Below, in pieces: positions 1 through 64,000 of a stretch of 64,000 nucleotides of DNA. Origin of the DNA: Gammaproteobacteria bacterium. GTDB taxonomy: Bacteria; Pseudomonadota; Gammaproteobacteria; Pseudomonadales; Cellvibrionaceae. Position 1 is the stretch's first letter, and each line of letters begins with the position of its first letter. The DNA lies in NCBI GenBank assembly GCA_004172865.1, contig SEBV01000012.1, positions 62,001 to 126,000 on the forward strand, written 5' to 3'. The notes beneath the pieces are model-generated. The model did no database searches. It was given only the letters and a program-made list of their open reading frames with translations, and was not told the origin of the DNA. A program made the position numbers and the translations under genes.

Positions 1-1
1 C

Positions 2-385
2 TTCCAACAACTTTTGGATTTCCTAAAAGAGGCACAATTGGATCGCGTTGGTTGTTTCCAGTATTCGCCCGTTGAAGGCGCCAAGGCAAATGATCTGCCT
101 GATCATGTGCCGGACGATATCAAACAAGAACGCTACGATCGCTTTATGCAACTGCAACAAGAAATTTCTACCGAGCGTTTGAAATTAAAAGTAGGGCAGG
201 TTCTTCAAGTGTTAATTGATGAGGTCGATGATGAAGGTGCGATTGGCCGCAGCTTTGCAGATGCTCCAGAAATTGACGGCTGTGTTTATCTTAACGGTGA
301 AGAAAATGTTAAGCCCGGTGATATGGTCAACGTGCTCATCGAACACTCTGACGAATACGATTTATGGGGTGTCAAAGTAGCTTAA
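2..385 (+). CDS. rimO: Ribosomal protein S12 methylthiotransferase RimO, C-terminal part with TRAM domain (5' truncated by window edge)
   Basis: Frame 2 reads through from the window edge ([30 protein letters not shown]...), typical of the RimO C-terminus; ends with a TRAM-like domain. Confidence 0.9.
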
Positions 386-474
386 TGTAAGTAGCTTAAA
401 AGTATTTGAGTAAGCCGCTCATAACATCATTATGAGTGGCTCATGTTTTTACACGGGAGTAAATCAGGTTGCCT

Positions 475-2697
475 ATGTCCAGTGTCTCGTCTTTTCTGCT
501 TGCTCTATACCGCTCAACAATTCTGCGTATTGTTTTAATTTTCTCTATTTTAATTTGTGTTGCTTACTACCAATTCGCTTTGCCTTGGGTGAATCGAGCT
601 ATATCAGAAAATTATCTGCAGCAAACCGGGCATCAGCTCCAGCATGACAAAATTAATGTTCAATTATTAAAATGTAATGCAAGTATCGGCCACTTGAAAG
701 ATTCCGCTAATCTTTGGCAGGCAGAGTCAATCAAAATTAATCTTGCATGCTTACAATCTTTTCGTGAGCGCAGCCTTGTTATTAATGACATTAGCATCCA
801 GCAATTAAAAGCATCCGCAACTCAACTCGAAAATGGTTTGTGGAATTTTGATGATGTTTTAAAACACCAACAAGAATTAGCAAAAAAATCGCCGCCTAAA
901 AAGCCCGATGATAAAAGCACTCCCGTTATCATTAAAAAACTTACCATAATCAATTCTGATCTTCACTCAAGTTTAGTGGCCCTCGGCAGCCAACCCTTAG
1001 ATGCTGCGGCTTTGAATTTCACAATTTCAAATATTGATCTGCGCTCTAAAAATGCGTCGGGCTTCTCACTAAATGCAAAATTAAATAAATCGGCAGAGCT
1101 GGCAGTGGCGGGCAAATTAAATATCGCGTCGCTATCCGGCGAATTAAATATTGATGCAAAAAATATCCCCTTCGTATGGTTCAATACTTTGTTAGCACCT
1201 TACGTAACCCTTGAAGTATTGAACGGCGCATTTGAATTTCATAATCGTATTGATTTGGTTTCTGGCGCCCCTACCAAGATTTTAAGCAGCGGCAAGCTAA
1301 CAGATTTAAAACTGCGCCCAACTACGATGGAACAAGATGCCGTTAAATGGAAAAGCCTTGAGTGGGATAGCGCAGAAATCCTTTTGAATGAAAAATCGAT
1401 TCACGTGCCTTTAGTCACACTAAATGAATTGGACGGCCAATTTATTATCGACAAAAATCGTAAAACCAACGTACAGGCAATGATAGTCGATCAACCGGTT
1501 GTAAGTACTTCTGGCGCAACTCCAGCGACCAGTCCCGCCGAGACTAAGCCTTGGCAGTTTGCGGTTGATCGCATGGCAATTAATAACGCTGCCGTTGGTT
1601 TTTACGATCAATCCCTAACACCCTCTTTTACGGCAATTGTGCAAAAATTTACCGGCGAGATTGTACAAATATCTTCTGATGAAAATACTTTGGCTAGTAT
1701 TGATTTAGCGGGCAATGTTGATGGCTATGCGCCAGTAACCCTTAAAGGCAAGGCCAATATTTTTAGAAAGGTTCCAAAGCTGGATGCACTTTTCTCCTTT
1801 AAGCAAATGGATATGGGTGCGCTTTCACCTTATTCGGCAGAATATGCGGGCTGGAAAATTAATAAAGGTTTGCTCAGCGCCGATTTAAATTATCACTATG
1901 AAGATGGAAAAATTCTCGGCAAAAACCACGTAGTAATTGATCACCTTGAGTTCGGTGAAAAAGTTCGTGGCACGCGTGTTATCGACGTTCCTCTACGGCT
2001 GGGCTTGGCGTTGTTGACCGATCAGCACGGAATTGCCGTGCTAGATACCGAAATTTCAGGAACACCTGCGGACCCGCAATTTAAGCTGCGTGAAATTATT
2101 ATGCGGGCGCTGAGCAATACTCTTAAAAAGATTGTGATGTCACCATTTAAATTTATCAGTAATTTACTAAACTCAAAGGAAGACTTGGGTAAAGTGCGGT
2201 TTACCGCTGGTGAATCGCAACTTAATGATGTCGCGAAAAACAAAATCCAGTTACTAACCGAAGCATTAAAAAAGCGCCCACAAATGCGTTTGAGCGTTCA
2301 AGGCACTTATGATCAAACTAATGATCTAATCGCTTTGAGGGAAGAGCAGGTTAAAAGCGCCTTGCAAAAAAGTGGTTTAGCCGTGGAAGCATTGCAAGCT
2401 CACAATGAAGCATGGGCGAGCGCTGTAAATGCAAAATATAAGGCATCTGAATTGGTGAAAGCGTCTGAAAAAGTTGCATCGACTACCGATGAAAAATATC
2501 AGGCGTTAATTGCCGTGGAAATTGTAGATCCTGAACGTTTAACAAAGTTAGCTCACGAACGCGCCCAGGCAGTTAAGCAATATTTTATTTTGCAGTTAGG
2601 TGTATCCAGCGAAACGATTTTACTAAATTCTGAAACTCGCTGCGAAAAAGCTGAACAATGTGCTACCAGTGAAGCGGTTTTCACTTTAGAGGTGTAG
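475..2697 (+). CDS. DUF748 / AsmA-like domain protein with N-terminal membrane anchor
   Basis: Long ORF; N-terminal TM segment; AsmA/DUF748-like repeats; C-terminal region VRFTAGESQLNDVAKNKIQLLTEALKKRPQMRLSVQGTYD resembles DUF748 proteins. Start could be TTG 469 or ATG 475. Confidence 0.75.
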   Translation: MSSVSSFLLALYRSTILRIVLIFSILICVAYYQFALPWVNRAISENYLQQTGHQLQHDKINVQLLKCNASIGHLKDSANLWQAESIKINLACLQSFRERSLVINDISIQQLKASATQLENGLWNFDDVLKHQQELAKKSPPKKPDDKSTPVIIKKLTIINSDLHSSLVALGSQPLDAAALNFTISNIDLRSKNASGFSLNAKLNKSAELAVAGKLNIASLSGELNIDAKNIPFVWFNTLLAPYVTLEVLNGAFEFHNRIDLVSGAPTKILSSGKLTDLKLRPTTMEQDAVKWKSLEWDSAEILLNEKSIHVPLVTLNELDGQFIIDKNRKTNVQAMIVDQPVVSTSGATPATSPAETKPWQFAVDRMAINNAAVGFYDQSLTPSFTAIVQKFTGEIVQISSDENTLASIDLAGNVDGYAPVTLKGKANIFRKVPKLDALFSFKQMDMGALSPYSAEYAGWKINKGLLSADLNYHYEDGKILGKNHVVIDHLEFGEKVRGTRVIDVPLRLGLALLTDQHGIAVLDTEISGTPADPQFKLREIIMRALSNTLKKIVMSPFKFISNLLNSKEDLGKVRFTAGESQLNDVAKNKIQLLTEALKKRPQMRLSVQGTYDQTNDLIALREEQVKSALQKSGLAVEALQAHNEAWASAVNAKYKASELVKASEKVASTTDEKYQALIAVEIVDPERLTKLAHERAQAVKQYFILQLGVSSETILLNSETRCEKAEQCATSEAVFTLEV

Positions 2698-2731
2698 CAC
2701 TCAATTTATGTCGAATGATTTTGGAGGCAAT

Positions 2732-2989
2732 ATGGAAAGTGTACGTCATTTACCCGAACAAAATCGCTTCGTTATTGATTACGAAGGTTCGCAAGGGGTA
2801 TTGCAGTATGCCTTGTCTAAACAAGGTTCAAGCACTACAGTAATTGATTTTAATAGCACCTTCGTGCCCCCCAATTTTCGCGGCAAAGGCGCTGCCGAAA
2901 AATTGGTGCGCGCCGGTATAAAGTGGGCAAAAGAGCAGGGCTACGAGTTGCACGCCAGCTGCTGGTATGCCGCTAAATTTATTCGTTAA
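2732..2989 (+). CDS. GNAT-like N-acetyltransferase (short YjdJ/Gcn5-related type)
   Basis: VPPNFRGKGAAEKLVRAGIKWAKEQG acetyl-CoA binding motif; GGAGG ribosome-binding site upstream of ATG 2732. Confidence 0.8.
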   Translation: MESVRHLPEQNRFVIDYEGSQGVLQYALSKQGSSTTVIDFNSTFVPPNFRGKGAAEKLVRAGIKWAKEQGYELHASCWYAAKFIR

Positions 2990-3011
2990 TTTAAGTCTAA
3001 AGGGATTTTTC

Positions 3012-3497
3012 ATGCAAAAAATTAAAACCAATGACGGTTTTACCTTGCTTGAACTGGTGGTTGTATTAGCCATTATGGCGATTCTTGCTACCATGGCAAT
3101 GCCGTCTCTTACGCCAAAATATACTCGCTCGCAAATTAATGAATCACTTGAGTTAATTAAGAACTTAAAAGAAAGTATTAATCTCTTTTATGTGGCGGAG
3201 AAAAAATTTCCTAGAAATAATCTTGAAGCTGGTATCCCAAAGCCCGAATTATTGATAGGAAATTATGTAGAGCGGATCGATTTTGTAACAGGCGCCTTTC
3301 ACATCACGTTTGGAAATAAAGCGACTGGCGTACTTAAAAATAAAGTGCTCTCTATTCGGCCAATAGTGGTCGTGGATTCTCCTGAAAGCCCAATCTCATG
3401 GGTATGTGGTAATTCAATCGTGCCGACAGGAATGGTCGCGGTTGGAGCCAATAGAACGGATATAGAGAGCCAGTATCTTCCAGTAGGTTGCAACTAG
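3012..3497 (+). CDS. Type IV pilin / pseudopilin-like protein
   Basis: Prepilin motif GFTLLELVVVLAIMAILATMAMPS; C-terminal cysteine pair (WVCGN...YLPVGC) typical of pilins. Confidence 0.85.
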   Translation: MQKIKTNDGFTLLELVVVLAIMAILATMAMPSLTPKYTRSQINESLELIKNLKESINLFYVAEKKFPRNNLEAGIPKPELLIGNYVERIDFVTGAFHITFGNKATGVLKNKVLSIRPIVVVDSPESPISWVCGNSIVPTGMVAVGANRTDIESQYLPVGCN

Positions 3498-3719
3498 CCG
3501 GTTTTACGCTTCAATTATTCCATTGTCCCTCTCAGTGTTTTTATTTATTTGTAGGCATTGAAGTAAATCGCTGGAATGCCAACTGTTATTTCTCCGCTCA
3601 TCCTTAAAAATCTCCGCTCGGCATCTTTACTCCTGTTAATAAGTCTATTCAGCAAAAATAACCTTCAGTCGCTTTGGCGATGATAATTCTTTGTACGCAA
3701 ACAATTAGGAAGCTTGTTT

Positions 3720-4457
3720 ATGCAGAAACTATTTTCAATGTTAACGCTCATTCTCTCGGCCAACGCTTATTCGGCTGACTTAAATATCGCTGCGCAAATT
3801 TCGGAGGGTGGCGTGGCCTTAGTAGTTATACTTCTTCTTTCAATCTTGCTGGTTTCCGTAAGCGCCGAAAGATTTGTGAATTTTCGTGCTAAAAATATTT
3901 TTCCAGATGAGCTGATCACAGAAACAAAAACTTTATGGACAGCGGGTGATTTTGAAAAAATCCATGAGCGATTAAATTCAGAAAATAGCACTTTAGCTCG
4001 CGTTCTTGATTTCGTGGTGCTTAACAGACGGCAATCCTACGAATTTGTAAACTCGGGTGCTGCCGAAATTGCCTCGCTGGAATTGCGCCAGCAGTCACAA
4101 AAAGCTTATGCGTTAGCAATAGTTGCAACAGTTGCTCCCATAGTTGGTTTGCTTGGTACAGTTATTGGCATGATTGAAGCCTTCCACGTCATTGCTTTCT
4201 CCCAAGGTATGGGAAATCCAGCTTTGCTCGCCGGTGGAATTTCAAAAGCACTTATTAATACCGCTGCGGGTTTGAGCGTTGCTTTACCCGCGTTAGGTCT
4301 ACATCATTTTTTTAAAAATCGCACTGTTCAATTTGGTTTAGCACTTGAGCAGACATTGAATCAGCTTATGAGAGAGTGGTTTCTGACAGCGCCAACTCGT
4401 GCAACACCTGCTTCGCATTCATCATTTAATATCAGTCAGGTAGCTTATGCGGATTAA
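3720..4457 (+). CDS. MotA/TolQ/ExbB-type proton channel protein with signal-peptide-like N-terminus
   Basis: Conserved segment [21 protein letters not shown]...[22 protein letters not shown]-terminal [19 protein letters not shown]. Confidence 0.9.
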
Positions 4458-4872
4458 CGTGGGAGATGATGAACAACCTGAAATCGGTTTAATTGCGTTA
4501 ATCGATTGTATATTTTTCTTGCTCATGTTTTTCATGGTGGCAACTTCATTTAAACAGCAAGTATCAATGCAATCGCAAAGTCAGTTATCAGTAGTACTGC
4601 CGGAGGCCAGCGCCAGCTTAAATCAAGAAAGCTCTTCTGCAAAAATTATTAATATAGGGGTAGATAAAAAAGGAAGTTTATTTTTAAACGGAACATCGAT
4701 CACAGTAAAAAAATTGCAGGATTATTTGAGGGAAAGCGGTGCGGCTAGTAAGCAGACTCTAGTTGAAATTGAGGGGGATGAATCAGCTTCTTACAAAAAT
4801 ATTGTTAGCGTAATTGATATGTGTCAGTTTGAAGGATTAACCAATATAGCCTTAAACACCAGGACTAAATGA
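4447..4872 (+). CDS. ExbD/TolR family protein
   Basis: Single TM with conserved Asp ([20 protein letters not shown]); overlaps the end of the ExbB gene by 11 nt. Confidence 0.88.
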
Positions 4873-4873
4873 A

Positions 4874-6184
4874 ATGGCGATTAACTTGCTCACTACATTA
4901 AGGCAGGAGTCTGTGCAATATGGGATAAAAAAATATCCCTATTTCTGGTTTTCTATTTTATTTCATGTTGTCATTATCTATGTATTAAGTAATATCGTTT
5001 TAAAGCCTATTGTTGATACCAGGATTCATCAAAAAATCAAAGTTTCACTGAATAATACCTATCGAATGAGTATGCAGGAAAATGTAAAAGATATGGCAAA
5101 TACCCAGCAGCAACTCATGGAGACGTTAAGTGAAGATACAAAAAAAAATATACCGCTTGAGCCAATAGAAGAGAAAACTATTTCAAATGAGAAAGTAACT
5201 GCTAACGAATTGTTAGAGTTAGCACGTAAGATTTCAGAAAATATTCGCAAGATTGAACGTGAGCTGCGAGCGCAAGATCTCGAACGTGCAGTAACCATGT
5301 CGCACAATGAGGCATTAAAAACAGTAATGTCTTTAGAGCTCGCCATCCCGGAATATAGAGCTAACAGAATGCCCGGTGAGGAAAAAGTTAGGTCGGTTGA
5401 GCACATGGAGGAGGTCGCAAAAAATTCTTTGCGTCAGAGAGAATCTGTTATGGATAAACGAGGTCTCGGAGATCCGATGTCTCGGAAGACCGAAAAAAAT
5501 GATATGGTTGATCCTATTACGCAAGAGAGCGATGGCGCTATTGTTAAAGGAGCTACCAATTCAAATAATAAACTTGCACCGCAGAATTTAATTCACAGTA
5601 AAAATGATTTTGTGGATTTATGGTTGGATCATATTCCTCCGGTAAATCGCGAAAGCCCTCAAAAGATTGCAGGTCGTATTATAAAAGATGGTGCTCCCCA
5701 TGCTGACCGAATTTTTATTAACAGTTGGTATATCGCTGGACCTTTTCCAATCTCAGACAAAAAATATCCGCCGGAGTACGCCATTGATTTGGATGCAATC
5801 TATTACGGTAAAGAAAATAAAATTGTAGGCTGGCAATATGTGAGTAATTCACGATATCCACTGACACCACCGCCAAGTGATAAGGCAGGAATATTTTTTG
5901 GTTATACAGAAGTAATTTTGGATCACGCGCAGGATCTTTGGGTATGGGTTGGAGCAGATGATTTTGTAAGTCTTCAGTTGAATGACAAAGTTATTTGGAA
6001 TAGCACCGTATTTAATAAGAAATTTAATACAATTGCATACGAAAAAAATAATCCTGAGAAAAATAACTGGAACTTAACGGAATACAAACGTTTGGTTCAT
6101 TTTAATGCGGGGCGCAACACTTTCAAGTTTAAACTCACCAATTCAGACAGTACATCTTTCTTTTCACTAGTGCTCACAAAGTAA
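4874..6184 (+). CDS. Uncharacterised ExbBD-associated envelope protein: TonB-like N-terminal anchor, coiled-coil region, C-terminal beta-rich PA14/jelly-roll-like domain
   Basis: Starts 2 nt after exbD stop; N-terminal TM (YFWFSILFHVVIIYVLSNIVL), predicted helical middle, C-terminal NSWYIAGPFPIS...LWVWVGADDFVSLQLNDKVIWN; no recognisable TonB C-terminal domain. Confidence 0.7.
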   Translation: MAINLLTTLRQESVQYGIKKYPYFWFSILFHVVIIYVLSNIVLKPIVDTRIHQKIKVSLNNTYRMSMQENVKDMANTQQQLMETLSEDTKKNIPLEPIEEKTISNEKVTANELLELARKISENIRKIERELRAQDLERAVTMSHNEALKTVMSLELAIPEYRANRMPGEEKVRSVEHMEEVAKNSLRQRESVMDKRGLGDPMSRKTEKNDMVDPITQESDGAIVKGATNSNNKLAPQNLIHSKNDFVDLWLDHIPPVNRESPQKIAGRIIKDGAPHADRIFINSWYIAGPFPISDKKYPPEYAIDLDAIYYGKENKIVGWQYVSNSRYPLTPPPSDKAGIFFGYTEVILDHAQDLWVWVGADDFVSLQLNDKVIWNSTVFNKKFNTIAYEKNNPEKNNWNLTEYKRLVHFNAGRNTFKFKLTNSDSTSFFSLVLTK

Positions 6185-6313
6185 AGCGCATGTGTGTTGC
6201 TTTCTTGCAAACAACTTGGCGATAGGATGTCGCATCAGGTTGTTCGCAAGTTTTTATTCTTTATACGTTAGTTCAAATAAAATGCTTATTGTGTTCTCCT
6301 ATGATTTACGAGT

Positions 6314-7351
6314 TTATGCCCAGCCGGTTAAAACAATTTTCCCAATAGTGCTTCCGGTTTCTATCTCGGCATGAGCTTTACGTAAATTTTCTGCATTGAT
6401 CGGCGTAAGCGTCTTACTCAGGCTGGTTTTTATTTTTTTCGCATCCACCAAATCAGCAATATAATTGAGTATGTTGTGTTGTTCGATCATATCGTGAGTT
6501 TTATACATGGAGCGTGTAAACATAAATTCCCATACAAAGTTGGCAGATTTTGATTTTAACGAATTGAGATCTATGGCAGCTTCAGGTTCTACAATTGAAC
6601 AGATGCTGCCTTGGGGGGCAATCAATTCGCTCATCGCTGGCCAGTGGCGCGCGGTGGTATTTAAACAAAAAATATAATCAACAAACTGAATCCCCTGATC
6701 GCGAATTTCTTTTACAAAATCTTGTTTGTGATTCACAACAATATCTGCCCCTAAAGAGCGACACCATTCAATCGATTCATCGCGCGATGCTGTGGCAATA
6801 ATCTTCAATCCGGCTATTTGTTTCGCGAGTTGAATTGCAATTGAACCCACACCTCCGGCACCCCCAATAATGAGTAACGTTTTACCGGCAGATTTTTCAT
6901 CGTTAATTGCCAACCTTTCAAATAAACCTTCCGCTGCGGTGATTCCCGTTAAGGGCAGGGCGGCCGCTTCTGCGTTAGTCAAACTTTTTGGTTTGCGGCC
7001 CACAATGCGTTCATCAATTAATTGAAACTCGCTGTTGCTACCGGGGCGGGTGATATCGCCTGCGTAATAAACTTCATCGCCTAGCGTAAATAATTCGACG
7101 TCATCTCCTACGGCCATGACTGTACCAACTGCATCCCAACCTAATACACGGTAATTTTCTTCAACCTTGGTTTTAGGTGCGCGCACCTTAGTATCGACAG
7201 GATTAACTGATATCGCCTGAATTTGGATCAGCAGATCGCGACCTTGGGCGATCGGTTTTGGCAGATTAATGTCGAGCAGTGAGTGATCATCACTGATCGG
7301 CAGGTAAGCTTTAAGGCCTACAGCTTTCATGGTGGTTGTTGACTGGCTCAT
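6314..7351 (-). CDS. Zinc-type alcohol dehydrogenase / quinone oxidoreductase family protein (MDR superfamily)
   Basis: GGAGGVGSIAIQLAKQ Rossmann motif and GWDAVGTVMAVGDDVELF MDR signature. Confidence 0.88.
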   Translation of the reverse strand: MSQSTTTMKAVGLKAYLPISDDHSLLDINLPKPIAQGRDLLIQIQAISVNPVDTKVRAPKTKVEENYRVLGWDAVGTVMAVGDDVELFTLGDEVYYAGDITRPGSNSEFQLIDERIVGRKPKSLTNAEAAALPLTGITAAEGLFERLAINDEKSAGKTLLIIGGAGGVGSIAIQLAKQIAGLKIIATASRDESIEWCRSLGADIVVNHKQDFVKEIRDQGIQFVDYIFCLNTTARHWPAMSELIAPQGSICSIVEPEAAIDLNSLKSKSANFVWEFMFTRSMYKTHDMIEQHNILNYIADLVDAKKIKTSLSKTLTPINAENLRKAHAEIETGSTIGKIVLTGWA

Positions 7352-7461
7352 AGGTTCTCCTGATTGATGATTAGTCAGCGCAGATTACAGTTGATTTATA
7401 TTTTTGATAATATCCTTAAAAATTGAATAACTATTAAAATTTATTTGATAAAGGTTTACTC

Positions 7462-8358
7462 ATGGCAAGAGCTTATTCTCTTCAAGACCTCGAATTACTG
7501 ATCCAAGTTGCAGAACGTGGAAATATGAGCGAAGTGGCTCGCCAACTCAACATGACAACTGCTGCTGTTTCGGCTGCCATAAAACGCCTTGAAGCAGCTT
7601 TGGTTGTTAGTTTATTCGAACGCACTACACGCAGTCTCCGCCTGAGTGCCGCGGGTGAAGCGTTTATTCCGCATCTACAGCAAGTATTAGGCGCTCTCGA
7701 TGTCGCAGAAAACGAATTGCGAAATTTGCAGACGCTGGTTGCCGGAGAAATTCGTATTGGGCTGCCATCGGACTTGGGGCGTAATCGCTTGAGCGGCATT
7801 TTGGACGAGTTTTTAGAGTTGTATTCGCAGGTGAAGTTCATCGTCCATGTCTCTGATCATATTCAGGATTTGTATCGCGATGAATTGGATATCGTCATCC
7901 GTTATGGCGACCCAAAGGACTCCAGTCTGATTGCCGCCAAGCTCTGCGACAACCGACGGGTTTTGGTTGCTTCAGGCCAATATGTGTCTAACCATAAACC
8001 ACTCCAAATGCTTACAGATCTATCTGAACATAACTGTTTGATGTTTTATCGCAATGATCGACCTTACAGTAAATGGGAATTTGAGCAGAATGGCCTGCCA
8101 ATTACGGTCAATGTTGTGGGCGATAGATCGGCGAATGATGGCGACCTAGTGAAGCGTTGGGCCATTGCAGGGAAGGGAATTGCTTATAAATCGAGGTTGG
8201 ATGTAGAACGGGAACTTGAATCAGGTGCGCTGATTGAATTACTGCCGGAGCAGTATATTGGGGCGTCGACACCAGTTTATTTGATTTACAAAGAGCGAAA
8301 ATACCAGCCTTACCGTTTAACGGCTTTGATTGCGTATTTGAAGGAAAAACTTATATAG
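7462..8358 (+). CDS. LysR family transcriptional regulator
   Basis: N-terminal HTH (MSEVARQLNMTTAAVSAAIKRLEAALVVSLFERTTRSLRLSAAGEAF); divergent from the 6314-7351 oxidoreductase. Confidence 0.93.
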   Translation: MARAYSLQDLELLIQVAERGNMSEVARQLNMTTAAVSAAIKRLEAALVVSLFERTTRSLRLSAAGEAFIPHLQQVLGALDVAENELRNLQTLVAGEIRIGLPSDLGRNRLSGILDEFLELYSQVKFIVHVSDHIQDLYRDELDIVIRYGDPKDSSLIAAKLCDNRRVLVASGQYVSNHKPLQMLTDLSEHNCLMFYRNDRPYSKWEFEQNGLPITVNVVGDRSANDGDLVKRWAIAGKGIAYKSRLDVERELESGALIELLPEQYIGASTPVYLIYKERKYQPYRLTALIAYLKEKLI

Positions 8359-8424
8359 AGGGCAGAATGATTGCGATTGAAGACTTACCGGTGCGCACTA
8401 AAGAAGTGGGCACCGGTAACGGCA

Positions 8425-8706
8425 TTATTCGTATTTGCAAAGGTAAGATGTTTCTACATTAGCAGTTACTTTGAAGCGTTGATTGGCTTCAACGATAAAC
8501 GTTTGGCCTTCTTTGAAAGTTTCAGCTGTTTCACTGCCTGGCAATACAACAGTCAAGCTACCGCTTACAACGGTCATGTATTCTTTTTGGCTGGTACCAA
8601 ACTCGTAGTCACCCGTAGCCATAACGCCGATAGTGGCAGGCAAAGTTTCGGTTTGGAAGGCGATAGATTTAACGGCGCCGTTGAAGTATTCGTTTACTTT
8701 AAACAT
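8425..8706 (-). CDS. ppnP: Pyrimidine/purine nucleoside phosphorylase PpnP (DUF1255 family)
   Basis: [53 protein letters not shown]... about 93 aa; internal ATG at 8706 fits the family length. Confidence 0.9.
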
Positions 8707-8801
8707 GGAGGATCTCCGCCAAAGGGTTATGGGCTTGGCTAATACAAACAGGCCAATGACTTTAGAGCTACAACCGTAGAGTTGTAAAACTTGCACACAT
8801 A

Positions 8802-8832
8802 AAAAAGGCCGCATTTTCATGCAGCCTTTCTT
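8802..8832 (-). terminator. Rho-independent terminator downstream of tRNA-Asn
   Basis: Minus strand reads AAAGGCTGCATGAAAATGCGGCCTTTTTT: stem-loop followed by T-tract. Confidence 0.7.
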
Positions 8833-8841
8833 ACTTAAATT

Positions 8842-8917
8842 TGGCTCCGCTTGCTGGACTCGAACCAGCGACCCAATGATTAACAGTCATTTGCTCTACC
8901 GACTGAGCTAAAGCGGA
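8842..8917 (-). tRNA. tRNA-Asn (GTT)
   Basis: Minus strand TCCGCTTTAGCTCAGTCGGTAGAGCAAATGACTGTTAATCATTGGGTCGCTGGTTCGAGTCCAGCAAGCGGAGCCA; cloverleaf, encoded CCA, anticodon GTT. Confidence 0.97.
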
Positions 8918-9067
8918 ACGGTGACTTCCTGCGAGGAAGTGGTGCGCATAATATAGATGGGGTTAGGCTTGGTCAACCCTTTTTTCTAAAAAAATCATCA
9001 ATATAGCGACGCTTGGTTAATAAGTCTGCAGCATGTAAACCACGTGTACAGATTGCAGATTAGTTAA

Positions 9068-10111
9068 CTAATTTTTGCGCAACTCAATTACTTTAAAACT
9101 TTTATTTTGTGCGATTAAATTAATGTGCTGGAAGAAAGGTAATGCCTTTTTTTCCAGCGCAATAAATTGATTGACTACAAAATAAGCAACACCATTTTCG
9201 GCGAGTAATTTTTGCGCGTTTCGTAAAAACTTATCTGTTAAATCGCCATCAACACTGAAACCTTGATGAAACGGCGGGTTACATAAAATTAGATCGAAGC
9301 AACGTGGTAATTGTTCGCCGGCATCGCTCGCTGCAACATCCGCTGTTATTTTTAATTGATCACAATTTGCTTTTGCGGTGAAAAGCGCTGCAGCATTGTT
9401 ATCGGTAAGTGTTCGATTTTTTATCGATAAATGTTGGCTTGCAATTGTTAAGTAACCGTAACCGCAACCTAAATCCAGGCAATGTTCAAACGATTGTTGA
9501 GACAATATCGGTGCGACTTCTGTGATTAAAAATTCACTACCTTGATCTACTTTACTCCAACCAAATTGACCTGGTTTGCTGACGACAGGCGTGTTATTAA
9601 TTTGCAGGCATTCACGTAGCTCGTTGTAATTTTCATCATTTAATAATTCGCCTTTGACACTGCCTTTGTGTAACTGACTTGAATAGCTCATTCCATCTTT
9701 CTGAATATTTCTTGCGCAGCCAAATAATACACAGGCTTTTTCAATGTAAGTTTTCACGCCTTCATTTTTTTGTCCGCTAATCCACAGCACACCATTTGGC
9801 TTAAGTACACGTTGTGCTTGATTAATTAAATGATGAACAACTGCTTTCTCTTTTGAAATGCGATAAAAAATATGATCAACGCTATTGTCAGCGGTTTCCG
9901 CTAAATCAAAATCGTTAAAGGTTGTACTAAACCCTAATTGTTTTGCGTTCTCGGCAATATCCCAACGGTTGGTGATAAAGGCTGGTTTCTGCGGCCACTT
10001 CTTCGCATCAGGGAGTTGATTCAATACATTTTCATCGCAAAGCCAAATACTTTGCGCGCTGGCATGTGTGTAAATCTGTTGCAGTAGCCAAGTTGTGGGA
10101 GCGTCAGTCAT
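9068..10111 (-). CDS. rRNA (guanine-N2) methyltransferase, RsmC/RlmG family
   Basis: Motifs CLDLGCGYGYLTIA and LILCNPPFHQGF; duplicated methyltransferase architecture. Confidence 0.85.
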   Translation of the reverse strand: MTDAPTTWLLQQIYTHASAQSIWLCDENVLNQLPDAKKWPQKPAFITNRWDIAENAKQLGFSTTFNDFDLAETADNSVDHIFYRISKEKAVVHHLINQAQRVLKPNGVLWISGQKNEGVKTYIEKACVLFGCARNIQKDGMSYSSQLHKGSVKGELLNDENYNELRECLQINNTPVVSKPGQFGWSKVDQGSEFLITEVAPILSQQSFEHCLDLGCGYGYLTIASQHLSIKNRTLTDNNAAALFTAKANCDQLKITADVAASDAGEQLPRCFDLILCNPPFHQGFSVDGDLTDKFLRNAQKLLAENGVAYFVVNQFIALEKKALPFFQHINLIAQNKSFKVIELRKN

Positions 10112-10809
10112 GATTCAATCTCAAAGCTTGCAATTTCATTATCCGTAAGTTCACGAAATTGACCGGAAGGTAAATTTTTATCGAGCACAATATTTCCAAT
10201 ACGTTCGCGATGCAGGCTTTCGACATGATTACCAATGGCCGCAAACATACGCTTAACTTGATGATATTTCCCCTCGCAAATACTTAAACGTGCAGAGTAT
10301 GAATCAAGAATTTCCAACTCCGCGGGAAGCGTCACTTTAGTTTCACCTTTTAATAAAATACCCTCAGAAAAAATAACTTTTGCAGATTCGGAAATAGGAT
10401 CAGTGGTCGTCACTAAATAGGATTTGGTATGCGAATGTTTGGGTGATGTAATTTTGTGATTCCATTGCCCGTCATCGGTTAGCAATATTAAACCAGTGGT
10501 ATCTACATCCAGTCTGCCAACGATTTGTAATTCGTGTTTAAAGGGCAGATCAACTAAATCCAACACGGTTGGGTGCTCGCTATCACTATTAGCGGATACG
10601 TAACCCGCAGGCTTGTGTAGCATTAAATAACGAGGTTTACGCTCTTCAATAGTTTGTCTATCAAAAATAACTTTGTCGCCATTATTTATGTGCGCGTTAG
10701 TTTTGCTAACAGATTCACCGTTAACGCTAATCAAACCTTGCTTCATGGCAATGTGGATTTGCGTTCGGCTTAAGTCGGTGTTGTTGCCAATAAATTTATC
10801 AAGGCGCAT
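10108..10809 (-). CDS. rsuA: 16S rRNA pseudouridine(516) synthase, RsuA family
   Basis: S4-like N-terminus MRLDKFIGNNTDLSRTQIHIAMKQG and GRLDVDTTGLILLTDDG catalytic motif. Confidence 0.87.
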   Translation of the reverse strand: MRLDKFIGNNTDLSRTQIHIAMKQGLISVNGESVSKTNAHINNGDKVIFDRQTIEERKPRYLMLHKPAGYVSANSDSEHPTVLDLVDLPFKHELQIVGRLDVDTTGLILLTDDGQWNHKITSPKHSHTKSYLVTTTDPISESAKVIFSEGILLKGETKVTLPAELEILDSYSARLSICEGKYHQVKRMFAAIGNHVESLHRERIGNIVLDKNLPSGQFRELTDNEIASFEIES

Positions 10810-11575
10810 AGGTTTGGGTCTGTATTTGCGAATGCAGCCATTCGGCGGGTAGGGCATTGTGCCAATTAAAACGCTGTATAAGTTGCGTCATAGTCTCATC
10901 CAGTGGTGCAATTAATTTAATCTGCTTTTCATTAATTGGATGCTTAAATGTTAATTCTGTTGCTGCTAATAATAATCGGTGTGCGTTAAAAGCTTCTTGA
11001 AAAAATCGGTTGTGATTGCCCTTGCCATGTTTTGCATCGCCAATGATCGGATGGCTGATATGTTTTAAATGGCGACGTATTTGATGTTTGCGCCCGGTTC
11101 GCGGTAAACATTTAACAAGTGAGTAACGACTTTCTGGATATTTATCGACAGCATAAGGAAGCGCAATATCCGCAAGTTTAAAGAATTCGGTGACTGCAGG
11201 TTTAGCTTCCGGGGTGCGAGCATTTTTATCTGTGTATTTGTCCAATTCTTCTATCAGTGGATAATCCAAAAGAAGATGTTCTGGTGCAATCCCGCGTACT
11301 ACAGCGACATAGGTTTTTTGCAATTGGTGCTGCGAAAAAATATCGCCCATAAGTTTTGCAATTTCTGCGTTCAATGCAAATACCAACACACCGGAAGTTG
11401 GTTTATCGAGTCGATGAACGGGAAATACGTGTTGACCAATTTGGTTGCGCAACATTTGCATCGCGAAACGAGTTTCATGACGATCAATTGCGCTGCGATG
11501 CACTAACAAACCGCTGGGCTTGTTAATCGCTACTAAAAATTCATCGCGATAAATAATGTCGAGTTGATCGTTCAT
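10799..11575 (-). CDS. truC: tRNA pseudouridine(65) synthase TruC
   Basis: RluA-type motif HRLDKPTSGVLVFAL; length and C-terminus typical of TruC. Confidence 0.87.
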   Translation of the reverse strand: MNDQLDIIYRDEFLVAINKPSGLLVHRSAIDRHETRFAMQMLRNQIGQHVFPVHRLDKPTSGVLVFALNAEIAKLMGDIFSQHQLQKTYVAVVRGIAPEHLLLDYPLIEELDKYTDKNARTPEAKPAVTEFFKLADIALPYAVDKYPESRYSLVKCLPRTGRKHQIRRHLKHISHPIIGDAKHGKGNHNRFFQEAFNAHRLLLAATELTFKHPINEKQIKLIAPLDETMTQLIQRFNWHNALPAEWLHSQIQTQTYAP

Positions 11576-11600
11576 ATGAGCGTAGCAATAGGCTTAAAAC

Positions 11601-11629
11601 AAAAACAGGCGCTATGAAAGCGCCTGTTT
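11601..11629 (-). terminator. Rho-independent terminator downstream of folD
   Basis: ACAGGCGC-TATGAAA-GCGCCTGT stem; minus strand followed by TTTTTG. Confidence 0.75.
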
Positions 11630-11646
11630 CGAATCGCAAATAAAGT

Positions 11647-12507
11647 TTATTTATTTGCAGCGGTTTGAATTTTTTTCTCGCCTGAGTCAACGCTTTGGTA
11701 AATCAAGGTGTTGATTGTCATTGGGCCAACGCCACCAGGAACCGGCGTGTAAGCGGCAACACGATCAATCAGCGGCGCAAGTTCAATATCACCTACGCCA
11801 CCGGGATGATAACCAGCGTCAACCACGACAGCGCCATCTTTAATCCACTCAGCTTTAATAAATTCCGGTTTACCGACAGCGCCAACAATAATATCTGCTT
11901 GTTTAATTAATTCCGGTAAATTTTTGGTGCGTGAATGGCAAATAGTGACGGTGCAATTTGCATTTAATAGCATCATCGCCATTGGCTTGCCGAGAATAGG
12001 GCTGCGGCCAACTACAACAGCGTGCTTGCCGGAAAATTCAATGTTGTAAGCTTCGAGCAAACGCATAATGCCTTTCGGCGTTGCACAACCATAAGCTTCT
12101 TCGCCCATGCTCATACGACCAAAACCTAAACAGGTTACGCCATCGACATCTTTTGCAGCGCTAATCGCATCGAAACACAAACGCTCATCAATTTGGTCCG
12201 GTACCGGGTGTTGCAACAAAATGCCGTGCACATTCGGGTTGTTATTTAATTCATTAATTTTTGCGAGTAATTCTTCGGTGGTCGTGGTGGATGGCAACTC
12301 CACTTTTATGGAGTCCATACCTATGCGCGAGCAAGCATTTCCTTTCATTTTTACGTAAGTGGCAGACGCGGGATCATCGCCAACCAGAATGGTCGCGAGT
12401 ATGGGCGCTTGCCCATTGGTAGCTGTTTTTAGCACCTCAACACGTTGCGATAATTCTTGTTCAGTCTTTGCAGCAAGGGCTTTGCCGTCCAATACTAATG
12501 CAGACAC
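11647..12507 (-). CDS. folD: Bifunctional methylenetetrahydrofolate dehydrogenase/cyclohydrolase FolD
   Basis: [28 protein letters not shown] and [15 protein letters not shown] motifs. Confidence 0.97.
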
Positions 12508-12707
12508 GGGTATCTCCAGGAAGAGTTAAATTTGAAGGGATAATTAGATGCGCGCATTTTCACACAGCAGCCCTAAAGCGGCAACTAAAGCTACAGCTTA
12601 TGGAGTGTTTATAAGGCTGGCGAGATTCTTAACTTCCGGATCGATAATAGCGGTGCCTAGATAGGTGATCGCAGATATTTTCGATGTGATGCTATAGAAG
12701 CTATCGG

Positions 12708-12998
12708 CTATTGAAGCTCCATACCTTCGATATGATGGTTATTGAAGCGAGCAGGGCGTTTGGTTTGTAGTTCGTTGAAGAGTGCGCGTTGCTGGCGTTC
12801 ATTGGCTTCAACTAGCGCGCCGATAATCGCTACCATCGCCGCTTCCAAAGATGCAGCTCCGCAAGCATGTAATTGCAGCCCGTTTTGAACAATCGGATTT
12901 CTATTCGCAAGCTCAAGTAATTTTCCAGATACTTTCATAATCGCCAGCTCATGAGTTGTTGAGCTTGCATTGTGTATAGTCCATTCATATTGAAGCAA
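12708..12998 (-). CDS. Hypothetical small protein (possible start at 12938)
   Basis: ORF with plausible composition; no family recognised. Confidence 0.35.
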   Translation of the reverse strand: MLQYEWTIHNASSTTHELAIMKVSGKLLELANRNPIVQNGLQLHACGAASLEAAMVAIIGALVEANERQQRALFNELQTKRPARFNNHHIEGMELQ

Positions 12999-13050
12999 TT
13001 ACACAGTATTACCAGTACTGGGCGGCTTTAAAGTTTCGGTTTGTCATCAT

Positions 13051-13090
13051 AAAAAACGCCGGATCTTCAATAAAAGAACCGGCGTTTTTA
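13051..13090. terminator. Bidirectional Rho-independent terminator
   Basis: AAAAACGCCGG-N16-CCGGCGTTTTT perfect inverted repeat just downstream of the pectate lyase ORF. Confidence 0.85.
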
Positions 13091-13112
13091 TTAATACTCA
13101 GTGATCAAAAAA

Positions 13113-14333
13113 TCAATAGTTGGTGATGCCTGAGCTGGTGCAGCTTGCCCATTTACCGATACAAATATCACCGGCATTTTTCAAACTACTATTAGTAATT
13201 TTAGCTGTGCTGATCGAGCTGTCGGTACGGAAAATACCTTCGCTCATGTTGGATATCTGACATTTATCCACACTCACTCCGATCTTGAAAGTGGTACCAC
13301 CATTTTGACGCAGGAATTTGCCCATGCTGTCCACTACACAGTTGGAAATAGTGATGGTTGAGGCTGCGTTTACTTGGAAGAACTTATCGCTACCGGCAAA
13401 TGCAGAAATGTTTTTGATATTGATGGTTCCAGATTCCTTAACCGTCATCGCATCTTCACCAACATTGGTCCAACGGATATTGTCTATGGTGCCGCTGCCG
13501 TAAAAATGAATGCCGTCGGCGCCGTTGCTACCTAAAATAACGTTCTTCAAGGTCGCACCGTTTTCTACAATAAACACCGGTTTTTGGCCCTCTGCCTGAC
13601 TACCATCACCCAAAGCGCTGGTGGCGGTAAATACTTTACATCCTCCGTCATAAGTACCGCTGCTCACCCTAATGGTCGAGCTAACGCTTACTGAGCCGTT
13701 TGCAGTACAGGTCGCGCCCGTGATGCTGCCACTATCGCCGCCTCCGCTACTGCTACCGCTCGGTTTTCCGGATGCTGCATTCGAGCTATACCAAACACCA
13801 TCCGTCAATCGGTATTTGACCCAAAAATAGTAGGTGCTGCCGTTGGTCAATCCGGTTGCGGTGTAGCTCGTTGTTCCAGCGCTCAAACTGGCAATGCGCA
13901 CGCGTCCCGCGGGATCAGAATCTGTGTCCTGATAAACTTCAAGAGCGTTTATATTGCTTGGATTAGACCAACTTAAAGACACACTTCCATTTCCAGCACT
14001 GGTGTTCACAGTCAAACTTCCACCGGAAGATTGAGCGGATGAAGAACTTCCTCCTCCAGTCCCTGAAGCACTTTTAGGAATGGAGCATTCCTTGTTTGAC
14101 TTGGACGGGATTGGATCTGATCCGAAAGTCGCAACGGAACAGGAGAAGGAGCCGCTCAGTATTTTATAAACAAACTGATCAGAAGCACCAAATGCAACGT
14201 TTGTGCTTGAGCTTACAGAACATGTTTCACCAGATTTACAAATGGTGACATATCCATCAGGGCGGTTAGAAGCGGCGAGCGCGCTCGATGCGCAGCCGAG
14301 TAAAGCTGAGGCAAAAATTATTTTCTCTAGCAT
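13113..14333 (-). CDS. Secreted modular pectate lyase (PL3-like catalytic domain, fibronectin type III module, N-terminal accessory domain)
   Basis: Signal peptide; Ser/Gly linkers; Fn3 segment (NGSVSLSWSNPSNINALEVYQ...YTATGLTNGSTYYFWVKYR); catalytic part TVKESGTINIKNISAFAGSDKFFQVNAASTITISNCVVDSMGKFLRQNGG typical of PL3. Confidence 0.85.
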   Translation of the reverse strand: MLEKIIFASALLGCASSALAASNRPDGYVTICKSGETCSVSSSTNVAFGASDQFVYKILSGSFSCSVATFGSDPIPSKSNKECSIPKSASGTGGGSSSSAQSSGGSLTVNTSAGNGSVSLSWSNPSNINALEVYQDTDSDPAGRVRIASLSAGTTSYTATGLTNGSTYYFWVKYRLTDGVWYSSNAASGKPSGSSSGGGDSGSITGATCTANGSVSVSSTIRVSSGTYDGGCKVFTATSALGDGSQAEGQKPVFIVENGATLKNVILGSNGADGIHFYGSGTIDNIRWTNVGEDAMTVKESGTINIKNISAFAGSDKFFQVNAASTITISNCVVDSMGKFLRQNGGTTFKIGVSVDKCQISNMSEGIFRTDSSISTAKITNSSLKNAGDICIGKWASCTSSGITNY

Positions 14334-14668
14334 GATTTCAATCTCGTCAGTTAATTGGATAATAAACGGAACGGATTGACCGAATAATAGCGCCTGCTAA
14401 ATTCAGGGGATGTACTACTTTTCCAGAGAAATCAGGGCAGACTCTTATTGTTATATGCTCTTGATACGGCGAAAAGCGAAAGGACTATACGACTAATTGT
14501 TAAACAATGAAATTTCTTTAGGCGACAATTAAAAATTTTTTTGAGACGTGAATATCAAATTAAAGTTTAAGGCGTCAATTGCGAAAAAAATCAAATAGCC
14601 TTGCAACAGATGAACGAGAGATTTTTTACTTTTTCGTGCAGTCATTAATCTTTACGAGTGTTCGTCAT

Positions 14669-17600
14669 TTAATCCCACACCAAGTCATCATCCTCTTTTG
14701 AAATTACCTGCAATTCGCCTTGCTCAATCATACTCTTCAAATTTTTGCTTAATTTTTCATAGAGGTTTTCATAGGGCGTAATCGCAGTAGTCGCCAATCC
14801 CACGCAGCGATTTCTTCCAGATTTTTTGGCGGCGTAAAGCGCATGATCGGCAATATCAATCACTTGCTCCCATGATAGAGCAGTCGTATGGTTTGGTAAA
14901 AATGGAAAGCAGGCGAACCCGATAGAGCAGGTTTTATGCAGCACTGTACCGTCAGCCAAAATAAATTCTTGTTGCGCGACACTGTTGCGAATACGCTCTG
15001 CCATTAAGGGAGCTTCATCGCGACAGGTATAACGGCTCACAATTAAAAATTCTTCGCCGCCCCAGCGAACAACACAGTCAGACTCGCGACAAATTCTGGT
15101 AAGTAATTGCGAAATTTGAATTAATAATTGATCGCCAGCTGAGTGGCCGTGAACATCATTTACGGGTTTAAAAAAATCTATATCCAATAATACGAAGGTT
15201 AAATCCAGCGAAGTTTTGCGTTCGGGTTTTCCATCGTTTATGGCTGTGTAGGCGCGCTGGACTTTTATAATGTCCATGGGAATAAGTTTTTGTAAATAGC
15301 GCCGATTGCTCAAGCCGGTGAGTGGGTCGGAAAGACTGATCGCTTCTAATTGTGCGTAAGCATCTTCCAATTGCTGGTGCTTCTCTTCCAGCTCCGCTGT
15401 TCGTTCGCGAACTTTTTTACCGAGAAAAATAACTTGCTTACGCTGCACATAAACAAACCATCTTAGCAAGCCCACCAAGAGCAAAATATAAATTATATAG
15501 GCCCACCAGGTTCGCCATGGCGGTGGCAAAATCTTTAAGGTGATGCTTCGTCCAGCATCATTCCACAAGCCTTGGTTATTCGCAGCTTTTACACGAAATG
15601 TATATGTGCCGGGGTTGAGGTTGGTATAAGTGGCGTTACGGCGGTCGCTATTAACGTAATTCCATTTCTTCTCAAAACCTTCAAGAATATAGGCAAATTT
15701 ATTTTCGCTGGAATTACGGTAACTCATAGCGGCAAATGAAAACGAAAATACTGATTGATCGTAATCAAGTGTAATGCTATCGGTTTGGGATATATGTTTG
15801 CTTAACGGTGAATCCGGTGCGCCTGCAATGACAGACTTATTAAAAATCTGGAAATCTACAATGGCAACACGTGGCAGATAGGTGTTTGTTTTTAGCGTGG
15901 CTGGATCAAAAATACTAAACCCATTGGTGCCACCAACGACCATTTCTCCCGCTTTAGTTTGTATCGATGTACCAATATTAAAATGATCGCCCTGCAAACC
16001 ATTTTTTTCATTGTAATAAAAAAATTGAGAAGTATTGGGGTTAAACCGAATAAGGCCTGCGGTGGTGCCCAACCATAAATTACCCAGAGCGTCTGGTTTA
16101 ATCGACATAATAATATCGCTGTGCAAACCATCTTTTTCAGTGATATGCGTGAATTTATTGGTGGCAGGGTCAAACATATTCAGTCCACCGCCGCGCGTTG
16201 CAATCCACAATCGTTGTTGTGCATCCTCCGCCATATTCAGTACCGAATTGGTGCTAATAGTGTCAGTGTTGTCGGGATCATTTTTATAAAAAAAGAAATT
16301 ATCTTTTTCAGGATTATATTTGGCGAGACCATCGCTCGCGGTCCATATTTGACCGAGATGATCTTCAAACGTTGACCAATAGACAGTAGCAGGCGTGCCG
16401 TTCTGTTGGTCTCGGTAACGAATAAATTTTTCTGTGGTGCGATCAAGTCGATTTAATCCGCCACCAATAGTTGATATCCAAAGGTTATTTTTGCTGTCTC
16501 TAAAAACCGACCAAATTTTGTCGCCACCAATGCTGTCAGCTTGCTGCGGGTTAAAACGATAGGTTTTTAAAACCTTACCAGTTTTCGGATCGAAATGATT
16601 TAAACCGCCTTCCCATGTACCGAGCCATAAGGTCCCATCAAAATCTTCTTCGATTGTTATTACTGCCGGCGCGCTGATGGCTTCGGGATTGCTTGGGTCA
16701 GGTGGATAACTGGTAAATTGTTTAATCTGGCGATTGAAATAAGTAAGGCCGCCACCGTCGGTGCCCAGCCACAAATTTCCTTTACTGTCCTCTTTAATGG
16801 CGAGTACAGAATCACGCGGAATTGTGTTGGAATCTTTTGCATCGTGGTGATAAGTTTTGAAGGCTAAATTTGAAGTGTCTAAATAATTTAATCCAGTTGG
16901 AAAATTTCCCACCCAAAGATCATGATTAGCATCAATAAATAAACTGCGCACTGTGCTGCTGGCAAGGCTGCCTTTTTGCGCGGGGTTGTGAACATAGTGT
17001 GCAAATTCAAATGTTTTTCGATTAAGTAAATCCAGCCCAAATTCGGTCGCCAGCCAAAGATTTCCTTGTGCATCTTCAGCAATATCTTTCACTGTGGGGT
17101 GGCTTATTCCATTGGGATTATTTTGTTTGTAGGCGAAGTGTTTGTTTTCACCGGTAGCTATATCCACACGAGTGAGACCATTGCCCTCAGTGCCAACCCA
17201 CAAGAAATCATCGCGATCTTGAAAAATACTGACGATAACCGGATTTTTCGCAGGGTATGTTGAAAATATTTCTATTTTTTGCGTTGCTAAATCCATTCGA
17301 TAAAGTTGACCAGCTTCAGTACCAAGCCATAATTTCCCTGAGTGATCCAAAAATATGCGACTGATTTCATTGGATTGCAGTGCGCTTTTATCTGAAGTGT
17401 TTTTGGTGTAACAGGTGAACGATTGACGCTCTGAATCCAAACGTGCCAGGCCGCTGTATGTTGCTATCCAGATATTTCCCTGTGCATCCTCTTTCATATT
17501 TCGGGTGATGTCACCGCAAATACTATTCGGATCATTTTTGTCGTGTTTGAAATGCGCAAAACTTCTTTTGTTGCGATCAAATCGATTCAGTCCAACGTCG

Positions 17601-17929
17601 GTAGTAATCCAAAGAATGCCTTGGTGATCTTCAAAAATATCCCAGACACTATTACTGCTCAGGCTTAACTGATCATTAGGTTGATTGCGAAAGGTTGTGA
17701 AGTTGTAGCCGTCATATTGCGTGAGGCCATCGGGGCCGCCAAACCACATATAGCCTTGGCTATCCTGAAAAATTACTTCTACAGATCCCACCGAAAAACC
17801 TTGCTCAGTGGAGAAGCGTTCAAAGTGCAAATTGGTTGGCGCGAAATCTGGTTCAGCTTGCGCACTGAATGTAACAACCGCGATAAACAGTTGTAGGACC
17901 AGTATAAATAGCATTTGCGGAAATCGCAT
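14669..17929 (-). CDS. Periplasmic two-component-regulator-type beta-propeller sensor with Y_Y_Y domain, TM helix and GGDEF diguanylate cyclase
   Basis: Many LW(I/L/V)GT-type propeller repeats; Y_Y_Y region (FRVKAANNQGLWNDAGRSITLKILPPPWRTWWAYIIYILLLVGL); GGDEF domain DPLTGLSNRRYL...RWGGEEFLIV. Confidence 0.93.
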   Translation of the reverse strand: MRFPQMLFILVLQLFIAVVTFSAQAEPDFAPTNLHFERFSTEQGFSVGSVEVIFQDSQGYMWFGGPDGLTQYDGYNFTTFRNQPNDQLSLSSNSVWDIFEDHQGILWITTDVGLNRFDRNKRSFAHFKHDKNDPNSICGDITRNMKEDAQGNIWIATYSGLARLDSERQSFTCYTKNTSDKSALQSNEISRIFLDHSGKLWLGTEAGQLYRMDLATQKIEIFSTYPAKNPVIVSIFQDRDDFLWVGTEGNGLTRVDIATGENKHFAYKQNNPNGISHPTVKDIAEDAQGNLWLATEFGLDLLNRKTFEFAHYVHNPAQKGSLASSTVRSLFIDANHDLWVGNFPTGLNYLDTSNLAFKTYHHDAKDSNTIPRDSVLAIKEDSKGNLWLGTDGGGLTYFNRQIKQFTSYPPDPSNPEAISAPAVITIEEDFDGTLWLGTWEGGLNHFDPKTGKVLKTYRFNPQQADSIGGDKIWSVFRDSKNNLWISTIGGGLNRLDRTTEKFIRYRDQQNGTPATVYWSTFEDHLGQIWTASDGLAKYNPEKDNFFFYKNDPDNTDTISTNSVLNMAEDAQQRLWIATRGGGLNMFDPATNKFTHITEKDGLHSDIIMSIKPDALGNLWLGTTAGLIRFNPNTSQFFYYNEKNGLQGDHFNIGTSIQTKAGEMVVGGTNGFSIFDPATLKTNTYLPRVAIVDFQIFNKSVIAGAPDSPLSKHISQTDSITLDYDQSVFSFSFAAMSYRNSSENKFAYILEGFEKKWNYVNSDRRNATYTNLNPGTYTFRVKAANNQGLWNDAGRSITLKILPPPWRTWWAYIIYILLLVGLLRWFVYVQRKQVIFLGKKVRERTAELEEKHQQLEDAYAQLEAISLSDPLTGLSNRRYLQKLIPMDIIKVQRAYTAINDGKPERKTSLDLTFVLLDIDFFKPVNDVHGHSAGDQLLIQISQLLTRICRESDCVVRWGGEEFLIVSRYTCRDEAPLMAERIRNSVAQQEFILADGTVLHKTCSIGFACFPFLPNHTTALSWEQVIDIADHALYAAKKSGRNRCVGLATTAITPYENLYEKLSKNLKSMIEQGELQVISKEDDDLVWD

Positions 17930-18231
17930 CGCGGGCTCACTTAGATATCAATTAAACCGTCGCTATTATTGTTGAAGTGAGTTGCCGGAACCGAGAATTT
18001 AAATATCGGCGTGTTCTCACTTTTCGGACGTTAGTATCTAGTTTAGATCATGCTGCCGGGATTGCAGGTTCATCCCAAGTTTGCATCTAGATGTTGTCGA
18101 ATAAGGGAATAAAAATTTGAATAGGCGAGAGATAGGAAATCAAATGAAATGAAATTTCAAAAACTGAATGAATGATGCGTAATCGATTTGAAGATAGACG
18201 TTAAATATTAGCGGAGAGTCTTTCAAAATAA

Positions 18232-18308
18232 TGGGGTGGCTGACGGGGATCGAACCCGCGACCACAGGAATCACAATCCTGGGCTCTACCGACTGAGCTA
18301 CAGCCACC
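18232..18308 (-). tRNA. tRNA-His (GTG)
   Basis: Minus strand GGTGGCTGTAGCTCAGTCGGTAGAGCCCAGGATTGTGATTCCTGTGGTCGCGGGTTCGATCCCCGTCAGCCACCCCA; anticodon GTG, G-1 present. Confidence 0.97.
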
Positions 18309-18354
18309 GTAGCGTTTAAAACTTTTGGGAATTGGGTTGAGGAGGAACCCTGAA

Positions 18355-18431
18355 TGGTGCGCCCGGCAGGGCTCGAACCTGCGACCACCCGCTTAGAAGG
18401 CGGGTGCTCTATCCAGCTGAGCTACGGGCGC
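18355..18431 (-). tRNA. tRNA-Arg (TCT)
   Basis: Minus strand GCGCCCGTAGCTCAGCTGGATAGAGCACCCGCCTTCTAAGCGGGTGGTCGCAGGTTCGAGCCCTGCCGGGCGCACCA. Confidence 0.97.
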
Positions 18432-18463
18432 GTACTGGATTTTACGTTTTTGGTTCTAAAATA

Positions 18464-18540
18464 TGGTCGGAGTGGAGGGATTCGAACCCCCGACATCTTG
18501 CTCCCAAAGCAAGCGCGCTACCGGACTGCGCTACACTCCG
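18464..18540 (-). tRNA. tRNA-Pro (TGG)
   Basis: Minus strand CGGAGTGTAGCGCAGTCCGGTAGCGCGCTTGCTTTGGGAGCAAGATGTCGGGGGTTCGAATCCCTCCACTCCGACCA. Confidence 0.97.
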
Positions 18541-18776
18541 AATACTTAATATGCTGTGCATTTCAAGTGGTGCGCATGATATCCATGCCCCCTATGTTCG
18601 TCAACGAAAAAATAAAAAATATCTAATTTATTCTTGGGTTTAGATGTTTTCTAAACAACTTGGCCGCTTACTGAGCACTCATAATAGTTTTACTTGTTTC
18701 GCAGCCTGTCTCTGTCAGAATAACGGGTTTCCGCCAATAAATTTACGCACTAATAAGCCCGTAAAGAGGAAGTTTT

Positions 18777-19271
18777 ATGCACGATAAACCTGTCAGTGAG
18801 GCAATGAAGCTGGGAATGCGGCGTCTGGCGTCTGGCGTCTGCGTCATAGCAGCGCGTATTGGACAAGAAAAATTTGCCATGACCGCCTCTTCAGTAACGT
18901 CAGTGTCTGACAAGCCAGCATCATTACTTGTCTGCATTAATAAGTTAGTCTCGCAGCAAGAGTACTTCTCTACACAAGGCAGCAAGTTCTCCGTGAATGT
19001 GTTGGGCACCGACCACGAAGCTATTTCAAACTTATGCGCAGGCCGTGAGCCAGGTAAAGACCGTTTTAGTTTGGGCAACTGGCATCAAGAGAAGGCATCA
19101 CCTTATTTGGTGGATGCACAAGTTGTTTTCTTTTGCGAGACCGATATGTTTATTAGTTACGGCACTCATCAGATCGTGATTGCTCACATTCAGCAAGTAC
19201 ATAAGGGCGATGTAGATTTCTCACCCTTGCTATATGCAGATGGCAGCTATGGTCACTTTAAGCGCATCTAG
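18777..19271 (+). CDS. Flavin reductase-like (HpaC/NADH:FMN oxidoreductase family) protein
   Basis: MRRLASGVCVIAARIGQEKFAMTASSVTSVSDKPASLLVCINK...FSVNVLG is the family signature. Confidence 0.9.
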   Translation: MHDKPVSEAMKLGMRRLASGVCVIAARIGQEKFAMTASSVTSVSDKPASLLVCINKLVSQQEYFSTQGSKFSVNVLGTDHEAISNLCAGREPGKDRFSLGNWHQEKASPYLVDAQVVFFCETDMFISYGTHQIVIAHIQQVHKGDVDFSPLLYADGSYGHFKRI

Positions 19272-19601
19272 AGTGAATTACATTCAACACATCTGCTGCG
19301 AAAATAACTGTCAAATTTAATATGAAATTTTGATGAATATAGCTTGCAAAGTGAAAGTTTTGCTTCTGTAGGTGATTCACGGTTAATGAACACTAACTTT
19401 TTTATGCACATCTGGTGTGCGTCGTTCACTCACTGAACAGTTCCACCAAATATGTGACAGAAATTCTAAAATTGAGCTTATAAAATATCTTAACTTGTTG
19501 ATTAATATCATAATTATTGTTGTGGTTAAAAAACAACCAATTTAAGTCGCTGTCAGATTTTATAAGGGTTTGACCCTGTTTCCCAAAATGTATCCACTAA
19601 G

Positions 19602-19624
19602 TTATCCACAGAAAATGTGGACAA
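19602..19624. promoter_or_regulatory. Perfect DnaA-box sequence (TTATCCACA) in an inverted pair with TGTGGACAA
   Basis: TTATCCACA-GAAAA-TGTGGACAA; first half matches the DnaA-box consensus, second half is its inverse with one mismatch. Could also act as a hairpin/terminator because a T-tract follows. Confidence 0.4.
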
Positions 19625-19741
19625 TTTTTTTATTAAGTTATTTGTGCAAAAAAGTTACATATTTATTTTTTACAAGCATTTTTTTGAATTTTTACTTGTT
19701 GATAACCACTAATTTTTATCATCGCCACCCGGATTTTTATT

Positions 19742-20758
19742 ATGACTACAAGTTTGACCGTTACAGTGTTAGGGGGAGGGAGTTTCGGCACGGCGATTGC
19801 AAATATCATCGCCCATAATAATCTCAATACTTTTTTGTGGATGCGTTCAGGTGAAAGTGCGCTGGCGTGTCAAAACGCGCGCGAGAATATTCAATATTTG
19901 CCAGGATACAAGCTGGCGGACAGCCTAACCATCACATCTGATCTGGAATTGGCTGTCAGCCAAAGCGATTTAATCTTTGTTTCCATCCCTAGCCACTCAT
20001 TTCGATCAATCACGCAAGCGATTCGACCTTTCTTACGCAAAGACGCCATAGTCGTAAGCACGGCTAAAGGCATCGAGCCGAAAGGTTTTACGTTAATGAG
20101 CCAAATTCTGGAGCAAGAGCTGCCGGATCATCCAATAGGCGTTTTGAGCGGCCCTAACTTTGCGAAAGAAATCGTACGTCAGCAACAGACAGGGTCTGTC
20201 ATTGCAAGTAGCGATGAGCGTGTAATTGATAGCGTTCAGAAAACCTTATGTTCAGCGAGCTTTCGTGTCTATTCCAATCACGATCGCTACGGTGTTGAGC
20301 TGGGCGGTGCGTTGAAAAATATCTACGCTATTATTTGTGGAATGGCGGCTGCGCTTGGCGCAGGGCAAAATACTCAGGCGATGTTGCTAACTCGGAGTCT
20401 TGCTGAAATGGGTCGTTTTGCGCATTTAATGGGCGCAAATCCCATGACGTTTTTGGGTTTGGCAGGCGTGGGCGATTTAATTTTGACTTGCACTTCAGAT
20501 TTAAGCCGTAATTATCGAGTCGGCTTTGCATTGGGGCAGGGCAAAAATCTGGATGAAGTTGTCGCTGGTTTAGGGCAGGTTGCTGAAGGCGTAAATACAC
20601 TAAAGCAAGTCAAACAAAAAGCCGATGAACTCGGTGTCTATATGCCGCTAGTGTCTGGCCTCTATGGAATTTTATTTGAACATAAAGCCATTTCAGATGT
20701 TGCCCGTGGCTTGATGATGGGCGAACAAAATACTGACGTAGATTATCTGAGTGTTTAA
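19742..20758 (+). CDS. gpsA: Glycerol-3-phosphate dehydrogenase [NAD(P)+]
   Basis: [19 protein letters not shown]-terminus; [29 protein letters not shown] motif. Confidence 0.97.
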
Positions 20759-20760
20759 CC

Positions 20761-21075
20761 ATGAATGAACAACATATTAAATCCAACATAACCTCAAGCA
20801 AACATTGGTTGCGCCTTATATTTATGTTGCTATTTGCAGCAGTGTTGCAGGTCGCGAGCATAATTATGTGGATATTGGTAATAGCGCAATTTGTTTTTTC
20901 GTTGCTTACTGGTGAAGATAATATTCAATTGAGAAAATTTGGTCATGCATTATCAATTTACATTTTTGATATTTTAAAATTTCTCACTTACGCCAGCGAG
21001 GAAAAGCCTTTTCCATTTGCTGATTGGCCTTTGACGAATGAGGCTAATATTGGTGCTGAAAAAATCGGGGAATAA
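20761..21075 (+). CDS. DUF4389 membrane protein
   Basis: Short membrane protein between gpsA and sixA with DUF4389-like sequence (GHALSIYIFDILKFLTYASEEKPFPFADWP). Confidence 0.75.
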   Translation: MNEQHIKSNITSSKHWLRLIFMLLFAAVLQVASIIMWILVIAQFVFSLLTGEDNIQLRKFGHALSIYIFDILKFLTYASEEKPFPFADWPLTNEANIGAEKIGE

Positions 21076-21077
21076 GC

Positions 21078-21551
21078 ATGCAAGTATTTGTATTGCGTCA
21101 TGGACAAGCTGAGTCTCAATTAACAACTGACGAAGCGCGAAATCTAACGGCGAAGGGTCGCGATGATGTTGCGGCAAGCATTAATCATGCATTGGGTGAA
21201 TTGAAAGGCGTACAGGAAATTTGGGCGAGCCCTTTAGTGCGAGCACTACAGACCGCACAAATCACCCAAGAAATTTTATTGAATAATGGTGTGCAAGTCA
21301 CAATAAAAATTACTGATTTAATAACTCCAGACAGTAGCGCCGATGGATTATTTGATTCGTTACAAGCCACCAAAGCTAACTCAATTTTACTGGCAAGCCA
21401 TCAACCTTTTGTGGGCGGTTTCCTGGATGTTTTTTGCGGCGGTGCGCGCGGTTCACATTCAATGGAAACCAGTTCGCTTGCGTTAGTAGAGTGCGAAATT
21501 GCAGCTGCAAATTGCGGGGAATTGCGCTGGCTAAGGCACGTACATGGATAG
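21078..21551 (+). CDS. sixA: Phosphohistidine phosphatase SixA
   Basis: MQVFVLRHGQAE RHG motif; about 157 aa. Confidence 0.9.
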   Translation: MQVFVLRHGQAESQLTTDEARNLTAKGRDDVAASINHALGELKGVQEIWASPLVRALQTAQITQEILLNNGVQVTIKITDLITPDSSADGLFDSLQATKANSILLASHQPFVGGFLDVFCGGARGSHSMETSSLALVECEIAAANCGELRWLRHVHG

Positions 21552-22422
21552 TGCTGTGGAGAGTCCCCAACAATTAATTTTTGATGTCGACGGTTTGCAA
21601 TTTGCAGCCCAGGCTTGGGGTAATCCTGCGCATCCTCCTATTTTAGCCTTACACGGTTGGCTAGATAATTCGGCCAGTTTTTTTGCGCTCGCGCCATTAC
21701 TTAATAAGTTTTATGTAGTAGCGATTGATCTTGCCGGCCACGGACAAAGCAATCATCGGCCTGGATCATTTACCTACAATATCTGGGAAGACGTCTCTGA
21801 CGTATTTGCGATTGCAGATCAGCTCGGCTGGGAACAATTTTCACTGCTGGGTCATTCACGAGGCGGGATTATTTCCGTAATTGCAGCAGGTACTTTTCCG
21901 GAACGTATTATTAAACTGGGCTTGGTGGAAGGCTTTTTGCCAGAACCATCGCGTGCTCAAGACACGCCAAAACAATTAGCCCGCTCAATTAAAAGTGCTC
22001 AAACAATTTCAATTAAAGCCTTGTCTACTTACTTAGATATGGAGAAAGCTATAAAAGCGCGTGAGCGCGGAATGTTTCCGCTCAGTTATACCGCAGCGAA
22101 AGCGCTTACTGAGCGAGGATTAAAAAAAATCGACGGCGGTTATCGCTGGAGCACGGATCAACGTTTATTGGTGCCATCGGCAATTAAACTTTTGCCTGAA
22201 CAATTGGATGCTTTTGTTAAAGAAATTAAGTGTCCTATCGCATTGATTTTAGCTGAAGACGGCATGCCCAAACTTTACCCGCACTACAATGAATTGATCC
22301 GGCAGTATATGCAGCTTGAAGTTACCATCTTACCTGGTGCTCATCATCTTCATATGGAACAGGAAGTAAATTCTGTCGCCGAGATACTTAATGCTTTTTT
22401 GAAGATAATAACTAATGAATAG
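21544..22422 (+). CDS. Alpha/beta hydrolase
   Basis: ALHGWLDNSASF, LLGHSRGGIISV nucleophile elbow, GAHHLHME. Confidence 0.9.
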   Translation: MDSAVESPQQLIFDVDGLQFAAQAWGNPAHPPILALHGWLDNSASFFALAPLLNKFYVVAIDLAGHGQSNHRPGSFTYNIWEDVSDVFAIADQLGWEQFSLLGHSRGGIISVIAAGTFPERIIKLGLVEGFLPEPSRAQDTPKQLARSIKSAQTISIKALSTYLDMEKAIKARERGMFPLSYTAAKALTERGLKKIDGGYRWSTDQRLLVPSAIKLLPEQLDAFVKEIKCPIALILAEDGMPKLYPHYNELIRQYMQLEVTILPGAHHLHMEQEVNSVAEILNAFLKIITNE

Positions 22423-23320
22423 ATTTTTCTTTGCCCTTGTTTTTTTGATGTTGTCTTTTTTCACGCAAGCTGCCGATTTAAAATTGCAGCCGTACCCGAA
22501 TTCGCGTGAAGTTTTTCACACCGAGGCCCAGGAGAGTGATTTTTTGTTAGCGTTGGGAAGCTATAAAAAAATCGATAGCAGTTGGGTGGTTGATAGATCG
22601 CAACATTTAAGCGGCAGCTTGGAGCGCACAACATTTGAATTACCGGCGGATCATAATGCCGAAACGGGTTTTGCATTTTTTAAAGAACAACTTGATAAAT
22701 ATAATTTGCGTGAACTTTTTCATTGCAGGGCGCGTGATTGCGGCACAAGTAATAGTTGGGCAAATAATCATTTCAAAATTATTCAGCTTTATGGTTTGGA
22801 TCAATACCAGTTTTATGGCGCTTATGAAATCACCAATGCCGATGAAAAACCATTTTACGCGGTGCTCTATTCGGTGATGCGCGGCAACAAGCGAGCCTAT
22901 GTTCAGCTGGAAGTTTTGCACGTGAATAAAATTAATGAATTTGGTGTGGCTTCAAGCCCAGAAACATTAAATAAATTATTAAACACCAATGGCTATTTTG
23001 TTTTCCCTGATTTTGTCAGCAAAGATTCCACGGGCAGCTTGCATTTACAAGTTAAGCAGGCACATATTCAAGCGTTAATGAGTTTGTTGGCATTGCAGCC
23101 TAAATTAAATCTTGCATTGGTCGGTCATGATTATTCACTTGTTAATCTGGCCCAGCAGCAAACTGAATCCAAAAAAAATGCAGATCAAATTAAAGCTGCG
23201 CTTGTAAGCGCCGGAGTTGATGGCAAACGCTTACAGACGTTTGGCGTCGGCAGTCTGGCACCGGCGGGCAGGGGTGATAGAAGTGCGCGCGTTGAAGTTG
23301 TGAAGATCGGTGAAAATTAA
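22415..23320 (+). CDS. DUF4892 domain-containing secreted protein
   Basis: Signal peptide; LVGHDYSLVNLAQQQTESKKNADQIKAALVSAGVDGKRLQTFGVGSLAP C-terminus typical of DUF4892 proteins. Confidence 0.75.
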   Translation: MNRFFFALVFLMLSFFTQAADLKLQPYPNSREVFHTEAQESDFLLALGSYKKIDSSWVVDRSQHLSGSLERTTFELPADHNAETGFAFFKEQLDKYNLRELFHCRARDCGTSNSWANNHFKIIQLYGLDQYQFYGAYEITNADEKPFYAVLYSVMRGNKRAYVQLEVLHVNKINEFGVASSPETLNKLLNTNGYFVFPDFVSKDSTGSLHLQVKQAHIQALMSLLALQPKLNLALVGHDYSLVNLAQQQTESKKNADQIKAALVSAGVDGKRLQTFGVGSLAPAGRGDRSARVEVVKIGEN

Positions 23321-23332
23321 TTACACTGGAAT

Positions 23333-23363
23333 AAAAAACGGACGCATCAGCGTCCGTTTTTTA
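23333..23363. terminator. Bidirectional Rho-independent terminator
   Basis: AAAAAACGGACGC-ATCA-GCGTCCGTTTTTT between convergent genes. Confidence 0.9.
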
Positions 23364-23386
23364 TTGTAGATATTGCGTGCTTTATA

Positions 23387-23926
23387 TTAATTGACGAGAG
23401 AAAGAAATTCCATGCGAGTTGCCTGGCTGCTGCGGAAACTGCCAAGCATTGCAGAGGTTTTCATGGACGAGTTTTGCTTCTCAACACCGCGCATCATCAT
23501 ACACATATGCTTGGCTTCTATAATCACACCAACACCGCTCGCGCCAGTAATTTGCAAAACCGATTCTGCGATTTGCGTAGTTAATTGTTCCTGAATTTGT
23601 AAGCGACGCGCATACATATCCACGATGCGAGCAATCTTCGACAGACCAACAACTTTACCGGTGGGAATATAGGCAACGTGAGCTTTACCGATAAAAGGCA
23701 GCAAGTGATGCTCGCACATGGAATAAAGTTCTATATCCTTAACCAGAATCATTTCGCTGGACTCGGATGGAAAAAGCGCGCCATTCACAACTTCGTCGAG
23801 GGTTTGGCCATAACCGCGGGTTAAAAATTGAAAAGCTTTGGCGGCGCGTTCAGGAGTATCTTGCAAACCGGGACGGTTCAAATCTTCGCCAATGCTGGTG
23901 ATAATGCTCGCAAAATGTTCTTTCAT
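23387..23926 (-). CDS. folE: GTP cyclohydrolase I
   Basis: [50 protein letters not shown]. Confidence 0.96.
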
Positions 23927-24102
23927 GGGGGCGTCCTCAGATCGCAATAACACTGCGCCATTTTTTGCAGCAGCTAATTAGCCGCGCATTTTACCCTGTA
24001 ACCTGTGCGATGACGACCCGATTTAACTAAAGCGCAATATTCTTTTAATTCGGCGTCATTGCTTAGGTAGAATGGCGCTACATTTTTAAACGAGTTTTTA
24101 TT

Positions 24103-25005
24103 ATGCCGACAATCACTTCCACTATTGGCGATGAATTATTCACGATTCGCGATTTTATCCGCTGGGGTGCAAGCGAGTTTACTGCCGCGAAACTCTACTT
24201 CGGTCACGGCACCGATAACGCCTGGGATGAAGCTGAGCAGTTGGTGTTACACGCAATTCACCTAACACCGCCGCTCGCCGCTGAATGGTTGAGTGCGCGA
24301 CTCACTCGTATTGAACGCGATGCTGTGATAAATCATTTCCAACGCCGTATTGAGGAGCGAGTTCCAGCGGCATATATCACCGGCCAAGCCTGGTTTGCGG
24401 GTTTGCCATTCATAGTTGATGAGCGAGTATTGGTGCCGCGTTCACCCATTGGTGAATTGATCCAACAGCAATTCAAGCCATGGATAAATAACGAGCCTGC
24501 ACAAATTCTGGATTTGTGTACCGGCAGTGGCTGTATTGGAATCGCCTGTGCTTACGCGTTTCCAGATGCAGAAGTGCAACTCAGCGATATTTCATTCGAC
24601 GCACTTGCAGTGGCAGAAGAAAATATCCAGCAGCACAATTTGGAAGACCGTGTTTTCGCAATGCAATCAGATTTGTTTGCGAATCTCGCAGGACAAAAAT
24701 TCGATTTAATCGTGTCAAATCCACCTTATGTGGATGCAGATGATTTAGCAACTATGCCACCGGAATACCATGCTGAACCGGAAATTGGTTTGGGTTCTGG
24801 GGATGACGGTCTGGATTTCACGCGTCGTTTATTACAGGACGCTAGCGATTATTTAACGGACGATGGCGTGTTAATTGTAGAGGTCGGCAATTCCTGGGTC
24901 GCATTGGAAGAAGCTTATCCTAATGTGCCTTTTACATGGATTGAGTTTGAGCGTGGCGGACACGGCGTATTCGTGTTGAAAAAATCGGATTTAAAAAACA
25001 TTTAA
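24103..25005 (+). CDS. prmB: 50S ribosomal protein L3 N(5)-glutamine methyltransferase
   Basis: [37 protein letters not shown], and PrmB-type N-terminus ([30 protein letters not shown]). Confidence 0.95.
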
Positions 25006-25014
25006 TTTTAAATT

Positions 25015-25064
25015 GAATCATCATTTTCAGTTTGCATACTGGGCTGGAGATGATGATTCTTTTT
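25015..25064 (+). terminator. Probable terminator downstream of prmB
   Basis: GAATCATCAT ... ATGATGATTC 10-bp inverted repeat followed by TTTTTA. Confidence 0.55.
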
Positions 25065-25135
25065 AGCATGAGTCTCAATTTTCCTTAATGAAATACCAAT
25101 CTTTGTCGCTCTAGTTGATGGTAAATTTTTAAAAA

Positions 25136-25963
25136 TTACTGTGCTTTTTTCTGCTCGTCTTTTACGTATTTCATAATATTTAAAAATGTATCAGTCCAAT
25201 AAATATCGTTGTGTTCGGCTAAATATTTTACCAGTTCTTCATGCGCTTCTTTGGAGGTTGTAAGATAATCACCGCCCACACCATGAAAGGTAAAGTTAAC
25301 CATAGTGCCTTTCGCGGCAGCTGCTTTTACAACATCAATCAGTTGCTTTCCAGTATAACCAACTGGCGTAAGAACATTGATTGCGTAGGGATCAAGCGTC
25401 TTCATGCTAGGTGCTATGCCACTTCCACTTTCGGATTTTATCGCAACAAATTCTGACTTTACTGATGCAAGATAATTTTCACCCGCTGCATTTAAATCAC
25501 CGCAAGGCGTGGTAAATGTACGTGCATTTTTGCCATCAATGGTGTAGAGCATGGTGTTAGCCAACATAATTTGATTTTTTAGTTGGGCTAGAGTGGTTTT
25601 ATCCAAATCATCTTCGGGTTTCACCCATTCGTGACCCGTTAATGCACGAGAGCACTGGTGAAACAATGTATGGTTGCCAAGCTCGTGACCTTGCGCTGCT
25701 GCCGCACGCCAATCTGCAAGGCGACTCTGAATGGTTGGGCTGGCGAGTTTCAAATAAAAACTGCCTTTCAAGCCGTACTTATTAAGTGCTGGAATGGCAT
25801 TGTCTAACTGGGAGTCAATTGCATCATCGTAAGAAAGGCTCACGGCAGCTTTAATTTTTTGTGGCCATTGGAACGCGGATTTTGTATCTGCCGCCATACA
25901 AATATTGGCAATAGCGGAAAAACCAAGCGCGACTAGAAAATATTTCGTAATCATAAATTTCAC
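25136..25963 (-). CDS. Secreted polysaccharide deacetylase (CE4/NodB-like)
   Basis: Signal peptide; KAAVSLSYDDAIDSQLDNAIPALNKYGLKGSFYL and HELGNHTLFHQC motifs. Confidence 0.85.
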   Translation of the reverse strand: MKFMITKYFLVALGFSAIANICMAADTKSAFQWPQKIKAAVSLSYDDAIDSQLDNAIPALNKYGLKGSFYLKLASPTIQSRLADWRAAAAQGHELGNHTLFHQCSRALTGHEWVKPEDDLDKTTLAQLKNQIMLANTMLYTIDGKNARTFTTPCGDLNAAGENYLASVKSEFVAIKSESGSGIAPSMKTLDPYAINVLTPVGYTGKQLIDVVKAAAAKGTMVNFTFHGVGGDYLTTSKEAHEELVKYLAEHNDIYWTDTFLNIMKYVKDEQKKAQ

Positions 25964-26027
25964 TACTGTTAATTATTTATACAAATACTCGGCTTCGCCA
26001 AAGTAATAAGTTATCAATATTAAGGCG

Positions 26028-27017
26028 TTATTTTTTTTCACTATCACGCCACATCCAGCGCAAAATTTCCGGTAATAAACTTCCGCCATGTTGGTCCGAA
26101 TGAGCGCCATCGCCCCATACGTGATTGATGTCATAGCGCGTGCCTTTATCATTAGCTTTATCCGCATTTGAATTCGCCCATTCCAATGACGACAACATTT
26201 GTTGATTCGCTAAAAACCAATTTCCGTGTTCATTGTTCAAGTCATTACTGCCATCTTGTAAAAAAATTCGTAACGGGCGAATAGGGGACTTGCGAATTAA
26301 ACCGGGATACAAATCACCACCCGGAACTAAAGGTTTATCATCAGTTGCAGGCTGGTAGCCAATGGAGGTGTAACTGCCGATCATGCTAATCACTTTGCGA
26401 AATTGATCGGGCCTATGCCAGGCAACTGTAAATGCACAAATAGCGCCGCTACTGGTTCCGCCAATAATATGATCGTCTGGATTGCTGCTGTAGGAATATT
26501 TCTTAGCGATTTCTGGCAAAAGTTCATCCACCAAAAAGCGCGAGTAGTCATCACTGAGTGAATCATATTCCGGTGCGCGGTGATCGGGATTGGACATACC
26601 CAAATTGTCTGGATAACGTTCACTCAAATTTCCGGGCGTGATAAAAACCCCGAGGGTTTGCGGAATGGCTTTTTGATAGATTAAATTATCAAGCGCTTGC
26701 GGCACGCGTAAAGAGCCATTGGGATTGGTAGCGCGTTGGCCGTCTTGAAACACTAGCAATGCAGGTTTGGTTTTCGCCTTAGGTTTATAGACGGCGGGCA
26801 CGTAAATCCAATATTGGCGCACGGTGCCAGCAAATATTTTGCTGTGAAATTCAAATGGACCTTCGAGTTTGCCTTTGGGCACATTGGCTTGCTCAAGCGA
26901 GTCTTTTGTAAACGGATAATCGCCCAGGTTACGAGTCTTTGACGTATCTTCCTGCGCCCAGCTCATGCAACTGATTAAGCAGCTAAATAGTAAGGCTCCG
27001 GTATATTTTTTCATCAT
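26028..27017 (-). CDS. Secreted alpha/beta-hydrolase esterase (CE1/feruloyl or enterochelin esterase-like)
   Basis: Signal peptide; HIIGGTSSGAICAFTVAWHRPDQFRKVISMIGSY; LRIFLQDGSNDLNNEHGNWFLANQQM. Confidence 0.8.
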   Translation of the reverse strand: MMKKYTGALLFSCLISCMSWAQEDTSKTRNLGDYPFTKDSLEQANVPKGKLEGPFEFHSKIFAGTVRQYWIYVPAVYKPKAKTKPALLVFQDGQRATNPNGSLRVPQALDNLIYQKAIPQTLGVFITPGNLSERYPDNLGMSNPDHRAPEYDSLSDDYSRFLVDELLPEIAKKYSYSSNPDDHIIGGTSSGAICAFTVAWHRPDQFRKVISMIGSYTSIGYQPATDDKPLVPGGDLYPGLIRKSPIRPLRIFLQDGSNDLNNEHGNWFLANQQMLSSLEWANSNADKANDKGTRYDINHVWGDGAHSDQHGGSLLPEILRWMWRDSEKK

Positions 27018-27204
27018 AATTTATGCCTCGTCTGTTAATTCTTATTGTTAACGCTTTTGCTCGCACCGATTTATACCATAGAAGCTAATTAGGCCCTACG
27101 TGTGCGCGTGTAAAAGTATGTTTAGTTAACGTATAATCGCGGGGGTTCCTTTGGTTTCTCTTTAGCATTTTTACGTCGTGCGCATTCTTCGGGTTGGAAT
27201 AACT

Positions 27205-28308
27205 ATGTCTGGCAATACCTACGGTAAATTATTCACAGTAACTACGTTTGGCGAAAGCCACGGTCTCGCATTGGGCGCGATTGTTGATGGTTGCCCTCCC
27301 GGACTTGAGTTAACCGAAGAAGATTTGCAAATCGATTTGGATCGCCGCAAACCTGGCACCTCGCGTTACACCACGCAACGCCGTGAAGATGATCTGGTGA
27401 AAATTTTATCGGGTGTATTTGAAGGTAAAACCACCGGCACACCGATTGGTTTAATTATTGAAAATACTGATCAGCGTTCAAAAGATTATTCGAATATTAA
27501 AGATCAATTTCGCCCCGCCCATGCTGATTACACCTACATGCAAAAATACGGCGTGCGCGATTATCGCGGCGGTGGCCGTTCGTCAGCGCGCGAAACTGCT
27601 GTGCGTGTTGCAGCCGGTGCGATTGCGAAAAAATATTTAAAAACATTTTATGGCATTGAAGTGCGCGGTTATTTATCGCAATTGGGCCCAATCAAAATCG
27701 AAAGTGTTGATTGGGATCAAATCGAACAGAATCCTTTTTTCTGTCCGGATGCTAGCAAGGTTCCAGAAATGGAAGCCTTTATGCAAGCACTTAACAAAGA
27801 AGGGGATTCAATCGGCGCAAAAATTACTGTGGTGGCAACCAATGTTCCGCCCGGCTTAGGTGAACCTATTTTTGATCGTTTGGATGCAGAAATTGCACAC
27901 GCATTAATGAGTATCAACGCGGTAAAAGGTGTGGAGATTGGCGAAGGTTTTGGTGTGGTTGATCAGCGCGGTAGTCAGCATCGCGATGAAATGACACCTG
28001 AAGGTTTTCTCTCCAATAATGCAGGCGGAATTCTCGGCGGTATTTCATCTGGCCAGGACATTATTGCAAATCTCGCGTTAAAACCAACCTCAAGTTTGCA
28101 CATTCCCGGTCGCAGTGTGGATATTCATGGCAATCCCGTTGAAGTCATTACCAAAGGTCGTCACGATCCCTGCGTTGGTATTCGCGCAACGCCGATTGCT
28201 GAAGCTATGCTTGCATTGGTGTTGATGGATCATCTATTGCGCAATCGCGGGCAAAATGGCGGCGTTCAACATTCCATTCCGGTGATTCCCGCGACGGTAA
28301 AAAAATAA
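27205..28308 (+). CDS. aroC: Chorismate synthase
   Basis: [57 protein letters not shown]. Confidence 0.97.
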
Positions 28309-28354
28309 AAACATTCATAACAACTCTACGAATGTTTTCAGGCGAAAAACAGTA

Positions 28355-29536
28355 ATGCCACACTCCTCTCCAGCGCCAACAAAATTACCTTATTGGCGCC
28401 TTTCCAGTTTTTATTTTTTCTACTTTGCCGTGGTAGGGTCAATCACTCCCTACTGGGGTGTTTACTTAAAGTCCCTCGGGTATAGCTCAAAAGACGTTGG
28501 CATTATTGGCGCTATTATTCTTGGCACACGCATACTTGCGCCTAATTTTTGGGGCTGGTTAGCAGACAAAACACAAAAACGTTTGCTCATCATTCGTATG
28601 GGCAGCGCGCTCGCATTTTTTTGTTTCGCCGGCGTTTTAATAAATCAGCGTTACGCGTGGCTGGTAGTGGTTATCAGTTGCTATACATTTTTCTGGCACG
28701 CTGTGTTGCCGCAATTTGAAGTCATAACCCTGAGTTATTTGGGCGGACAGCATAAACGCTATGGGCAGATTCGCCTGTGGGGCTCAATCGGTTTTATGGC
28801 AGCGGTTGCCGGTTTAGGTTGGCTGTTTGATTCTATTCCCATTAAATTTTTACCGATCTCAATTCTGAGTTTTCTAATTCTGATTTGGTTGTCGAGTCTG
28901 TCACTCAGTGAAAAAAATACTGCCAGTCACAATGAAAGTGGTGAAGGTTTTTTGCGAATAGTTTGTCATCCTGCTTTATTAAGTTTTTTAGCCGCCAGTT
29001 TTTTATTACAGCTTAGTCACGGTTCTTATTACACTTTTTACAGTTTATATCTGACGGAAAATTACGGTTACAGTCGATCAGCAACTGGCTTGCTGTGGGC
29101 GCTCGGCGTATTGGCGGAAGTTGCTATCTTTTTGGTGATGCCCAAAATTATGCATCGCTTTAACGTGCGCAACTTATTACTCGCCAGTTTTGCGCTCACG
29201 GCAATTCGGTGGTTGATGATTGGTTATTGCGCGCAATGGATTTGGCTTTTGCTGTTCGCACAATTGCTACATGCATTTAGTTTCGGTACCGCGCATGCCG
29301 CTTCCATTGAGATTGTACGCTCACGTTTCAGTGGCGGACACCAAGGCCAAGGGCAGGCGCTCTACAGCTCCATGAGTTTCGGCGCAGGCGGTGCTTCTGG
29401 TGCGCTCATCGGAGCCTTCGTGTGGGATTACAGTGCCAGTGCTACATTTTTAATTTCAAGCATCGCCGTATCTTTAGGCTTCCTGATTATATTTTTTGGA
29501 TTACACTTAGATAAATCTTCACCTGCCACAGAGTAA
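28355..29536 (+). CDS. MFS transporter (MFS_1-like, HcaT/3-phenylpropionate permease-like)
   Basis: Polytopic protein; N-terminal YFFYFAVVGSITPYWGVYLKSLGYSSKDVGIIGAI; YGQIRLWGSIGFM motif. Confidence 0.82.
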   Translation: MPHSSPAPTKLPYWRLSSFYFFYFAVVGSITPYWGVYLKSLGYSSKDVGIIGAIILGTRILAPNFWGWLADKTQKRLLIIRMGSALAFFCFAGVLINQRYAWLVVVISCYTFFWHAVLPQFEVITLSYLGGQHKRYGQIRLWGSIGFMAAVAGLGWLFDSIPIKFLPISILSFLILIWLSSLSLSEKNTASHNESGEGFLRIVCHPALLSFLAASFLLQLSHGSYYTFYSLYLTENYGYSRSATGLLWALGVLAEVAIFLVMPKIMHRFNVRNLLLASFALTAIRWLMIGYCAQWIWLLLFAQLLHAFSFGTAHAASIEIVRSRFSGGHQGQGQALYSSMSFGAGGASGALIGAFVWDYSASATFLISSIAVSLGFLIIFFGLHLDKSSPATE

Positions 29537-29541
29537 TTGTT

Positions 29542-30312
29542 ATGCAGAATTTAACGGTTGCCGTCGTTCAACAAGAAATTGTTCCCAATAATCCTCAATT
29601 GAATTTGAGCACTTTTAGCCGTGCAATAAGTCATTTGGATAATTGCGATTTAATTGTTTTACCTGAAGTTTTTACCACCGGCTTTTGCGCAAACGCGCGC
29701 AGCTTTGCAGAATTAGTGGATGGAACTGCGTACACCTGGATGGCCGAACATGCCAAACAATTGAACGCAGTTATTACCGGTAGCCTCGTGGTGAAAGAGG
29801 GTGATACCTATTTTAACCGCATGGTTTGGATGTGCCCGGATGGTAGCTATACACATTACGACAAGCGTCATTTATTTCGCATGGGCGGTGAACACACTCG
29901 TTATCAAAGCGGCACCGAGCGTTTAATTGTTGAGTTAAACGGTTGGCGAATTTTGCCGCTAGTATGTTACGACCTACGCTTTCCCGTGTGGAGCCGAAAC
30001 CGTAATGACTACGACTTGTCACTTTATGTTGCTAATTGGCCTAGTGCGCGTGCATTGCATTGGAATCGTTTGTTGCAAGCGCGCGCCATAGAAAACCAGA
30101 GTTATGTGGTGGGCGTTAATCGTGTTGGTATGGATGAAGTGCATCAACATTATTCAGGTGATTCCGCGATTTACGGCCCAGCCGGAGAAGTAATTGTTCA
30201 TTCGCAAGAAACGGGCAGTTTTTTTGCGGAATTGTATGGCGATAAATTGCTTGAGTATCGCGAGAAGTTTCCCGCGTATATGGATGCAGACGAGTTTGAA
30301 TTAAAAGTTTAA
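29542..30312 (+). CDS. Carbon-nitrogen hydrolase (omega-amidase YafV-like)
   Basis: LPEVFTTGFCANARSFAE, HYDKRHLFRMGGEH, LPLVCYDLRFPVWSRN. Confidence 0.88.
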   Translation: MQNLTVAVVQQEIVPNNPQLNLSTFSRAISHLDNCDLIVLPEVFTTGFCANARSFAELVDGTAYTWMAEHAKQLNAVITGSLVVKEGDTYFNRMVWMCPDGSYTHYDKRHLFRMGGEHTRYQSGTERLIVELNGWRILPLVCYDLRFPVWSRNRNDYDLSLYVANWPSARALHWNRLLQARAIENQSYVVGVNRVGMDEVHQHYSGDSAIYGPAGEVIVHSQETGSFFAELYGDKLLEYREKFPAYMDADEFELKV

Positions 30313-30331
30313 TTCGTAAAAAACTGACGAT

Positions 30332-30361
30332 AAAAAAGGGCATCTCTCGATGCCCCTTTTT
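30332..30361. terminator. Bidirectional Rho-independent terminator
   Basis: AAAAAAGGGCATCTCTCGATGCCCCTTTTT hairpin between convergent genes. Confidence 0.85.
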
Positions 30362-30384
30362 ATTTCGCAAATTAATAATCGTGT

Positions 30385-32025
30385 TTAACTGATTGCTTTA
30401 TCCACAATTACTTGTGCTTCTGCAATCAACTGCTGCAAGTGGTCTTTCCCTTTAAAGCTTTCAGCGTAAATTTTGTAAATATCTTCAGTGCCGGATGGAC
30501 GAGCCGCGAACCAGCCGCTTTTCGTTTCTACTTTGATACCGCCAAAAGAAGCATTGTTGCCGGGCGCGTTGCTAATGGTTTTCTCAATTTTTTCGCCTGC
30601 CAATTCTTTTGACGTAATTTGTTCCGGTGATAATTTTGACAGCGCTTTTTTCTGTGCAGCATTCGCAGGCGCTTCAACACGTGCTTCAGCAGCATGACCA
30701 AACTGATCTGCCAAGGCTTTGTAATGTTCTCCAGGGTCGCGACCAGTTTTGGCAACAATTTCACCAGCGAGCAAAGCGGGAATTAGACCGTCTTTGTCAG
30801 TAGTCCATACGCTACCATCAATACGCAAGAAAGATGCACCGGCACTTTCTTCACCACCGAATCCGAGCGAACCATCAAATAAACCGGGCGCAAACCATTT
30901 AAAGCCAACAGGTACTTCATACAAACGACGATGCAATTTTTCACTAACGCGATCAATCATTGCGCTACTGACAACGGTTTTACCGATGGCAGTTTTGATG
31001 TCCCATTTGGGACGATTCTGAAATAAATATTCGATTGCTACTGAGAGATAATGATTCGGCGGCAACAAGCCAGCGCTTGGCGTTACTATGCCGTGACGAT
31101 CATGATCTGCATCGCAAGCAAAGGAAACCTGGTAGTCGTGGCGCTTGGCCAGAATAGATTGCATTGCATAGGACGACGACGGGTCCATACGAATTTTTCC
31201 ATCCCAATCGGCGGTCATAAATTCAAAAGTTGGATCGATAATTTGATTAATCAAATGTAAATCTAATTTATAAAAATCGGCAATCGCACTCCAGTAACGC
31301 AAGCCTGCACCACCAAGTGGATCTACACCGAGGCGAACGCCAGCATCGCGAATTGCTTCAATGTCGACGACGTTAATTAAATCACGCACGTAGTGATGAA
31401 TGTAGTCGTGGTGATGTGTGGTCGAGGCTTTTATGGCTGTGTGGTAGTCAACGCGTTTAACATCGCGCAGATTATTTTCTAACAACTCATTCGCACGCGC
31501 CTGCATCCAGTTAGTAACATCTGAATCGGCAGGGCCGCCATTGGTTGGATTGTATTTGTATCCGCCGTTATCCGGTGGATTGTGCGATGGGGTAATTACC
31601 ACGCCATCCGCAAAGCCACTGGTGCGGCCTTTGTTGTAGGTCAAAATCGCGTGAGAGATAGCGGGCGTTGGCGTAAATTCACCGCCGATTGCTAAAAATA
31701 TTTCCACATGATTTGCAGCAAATACTTCTACCGCACTGATTTGTGCTGGCTCTGAAAGTGCGTGAGTATCTATACCAACGTAGAGCGGACCGGTGATGCC
31801 AGCTTGCACGCGATAATCACAAATAGCCTGGGTAATCGCCAAAACATGATTTTCGTTAAAGCTGGTTTTGGACGCTGAACCGCGGTGCCCAGACGTACCA
31901 AAACTCACTCGCTGTTCAGGAATGCTTGGCTCTGGTTTTTTATCATAATAATCCGCAGTGAGCTTGGTGATATCTACCAGCAATTCTTTCGGCAATAATT
32001 TTCCGGCATATGGACTAACACTCAT
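30385..32025 (-). CDS. pgm: Phosphoglucomutase (alpha-D-glucose phosphate-specific)
   Basis: RVSFGTSGHRGSASKTSFNENHVLAITQAI and VVITPSHNPPDNGGYKYNPTNGGPA. Confidence 0.96.
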   Translation of the reverse strand: MSVSPYAGKLLPKELLVDITKLTADYYDKKPEPSIPEQRVSFGTSGHRGSASKTSFNENHVLAITQAICDYRVQAGITGPLYVGIDTHALSEPAQISAVEVFAANHVEIFLAIGGEFTPTPAISHAILTYNKGRTSGFADGVVITPSHNPPDNGGYKYNPTNGGPADSDVTNWMQARANELLENNLRDVKRVDYHTAIKASTTHHHDYIHHYVRDLINVVDIEAIRDAGVRLGVDPLGGAGLRYWSAIADFYKLDLHLINQIIDPTFEFMTADWDGKIRMDPSSSYAMQSILAKRHDYQVSFACDADHDRHGIVTPSAGLLPPNHYLSVAIEYLFQNRPKWDIKTAIGKTVVSSAMIDRVSEKLHRRLYEVPVGFKWFAPGLFDGSLGFGGEESAGASFLRIDGSVWTTDKDGLIPALLAGEIVAKTGRDPGEHYKALADQFGHAAEARVEAPANAAQKKALSKLSPEQITSKELAGEKIEKTISNAPGNNASFGGIKVETKSGWFAARPSGTEDIYKIYAESFKGKDHLQQLIAEAQVIVDKAIS

Positions 32026-32095
32026 TTCAAGGCTCCTTGGATATGGATGATTTTATAGCTAGTGTGCTGTAATTTTTTAAACAAATAACGTCAGA

Positions 32096-32791
32096 TTAAT
32101 TCGTTTTACCTGTTTGTGATTCAACAGGAATTATTTTCACGATAACACCTAATAACGGGTGATCAATGTAATGAACTTCGCTACTCCGCATAGTACGTAC
32201 TTCACTAAGTTTCACAATACGTTTAATGAGATAACCCTGGCTTTTATCTGCTTCACTAATATCAGTATTGGGTATATTTGGTAGCTCTGGCCATGTATCA
32301 GTAATATTGGTGCCTGCAGGTGCGAATTGCGTTAGCCATAAATTAGTTTGGACTTTCAAATACTGAGCAACGCTAAGGCTAATGCTTCCCTCAAGTTCTT
32401 GGTGTCCATTAAAAGTTTTCCCGCCACTAATAGCAATGTTGGCTTTACGACCGTAAATCATCTGGCGCCAGGCTTGGTGATACAACAACGTGTAACTACC
32501 ACTTCTAGCCAAGGTTGCTGCCTGCGGGTTTAGCAATCGCTCATTAGCTGGTAATAGAGAAAATCCCTCTGGTGAATTTCCATCGGCTTTTACGCTGAGC
32601 AAATTTTCAGGGTAGATAAGTTTTATATCGCTGGGCCAATTTTCCTGCGGGTTAGACTCGTTGCGCGCAAATACAATAAGTTCTACTTGATAAAGGCGCT
32701 CATGGTTTTGTTCTTTTGGATCAAGCTCAGTTTGCGCGAAGCTTTTTACGCTTAGCAAACACAGTAGTATTGAAATTTGTATCAATCGCAT
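32096..32791 (-). CDS. CsiV family protein
   Basis: Signal peptide; YQVELIVFARNE...NPQENWP and C-terminal MRSSEVHYIDHPLLGVIVKIIPV typical of CsiV; adjacent to mfd. Confidence 0.8.
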   Translation of the reverse strand: MRLIQISILLCLLSVKSFAQTELDPKEQNHERLYQVELIVFARNESNPQENWPSDIKLIYPENLLSVKADGNSPEGFSLLPANERLLNPQAATLARSGSYTLLYHQAWRQMIYGRKANIAISGGKTFNGHQELEGSISLSVAQYLKVQTNLWLTQFAPAGTNITDTWPELPNIPNTDISEADKSQGYLIKRIVKLSEVRTMRSSEVHYIDHPLLGVIVKIIPVESQTGKTN

Positions 32792-32846
32792 AGCATTTCT
32801 CGATGTAAGGTTGTTCGCGCCCAGTTTTTGACGAGCGATGTAATAA

Positions 32847-35800
32847 TCACGGCATTAATTTATCAAGCAAGCCTGTCACCTGCTGCAAACGTTGCTCAGG
32901 TGTTTCCATGGGTAGTGAGAATTTTAATTTGTTAGCGCCTTCCAATTTATAAGCGTGCGGCGCAGCTTGAACCATTTTTACAATCGTTAAGGGTTCGACG
33001 CGCGTGTCGCCACTAAATTCAATGACACCTGAACGCGCGCTAGCTTCCAATTTGTTAATGCCGATTGTTTGTGCTTTCAGTTTTATTTGCGTTACTCGCA
33101 CCAAATTTTTGGTTTGTTCGGGCAATAAACCAAAACGGTCGATCATTTCAACTTGTAGTTCGCGCAAAGCTTCGTCAGTTTCGGCATTGGCGAGACGTTT
33201 GTACATCACCAAACGTGAGTGAACATCCGGCAAATAATCCGCGGGAATTAACGCAGGAATTCGCAAGTTAACATCCACCATGCCGTCGAATTCATTGGTC
33301 GGATCTGGAATTTTTCCTTTGCGAATTGCTTTAACGGCGCGATCAAGCATTTCCATATAGAGCGAAAAACCGATGGTTTGAATTTGCCCGCTTTGTTCAT
33401 CACCAAGTAATTCTCCGGTGCCGCGAATTTCCATATCGTAAGTGGCAAGTGTGAAGCCTGCACCCAAATCTTCTGCGGCTGAAATTGCTTCCAAACGTTT
33501 TACGGCATCGCCAGTCATTGAGCGCTTATCGGGCGTTAACAAATAGGCGTAGGCTTGGTGATGCGAACGGCCAACGCGACCGCGCAATTGGTGCAATTGC
33601 GCCAAACCAAATTTATCGGCGCGATGAATTACAATGGTATTGGCGTTGGGAATATCGATACCGGTTTCAATAATAGTGGTACATACCATCACATTAAAAC
33701 GTTTGTGATAGAAGTCTGACATCACTCGTTCAAGATCACGTTCACGCATTTGCCCATGTCCGATAACAATGCGCGCCTCAGGCACCAGCTCCTGTAAATC
33801 TCTCGCCGTTTTTTCGATGGTGCTGACTTCGTTATGCAAATAATAAACTTGGCCGCCGCGCAAAATTTCACGCAAGATCGCTTCTTTAATAATATTGTTG
33901 TCATGGGTGCGAACAAAGGTTTTTACAGATAAGCGTCGTGCGGGTGGTGTTGCAATAATGGATAAATCGCGAATACCTGACATCGACATATTCAAAGTTC
34001 GCGGAATCGGTGTTGCAGTGAGCGTTAAAATATCAATCTCAGCGCGTAAGGATTTTAGTTGTTCTTTTTGGCGTACACCAAAACGATGTTCTTCATCGAT
34101 AATCAATAAGCCAAGATTTTTGTATTTAATATCCGGCGATAACAGCGCATGAGTACCGACGATAATATCAATCTTGCCCTCCGCAATTCGCGGTTTGACT
34201 TCATTCACTTCTTTTGTGGTTCTGAAGCGCGATAGCACTTCAATCGTAATCGGCCATTCGGCAAAACGATCTTTTAAAGATTCATAATGCTGCTGCGCTA
34301 AAAGTGTTGTGGGCGCAAGAATCGCAACTTGTTTTCCACCATGGCTCGCCACGAAAGCGGCGCGCATGGCAACTTCGGTTTTACCAAAACCTACGTCGCC
34401 ACACACTAAGCGATCCATAGGTTTCGGTGAAAGCATATCGGCAATTACAGCTTCAATAGCGCGTTGCTGGTCTGGCGTTTCTTCAAATGGAAAGCTGGAG
34501 GCAAAATTTAAATAAGCTTCTTTGGGGTCCGCAAATGCAAAACCTTTACGCGCGGCGCGGCGCGCATAGACTTCTAATAATTCTGCAGCCGTATCACGAA
34601 TTTGTTCGGCGGCTTTGCGTTTTGCTTTTTGCCAGGTTTCGTTGCCGAGTTTATGCAACGGTGCTAACTCTTCATCGGTACCGCTGTAGCGGCTGATTAA
34701 ATGTAAGTTTGTTACCGGAACATAAAGTTTGGTTTCGTCGGCATATTCCAGCGTTAAAAATTCATTGGTTTGATCATCAATCGTGATGGTTTCCAATCCG
34801 CGATAACGACCAACACCATGATCAATATGCACAACTGGCGAACCGATTTTTAACTCGGTTAAATTCTTAACAATTAAATCGGAATTATCCTGGCTCTGCT
34901 TGCGACGACGAGTTTGTTGTACGCGCTCGCCAAATAATTGTGTCTCGGTGATAAACGCTATCGCAGGTTCATCTAACAACAAACCTTGCTCAAGAGGTGC
35001 AGTGGTAATGGCAATTTTTTCTTTGCCGTTAACAAAATCTGCCCACGTTTCAACAACTGCCGGTGTAATACGAATGCGACTAAGTAATTCCAAAAGACTT
35101 TCGCGTCGGCCTGCAGAGTCTGCACAAAACAAAATTCTTCCCTGCTTTTCATTCGCAGAGTATTCAATAATAAAAGCTTGAATAGCAGCGAGCGGATTTT
35201 CCGCTTGCGAACGTATCGGCAAACTGGGTGGTATGTGCGTGGAAAAATTGGTGCTGCCAACTTTTTCTTCTACCACATTTGAATGGACAAAAGTGCGGCT
35301 GTAATTTTTTAGATATCCAAACAATTCATCGATAGCAATAAAAATTTCTTTCGGTGCAAGAATAGGGCGCTGCGGATCAACTCGGCGACTTTCATAGCGG
35401 CGCAATAATTCCAGCCAGAAATTCTCAGCCGCTTTTTCAATATCACCTAAACCGTAGACTTGAGTATTGTCTGGCAGGTAATCAAACAGTGTGCTGCAGC
35501 TATCAAAAAATAGTGGCAGATAATATTCAATGCCTGCGGGAGAAATACCTGCACTAATATCCTGAAAAATCGGGCAAGCTTTATGATCAACATCGAATTT
35601 TTCAAGCCAATGTTGTTTGAATCGATTGATACCAATTTTATCGAGCGGAAATTCTTTAGCCGGTAATAATTGAATGCTATTAACTTGTTCAATTGTTAAT
35701 TGTGTTTCAGGATCAAAGGTGCGCAGTGTTTCAATTTCATCGTCAAATAAATCGAGGCGATAGGGTTGTTCGCTACCCATGGGGAAAATATCAAGCAGCG

Positions 35801-36308
35801 CACCGCGTACGGCGTACTCACCATGCTCATAAACTGTATCGACACTGTGATAGCCCGCTTTTTCAAAATTGCGGCGCATTGCATCTATATTAATTTTTTG
35901 GCCAACTTCGACGACCAAGCTGTTGCCGATTAGATAATCGCTCGGCATTAATCGTTGTAACAAAGAGGTAACAGGTACAACTAAAATACCTTGTTGGGTT
36001 TGCGGCAACTGATACAGCGTTTTTAAACGGTCGGAAATAATATCCTGATGCGGAGAAATCGTATCGTAGGGCAGGGTTTCCCAATCAGCGAGATGCAAGA
36101 TATTAAAATCCTGGCGCTGATTAAAAAACGCCAGCTCGCTTTCTAACCGCAAAGCGGCGCTGGTATCTGCGGTAATAACAAGACTAAAGCCTTTAGTTTC
36201 GTAAGCGCCATTGAGTATTGCGAGTGCCTGGGCACTACCGTGCAATTGCCCCCAGTTTTGTTTATTGCCGGGTCGGGTTGAAACTGGGGGTTTACTAATA
36301 GATGCCAT
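32847..36308 (-). CDS. mfd: Transcription-repair coupling factor
   Basis: 1153 aa; VHIDHGVGRYRGLETI (RNAP-interaction domain), DRLVCGDVGFGKTEVAMRAAF, DEEHRFGVRQKEQLK. Confidence 0.98.
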   Translation of the reverse strand: MASISKPPVSTRPGNKQNWGQLHGSAQALAILNGAYETKGFSLVITADTSAALRLESELAFFNQRQDFNILHLADWETLPYDTISPHQDIISDRLKTLYQLPQTQQGILVVPVTSLLQRLMPSDYLIGNSLVVEVGQKINIDAMRRNFEKAGYHSVDTVYEHGEYAVRGALLDIFPMGSEQPYRLDLFDDEIETLRTFDPETQLTIEQVNSIQLLPAKEFPLDKIGINRFKQHWLEKFDVDHKACPIFQDISAGISPAGIEYYLPLFFDSCSTLFDYLPDNTQVYGLGDIEKAAENFWLELLRRYESRRVDPQRPILAPKEIFIAIDELFGYLKNYSRTFVHSNVVEEKVGSTNFSTHIPPSLPIRSQAENPLAAIQAFIIEYSANEKQGRILFCADSAGRRESLLELLSRIRITPAVVETWADFVNGKEKIAITTAPLEQGLLLDEPAIAFITETQLFGERVQQTRRRKQSQDNSDLIVKNLTELKIGSPVVHIDHGVGRYRGLETITIDDQTNEFLTLEYADETKLYVPVTNLHLISRYSGTDEELAPLHKLGNETWQKAKRKAAEQIRDTAAELLEVYARRAARKGFAFADPKEAYLNFASSFPFEETPDQQRAIEAVIADMLSPKPMDRLVCGDVGFGKTEVAMRAAFVASHGGKQVAILAPTTLLAQQHYESLKDRFAEWPITIEVLSRFRTTKEVNEVKPRIAEGKIDIIVGTHALLSPDIKYKNLGLLIIDEEHRFGVRQKEQLKSLRAEIDILTLTATPIPRTLNMSMSGIRDLSIIATPPARRLSVKTFVRTHDNNIIKEAILREILRGGQVYYLHNEVSTIEKTARDLQELVPEARIVIGHGQMRERDLERVMSDFYHKRFNVMVCTTIIETGIDIPNANTIVIHRADKFGLAQLHQLRGRVGRSHHQAYAYLLTPDKRSMTGDAVKRLEAISAAEDLGAGFTLATYDMEIRGTGELLGDEQSGQIQTIGFSLYMEMLDRAVKAIRKGKIPDPTNEFDGMVDVNLRIPALIPADYLPDVHSRLVMYKRLANAETDEALRELQVEMIDRFGLLPEQTKNLVRVTQIKLKAQTIGINKLEASARSGVIEFSGDTRVEPLTIVKMVQAAPHAYKLEGANKLKFSLPMETPEQRLQQVTGLLDKLMP

Positions 36309-36644
36309 CGTAAAACGCTTTTAATCCGGTGATTTTCAAGGCGATCATTGTACCTGCGCAGGTTGAAAAAGTGGGTTTTGCCAAGTGTTTTTTTGTATCG
36401 AATTGCGTGCGCTTCGACACCGACAATTCCCGTTCATTTTTTATTGAAATTGGACAAAGAATTGCTTGGCAATTTAGGTTTTTAAGAACAGAGCGTAAAA
36501 GGTTTATTTTTCAGGTTAAAAGCTGAGCATCAGACGATGTTTTGTTCATTTACGCCAAGCGTGGGTATTTGGCCGATTTCATTGCTACAATGGATTCATA
36601 TACTTGGCGTAAGCGCCAGTCTTTGGTTAAGTAAGGGGAAGAAT

Positions 36645-38042
36645 GTGGCAGATTACATGTATGACGTACTGGTAATTGGATCGGGCCCTGCAGGCGAAAG
36701 TTCTGCAATAGCAGCGGCAAAAGCGGGTAAGCGTGTTGGCGTAATTGAAAATAGAAGTGTAGTGGGCGGAAGTTGTGCCCATAAAGGTACGATCCCCTCC
36801 AAATCCTTACGCCATGTTGTTCGACAAATCATCAGCTTTAAATCAGATAGTCTCTTCCGTGAAATTGGCGATAGCCGCCGTTTAACCTTCCCTCGCGTTC
36901 TGCAGTCCGCTGCCCGAGTTATTCCCAAGCAAGTGGAATTGCACACCAATTTTTACGTGCGAAATCGCGTTGATGTATTAATAGGCCAGGCGTCTTTTAT
37001 TGATGCACATACCCTAAGCCTTGTGCTGCAAGATGGCGCAAAAGAAAAGTTTACGGCGAAAGATATTATTATCGCCACAGGTTCGCGCCCTTATCGTCCT
37101 GACGATATTGATTTCAATCAAGAACGTCTTTACGACAGCGATACGATTCTGGATATGCAGCATTCTCCACGTCACATCATTATTTACGGTGCCGGTGTTA
37201 TCGGTTGTGAATACGCCTCGATTTTTTCCGGTTTGGGAATGCGTGTCGATTTAATCAACAACCGCGATCGTCTCTTATCATTTCTGGACGACGAAATTTC
37301 TGACGCATTGAGTTATCACTTACGCGATAGCGGCGTGACCGTTCGCCACAGCGAAGAATATGAAAAGATTGAGTCGAATGAACACAGTGTTATTTTGCAT
37401 TTGAAATCCGGTAAGCGACTAAAAGCTGACGCAATTTTGTGGTGTAACGGCCGCAGCGGTAATACTGATCAATTGAATTTGGAGGCGATTGGTTTGACGG
37501 CAGACCATCGTGGAAATTTAGCCGTAGATGAATGTTATCGCACTACCGTTGAAAACGTTTATGCGGTGGGTGACGTTATTGGTTGGCCAAGTCTCGCGAG
37601 TGCGTCTTATGGTCAAGGTCGCGCAGTTTCCGGCGGAATTTTAGGCGATGCTTGCGTGCAAGTGTCTGACGTTCCCACCGGTATTTATACCTTGCCGGAA
37701 ATCAGCTCCGTTGGAAAAACTGAAACAGAATTAACCCAAGCGCGAATTCCTTACGAAGTAGGGCGCGCGCTCTTTAAAAATACTGCTCGCGGGCAAATTT
37801 CCGGCGAAAATGTCGGCATGTTGAAGCTGTTATTCAATGTGGATACGCTTGAGGTGTTGGGAGTTCATTGCTTTGGAGCGGAAGCGGCGGAAATTGTTCA
37901 CATCGGCCAGGCAATTATGCGTCAAACCGGAGCTGGCAATACGATTCAATACTTCCTGAGCACGACTTTTAACTATCCCACCATGGCAGAAGCCTATCGT
38001 GTTGCAGCATTGGATGGTATGAATCGCGTGAGCCGTCGCTAG
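36645..38042 (+). CDS. sthA: Soluble pyridine nucleotide transhydrogenase
   Basis: [52 protein letters not shown]; start probably GTG 36645 or ATG 36657. Confidence 0.95.
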
Positions 38043-38061
38043 GTAAAAAATCAAGTCGAAT

Positions 38062-38095
38062 AAAAAAAGGCGCATTTTAAATGCGCCTTTTTTTT
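38062..38095. terminator. Bidirectional Rho-independent terminator
   Basis: AAAAAAAGGCGCATTTTAAATGCGCCTTTTTTTT. Confidence 0.9.
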
Positions 38096-38118
38096 GTTGT
38101 TGATATTGGTATTAAGAT

Positions 38119-38490
38119 TCATTGCGGTTGTGATTTTTTGAGTTTTAAATCATCTTCAGACATTTCGTCAGTTGTCTCAAGAATAATGTCTTTGCTTTCG
38201 TGAATTTTCGGTTTAATCACGCTGTGAATTACATGATCATTTTCAAAATAAACAATAAATTCTGCGTACTCCCAATTTGAAATTGGTGGTTTTCCTTTTG
38301 CGGGATTTTCTTTTTGCGGCTCGCCAAATTGGCTTTTAACTTGGGCTTTCGTTGCGCCTGTCGAGGGTCTTGCCAGCTGCTGCGATTCAGGTGTTTGTGA
38401 GCCAACGGGGACTTTGATCGTCTCAGCATTTGCAGATACATTGCTCATCAATAAAATGCTAAAAATTCCACATAAAAACTTATATTTCAT
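38119..38490 (-). CDS. Small secreted hypothetical protein
   Basis: Signal peptide; RPSTGATKAQVKSQFGEPQKENPAKGKPPISNWEYAEFIVYFENDHVIHSVI, SmpA/OmlA-like pattern; downstream of the PilZ gene. Confidence 0.65.
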   Translation of the reverse strand: MKYKFLCGIFSILLMSNVSANAETIKVPVGSQTPESQQLARPSTGATKAQVKSQFGEPQKENPAKGKPPISNWEYAEFIVYFENDHVIHSVIKPKIHESKDIILETTDEMSEDDLKLKKSQPQ

Positions 38491-38504
38491 CGCAACACTC
38501 AACA

Positions 38505-39074
38505 TTAATTATTTTCTTGCAGTCTGCGTTTTTCCGCCATCTGCGCACGCATAATTTGCTGTCCGATCAATTGTTGTTGCAAGTCGGAAATGCGATGAAA
38601 TTTTGCCGCAATTTGAAACTCTCCGGTGTTGCTTGGTTCACAGCGGATGATTTTGGCAAATAATATCAAGCCTGCATTACTCGGTAAAAATACAATGCGC
38701 AAACCAATGTAAGAGCCAGCATTAATTGAATTTGTACTGCCGAATGCAATACCGCCTTCGCTGAGATTGACCTGCCGAAGTGTTTTGGAAGGTGGACTTG
38801 GTTTTTGGTCGGCCATCAACTCCTGCCCAAGCAACTCAATTTTACGGTTCAGGTTGTGCAAATATTCGGCAAGTGGGCGACTCAATTCTTTAATCTGAAA
38901 TAAGAATTGCGCATTGTCGGCGTCAATTTTTTTAAGTTCGCTGTAGAGTTTTAGAGAATTGGCGTTACTAAATAAGGATTCCGGTTGGGATTTATTCGCA
39001 GTGAGTTCATCAATTGGCTTGAATTCGAGAGCAATTGTTTCATCAATGCGGAAATAGCTTCGGCGTTCTGACAT
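38505..39074 (-). CDS. PilZ domain-containing protein
   Basis: RRSYFR near N-terminus; C-terminal LRQVNLSEGGIAFGSTNSINAGSYIGLRIVF PilZ-type pattern. Confidence 0.75.
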   Translation of the reverse strand: MSERRSYFRIDETIALEFKPIDELTANKSQPESLFSNANSLKLYSELKKIDADNAQFLFQIKELSRPLAEYLHNLNRKIELLGQELMADQKPSPPSKTLRQVNLSEGGIAFGSTNSINAGSYIGLRIVFLPSNAGLILFAKIIRCEPSNTGEFQIAAKFHRISDLQQQLIGQQIMRAQMAEKRRLQENN

Positions 39075-39223
39075 GGGCGAATCTCTTGAGTTATTGCAAT
39101 AAACATAGCACACGGCTGAAATTTATCCTGAAAAATAGCGCGGGTTGTTATTTTAGTGCCGCGAACCTAAGGCGATTGGGGCATTCCTTTACATCCGCCT
39201 ACTTACTAGGTTTAATGCGCCCC

Positions 39224-40462
39224 ATGATGAAAAATATCCCTCTTTATATAGGCTTGCGTTATACGCGTGCCAAACGTCGCAACCAATTTATTTCCTTTAT
39301 TAGTGCGTTTTCACTGATCGGTATGGCATTGGGCGTTATGTCGCTCATAGTCGTGCTGTCGGTTATGAACGGGCTGGATCGCGAAATGAAACAGCGGCTG
39401 CTTAGTGTTATCCCCCACGGCTACATAACTCGTGATCCTTCTTTATCCAATTGGCAAGAAGTGGCGGAACAGGTCAAGCAGCACCCGAAAGTCTTAGGTG
39501 CGGCGCCTTTTATTGCCAGCGAAGCACTATTAACTTACTCCGATGGTGTTCAAGGCATTCAACTTGAAGGCATATTGCCTGAAGAAGAAACTAAAATTTC
39601 TGTGATTGATAAGCACATGCTGGTAGGCACTCTTGAAGACTTAAGGCCTGGTGAGTTTGGTGTGGTGATGGGCAGCATGATGGCCCGTCAATTAGGTTTG
39701 GCATTAGGCGATAAAGTCGTCATAACATCACCGGATATCAACATAACGCCAGCGGGAGTTTATCTACGCAAAAAAAGTTTTACTTTGGTCGGCGTATTTG
39801 AAGTCGGTGCGCAAGTTGATTTGGAATTAGCGATTATTCATTTAGCCGACGCACAAAAGTTTTTCCGAGTTCAAGGCGCGCAGGGGCTTCATGTAAAAGT
39901 GAATGATTTATATCAAGCCGGCAATGTGATGAGCGATCTAGCCGCAAAATTTGGCAGTGACTATAAAGTCAAAGATTGGAGCCAAACTCAGGGGAGTTTA
40001 TTTCAATCGGTAAAAATGGAAAAAATTGTTACTGGAACTTTGCTGAATATTTTAATTTTTATCGCGGTATTTAATATAGTGTCCAGCCTTGTGTTAATGG
40101 TTGCAGACAAACGTTCTGACATCGCAGTACTACGAACGCTCGGTTTAACAGCAAAACAAGTGATGGGGATTTTTATCGTGCAAGGCAGTGCAGTTGGCTT
40201 TGTGGGAACACTGATTGGTGTGATTGCAGGCTGCATATTAACTTTACTACTCAATCCAATTATGGGTTTGCTCGAAACATTATTTGGTTTTCATTTTTTC
40301 GATCCCGAAACATTTTATATTAGCGGTTTGCCAAACCAATTGATGTGGCAAGATCTTGTGACCATCACATTGACCGCCCTCATTTTAAGTTTTCTAGCCA
40401 CTCTTTATCCGGCCTATCGCGCCAGTAAAATTGAGCCTGCTGAGGCATTACGTTATGAATAA
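39224..40462 (+). CDS. lolC: Lipoprotein-releasing system membrane subunit (LolC/E family)
   Basis: [44 protein letters not shown]-terminal [20 protein letters not shown]. Confidence 0.94.
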
Positions 40463-41165
40463 TTCTGCTCCTGTTGTGTCCGTAACTGCATCAACAACTT
40501 CTGTGCTGGCGTGTGTGAACGTTAGCAAACATTATGGCGAAGGCGCGTTGGCGGTGAGCGTTTTACGCGGTATCAATATAAATATTTTTTCGGGTGAACG
40601 CGTTGCAATTGTGGGTGCTTCAGGTTCTGGTAAATCAACGTTATTAAATATTTTGGGCGGATTGGACGTGCCGGATACCGGTGAGGTTTCCGTTGCCGGC
40701 GAAGTCTTATCTAAAATGACTGCAGACGAACGCGGATTTTTGCGCAATCGCAGTCTAGGGTTTGTTTATCAATTTCATCACCTATTACCGGAATTTACTG
40801 CGCTTGAAAATGTATGCATGCCGTTGTTAATCGGTAAACAAAAAATGGCGCAGGCAAAAGAAAAATCAGTTGCTATGTTAGCGCGCGTTGGTCTTGGCCA
40901 TCGCTTGGAACATAAGCCATCTGAGCTTTCTGGCGGTGAGCGTCAGCGTGTTGCAATTGCTCGCGCATTGGTGACTTCGCCTGCATGTGTATTGATGGAT
41001 GAGCCAACCGGTAATTTGGATACGCATTCTGCCGATAGTATTCAAGCGCTTATGCTCGAATTAAATCAATCCATTGGCACTAGTTTTATAGTGGTCACTC
41101 ACGATTTGCGCCTTGCTGCAAAAATGGACAGAACGCTGACATTGTCTGACGGCGTTCTCGTATGA
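40455..41165 (+). CDS. lolD: Lipoprotein-releasing ABC transporter ATP-binding protein
   Basis: Walker [13 protein letters not shown]; signature [15 protein letters not shown]; between two LolC/E genes. Confidence 0.96.
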
Positions 41166-42415
41166 TTTTTTTCAATAATATGTTTACAAAATTTACGTTT
41201 TTAGTGGGCTCGCGCTACGGCATTTCACGTAAACACAGTCAGCTCGTTTCTTTTATTTCGCGCTTATCAACAGCTGGTTTAGTTATTGGCGTTGCCTTGC
41301 TGATTGTTGTTATGTCGGTGATGAATGGATTTGATCGTGAGTTGCGTGAACGTATTTTAGGAATTATGCCGCAAGCAACCATTTATCATCGTGAAGGAAT
41401 TGATGATTACGCCACTTTGATTCAACAGCTTAAATATGATCCCCGTGTTTTGGAGGCTGCGCCTTTTGTACAAATTCAGGGATTATTTTCCTATCAAAAA
41501 CATGTGGCGCCAGTAAATTTATTTGGTGTTGACCCGGAACAAGAAAAAAAATTAAGCACGCTTGAAGAATATCTTTTGCCGGGCACTTTTTCAAAACTAG
41601 TCCAAAATCCACAAGGCGTTATTATCGGCCAAGGTATTGCCGACAAACTTCATTTAACTGTCGGCGATAAAATTACACTAATAATTCCGAGTCGCATGGA
41701 TGGCGGAGCGGCGTCAGGAATATTAACGTTGGATGTAATTGCGACATTAAACAGTAATACTAATGTGGATCAATCATTAGCACTAATGAATTTAACCTCT
41801 GCCTCACAAGCTTCGGAATTTCCTGGCAGGGTGAGTGGAGTTCGTTTAAAGGTTAATGATTTATTTGAAGCACCTTCTATCGTTATGAGCGCAGTGAACC
41901 AGTTGCCTGCGGGTTATTTTGGTACGAGTTGGGTGCAGACTCACGGTACGATTTACGATGCTATTCATATGTCCAAAAATTTGGTGTCATTACTTTTATT
42001 TCTAATTATAGGAATCGCTGCGTTTAATTTGGTATCGACCTTAATTATGGTGGTTGTTGATAAGCAAGGTGACATAGCAATATTGCGAACGCTTGGTGCA
42101 TCCAGTAAAGAAATCATCGGGATTTTTATGGTGCAGGGCGGTTTGATCGGTTTAATCGGCACGACGATTGGAGCAGTTTTTGGTGTGCTTTTATCCTGGG
42201 TGATTACCGATTTAATTTCAGGTTTCGAAAAACTATTTGGAATTCAATTTCTGCATTCAGATGTTTATCCAATTAGTTATTTGCCCTCTAACTTATATTG
42301 GTCTGATGTTGCGCAAGTTGTCGCTACGTCATTATTTATTTGTTTTTTTGCGGCGCTTTATCCCGCGTGGCGAGCAAGTCGTGTACAGCCAGCGGATGCT
42401 TTGCGTTATGAATAA
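41162..42415 (+). CDS. lolE: Lipoprotein-releasing system membrane subunit (LolE)
   Basis: [59 protein letters not shown]. Confidence 0.94.
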
Positions 42416-42418
42416 ATT

Positions 42419-42946
42419 CTAATTATTTTTTAGTGCGCGATGCTTTTGTCGTGCATGCCATTTACGTTTTACATTCAATCGCCAAATAAAATTTGAGGCG
42501 AAATAAGCGATAGTTGCACAGCTCGTCGCGCCCAAAATTGATCCTATCAAATACGGCTTCCAGACGACTTCAAATTCGTGATAAAGCCACGCCCAAGAAA
42601 ACTCCAATCCTGTCACCGGGTCCACTTGTAATATGAAGCGGCCTAAATGATAAAACGCGTACATGATCAATGGAATTGTGAGCGGATTTCCAATCCATAC
42701 TACTGCAATAGTAAGTGGTAAATTGCTGCGTGAAATAAGTGCTGCGATTGCAGCAGCTGGAGTATGGATAGGAATTGGGGGAAGCAACCCAATAAGCACT
42801 CCCCAGAAGAAAGCTTTAGAAACTGATTTGCGGTTTAAATGAAATAGATTTGGGTCGTGGAGAAATTCACCGAGAAATCGTAATGACTTGCTGCTCTTAA
42901 TGGTTTCAGCGGCCGGCATAAATTTTTTAATTGAAAAACGTGACAT
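42419..42946 (-). CDS. DUF2062 domain-containing membrane protein
   Basis: FLHDPNLFHLNRKSVSKAFFWGVLIGLLPPIPIHTPAAAIAALISRSNLPLTIAVVWIGNPLT. Confidence 0.88.
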   Translation of the reverse strand: MSRFSIKKFMPAAETIKSSKSLRFLGEFLHDPNLFHLNRKSVSKAFFWGVLIGLLPPIPIHTPAAAIAALISRSNLPLTIAVVWIGNPLTIPLIMYAFYHLGRFILQVDPVTGLEFSWAWLYHEFEVVWKPYLIGSILGATSCATIAYFASNFIWRLNVKRKWHARQKHRALKNN

Positions 42947-43092
42947 GCGAAAACCATTATTTCTAAAGAGGCGGCATTATGCCCGAACTTCCGGCACCCA
43001 CCAATTGCTCATCAAGTTGGTTATTTGAGCCAGCTAATAATTATCTTTAAACGTTTAACTCAATTTTATTGAGATTAATTATCAATTGATTT

Positions 43093-43815
43093 TTATTCTA
43101 CATTGCCAGAGTGTAATCCGCATTCTTTTTTAGTCGCCTCTTCCCACCACCAACGACCAGCGCGTTCGTGCTCATTTGGGCCAACAGGACGCGTGCAAGG
43201 CTCGCAACCAATCGAGATGTAACCTTTATCGTGCAATTCATTGTAAGGCGCTTCGCACATGCGAATGTAATCCCACACTTCTTTCGACGACCAATTCGCT
43301 AGCGGATTAAATTTTGTGAGCGAACTGTTCGGGCGAGCAAAAATTTTATCGTCTTGAATGACGGGAATTTCTGCACGAGTAGGGCTTTGATCTTTGCGTT
43401 GGCCAGTAATCCACGCATCTACTTCACTGAGTTTTCTGCGTAAAGGCTCTATTTTGCGTATTCCACAGCATTCTTTATGATCGTCTTCATAAAAGCTGAA
43501 TAGGCCTTTTTCCGTAACTAATTGTCGAATCGCATCGCCATTAGGAGAAATAACATCAATTTTTATTCCGTAATGTTTACGAACTTTTTCAATAAATCGA
43601 TAGGTTTCGGGATGCAATCTTCCGGTGTCCAAACAAAACACTGAAATATCAGAGCGATAATTTTTCGCAATTTCAATCAATGCAACATCTTCAGCACCGC
43701 TAAAAGAAATTGCGATGTTCTCAAATTGCGACAGCGCATATTTGATAATTTTTTGTGGTGATTCGCTGCGAAGTTTTTCTTCAATATCAATTAGAGAAAT
43801 CAATGAGTCGTTCAT
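43093..43815 (-). CDS. cysH: Assimilatory adenylylsulfate (APS-type) reductase, [4Fe-4S]-containing CysH
   Basis: [17 protein letters not shown]-loop; KECCGIRK and CEPCTRPV cysteine pairs plus C-terminal KECGLH. Confidence 0.93.
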
Positions 43816-43947
43816 AAGAGCAATTCTGTTGGCAAAAACCTAAGCAGATAAGAATAACAGAGCTAGAATAAAAACACTTCGGGCTTTTATTTTAAATTTT
43901 AGTGAAAATTTTTAACTGAAACTTACACAAATAACTCGAATATAGAG

Positions 43948-43969
43948 GAATAACAATTTGTCGTTATTC
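43948..43969. promoter_or_regulatory. Perfect inverted repeat just upstream of nuoA
   Basis: GAATAAC-N8-GTTATTC. Confidence 0.3.
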
Positions 43970-43976
43970 ATCATCT

Positions 43977-44516
43977 TTGATATATTACCCCACGATTTTG
44001 CTGGGTATGTTGCTGTCAGGTTACTTTTTATACCGATTGCACATTTTGTTTTCTTCTCTTGTCCTTAGGGTGATTCGATTGCCATTATCCCCGGAAAACA
44101 CTACTGAATTTTGGTCAATTGCAGCCTATATAGGCGGAGTGATTTTCCTTCTCGCATTTATGTTAGGTATCCCATGGTTGCTCGGTGGTCGCGCCTGGGG
44201 TAGAGCCAAGAATGATCCTTTCGAGTCTGGCGTTGTTTCCCAAGGTGGTGCCCGTCTGCGACTCTCAGCCAAATTCTATTTGGTTGCCATGCTGTTTGTT
44301 ATTTTCGATGTTGAAGCCCTTTATCTATATGCCTGGTCCGTTTCAGTTCGCGAAAGCGGCTGGATAGGTTTTGCTGAGGCTGTTTTGTTTATTGCTATCC
44401 TGTTGGCCGGTTTGTTCTATTTGATTCGTATTGGTGGTTTGGATTGGGCACCTGCGCAACGCCGTCGTCGAGCTGAGCGTATTCAAGCCGCACTCAACCG
44501 TCAGCAGAATAATTGA
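43977..44516 (+). CDS. nuoA: NADH-quinone oxidoreductase subunit A
   Basis: [45 protein letters not shown]; start uncertain (TTG 43977 or ATG 44007). Confidence 0.93.
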
Positions 44517-44526
44517 GGTTTTATCA

Positions 44527-45201
44527 ATGAAGTACACGCTCACTCGCGCTAATCCCGATGGTGCCCAAGGCGCCTATCCAATGCAGACGCAAACGACTGT
44601 TGCTGATCCGCTTGAAGATGAAGTTCATAAAAGCGTGTTTATGGGTCGCCTCGAAGATATGATCCATGCTGGCGTTAACTGGGGCCGCGCAAATTCTTTG
44701 TGGCCGTACAACTTCGGTTTGTCATGCTGTTATGTAGAAATGGCGACTGCGTTTACTTCTCCTCATGACCTTGCGCGGTTCGGTGCTGAAGTTATTCGTG
44801 CATCGCCTCGTCAAGCTGACTTAATTGTAATTGCTGGTACCTGCTTTATTAAGATGGCTCCGGTTGTACAGCGCCTTTATGAGCAAATGCTGGAACCCAA
44901 GTGGGTTATCTCCATGGGCGCCTGCGCAAACTCTGGCGGTATGTACGATATTTATTCAGTGGTGCAGGGGGTAGACAAGTTTCTCCCCGTTGATGTTTAT
45001 ATTCCAGGTTGTCCGCCGCGTCCTGAAGCTTTCTTGCAAGCCTTGACCCTACTGCAAGATTCCATAGGAAAAGAGCGTCGTCCTCTTTCATGGACCGTTG
45101 GTGAGCAGGGTGTGTATCGCGCAGAAATGCAACCTGAGCGTGACCGCAAACAGGCTGAGCGAATTGCAGTAGTAAATCTGCGTTCACCTGATGAAGTTTA
45201 A
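44527..45201 (+). CDS. nuoB: NADH-quinone oxidoreductase subunit B
   Basis: [50 protein letters not shown]. Confidence 0.97.
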
Positions 45202-45231
45202 TTTTAAAAATTAGCCTAAGCGACCGTAATA

Positions 45232-47016
45232 ATGACCGAAAACGTCACTCCAAGCCCACTAGTGCCGGGCGTTGAACATGAAGTTGTGCGTGAATTGCAT
45301 GAGCAATTCGGTGCCGATGCTTTCGTGTTTCAGACTACTCTCGATAAAGTACCTACGCTTTGGGTGCCAAGAGCCCAGCTGATCGACGTATTGGCTTTCT
45401 TGCGCAAACTGCCGCGTCCGTTTGTGATGCTTTATGACTTATCTGCAACTGACGAACGCCTGCGTCAAAATCGTTTAGGAATGCCGATAGAAGATTTCAC
45501 CGTTTTCTATCATCTGATTTCGATTGATCGCAATAGCGATGTTCGTATTAAAGTTGCACTTAAGTTAGATGATTTAACACTCCCAACTTCTATCGGTATT
45601 TGGCCGAACGCCAACTGGTATGAGCGTGAAGCTTGGGATTTATTTGGTGTTGTGTTTGAAGGCCACCCGCACTTATCGCGCATTTTGTTGCCGCGTACGT
45701 GGGAAGGTCATCCACTTCGCAAAGATTATCCTGCACGCGCAACTGAGTTCGATCCTTTCAAACTTGATGCTGCCAAGCAAGATTTGGAACAGGAAGCTTT
45801 ATTGTTCAACCCTGATGAATGGGGCATGAAACGCAGCAATAAAGACAATACCGAAGACTTCATGTTTTTGAACCTCGGACCCAACCACCCATCAGCGCAC
45901 GGCGCTTTCCGTATCGTTTTGCAGTTGGATGGTGAAGAGATTGTCGATTGTGTGCCGGATATCGGCTATCACCATCGTGGCGCTGAGAAAATGGCCGAGC
46001 GTCAATCCTGGCATAGCTATATTCCTTACACCGACCGTATCGATTACCTCGGTGGGGTAATGAACAACATGCCGTATATTTTGGCAGTTGAAAAATTAGC
46101 AGGAATTGAAGTGCCTGATCGCGTTAAGACTATTCGCGTAATGTTGAGCGAGTTTTTCCGCATCACCTCGCATTTGCTTTATCTCGGTACCTACATTCAA
46201 GACGTAGGCGGTATGTCGCCAGTGTTCTTTATGTTTACCGACCGTATGAAAGCCTATGATGTTATTGAAGCTATTACCGGCTTCCGTATGCATCCTGCCT
46301 GGTTCCGTATTGGCGGTCTTGCCCATGATCTTCCGAAAGGTTGGGATCGTTTGGTCCGTGAATTCGTTGAATGGTTGCCAGGTCGTTTAAAAGAATACGA
46401 AAAAGCTGCACTGCAAAACTCTATTTTGGTTGCGCGTTCAGTGGATGTTGCTCAGTACAATAAAGAGCAAGCGCTTGCATGGGGCGTTACCGGTCCAGGT
46501 TTGCGTGCCACGGGTGTTGATTTCGATCTTCGTAAAGCACGCCCTTATTCTGGTTATGAGAACTTTGAATTTGATGTTCCAACCGCTCACAACGGCGATG
46601 CTTATGATCGTGCGGTATTGCGTTTGGAAGAGATGCATCAGTCAGTGCGTATTATCAAACAATGTTTGGAAAATATGCCGGCTGGCCCCTACAAAGCTGA
46701 TCATCCTCTGACGTGTCCGCCACCGAAAGAGCGTACATTACAAGACATCGAAACCCTGATTACTCACTTCCTGTCAGTATCGTGGGGCCCGATTATGCCA
46801 GCGGGTGAAAGTTGCCAGATGATTGAAGCCACTAAAGGCATCAATAGTTACTACCTCACTTCTGACAGTAGCACCATGAGTTACCGTACGCGCATACGTA
46901 CACCTAGCTTCCCACACTTGCAGCAAATTCCGTCTGTGATCAATGGGTCTATGATCCCTGATCTTATCGCCTACTTGGGCTCAATTGACTTTGTGATGGC
47001 CGATGTTGACCGCTAA
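45232..47016 (+). CDS. nuoC: NADH-quinone oxidoreductase subunit C/D (fused)
   Basis: NuoC part ([37 protein letters not shown]) followed by NuoD part ([25 protein letters not shown]); also called nuoCD. Confidence 0.97.
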
Positions 47017-47524
47017 TACTACTCAGACAATCGCCACCGACCGCGGTGGTGACAATTTTGTATTCACGGATTACGAACGTGAGCAAATTGAACATGCAAT
47101 TCATCATTACGCGGAGCCGCGCGCTGCGACTATTGATGCTTTGAAAATCGTGCAAAGCCAGCGTCGTTGGGTGCCGGATGGAGCCATCTTCGCTATCGCC
47201 GATATTCTCGGCATTGGTGCTGGCGATGTTGAAGGCGTAGCGACTTTCTATAACCGTATTTATCGCCAACCAGTTGGTCGTAATGTTATTGCGGTGTGCG
47301 ACAGTATTGGTTGCTTCTTGATGGGTTTTGATGAGCTTTATGGTTCACTGCAAACCAAACTTGGCATTAAGCCCGGGCAAACAACTCCAGACGATAAATT
47401 TACCTTGTTACCCATTGTATGTTTGGGTGCCTGCGACAAGGCACCGGTGTTGATGGTTAATGATGCAACTCACTTTAACGTGACGCCTGATAATGTCGAT
47501 TCAGTATTGGAGCAATATAAATGA
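47003..47524 (+). CDS. nuoE: NADH-quinone oxidoreductase subunit E
   Basis: [46 protein letters not shown]. Confidence 0.96.
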
Positions 47525-48828
47525 CTTCCAATGTGAATCTTGGCTTGACCAATGTTGGTCCTGAAACTCATCCATTGACTTGGCGTTATACCAAGTCGGG
47601 CAAAGCAGTTTTGGACATCAAAGAATATGAAGCTCTTGAAGGTTATGCTGCGCTAAAAAAAGCTGTAGCCATGCCTCAAGCCGACGTTCAAGCTGAAGTT
47701 AAAGCTGCTAACCTGCGTGGTCGTGGCGGCGCGGGTTTCCCAACTGGAATCAAATGGTCTTTGATTCCTATGGGACCAGATGCTGGTCAAAAATACCTCG
47801 TTTGCAATGCCGATGAGATGGAGCCGGGCACCTTTAAAGACCGTATGTTAATGGAAGAATTGCCGCACCAATTGGTGGAAGCGATGATCCTTGCTGCTTA
47901 TGCAATTGGAGCCACTAAAGGTTACATCTTTTTGCGCGGCGAATATATTCTGGCAGGTCAGCGCTTAACCGCTGCGATCGATCAGGCAAAAGCGGCTGGT
48001 TATATCGGCGATAATTTATTAGGTACCGATTTTAGCTTTGAGCTTCATGTTCACTTGGGTGCTGGGCGTTATATCTGCGGTGAAGAAACTGCATTGATTA
48101 ACTGTCTTGAAGGTCGTCGTGCTAACCCGCGTACCAAGCCACCGTTTCCACAACAAGCGGGCGCATGGGGCAAGCCAACCATTGTAAATAACGTTGAAAC
48201 CTTGATGAACATCCCCGCGATTTTGTTGCGTGGTCCGGATTGGTTTAAAGGTTTGTCGCAAGGTAAAAGTCCAGATGCCGGTACCAAAATGTACGGTATC
48301 TCTGGTCGCGCAAAAATCACTGGTTTGTGGGAATTGCCGATTGGTACTACTGGTCGCGAATTACTTTATACCCATGGCGGCGGTATGGCCGATGGTTATG
48401 AATTGATGTGCTGGCTGCCCGGCGGCGCCTCCACAGACTTCCTGATGCCAGAACATCTCGATTTGGCAATGGATTACGACACCATCATGAAAGCCGGTAG
48501 CCGTATGGGTACCGCATTAATTATGGTTGTCGATGATAAGCAAAATATTATTTCTGCAGTGCGTAACCTTGAGCAATTTTTTGCCCGCGAATCCTGTGGC
48601 TGGTGTACTCCATGCCGCGACGGTTTGCCCTGGACGGTGAAAATTCTCGAATCTATCGAAGCGGGTGAGGGGCAGGAGGGTGATATTTCCACTCTTCAAC
48701 AGCTCACCCGTTTCCTGGGGCCAGGCAAAACCTTCTGTGCTCACGCACCGGGTGCCATGGAGCCACTGCAAAGCGCTTTGAAATTTTTCCCAGCTGAATT
48801 TACCAAAGGTATTAAGGCGAAAGCCTAA
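47521..48828 (+). CDS. nuoF: NADH-quinone oxidoreductase subunit F
   Basis: [34 protein letters not shown]. Confidence 0.97.
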
Positions 48829-48924
48829 CAGCAATAAAGCGCAGTTTTCACGAGGTGATTTCGCGATCACTTTAAACTTTAAAACCGCTAGACGGTAAAA
48901 GACCTTAAAAAGGTAAGACGCAGA

Positions 48925-51630
48925 ATGGCGACCATTCACGTAGATGGTAAATCGTACGACGTTAACGGATCAGACAACCTCCTTGAGGCGTGTTTGACCC
49001 TTGGCCTCGATATTCCGTATTTTTGTTGGCACCCCGCTTTAGGTTCCGTTGGCGCTTGTCGTCAATGTGCTGTTAAGCAGTTCAACGACGAAAATGACAC
49101 TCGCGGTCGTTTGGTTATGTCGTGCATGACGCCCGCTAATGACAAGACGTACATTGCAATCAAAGACGAAGAAGCGAAGTCGTTTCGTAAAAGCGTCGTT
49201 GAATGGTTGATGACTAATCACCCGCACGACTGCCCGGTCTGCGCCGAAGGTGGTCATTGCCATTTGCAAGATATGACAGTGATGACAGGTCACAATACTC
49301 GTCGTTACAGATTCACCAAGCGCACCCATATTAATCAGGATCTTGGTCCTTTCGTAAATCACGAAATGAACCGCTGTATCGCCTGTTATCGCTGTGTTCG
49401 TTACTACGACGATTATGCTGGCGGTAAAGATTTTGGTGTTTACGGCGCTCACGATAATGTGTATTTCGGCCGCCCGGAAAGTGGCGATCTTGAAAGTGAA
49501 TTCTCCGGTAATTTGACTGAAGTTTGTCCAACTGGTGTATTCACTGATAAAACCCACGCGGATCACTACACCCGTAAATGGGATATGCAATTTGCTCCAA
49601 GTGTTTGCCAAAGCTGTTCGGTGGGTTGTAACACCAGTCCCGGTGAGCGTTACGGTGAAATTCGCCGTATCGAAAATCGTTTTAACGGCTCAGTAAACCA
49701 GTATTTCCTCTGCGACCGCGGTCGTTTTGGTTATGGTTACGTTAACCGCGAAGATCGTCCAACCAAGCCGCGTTTAGCATCCAGCTCACAAGTATTTACT
49801 ATCGATTCTGCGTTGGATCAAGCTGCTGACTTACTGCGCAGTGCCAAGCGTGTTGTCGGTATTGGTTCACCACGTGCATCGCTTGAAACCAACTTTGCAT
49901 TGGCAAATCTGGTTGGCAGCGGCAATGTGTCTTACGGTGTTTCTGCTGAAGAACAAGCGCTTAATGGCCTTGTCTATAAAGTATTGAAGGAGGGCAGTGT
50001 AACTACGCCTAACCTTCGTGATATTGAAAAAGCTGACACAGTGTTAGTGCTTGGTGAAGATATTACGCAAACGGCACCGCGCCTTGCGTTAGCAGTTCGT
50101 CAAGCGGCTAAAACTCTTGCATTTAAGATGGCGGCAGCGAAGAAGGTTCCAGAATGGAATGCTGCTCCAATTAAGAATATCGTCCAGTCTGAAAAAAGCC
50201 CAATCTACATCGCCAGCGTTACCGCAACTCGTTTGGATGATGTAGCTGCATCGACAACGCGTAGTTCTGCAGCTGATATTGCTCGCTTAGGTTTCGCAGT
50301 CGCTAATATTATTGATTCGTCCTCTCCTGCAGTCGCTGGCCTTTCGTCTGAGCAAACTGAGCAAGCACAAGCTATAGCAGCTGGACTGCTCGCTGCTGAT
50401 AAACCACTGATTGTTTCAGGTACCGGTTTAAAATCACAAGCAATTATTCAAGCTGCTGCCAATATCGCTTATGCACTTAAATTTCGCGGTAAAGAGGTGG
50501 GCATAGCGCTTACTTTGCTGGAAGCAAATAGTTTGGGTACCGCTTTGTTGAACACACAGGGTGGCGAATCAATCGAAGCCATTTTGACAGCTGTTCGCGA
50601 TGGCGCTGCCGACGGATTAGTTGTAGTTGAAAATGATCTTTATCAACGTGCCCCAGCTGAGCTTGTTGATGCAGCATTAAAAGCGGCGAAAGTTGTTTTG
50701 GTTCTCGATCATCACTCGACTAAAATAGTTGATAAAGCACACTTTGTATTGCCTGCTTCAAGCTTTGCTGAAGGCGACGGTACCTTGGTAAATATGGAAG
50801 GCCGTGCACAACGTTTCTTCCAGGTTTTCGATGCGTCATATTACAAGCCTGAAAAGTTAATTCGTGAAGGTTGGCGCTGGTTGCACGCAATCAAGTCAAC
50901 CTTGGATAACAAAATTGTTGATTGGACTGTGTTGGACGATGTGACCGCAAGTTTGGCAAGTTCAAACAGCGCGCTGTCTGCCATTGCTGGTGCCGCACCA
51001 GATTCAAAATTACGTATTCACGGATCAAGAATTGCGCGTGAACCGCGCCGTTATTCTGGCCGTACTGCAATGCGTGCGAATATCTCTGTTCATGAAGTAC
51101 GCCAGCCACAGGATCAAGATTCTGCCATGTCTTATTCAATGGAAGGTATTTCAGGACCAACCAATAATTCGCAATTAATTCCATTTGCGTGGGCTCCAGG
51201 TTGGAACTCTCCGCAAGCCTGGAATAAATTTCAGGATGAAGTAGGCGGTAGCCTCCGCGCCGGTGATCCCGGTGTGCGTCTGCTTGAGCCTGCAGCTTCT
51301 GCACACTATTTCACCGAGATTCCGACTTCAGTGGAAGGTTTGCAATCGGCTCCGCTGTATCACATTTTTGGTAGTGATGAACAATCAGCTCGCTCAGAAG
51401 TGTTGGCAACTCGCGTTCCTGCTGCTTATGTTGGTGTATCAACGAGCGATGCTCAAAGCCTTGGCTTGGCTAATGGCCAAAATGCTGAAGTGATTGTCAA
51501 CGGCTCGATATTTATTGCTCCGGTTAAAGTTATTGCGGAATTGGCGGTAGGCGTAATTGGTGTGCCGGTTCTCGCAGGCCTGCCACGAGTTTCATCTGGC
51601 GCGGCGGTTAGCCTGAAAGGGGGTGCTTAA
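48925..51630 (+). CDS. nuoG: NADH-quinone oxidoreductase subunit G
   Basis: N-terminal [2Fe-2S] domain [55 protein letters not shown]. Confidence 0.97.
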
Positions 51631-52637
51631 TGTCTATTTTCACTCCTGAAGTCATCGCGATTATCTGGGCAGTAGCGAAAGCATTAATTGTGCTTTTTGG
51701 TGTAGTTATTTGTGCTGCTTTCCTGAGCTTCGTTGAGCGTCGCTTGTTAGCGCTTTGGCAAGATCGTTACGGTCCTAACCGTGCTGGTCCTTTCGGTTTG
51801 CTGCAGTTGCCGGCTGATATGATCAAGATGTTCTTCAAAGAAGACTGGACTCCACCTTTCGTTGACAAGTTAACTTTCTGGTTGGCTCCTGCCATTGCCA
51901 TGAGTGGTTTGCTCTTGTCGTTTGCCATTGTTCCTGTTATTCCAGGTTGGGTAGCAGCGGATCTGGACATTGGCTTGCTGTTCTTCTTTGCGATGGCTGG
52001 ATTAGCTGTGTACGCCGTTATGTTTGGTGGCTGGTCATCTAACAATAAATACGCGTTATTGGGTGGCGTTCGTGCCACCGCTCAAACCGTTAGCTATGAA
52101 GTGTTTATGGGCTTGTCATTAATGGGCGTAGTGGTCATCACTGGCTCGTTCAACATGACTGACATCGTTAATGCTCAAAAAGGATGCTGGTTTGTTTTCC
52201 CGCAATTCTTGGGTTTCTTAACCTTCGCCACTGCCGGTATTGCAGTGACTCACCGTTCACCATTCGATGCGCCGGAAGCAGAGCAAGACCTTGCGGCTGG
52301 TTATCACACTGAATACTCAGGTTTGAAGTGGGGTATGTTCTTCGTTGGTGAATATATCGGCGTGGTACTTATTTCGTCGTTGATCACTGTGTTGTTTTTC
52401 GGTGGATGGTTACCACCGTTTGAATGGTCTGTATTTGATTACGTGCCTGCATTCTTCTGGTTCGCTACCAAAACTGCATTTTTTATTATGATGTTTATTT
52501 TGATCCGCGCGGCTTTACCTCGTCCTCGTTATGACCAGATCATGGACTTCGGATGGCGTATTTGTTTGCCGGTGACGCTTGTTAACCTTGTGGCTACTGC
52601 AGCGGTTGTACTGCTGTTGAACCCGTCTGCTGCTTAA
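51630..52637 (+). CDS. nuoH: NADH-quinone oxidoreductase subunit H
   Basis: [38 protein letters not shown]. Confidence 0.97.
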
Positions 52638-52652
52638 GGTTGAGGTACTGAA

Positions 52653-53189
52653 ATGTTGAAGCTTTTACACGATATATTTACCCAGTTCCGCAGCTTGTGG
52701 ATGGTTTTTACCCATGCGTGGCGTAAGCGCGATACGATTTTGTATCCCGAACAAATGCCTTATGTTCCACCGCGTTATCGTGGTCGCATTATTCTTACTC
52801 GCGACCCAGACGGTGAAGAGCGCTGCGTAGCTTGTAATTTGTGTGCGGTTGCTTGCCCGGTCGGTTGCATTTCCTTGCAGAAAGCTGAACGTGATGATGG
52901 CCGTTGGTTTCCGGAGTTTTTCCGCATCAATTTCTCGCGTTGTATTTTTTGCGGTATGTGTGAAGAAGCCTGTCCAACTACGGCTATTCAACTTACACCT
53001 GATTTTGAAATGGCAGAATTTAATCGCCAAAATCTGGTTTACGAGAAAGAGCATTTATTGATTTCTGGCCCCGGTAAATATCCGGATTACAACTTCTATC
53101 GCGTTTCAGGTCTTGCCATCGCTGGCAAGGCAAAAGGTGCAGCTCAAAATGAAGCAGCTCCGATAAACGTGAAAAGTCTTTTGCCTTAA
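52653..53189 (+). CDS. nuoI: NADH-quinone oxidoreductase subunit I
   Basis: Two ferredoxin clusters: [16 protein letters not shown] and [16 protein letters not shown]. Confidence 0.97.
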
Positions 53190-53207
53190 CTAGAACAGGA
53201 ATACGAC

Positions 53208-53732
53208 GTGGGAACTGCAATAGCTTTTTACTTCGCCGCTGCGATTGCTGTAATTGCTTCGGTGAGAGTTATCACTAATACCAACCCGGTACATGCTTTG
53301 TTGTATCTGGTTGTTTCATTGCTTGCTGTAGCGATGATCTTTTTTGCCCTGGGCGCGCCTTTTGCTGCTGCTCTGGAAATGATTGTGTACGCCGGTGCCA
53401 TTATGGTGTTGTTCGTATTCGTGGTGATGATATTAAACCTCGGTGCTGTTATCGATGAACAAGAGAGAAAATGGCTGACTCCGCGTGCGTGGATTGGACC
53501 ATCTTTTTTATCTTTAGCACTATTGGGTGAACTGCTTTACACCATCAAGCCCAACCTCGAAACCTTTATTGAAATCACCAAAGTTGGTCCTAAAGAAGTA
53601 GGTATCGCTTTGTTTGGTCCTTATGTATTGGCAGTAGAACTTGCGTCTATGTTACTGCTTGCTGCCATGGTTTCTGCATGGCACTTGGGTCGCGATGCTG
53701 ATAAAGACGATAAGGAGAATAAACATGCTTAA
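53208..53732 (+). CDS. nuoJ: NADH-quinone oxidoreductase subunit J
   Basis: [53 protein letters not shown]. Confidence 0.96.
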
Positions 53733-54054
53733 CGGTATTGCTGTGACTCACGGCATTCCTATGGAGCACGGCTTATTGTTGGCCGCAATGCTTTTTGTTA
53801 TAGGTCTAGCCGGCGTATTGATTCGTCGCAACCTTTTGTTCTTGCTAATGAGCATTGAAATCATGATGAATGCTTGCGCCTTGGCATTTGTGGTTGCAGG
53901 TGCGCGTTGGGTACAGCCCGACGGCCAAATCATGTTTATCTTAATTTTAACCTTGGCCGCTTCTGAAGCCGCAATTGGCTTGGCAATCGTTATTCAACTT
54001 TACCGTCGCTACCAGTCTTTGGATGTTGATGCTGCAAGTGAGATGCGCGGATGA
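53725..54054 (+). CDS. nuoK: NADH-quinone oxidoreductase subunit K
   Basis: [27 protein letters not shown]; start ATG 53725 overlaps the end of nuoJ. Confidence 0.96.
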
Positions 54055-55886
54055 ACCAACTCTATTTAACAATTTTATTTCCTCTCATCGGCTTTTTGAT
54101 TCTTGTTTCAGGCCGTAAGCGCATATCTGAAAATGTTGCTGCTTTTGTAGGTGTTGGTTCTGTTGGTTTGGCTGCGCTGGTAGCTGCATTTGCTGGTTAC
54201 GATTACCTGCAACATCAACCAGAAACACCTTTTGTTCAGCCATTATGGACATGGGTAAATGTCGCTGGTTTCGCGCCCGCTTTTAACTTGCATTTAGATG
54301 GTTTGTCGCTAACCATGCTTGGCGTGATTACCGGTGTTGGCTTTCTGATTCACTTGTTCGCCTCTTGGTATATGCGTGGCGATGAAGATTACGCTCGCTT
54401 CTTCTCATACATGAACCTCTTCCTCGCGAGCATGATTTTATTGGTGCTTGGTGACAGTCTGGTCTCCTTGTATTTTGGTTGGGAAGGTGTAGGTTTATGC
54501 TCTTATTTGTTGATCGGCTACTACTATCGCGATCCAGCAAATGGTGCTGCAGCTCGTAAAGCCTTCGTCGTTACCCGTGTTGGTGATGCCTTTATGGCAA
54601 TCGGCTTATTTGTTCTCTATCAACACTTGGGCACCCTTAATATTCAAGAGGTATTGGCAAAAGCACCTGCTGTATTTGCAATAGGTTCCACCGCCGTAAC
54701 TTTTGCAACCTTGATGTTACTCGGTGGCGCTGTCGGTAAATCTGCACAGTTACCTCTGCAGACTTGGCTTGCGGATGCGATGGCAGGTCCAACTCCAGTA
54801 TCCGCATTGATTCACGCCGCAACAATGGTAACCGCGGGTGTTTATTTGATCGCACGTACTCATACCTTGTTTGAATTGGCTCCAGATGTGCTTTATCTGG
54901 TAGGCGTTATCGGTGCTGTTACGTTATTTATTGCAGGCTTTGCCGCGCTGGTACAAACAGATATCAAACGTATTCTTGCTTATTCGACCATGAGTCAAAT
55001 CGGCTACATGTTTTTGGCTTTGGGCGTTAAAGCGTATCAACCAGCGATTTGGCATTTGGTTTATCACGCTTTCTTTAAAGCCTTGCTGTTCTTGTCTTCA
55101 GGTGCCGTGATCATTGCCTGTCACCACGAACAAAATATTTTCAAAATGGGCGGCCTTCGTAAGAAGATTCCTTTTGTATATGCCTGTTTCCTTGTGGGCG
55201 GTTCAGCTTTAGTTGCATTGCCATGGGTAACTGTAGGTTTCTACTCAAAAGATGAAATTTTGTTGGGCGCTTACAGTCATCCTGAGCTTTTCTACGCCGG
55301 TTTAGCTGGCGCGTTTATGACCGCCATCTATACCTTCCGTTTAATATTCGTAGCCTTCCACGGCGAAGCGAAAACCGAAGTTCATGCGCTTCACGGTGCG
55401 GACTATTGGTTGCCACTGGGCATCTTGCTAGTACTTTCAACTGGTCTTGGCGCTCTGATTGTTCCTCCGTTAAATAGTGTTTTGCCAGCTAGTCATGAAG
55501 TAGAAGAGGGCTCCAAGCACTTTGTCGAAATCATTACGATTGCGACTGCAGTGATAGGTACCTTGCTAGCAATATTCTTATTCTTGTTTGATACCAAAAT
55601 AGTTAAATCAATTGCCTCTTCTTCAATCGGCAAAGTGCTTATTAAATTCTGGTATGGAGCTTGGGGTTTCGATTGGTTGTACGACAAGGTATTGGTTAAG
55701 CCTTATGTATTCCTTGCGTACCTATTGCGTAAAGATCCAATTGATAAAACCTTCAATTTAATCCCTGCCAGCGTTACGCAGGTACATAAATTGTTGAGTG
55801 CTACTCAAACCGGTAGCGTACGTTGGTACGCTGCCACCATTGCTGCCGGTGTGGTGATTATTCTCGCCGCGCTTGTGTTGTTGTAA
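54051..55886 (+). CDS. nuoL: NADH-quinone oxidoreductase subunit L
   Basis: [67 protein letters not shown]. Confidence 0.97.
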
Positions 55887-55904
55887 GACTATAAGGAACC
55901 AGAG

Positions 55905-57428
55905 ATGCTTACCTGGCTCATATTAATACCGTTTATTGGCGGCTTGCTATCCTGGCAAGCTGAGCGTTTTGGCACCAAGGCACCGCGTTGGATTGCCTTA
56001 ATAAGTATGTTTATTTTGTTTGGAGTCACATTACATTTGTGGCTCAAATATGATTATTCCCTCGCTAATTTGGGAGCTGGTCAATCCGTTTGGGCTGAGG
56101 AATTTCAGGTTAACTGGATTCCACGTTTTGGCATTAGCTTTCACTTGGCGTTGGATGGCTTATCCATATTAATGCTGCTTTTGACTGCATTTTTAGGTGT
56201 GCTGGCGGTTATTTGTTCGTGGTCCGAAGTGCAACGTAAAGTAGGTTTTTTCCATTTGAACTTGCTGTGGATTTTGGGTGCGGTTGCTGGTGTATTCCTC
56301 GCGTTAGATATGTTCCTGTTTTTCTTCTTTTGGGAAATGATGCTTATCCCAATGTACTTCCTGATTTCTCTTTGGGGTCACAAATCAGTTGAAGGTAAAA
56401 GCAGGGTAGATGCGGCGACTAAATTCTTTATCTACACCCAATCTTCAGGCTTGCTGCTTCTGTTGGCGATTATCGGCTTGGTGTTTGTGCATTACATGCA
56501 ATCTAACGAGCTGACGTTTGACTACGCAGCGCTTCGCAATACGCAATTAGATCCAAAACTGGAAATGATTTTGATGCTGGGTTTCTTTATTGCATTTGCA
56601 GTGAAATTCCCGATAGTGCCATTTCACTCCTGGCTTCCAGATGCTCACTCCCAGGCACCGACTGCGGGTTCAGTGGACTTGGCAGGTATTCTGTTGAAAA
56701 CCGCCGCTTACGGTATGTTGCGCTTTGCCATTCCATTTTTCCCTCATGCGTCGCAAGAAATTGCACCAATCGCTATGTGGTTGGGTGTTTTAGGGATCAT
56801 CTACGGCGCTTTTGCGGCTTATTCACAGGACGACATTAAGCGTTTGATTGCCTACACCTCAATCTCACACATGGGTTTTGTATTGATTGGTATTTATTCT
56901 TTCAATCAAATCGCGATGCAGGGTGTAGTAGTGCAAATGCTGGCACACGGTATTTCAGCTGCTGGTCTGTTTATTATTTCCGGTCAACTTTACGAGCGTT
57001 TGAAAACTCGCGATCTTAATAAGATGGGTGGATTATCGTCACGCTTGGCAGGCATCCCACCAATCGCTATGTTTTTCGCGGCCGCCTCATTAGGTCTTCC
57101 AGGTTTAGGTAACTTTGTGGGTGAATTCCTGATTCTTTTGGGAACGTTTAAAGTTAATCAAACGGTGACTCTATTTGCGACCTCTGGTTTGGTGCTCGGC
57201 GCAGTGTATTCATTGATCATGATTCAGCGTTCATTGCATGGTCCCGCTCAAAGTAATGAACCTTTGGCAGGCATCAATGCACGTGAGTTGGTAATGATGT
57301 TGAGCCTGATATTTATTCTGGTTTGGTTGGGCTTATACCCTCAACCTGTGTTAGATACATCGGCAGCAGTTATGAACAGTATCGAACAATTAATAACTAC
57401 TTCTCAAAGTATTCCTGCTGCGCAGTGA
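55905..57428 (+). CDS. nuoM: NADH-quinone oxidoreductase subunit M
   Basis: FFFFWEMMLIPMYFLISLWG; KFPIVPFHSWLPDAHSQAPTAGSVDLAGILLKTAAYG. Confidence 0.97.
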   Translation: MLTWLILIPFIGGLLSWQAERFGTKAPRWIALISMFILFGVTLHLWLKYDYSLANLGAGQSVWAEEFQVNWIPRFGISFHLALDGLSILMLLLTAFLGVLAVICSWSEVQRKVGFFHLNLLWILGAVAGVFLALDMFLFFFFWEMMLIPMYFLISLWGHKSVEGKSRVDAATKFFIYTQSSGLLLLLAIIGLVFVHYMQSNELTFDYAALRNTQLDPKLEMILMLGFFIAFAVKFPIVPFHSWLPDAHSQAPTAGSVDLAGILLKTAAYGMLRFAIPFFPHASQEIAPIAMWLGVLGIIYGAFAAYSQDDIKRLIAYTSISHMGFVLIGIYSFNQIAMQGVVVQMLAHGISAAGLFIISGQLYERLKTRDLNKMGGLSSRLAGIPPIAMFFAAASLGLPGLGNFVGEFLILLGTFKVNQTVTLFATSGLVLGAVYSLIMIQRSLHGPAQSNEPLAGINARELVMMLSLIFILVWLGLYPQPVLDTSAAVMNSIEQLITTSQSIPAAQ

Positions 57429-57435
57429 GGTTGTA

Positions 57436-58935
57436 ATGACACTAACTTTAGACAATTTTGAGGCGCTTTTGCCTTTACTGATTACCGCCGCGACAACAGT
57501 GTTTGTCATGCTGGCAATCGCTATTAAACGCAATCATTGGTGGAATGCGACTGTTACAGTTGCTGGTTTGAATATCGCACTTTTATCGACTGTTTATGTT
57601 GCGTTTAAACCCTACTTTTTTCCTGAAAGCGTTTCACTTATACCGCAAACCATAACGCCTTTATTTGTGGTTGATGGTTATTCCTTGTTCTTCTCTGCGT
57701 TGATTTTAATTTCTGCATTGGGCGCTACGACTTTAACGAATGCGTACATTGAATCTTTTAAACGCAATCGCGAAGAAATTTATTTGTTAATTACCATCGC
57801 AACGGCGGGCGGGATAGTGTTGGCTTATTCACATCACATGGCATCGCTGTTTATCGGTTTGGAAATGATGTCAGTTGCGCTCTACGGCATGGTTGCTTAT
57901 ACCTATGATCGCGCCCGTTCGCTAGAAGCAGCCATTAAATATATGGTCCTTTCCGCAACAGCTTCTGCCGCAATGTTATTTGGTATCGCACTTATTTATG
58001 CGCAAATCGGTTCGCTCGCATTTGCAGAGATCGGTGCAAAAGTAACGCAAGAGCCGAGCTTATTAGTTGTTGTAGGCGGAATGTTATTAGTGATTGGTTT
58101 GTTCTTCAAATTATCACTTGCACCATTTCACTTGTGGACACCAGACGTATATGAAGGTGCTCCAGCGCCCGTGGGTGCCTTCCTAGCCACAGCGGCGAAA
58201 GTGGCCGTTTTTGCAGTGCTGGCGCGGTTTGCAATTCTCGAATCCAAAAATGTTTTAGCGTCATTACCTTTCGTATTAACAATGATTGCAGTTGCCTGTA
58301 TTTCTATGCTGGTTGGTAATTTACTGGCGTTGAAGCAAAACAATATCAAACGTATGCTGGGCTATTCATCCATCGCGCATTTTGGTTATTTGTTGCTTTT
58401 AGTTTTAGTGGGTGGGCCGAAATTCGGCATTGAAGGTTTTGCAGTTTACCTTGCAATTTATGTAATGACTTCGCTGGTAGCATTTGGTGTTGTAACGCTT
58501 ATGTCTCATGCCGATAGCAAGCGCGATGCTGATTTGCTGAATGACTATCGCGGTCTGTTTTGGCGTCGTCCTTATTTAGCGTCCATCTTTACCTTGGCGT
58601 TATTTTCGCTCGCAGGTATTCCATTGACTGCAGGATTTATCGGTAAATTCTACGTTGTAACTGCTGCTGTAGGCGCGGGTCCAGTGGGTTGGATCGGTTT
58701 GATTTTTGTGGTGCTTGGTTCGTCCATAGGTATTTATTTTTATCTTCGCACAATCATCAGTTTGTTCCTGGCCAAGAAGCATATGCATCGTTTCGACGCA
58801 GAATTCAACTGGGGTCAACGCACTGGCGGGATCATGGTTTTAGGTGCTGCAGCATTTATTTTAATCATAGGTATTGTGCCGAATCCGCTTATGTTCCTTG
58901 CGCAGATAACACAATTGATTTGGGTTGCACCTTAG
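57436..58935 (+). CDS. nuoN: NADH-quinone oxidoreductase subunit N
   Basis: FKLSLAPFHLWTPDVYEGAPAPVGAFLATAAKVAVFAVLARF. Confidence 0.97.
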   Translation: MTLTLDNFEALLPLLITAATTVFVMLAIAIKRNHWWNATVTVAGLNIALLSTVYVAFKPYFFPESVSLIPQTITPLFVVDGYSLFFSALILISALGATTLTNAYIESFKRNREEIYLLITIATAGGIVLAYSHHMASLFIGLEMMSVALYGMVAYTYDRARSLEAAIKYMVLSATASAAMLFGIALIYAQIGSLAFAEIGAKVTQEPSLLVVVGGMLLVIGLFFKLSLAPFHLWTPDVYEGAPAPVGAFLATAAKVAVFAVLARFAILESKNVLASLPFVLTMIAVACISMLVGNLLALKQNNIKRMLGYSSIAHFGYLLLLVLVGGPKFGIEGFAVYLAIYVMTSLVAFGVVTLMSHADSKRDADLLNDYRGLFWRRPYLASIFTLALFSLAGIPLTAGFIGKFYVVTAAVGAGPVGWIGLIFVVLGSSIGIYFYLRTIISLFLAKKHMHRFDAEFNWGQRTGGIMVLGAAAFILIIGIVPNPLMFLAQITQLIWVAP

Positions 58936-58958
58936 TTATAGCTAGGAAGTTTATTCGA

Positions 58959-58983
58959 AATGCCGACCTTGTGTCGGCATTTT
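58959..58983 (+). terminator. Rho-independent terminator of nuo operon
   Basis: AATGCCGAC-CTTGT-GTCGGCATTTTATT. Confidence 0.7.
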
Positions 58984-59039
58984 ATTAATTGAAAATATTA
59001 AATATCTAACTGCGCATCGCGGTTACTTTGGAGGTTGTT

Positions 59040-59657
59040 GTGGAAATTGCATGTCTCGATTTAGAAGGTGTTTTGGTTCCGGAAATTTGGATTGAATTTG
59101 CGAAAGTAACGGGAATTGAATCACTAAAAGCAACCACGCGTGATATTCCTGACTACGATGTTTTAATGAAGCAACGTATTCGCATCCTGGAAGAAAACAA
59201 TCTTGGCTTAAAAGAAATTCAGGATGTTATTGCAACCTTAAAACCTTTAGACGGTGCCGTTGAATTTGTGGATTGGTTGCGTGAGCGTTTCCAGGTAATT
59301 ATTTTGTCAGATACTTTCTATGAATTTTCACAGCCATTAATGCGGCAGTTGGGCTTTCCAACTCTACTTTGCCATCGTTTAAATGTTGATGAGCGGAATA
59401 GAGTAGTGGGTTACACCTTGCGTCAAAAAGACCCAAAGCGTCAGTCTGTATTGGCCCTTAAGACACTCTACTATCGCATTATTGCAGCTGGCGATTCATA
59501 CAATGACACCACCATGTTAGGTGAAGCTGATCAAGGCATTTTGTTTCACGCACCACAAAATGTAATTGATCAATTTCCACAATTCCCTGCTGTTCATACT
59601 TATGAAGATTTGAAAAAAGAATTTATCAAAGCTAGCAATCGTGAATTAACTTTATAA
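59040..59657 (+). CDS. thrH: Phosphoserine phosphatase/homoserine phosphotransferase bifunctional protein ThrH
   Basis: (V/M)EIACLDLEGVLVPEIWIEFAKVTGI with GTG start at 59040; AAGDSYNDTTML HAD motif. Confidence 0.95.
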   Translation: MEIACLDLEGVLVPEIWIEFAKVTGIESLKATTRDIPDYDVLMKQRIRILEENNLGLKEIQDVIATLKPLDGAVEFVDWLRERFQVIILSDTFYEFSQPLMRQLGFPTLLCHRLNVDERNRVVGYTLRQKDPKRQSVLALKTLYYRIIAAGDSYNDTTMLGEADQGILFHAPQNVIDQFPQFPAVHTYEDLKKEFIKASNRELTL

Positions 59658-59713
59658 GTTATCTAAGATTGATAAAAAGTTTAATAAAATAAATTCAATA
59701 AAATAGATGTAGT

Positions 59714-59746
59714 AAAAAGGCAGAAGTGAAAACTTCTGCCTTTTTT
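59714..59746. terminator. Bidirectional Rho-independent terminator
   Basis: AAAAAGGCAGAAGT-GAAA-ACTTCTGCCTTTTTT. Confidence 0.9.
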
Positions 59747-59771
59747 ATTTTTGAATAATGACTCTCAACAA

Positions 59772-60524
59772 TTAATACAAATTACTTCTGAAAAATCCAA
59801 GCGCAGTTTGGTAGCCCCACAACTGTAATTCAGCATCGTATCGGTCACCCTCATCGCGCATAAATGCGTGTACGCCATTTACCTCATGCCATTCAAATTT
59901 TACATTTGCATTCACCAAGGTTTTATAAACGATAGCGCGCCCCTCAGGCGGAACATGAGGATCTTGTTTGCCCCAAACCATTTGCAACTCACCGCGAATT
60001 TCTATTGTACGAGTGCGGCTATCATTGCCCGGTTGCGATGGAGTGACACCTGAGTGAATATCCGTTGCATAAAAACAACTGGTTGCAGAAATAGCAGGGT
60101 TAATCGCTGCTCGATAAGCCAGCCCACCACCCAAACAAAAACCCATGGCACCGATGTTACCTGAGTAATAGGGTAGGGTTTTAGCGTACTCGATCATGCT
60201 TTGGGTGTCACTATCGTGGGCCTCCAAATATTTTGCAACTTTATCCGCATTGCCTTTATCTCGCCCTGCGTCGTCATATCCCAACACCGTCCCAATGGGA
60301 TTTAGTTCGTGAAATACTTCAGGAACAATAACAATAAAACCGTGACCAGCCAAAATTTGTGCACTGCGACGAATAGGTGAAGTTTGCTGAAAAATTTCGG
60401 AATACAGCAGTATGGCAGGATATTTTTTTTCAGCCTTAACGCCATCTTCTTTTGGGCGATAAACATAACAACGCATAGTGCCGGTGGGTGTCTCTAAATC
60501 TACTTGATGGTTTTGAATTAACAT
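59772..60524 (-). CDS. Dienelactone hydrolase family protein
   Basis: YPAILLYSEIFQQTSPIRRSAQILAGHGFIVIVPEVFHE; IGAMGFCLGGGLAYRAA. Confidence 0.92.
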   Translation of the reverse strand: MLIQNHQVDLETPTGTMRCYVYRPKEDGVKAEKKYPAILLYSEIFQQTSPIRRSAQILAGHGFIVIVPEVFHELNPIGTVLGYDDAGRDKGNADKVAKYLEAHDSDTQSMIEYAKTLPYYSGNIGAMGFCLGGGLAYRAAINPAISATSCFYATDIHSGVTPSQPGNDSRTRTIEIRGELQMVWGKQDPHVPPEGRAIVYKTLVNANVKFEWHEVNGVHAFMRDEGDRYDAELQLWGYQTALGFFRSNLY

Positions 60525-60978
60525 AACTTACATTCTCTTAATAAATCAGTTTAGTTTATGTAAACCGGAAAATAATTAACGGACTTTTCTAATTTAATTG
60601 GCGCATAAAATTGAATTCTATCTAACTTTGCCAAAATTTTGTCATTTTTATTACGATTTTTAAAAAATTAAACGTAAGCATTTAATTAAAACGACAGCCG
60701 TTTGTCTAAGTTGTTTGAAAATCAATACTTGCCAAGCATCGAATAGAGACGTTCATCACGAAAAACAAAACTGAATTACAACTGCACAATCAACCGCATA
60801 AATTTTGCTAACGCATAAAAATTAAACGGTATGCCTGTTTACGTCACACGATTTTAAATGCAAATTAGAAGGGCACTCTTAGATGCCAATCGAGTAATCA
60901 ATTCATTGCAAATATCAGTGTACTTGAATGCTGTTTGTAAAAACCAATTTTTAATTCTTGAATATTAAGGAAACTCCT

Positions 60979-61713
60979 ATGTCTACTTTATTGCAAAAAA
61001 TCGCTACACAACAAGCTAAACTTGAAAACAATGTTCTCTGTCAACATCTCGTACATCGTAGAGATAGTTCAGCTGCCGCTTATAGTTTTCTACCTCACAT
61101 GACTTTTTTCATTTTGGGTTTTCGCGATATTTTAGAAGAAGCTAGAATTAAAAATCCAAAATCTGATGTAGAGCTAGCTCTTAATGCTCATTGCGATGAA
61201 GATTCAGGGCATTGGCTTTGGTTCATAGAAGATCTGAAAACATTAAATATGGATGTTAATTATTGGGGCGGTGACATGTCATCAATCTTAAAAATGCTCT
61301 GGTCTCCTGAAAGTTATCCGGTTCGTGAATTGGTCTATAGAATAACAAATCACATAAGAACGAGTAAAACTGCAGAAGAAAAAATGATAATAGTTGATTG
61401 TATGGAAAGTACATTTTCTGTTTTTATTAACAGCTTAAACGTTATTACACACAGGAATGGTTTTTACAATAAACTAAAATTTTTTGGTAGCGAACATTTT
61501 GATGCCGAATCTAATCATGCCTCTGGAAATTGGTTGGAGGGAGAAAAACAGCACGATGATGATCACTCTCATTATTCAAATATTCAGCTGTTTAGGTTGA
61601 GTCATATGAGCTTTGTTATTGATGATATTTTCAACGGGTTTGATCAGGTCTTTAACTACTGGTATAACACTATGCAAAATGCAATGCCAAATGACGTGGG
61701 TATTGCAATATAA
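60979..61713 (+). CDS. Haem-oxygenase-like fold protein (putative iron-containing/diiron redox enzyme)
   Basis: Helical protein with two carboxylate/His motifs, NAHCDEDSGHWLWFIEDL and GSEHFDAESNHASG; family assignment tentative. Confidence 0.5.
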   Translation: MSTLLQKIATQQAKLENNVLCQHLVHRRDSSAAAYSFLPHMTFFILGFRDILEEARIKNPKSDVELALNAHCDEDSGHWLWFIEDLKTLNMDVNYWGGDMSSILKMLWSPESYPVRELVYRITNHIRTSKTAEEKMIIVDCMESTFSVFINSLNVITHRNGFYNKLKFFGSEHFDAESNHASGNWLEGEKQHDDDHSHYSNIQLFRLSHMSFVIDDIFNGFDQVFNYWYNTMQNAMPNDVGIAI

Positions 61714-61726
61714 TTTTCTTAAATAC

Positions 61727-61757
61727 AAAAACTATGTTCCTTCGAACATAGTTTTTA
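61727..61757. terminator. Bidirectional Rho-independent terminator overlapping kinase stop codon
   Basis: AAAAACTATGTTC-CTTC-GAACATAGTTTTTA. Confidence 0.85.
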
Positions 61758-63542
61758 TACAAGATATAAATTTAGCTTATTTTCTATTTCCGTAAACATT
61801 GCCGGCTTTCTTAAATAATCTGTTGCTCCTACAGCCATTGCAGCTGCCACATCTTCATCAAATGCGAAAGCGCTATACACAACAATTGGAATATTGTTGC
61901 TTTTTTGACGGAAATATTTTATTAAATCAAACCCATTCACGTCGGGCAATTGCATATCTGTGAGAATCAAATCTATATTGTTCTCATCATATGATTTTTT
62001 AGCGACGTTCCCATTTTCTGCTAAAACACAGTTGTAACCTGCTTGTGTTAAGAGAGTTGAAACAGTTTTTAAGTTAAGTTCGTGATCGTCAATCACCAAT
62101 AAATTAAATTTTCTTTCCTCGCTTATTCTATTCGTACTTAATTGTGTTGGTGTGTTGACTGAAAAATTGGATTCATTTGTTACGGCTGCTGGGATTTTGC
62201 AAGTAAACGTTGCCCCGTTACTTAACTCACTAATAACGGAAATGTTGCCTTGCATGAGCGTGACAAGCTGTTCAACAATAGCTAATCCAAGTCCAACTCC
62301 TTCATTTTGAGTGTGCTTTTGTTCGAAGCGGAGAAATAATTGATCAATAATATTTGAAGGTATACCGATACCATTATCACTTACACAAATGTCGATAGAG
62401 TTACTAGGGTAGTCGTATGTTAATTTAAATTTAATACAATCGCCTTTGCTGTATTTAATAGCATTATCAATTAGATTGAAAATAATTTGCTGTATTTTTC
62501 CTTTATCACCCACAACCATTGGTGGCATATCGGATTCTGAGCTACAGATAATTTGGATATCACTTTTGTTATGCCGTCTATAATGGCTATTTATTTCGGT
62601 TACAACGCTTTGCAACGTAAAATCCTCTTGCTCAACAATTACTGTTCCTGATTCGAGCTTCGATAAATTGAGTACATTATTAATGATTCTGCGAAGCTTT
62701 TGACTGGAATCTGCTATGTCGTGACAGTATTCTTTTTGCTCACTATTTAAATTTGTTTTCAAAAGCAAATCATTAAGACCAATAATCCCTGTCAGTGGTG
62801 TTCTTATTTCATGACTAACATTTGCCAAAAATATCGACTTAACTTTGGTAAGGTGTTCTGCTTTTTCCAATGCCGCAGCAAGATCTTTTTCTACTTTTTC
62901 ACGCTTTTTTATTTCATTTAAAAGATGGTCAGATCTATCGGTGTGATATTTACTTAGAATACTTGGTAGTAACGCGGCAAACCCTACAGAGTAAATTAAT
63001 ACGAGACCAAAACCAAAAATAGCAAATTGGGGATCGGGTCTCAAAAAAGGATAGTCTAAAAAGTGAATTCCATTTAGTAGTAACAGTATTGCGAAACTGT
63101 TTCCAAATTGTGTTCCAGTATGCCGATATTTTATTAATTTATTCAGCGCGAAAAAAATTTGTGGTGCAGCTACACCCAAAGCTACGGGTATGGCGATGTA
63201 AGTAAAATTATTACTCGTTGCATATATCGTAAGGCTGGCGACAATTCCAGTAAGATAAATAATGCCAAACGGTTTAAATTTGAATGGCATTGAAGATGTT
63301 TCGGCTAATAATGAACAGGCATAATAAGCTACAACAATATAAGTAGGAAATGTCAGTAAGCTTCCCAAAACTGAGTCAGCAACAATCCCCTGCAGAATGA
63401 AATTTAAAGTGGTTAGCAGCCAAAGAATTACTAGTTTTTTATAGGTGGTTGTCCTGTATGCCAGCCAGAACTGTATGGCAAAGGCTAAGTTTATAACTAG
63501 CGATATAATATAAACCAGTAAGAGTATTGATAAGGTAGTCAC
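61755..63542 (-). CDS. Hybrid sensor histidine kinase (polytopic N-terminus, HisKA, HATPase, receiver)
   Basis: SHEIRTPLTGIIGLNDLLLKTNL H-box; DNGIGIPSNIIDQLFLRFEQ; receiver LVIDDHELNLKTVSTLL...LILTDMQLPDVNGFDLIKYF. Confidence 0.93.
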   Translation of the reverse strand: MTTLSILLLVYIISLVINLAFAIQFWLAYRTTTYKKLVILWLLTTLNFILQGIVADSVLGSLLTFPTYIVVAYYACSLLAETSSMPFKFKPFGIIYLTGIVASLTIYATSNNFTYIAIPVALGVAAPQIFFALNKLIKYRHTGTQFGNSFAILLLLNGIHFLDYPFLRPDPQFAIFGFGLVLIYSVGFAALLPSILSKYHTDRSDHLLNEIKKREKVEKDLAAALEKAEHLTKVKSIFLANVSHEIRTPLTGIIGLNDLLLKTNLNSEQKEYCHDIADSSQKLRRIINNVLNLSKLESGTVIVEQEDFTLQSVVTEINSHYRRHNKSDIQIICSSESDMPPMVVGDKGKIQQIIFNLIDNAIKYSKGDCIKFKLTYDYPSNSIDICVSDNGIGIPSNIIDQLFLRFEQKHTQNEGVGLGLAIVEQLVTLMQGNISVISELSNGATFTCKIPAAVTNESNFSVNTPTQLSTNRISEERKFNLLVIDDHELNLKTVSTLLTQAGYNCVLAENGNVAKKSYDENNIDLILTDMQLPDVNGFDLIKYFRQKSNNIPIVVYSAFAFDEDVAAAMAVGATDYLRKPAMFTEIENKLNLYLV

Positions 63543-63624
63543 GATGTATATCCTAAATATCTAATCTTGAGTGCTGCATATAAAACTCACTGAAAGTATA
63601 AAATTTTATTTGTTAGATGAGCTT

Positions 63625-63978
63625 TTAATTGATCAATCTATTCAATTCATCCAGATTTAACGGCTTATCAATAAACCCTACAAACCCCTTTTGTAGCAGT
63701 TGCTTTTTCTCACTGCCTAAAGGTCTACTCGTAAGCCCGATAATAACGGCTGAAAAACTCTCTTGTTTTATGATTTCTGCTACCGCTTGTTCGCCGCCCA
63801 TCACTGGCATATGTAAATCCATCAGTATCAAGTCATAGGTTTTTTTTCGGCATAGTTCAATTGCCTCTTGGCCATTTGCCGCGAGGTCGACTTGATGTTG
63901 ATTCGATAGAAGTTTGTAAGCTATTTTTTGATGGATGGCATCATCTTCAACAACTAAGATGCTTAAGTTATTGTCCAA
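63625..63978 (-). CDS. Stand-alone CheY-like response regulator receiver protein
   Basis: ILVVEDDAIHQKIAYKLL...DLILMDLHMPVMGGEQAVAEI; no output domain. Confidence 0.9.
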   Translation of the reverse strand: MDNNLSILVVEDDAIHQKIAYKLLSNQHQVDLAANGQEAIELCRKKTYDLILMDLHMPVMGGEQAVAEIIKQESFSAVIIGLTSRPLGSEKKQLLQKGFVGFIDKPLNLDELNRLIN

Positions 63979-64000
63979 TGAAACGGCTGTTATAAGTTTC

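Follow-up and report, generated by a model that had tools for sequence, protein, structure and literature searches.

Which kind of target could an ExbB–ExbD motor pull on when the gene that follows exbD does not encode a normal TonB? The question is raised by three genes in a 64-kb stretch of DNA (the window). This stretch lies on contig C38; the draft genome measures 5.25 Mb, and its closest relatives are Cellvibrio-like. A first-pass annotation, made from the letters of the window, had claimed a tight exbB–exbD–X array with an 11-nt overlap and tiny exbD/X spacing, and had proposed that X is a non-TonB partner of the motor, which would work on a glycan or peptidoglycan ligand in place of a receptor plug.

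The exbB–exbD–X trio

Analysis of the open reading frames of the window verified these coordinates. The three genes are contiguous on one strand; exbB and exbD overlap by 11 nt and a single nucleotide intervenes between exbD and X:

3720–4457 (+): exbB-like proton-channel subunit, 245 aa, ATG at 3720, signal-peptide-like N-terminus
3840–3842 (+): ExbB Ser41 in TM1, aligned with TolQ Ser28 and E. coli ExbB Ser34
4447–4872 (+): exbD-like subunit, 141 aa, PF02472, aligned to the solved ExbD 7ajq
4504–4506 (+): ExbD Asp20, candidate proton-carrying aspartate in the motif LIDCIFF, by alignment with ExbD 7ajq
4874–6184 (+): gene X, encoding a force-transducer-like protein of 436 aa that matches neither TonB_C nor any other family

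ExbB matches PF01618 (E=1.4e-24; cut-off 22.9 bits), which identifies a MotA_ExbB domain, and its conserved GLLGT and NTAAG motifs provide the pore threonines. Its sequence relatives in the PDB are TolQ and ExbB chains, and the signal-peptide-like N-terminus that had been claimed for it is present. ExbD matches PF02472 (E=6.8e-26) and has the membrane aspartate expected of the ExbD/TolR family.

The genome as a whole yields 12 matches to MotA/TolQ/ExbB, many to TonB_C and 72 to receptor plugs, so X is an addition to the ordinary Ton and Tol machinery and not a replacement for it. The same inventory implies a high demand for transducers, which would suit a reading of X as an ordinary, fast-evolving TonB for the cell's many TonB-dependent receptors. 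The window itself contains neither a TonB_C match nor a receptor plug match, in agreement with the earlier claim that no TonB-dependent receptor is nearby. Just beyond the window edge, on the opposite strand, the nearest plug is encoded some 6.3 kb upstream of exbB.

Anatomy of X

Four segments can be delineated in X:

4937–4999 (+): membrane helix, residues 22–42, with S27-x3-H31-x6-L38, the SHL part of the SHLS motif
5018–5461 (+): periplasmic helical rod, residues 49–196, block pLDDT mostly 80–92 in the full-length model
5468–5632 (+): disordered linker, residues 199–253, pLDDT about 30–50 in the full-length model
5636–6181 (+): C-terminal PA14/jelly-roll-like beta domain, residues 255–436, from the predicted fold, weak PA14 matches and alignment

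Helix 22–42, with S27 and H31 invariant among X proteins, is the single N-terminal membrane segment that had been placed at the anchor position of TonB and TolA. It is followed in the full-length model by helices (49–196), disorder (199–253) and the beta domain (264–435), with no proline-rich periplasmic linker of the TonB type. Searches with X gave nothing close to a curated cut-off in Pfam or NCBIfam, nothing in PHROGs and no meaningful sequence match in the PDB; in particular, TonB_C (PF03544) was detected by neither Pfam nor NCBIfam. A profile search of the PDB did hit designed and PQQ propeller proteins, but these were rejected as relatives, as no single stretch passes and the hits consist of tiny scores repeated.

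The C-terminal domain and its candidate ligand site

When the beta domain was modelled alone with 52 relatives, a confident all-beta fold was predicted (pLDDT 87.7, pTM 0.86). Foldseek searches of the PDB with this model gave matches at a probability of about 1.00, yet with modest TM-scores of 0.35–0.46, including enzymes of GH2 and GH3 that carry jelly-roll or PA14 modules, the PA14 lectins Cea1A and Epa1A, and CBM35 modules. A structure search of a viral library returned PA14 and GLEYA domains, and carbohydrate enzymes and lectins make up most of the fold neighbours. In profile searches, 6 of the 52 members match PF07691 (PA14) weakly, the best at E=0.0084 and none reaching the gathering score, while a wider relative within a secreted serine hydrolase from KSB1 gives a PA14 match at 1.9e-4. 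These structural and sub-threshold matches place the domain near the PA14 superfamily without making it a formal member, and they uphold the first-pass description of a PA14/jelly-roll-like domain. A divergent TonB/TolA C-terminal domain, for which a structural search had been set beforehand as a test, did not emerge: no TonB/TolA fold was found among the top structural matches listed, and a degenerate TonB/TolA domain was rejected as the identity of the X C-terminus because the predicted fold differs. The missing TonB_C match and the predicted all-beta fold thus bear out the claimed absence of a normal TonB C-terminus.

The 52-member alignment also revealed conserved positions that could bind a ligand:

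5957–5962 (+): Asp362–Asp363, candidate PA14-type calcium/glycan-binding DcisD pair
6140–6142 (+): Asn423, candidate second calcium-loop Asn

All 52 members share D363 and Asn423, and conservation of D362 reaches at least 90%; both the pair and the asparagine sit at predicted strand ends. In PA14 lectins, calcium is held by two adjacent cis aspartates and an Asn from a later loop, and sugar hydroxyls are bound through this calcium (PMC8092209, PMC6218569). Asn423 lies 60 residues past the Asp pair, a spacing that resembles that of Cea1A (Asp pair 191–192, Asn 257; PMC6218569). Conservation of these PA14-type positions makes a glycan the likeliest ligand of the beta domain, as far as sequence and predicted fold can indicate. 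Two observations weigh against this reading: the modest TM-scores, and the presence of similar GxDD motifs in related domains of secreted PVC proteins and enzymes.

Distribution and modularity of the trio

X itself was found in 9 of the 145 genomes of its family, and a single-sequence search of genome contigs with X found nothing, so a profile of the beta domain was required. Searching one-genome-per-species data with this profile, and with no motor gene in the query, revealed 47 loci in Cellvibrionaceae, Burkholderiales (Massilia, Duganella, Rugamonas, Roseateles, Rubrivivax), PVC bacteria (Lentisphaerae, Kiritimatiellae, Verrucomicrobia, Planctomycetes), KSB1 and unplaced bins, a collection that is not a sample for estimating prevalence. 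When all open frames were searched, exbB and exbD lay directly upstream of the beta-domain gene at 43 of the 47 loci. The array is not a chance arrangement, as it recurs among loci that were collected without reference to motor genes. The exceptions include two loci whose contigs start within the X gene (L066 and L076) and one, L068, that has exbD but no exbB because its contig begins inside exbD. This leaves L047 as the only real lone beta domain (7803–8522), a protein with a hydrophobic N-terminus but without S-x3-H, exbB or exbD, with a gene for an FtsX/MacB-like permease on one side and one for a TonB-dependent-receptor-like protein on the other.

All-against-all comparison of the neighbours found no other gene family common to the loci across phyla, thus indicating that the exbB–exbD–X trio is the unit. 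The conserved neighbourhood that the first-pass annotation had suggested looking for therefore exists, and the treatment of the cassette as a local oddity gives way to a cross-phylum family. In the tree of the trio, sequences from Cellvibrio and Burkholderiales interleave (L039 and L040 fall beside L041, L043 and L053 at a weak node, 0.11), and L046 stands apart from the other Burkholderiales; the interleaving suggests horizontal exchange between the two groups.

X is not always a single polypeptide. At six loci (L054, L058, L061, L062, L064 and L074) it is split into two proteins: an anchor of 350–465 aa, encoded between exbD and the beta-domain gene, which combines the S-x3-H helix with a long coil and lacks the beta domain, and a beta-domain protein with its own signal-like start. 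This pattern of fusion and fission supports the existence of two cooperating modules. Tandem pairs of beta-domain genes occur at L036, L037, L038, L042, L064, L065, L068 and L079. The reading of X as a fast-evolving ordinary TonB is largely refuted by the different predicted fold of the C-terminal domain; the retention of this domain across phyla as a family of its own and its occurrence as a separate polypeptide in several genomes also speak against that reading, to which we give very little credence.

Weaker relatives of the domain were also observed. Among 200 Planctomycetota genomes, 144 have at least a weak beta-domain match, mostly to weaker relatives in long proteins; these were not counted as this system, the matches are again no basis for estimating prevalence, and only about eight of the genomes hold matches that are X-type by score and frame length. 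The beta domain thus looks like a common module without its own Pfam entry. The genome that contains L063 (G798) has 17–18 matches, many to only the second half of the domain in frames of about 50–130 aa, and three of them contain an internal TAG. This surplus could reflect local expansion, decay or fragmentation.

Probable coupling of X to the motor

The SHLS motif of transducer membrane helices has a Ser-His part that is best conserved and forms the contacts with the motor, and the spacing used here is taken from the same source (PMC12215075). X contains S27, H31 and L38 of this helix; the final Ser is replaced by Val42. Within residues 1–112, S27 and H31 are the sole invariant residues among 10 divergent Cellvibrionaceae X proteins with identities down to 23%, and both are also invariant in 20 aligned X proteins. 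S-x3-H is present across phyla in nearly every anchor, whether fused or split, and in none of 49 other Cellvibrio-locus proteins with an N-terminal hydrophobic segment, a control set from which X proteins were left out. The motif is the strongest sign that X would be driven by the motor; the first-pass annotation had noted neither this motif nor the split form nor the spread across phyla. A D-box-like (IKVSL-like) stretch behind the membrane helix can be recognized by eye only in the closest Cellvibrio set.

The motor side varies with the anchor. Ser28 of TolQ, or Ser34 of E. coli ExbB, touches the Ser-His pair of the transducer (PMC12215075), and the equivalent TM1 serine is retained in ExbB wherever the anchor has the histidine. 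At five loci (L067, L071, L075, L077 and L078) it is replaced by Gly; these loci have two exbD genes each and an anchor without S-x3-H. As they form one clade in the trio tree (support 1.00), loss of S-x3-H and the Ser-to-Gly exchange represent a single correlated evolutionary change, which is suggestive but not proof. Where E. coli ExbB/TolQ has a Trp in contact with Ser-His, all of these trio ExbBs have an aliphatic residue, a real difference from Ton and Tol.

The retained motif also bears on whether the beta domain could be a passive accessory, with coupling that matters solely for anchoring or assembly. Related domains do serve as accessory modules of secreted PVC enzymes, but the strict link to exbB and exbD and the maintenance of the motor-binding motif argue for an energized function, and we find a purely passive role hard to credit. 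A further possibility is that X is a ligand-sensing gate instead of a puller, such that binding at the beta domain would change the seating of X on ExbB and regulate proton flow or signalling. A network from the Ser-His of TonB/TolA to ExbB Pro190 has been proposed as a motor gate (PMC12215075), and the long disordered linker of X could restrict direct force transfer. However, helical rods of the TolA type serve force transfer, and the all-against-all comparison found no regulator conserved beside the trio; gating is thus considered improbable.

Neighbouring genes and the nature of the target

Glycan-active enzymes are encoded near some trios, including GH95 (L028 and L029), GH10 (near L031), GH43, GH20, GH16, GH3 and others, and of 10 adjacent genes inspected, six, spread over five loci, encode glycoside hydrolases or related proteins; these genes were picked by eye with no null model, so the neighbourhood carries little weight. 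Other genes seen in the window include one for a secreted pectate lyase with a fibronectin type III domain at 13113–14333 (−) (PF03211, 1.1e-45). A type IV pilin-like gene (2967–3497; PF00114, 2.1e-12) immediately precedes exbB and shares its strand, an adjacency restricted among trio loci to the window-type Cellvibrio loci L024–L027. These loci also conserve, beside rimO, a gene for a DUF748 and OmpA-like protein (469–2697 in the window; PF05359, 3.1e-147).

The main rival to a glycan is a protein target, on account of L031, where a gene for an 827-aa receptor-like outer-membrane protein with a carboxypeptidase-regulatory domain and a weak Plug match (7176–9659, −) follows X on the same strand after about 70 nt. 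With the same motor and anchor, the beta domain could grip an outer-membrane or periplasmic protein such as a receptor or barrel; X would then be a counterpart of TonB whose grip has been exchanged. Protein binding is within the repertoire of PA14-like sandwiches. The targets of TonB and TolA are likewise proteins (PMC12204202). A neighbour of this type is missing from the closest relative, L032, and from every other locus, however, and the prevalence of carbohydrate enzymes and lectins among the fold neighbours also speaks against this alternative, which we regard as unlikely, though the most serious of those considered.

Proposed mechanism

A mechanism is proposed in which ExbB and ExbD, judged by their families, would form a proton-powered motor, and the membrane helix of X would dock on its side through the Ser-His pair used by TonB and TolA. 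Movement of the motor would pass along the helical periplasmic rod and flexible linker seen in the model to the beta domain, which would take hold of a target in the periplasm or on the inner side of the outer membrane, most likely a glycan (for example peptidoglycan or an outer-membrane saccharide) bound at the putative calcium-dependent Asp-Asp/Asn site. In some lineages the anchor with its rod and the beta domain are separate proteins, which presumably assemble.

Force transduction by X is well supported by its anatomy; the proton-driven force itself, the physical assembly of the trio, glycan binding and any physiological role are inferred. On balance, we favour the reading that the trio is a self-contained, proton-driven envelope force transducer with X gripping a target, most likely a glycan, through this site. 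Put forward more tentatively is the broader proposal of a third, as yet undescribed class of proton-driven envelope machine in which ExbBD pulls glycans via a lectin-like domain; such machines would be widespread among PVC bacteria and would have passed between Cellvibrio and Burkholderiales. Two pulling systems of the ExbBD/TolQR type are established (Ton and Tol) and one was predicted in 2025 (vWA transducers). A third type of grip, lectin-like in its predicted fold and split in some natural cases, would imply that motor plus anchor is a modular platform, and that cells may spend membrane energy pulling on targets besides the usual outer-membrane receptors. It also offers a testable route to other uses of the proton gradient at the outer envelope, foremost in PVC bacteria, where little is known of envelope energetics.

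Comparison with known systems

The trio shares its motor subunits and the S-x3-H-x6-L membrane helix with TonB–ExbB–ExbD, but X lacks the TonB_C domain, the proline-rich linker and a conserved receptor. With TolA–TolQ–TolR it shares motor subunits, a Ser-His anchor and a helical periplasmic part (TolA domain II); X differs in lacking TolA domain III, and there are no Tol-Pal genes at the locus. It is on another contig, C30, that the cell has its TolQ-type gene and a TolA-like match to TonB_C. The beta domain resembles the PA14 lectin domains of MpPA14, Cea1A and Flo5 in predicted fold class (a beta sandwich), the adjacent Asp-Asp and the later Asn, whereas it falls below Pfam thresholds, is membrane-anchored and is linked to a motor.

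In the open literature searched, with preprints and subscription papers outside its scope, we found no prior description of an ExbBD motor with a PA14-like partner, and no homologue characterized as a conventional TonB partner, the outcome that the first-pass annotation had named as refuting its proposal. That proposal of a non-TonB partner is supported by the combination in X of a PA14/jelly-roll-like domain with a TonB/TolA-type anchor; its accompanying idea, of a glycan or peptidoglycan taking the place of a receptor plug, is more tentative. The nearest published precedent is provided by the vWA force transducers (Williams-Jones et al. 2025; PMC12204202), in whose main text PA14, jelly-roll and lectin domains, Cellvibrio and Massilia are absent. 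Both systems have an SHLS-type membrane helix, a linker, a non-TonB globular domain and adjacent motor genes (TolQ/TolR-like for vWA), and both occur in Proteobacteria and PVC bacteria. They differ in that the vWA transducers end in a von Willebrand A fold and have a co-occurring TPR gene, whereas X ends in a predicted PA14-like beta sandwich and not in a vWA domain, its trio has no conserved TPR gene, and split and tandem forms are a feature of the X system. As the nearest precedent thus carries a different end domain and no earlier description was found, the best reading is that, next to TonB/TolA and the vWA transducers, X adds a third class of force transducer to those serving 5:2 proton motors.
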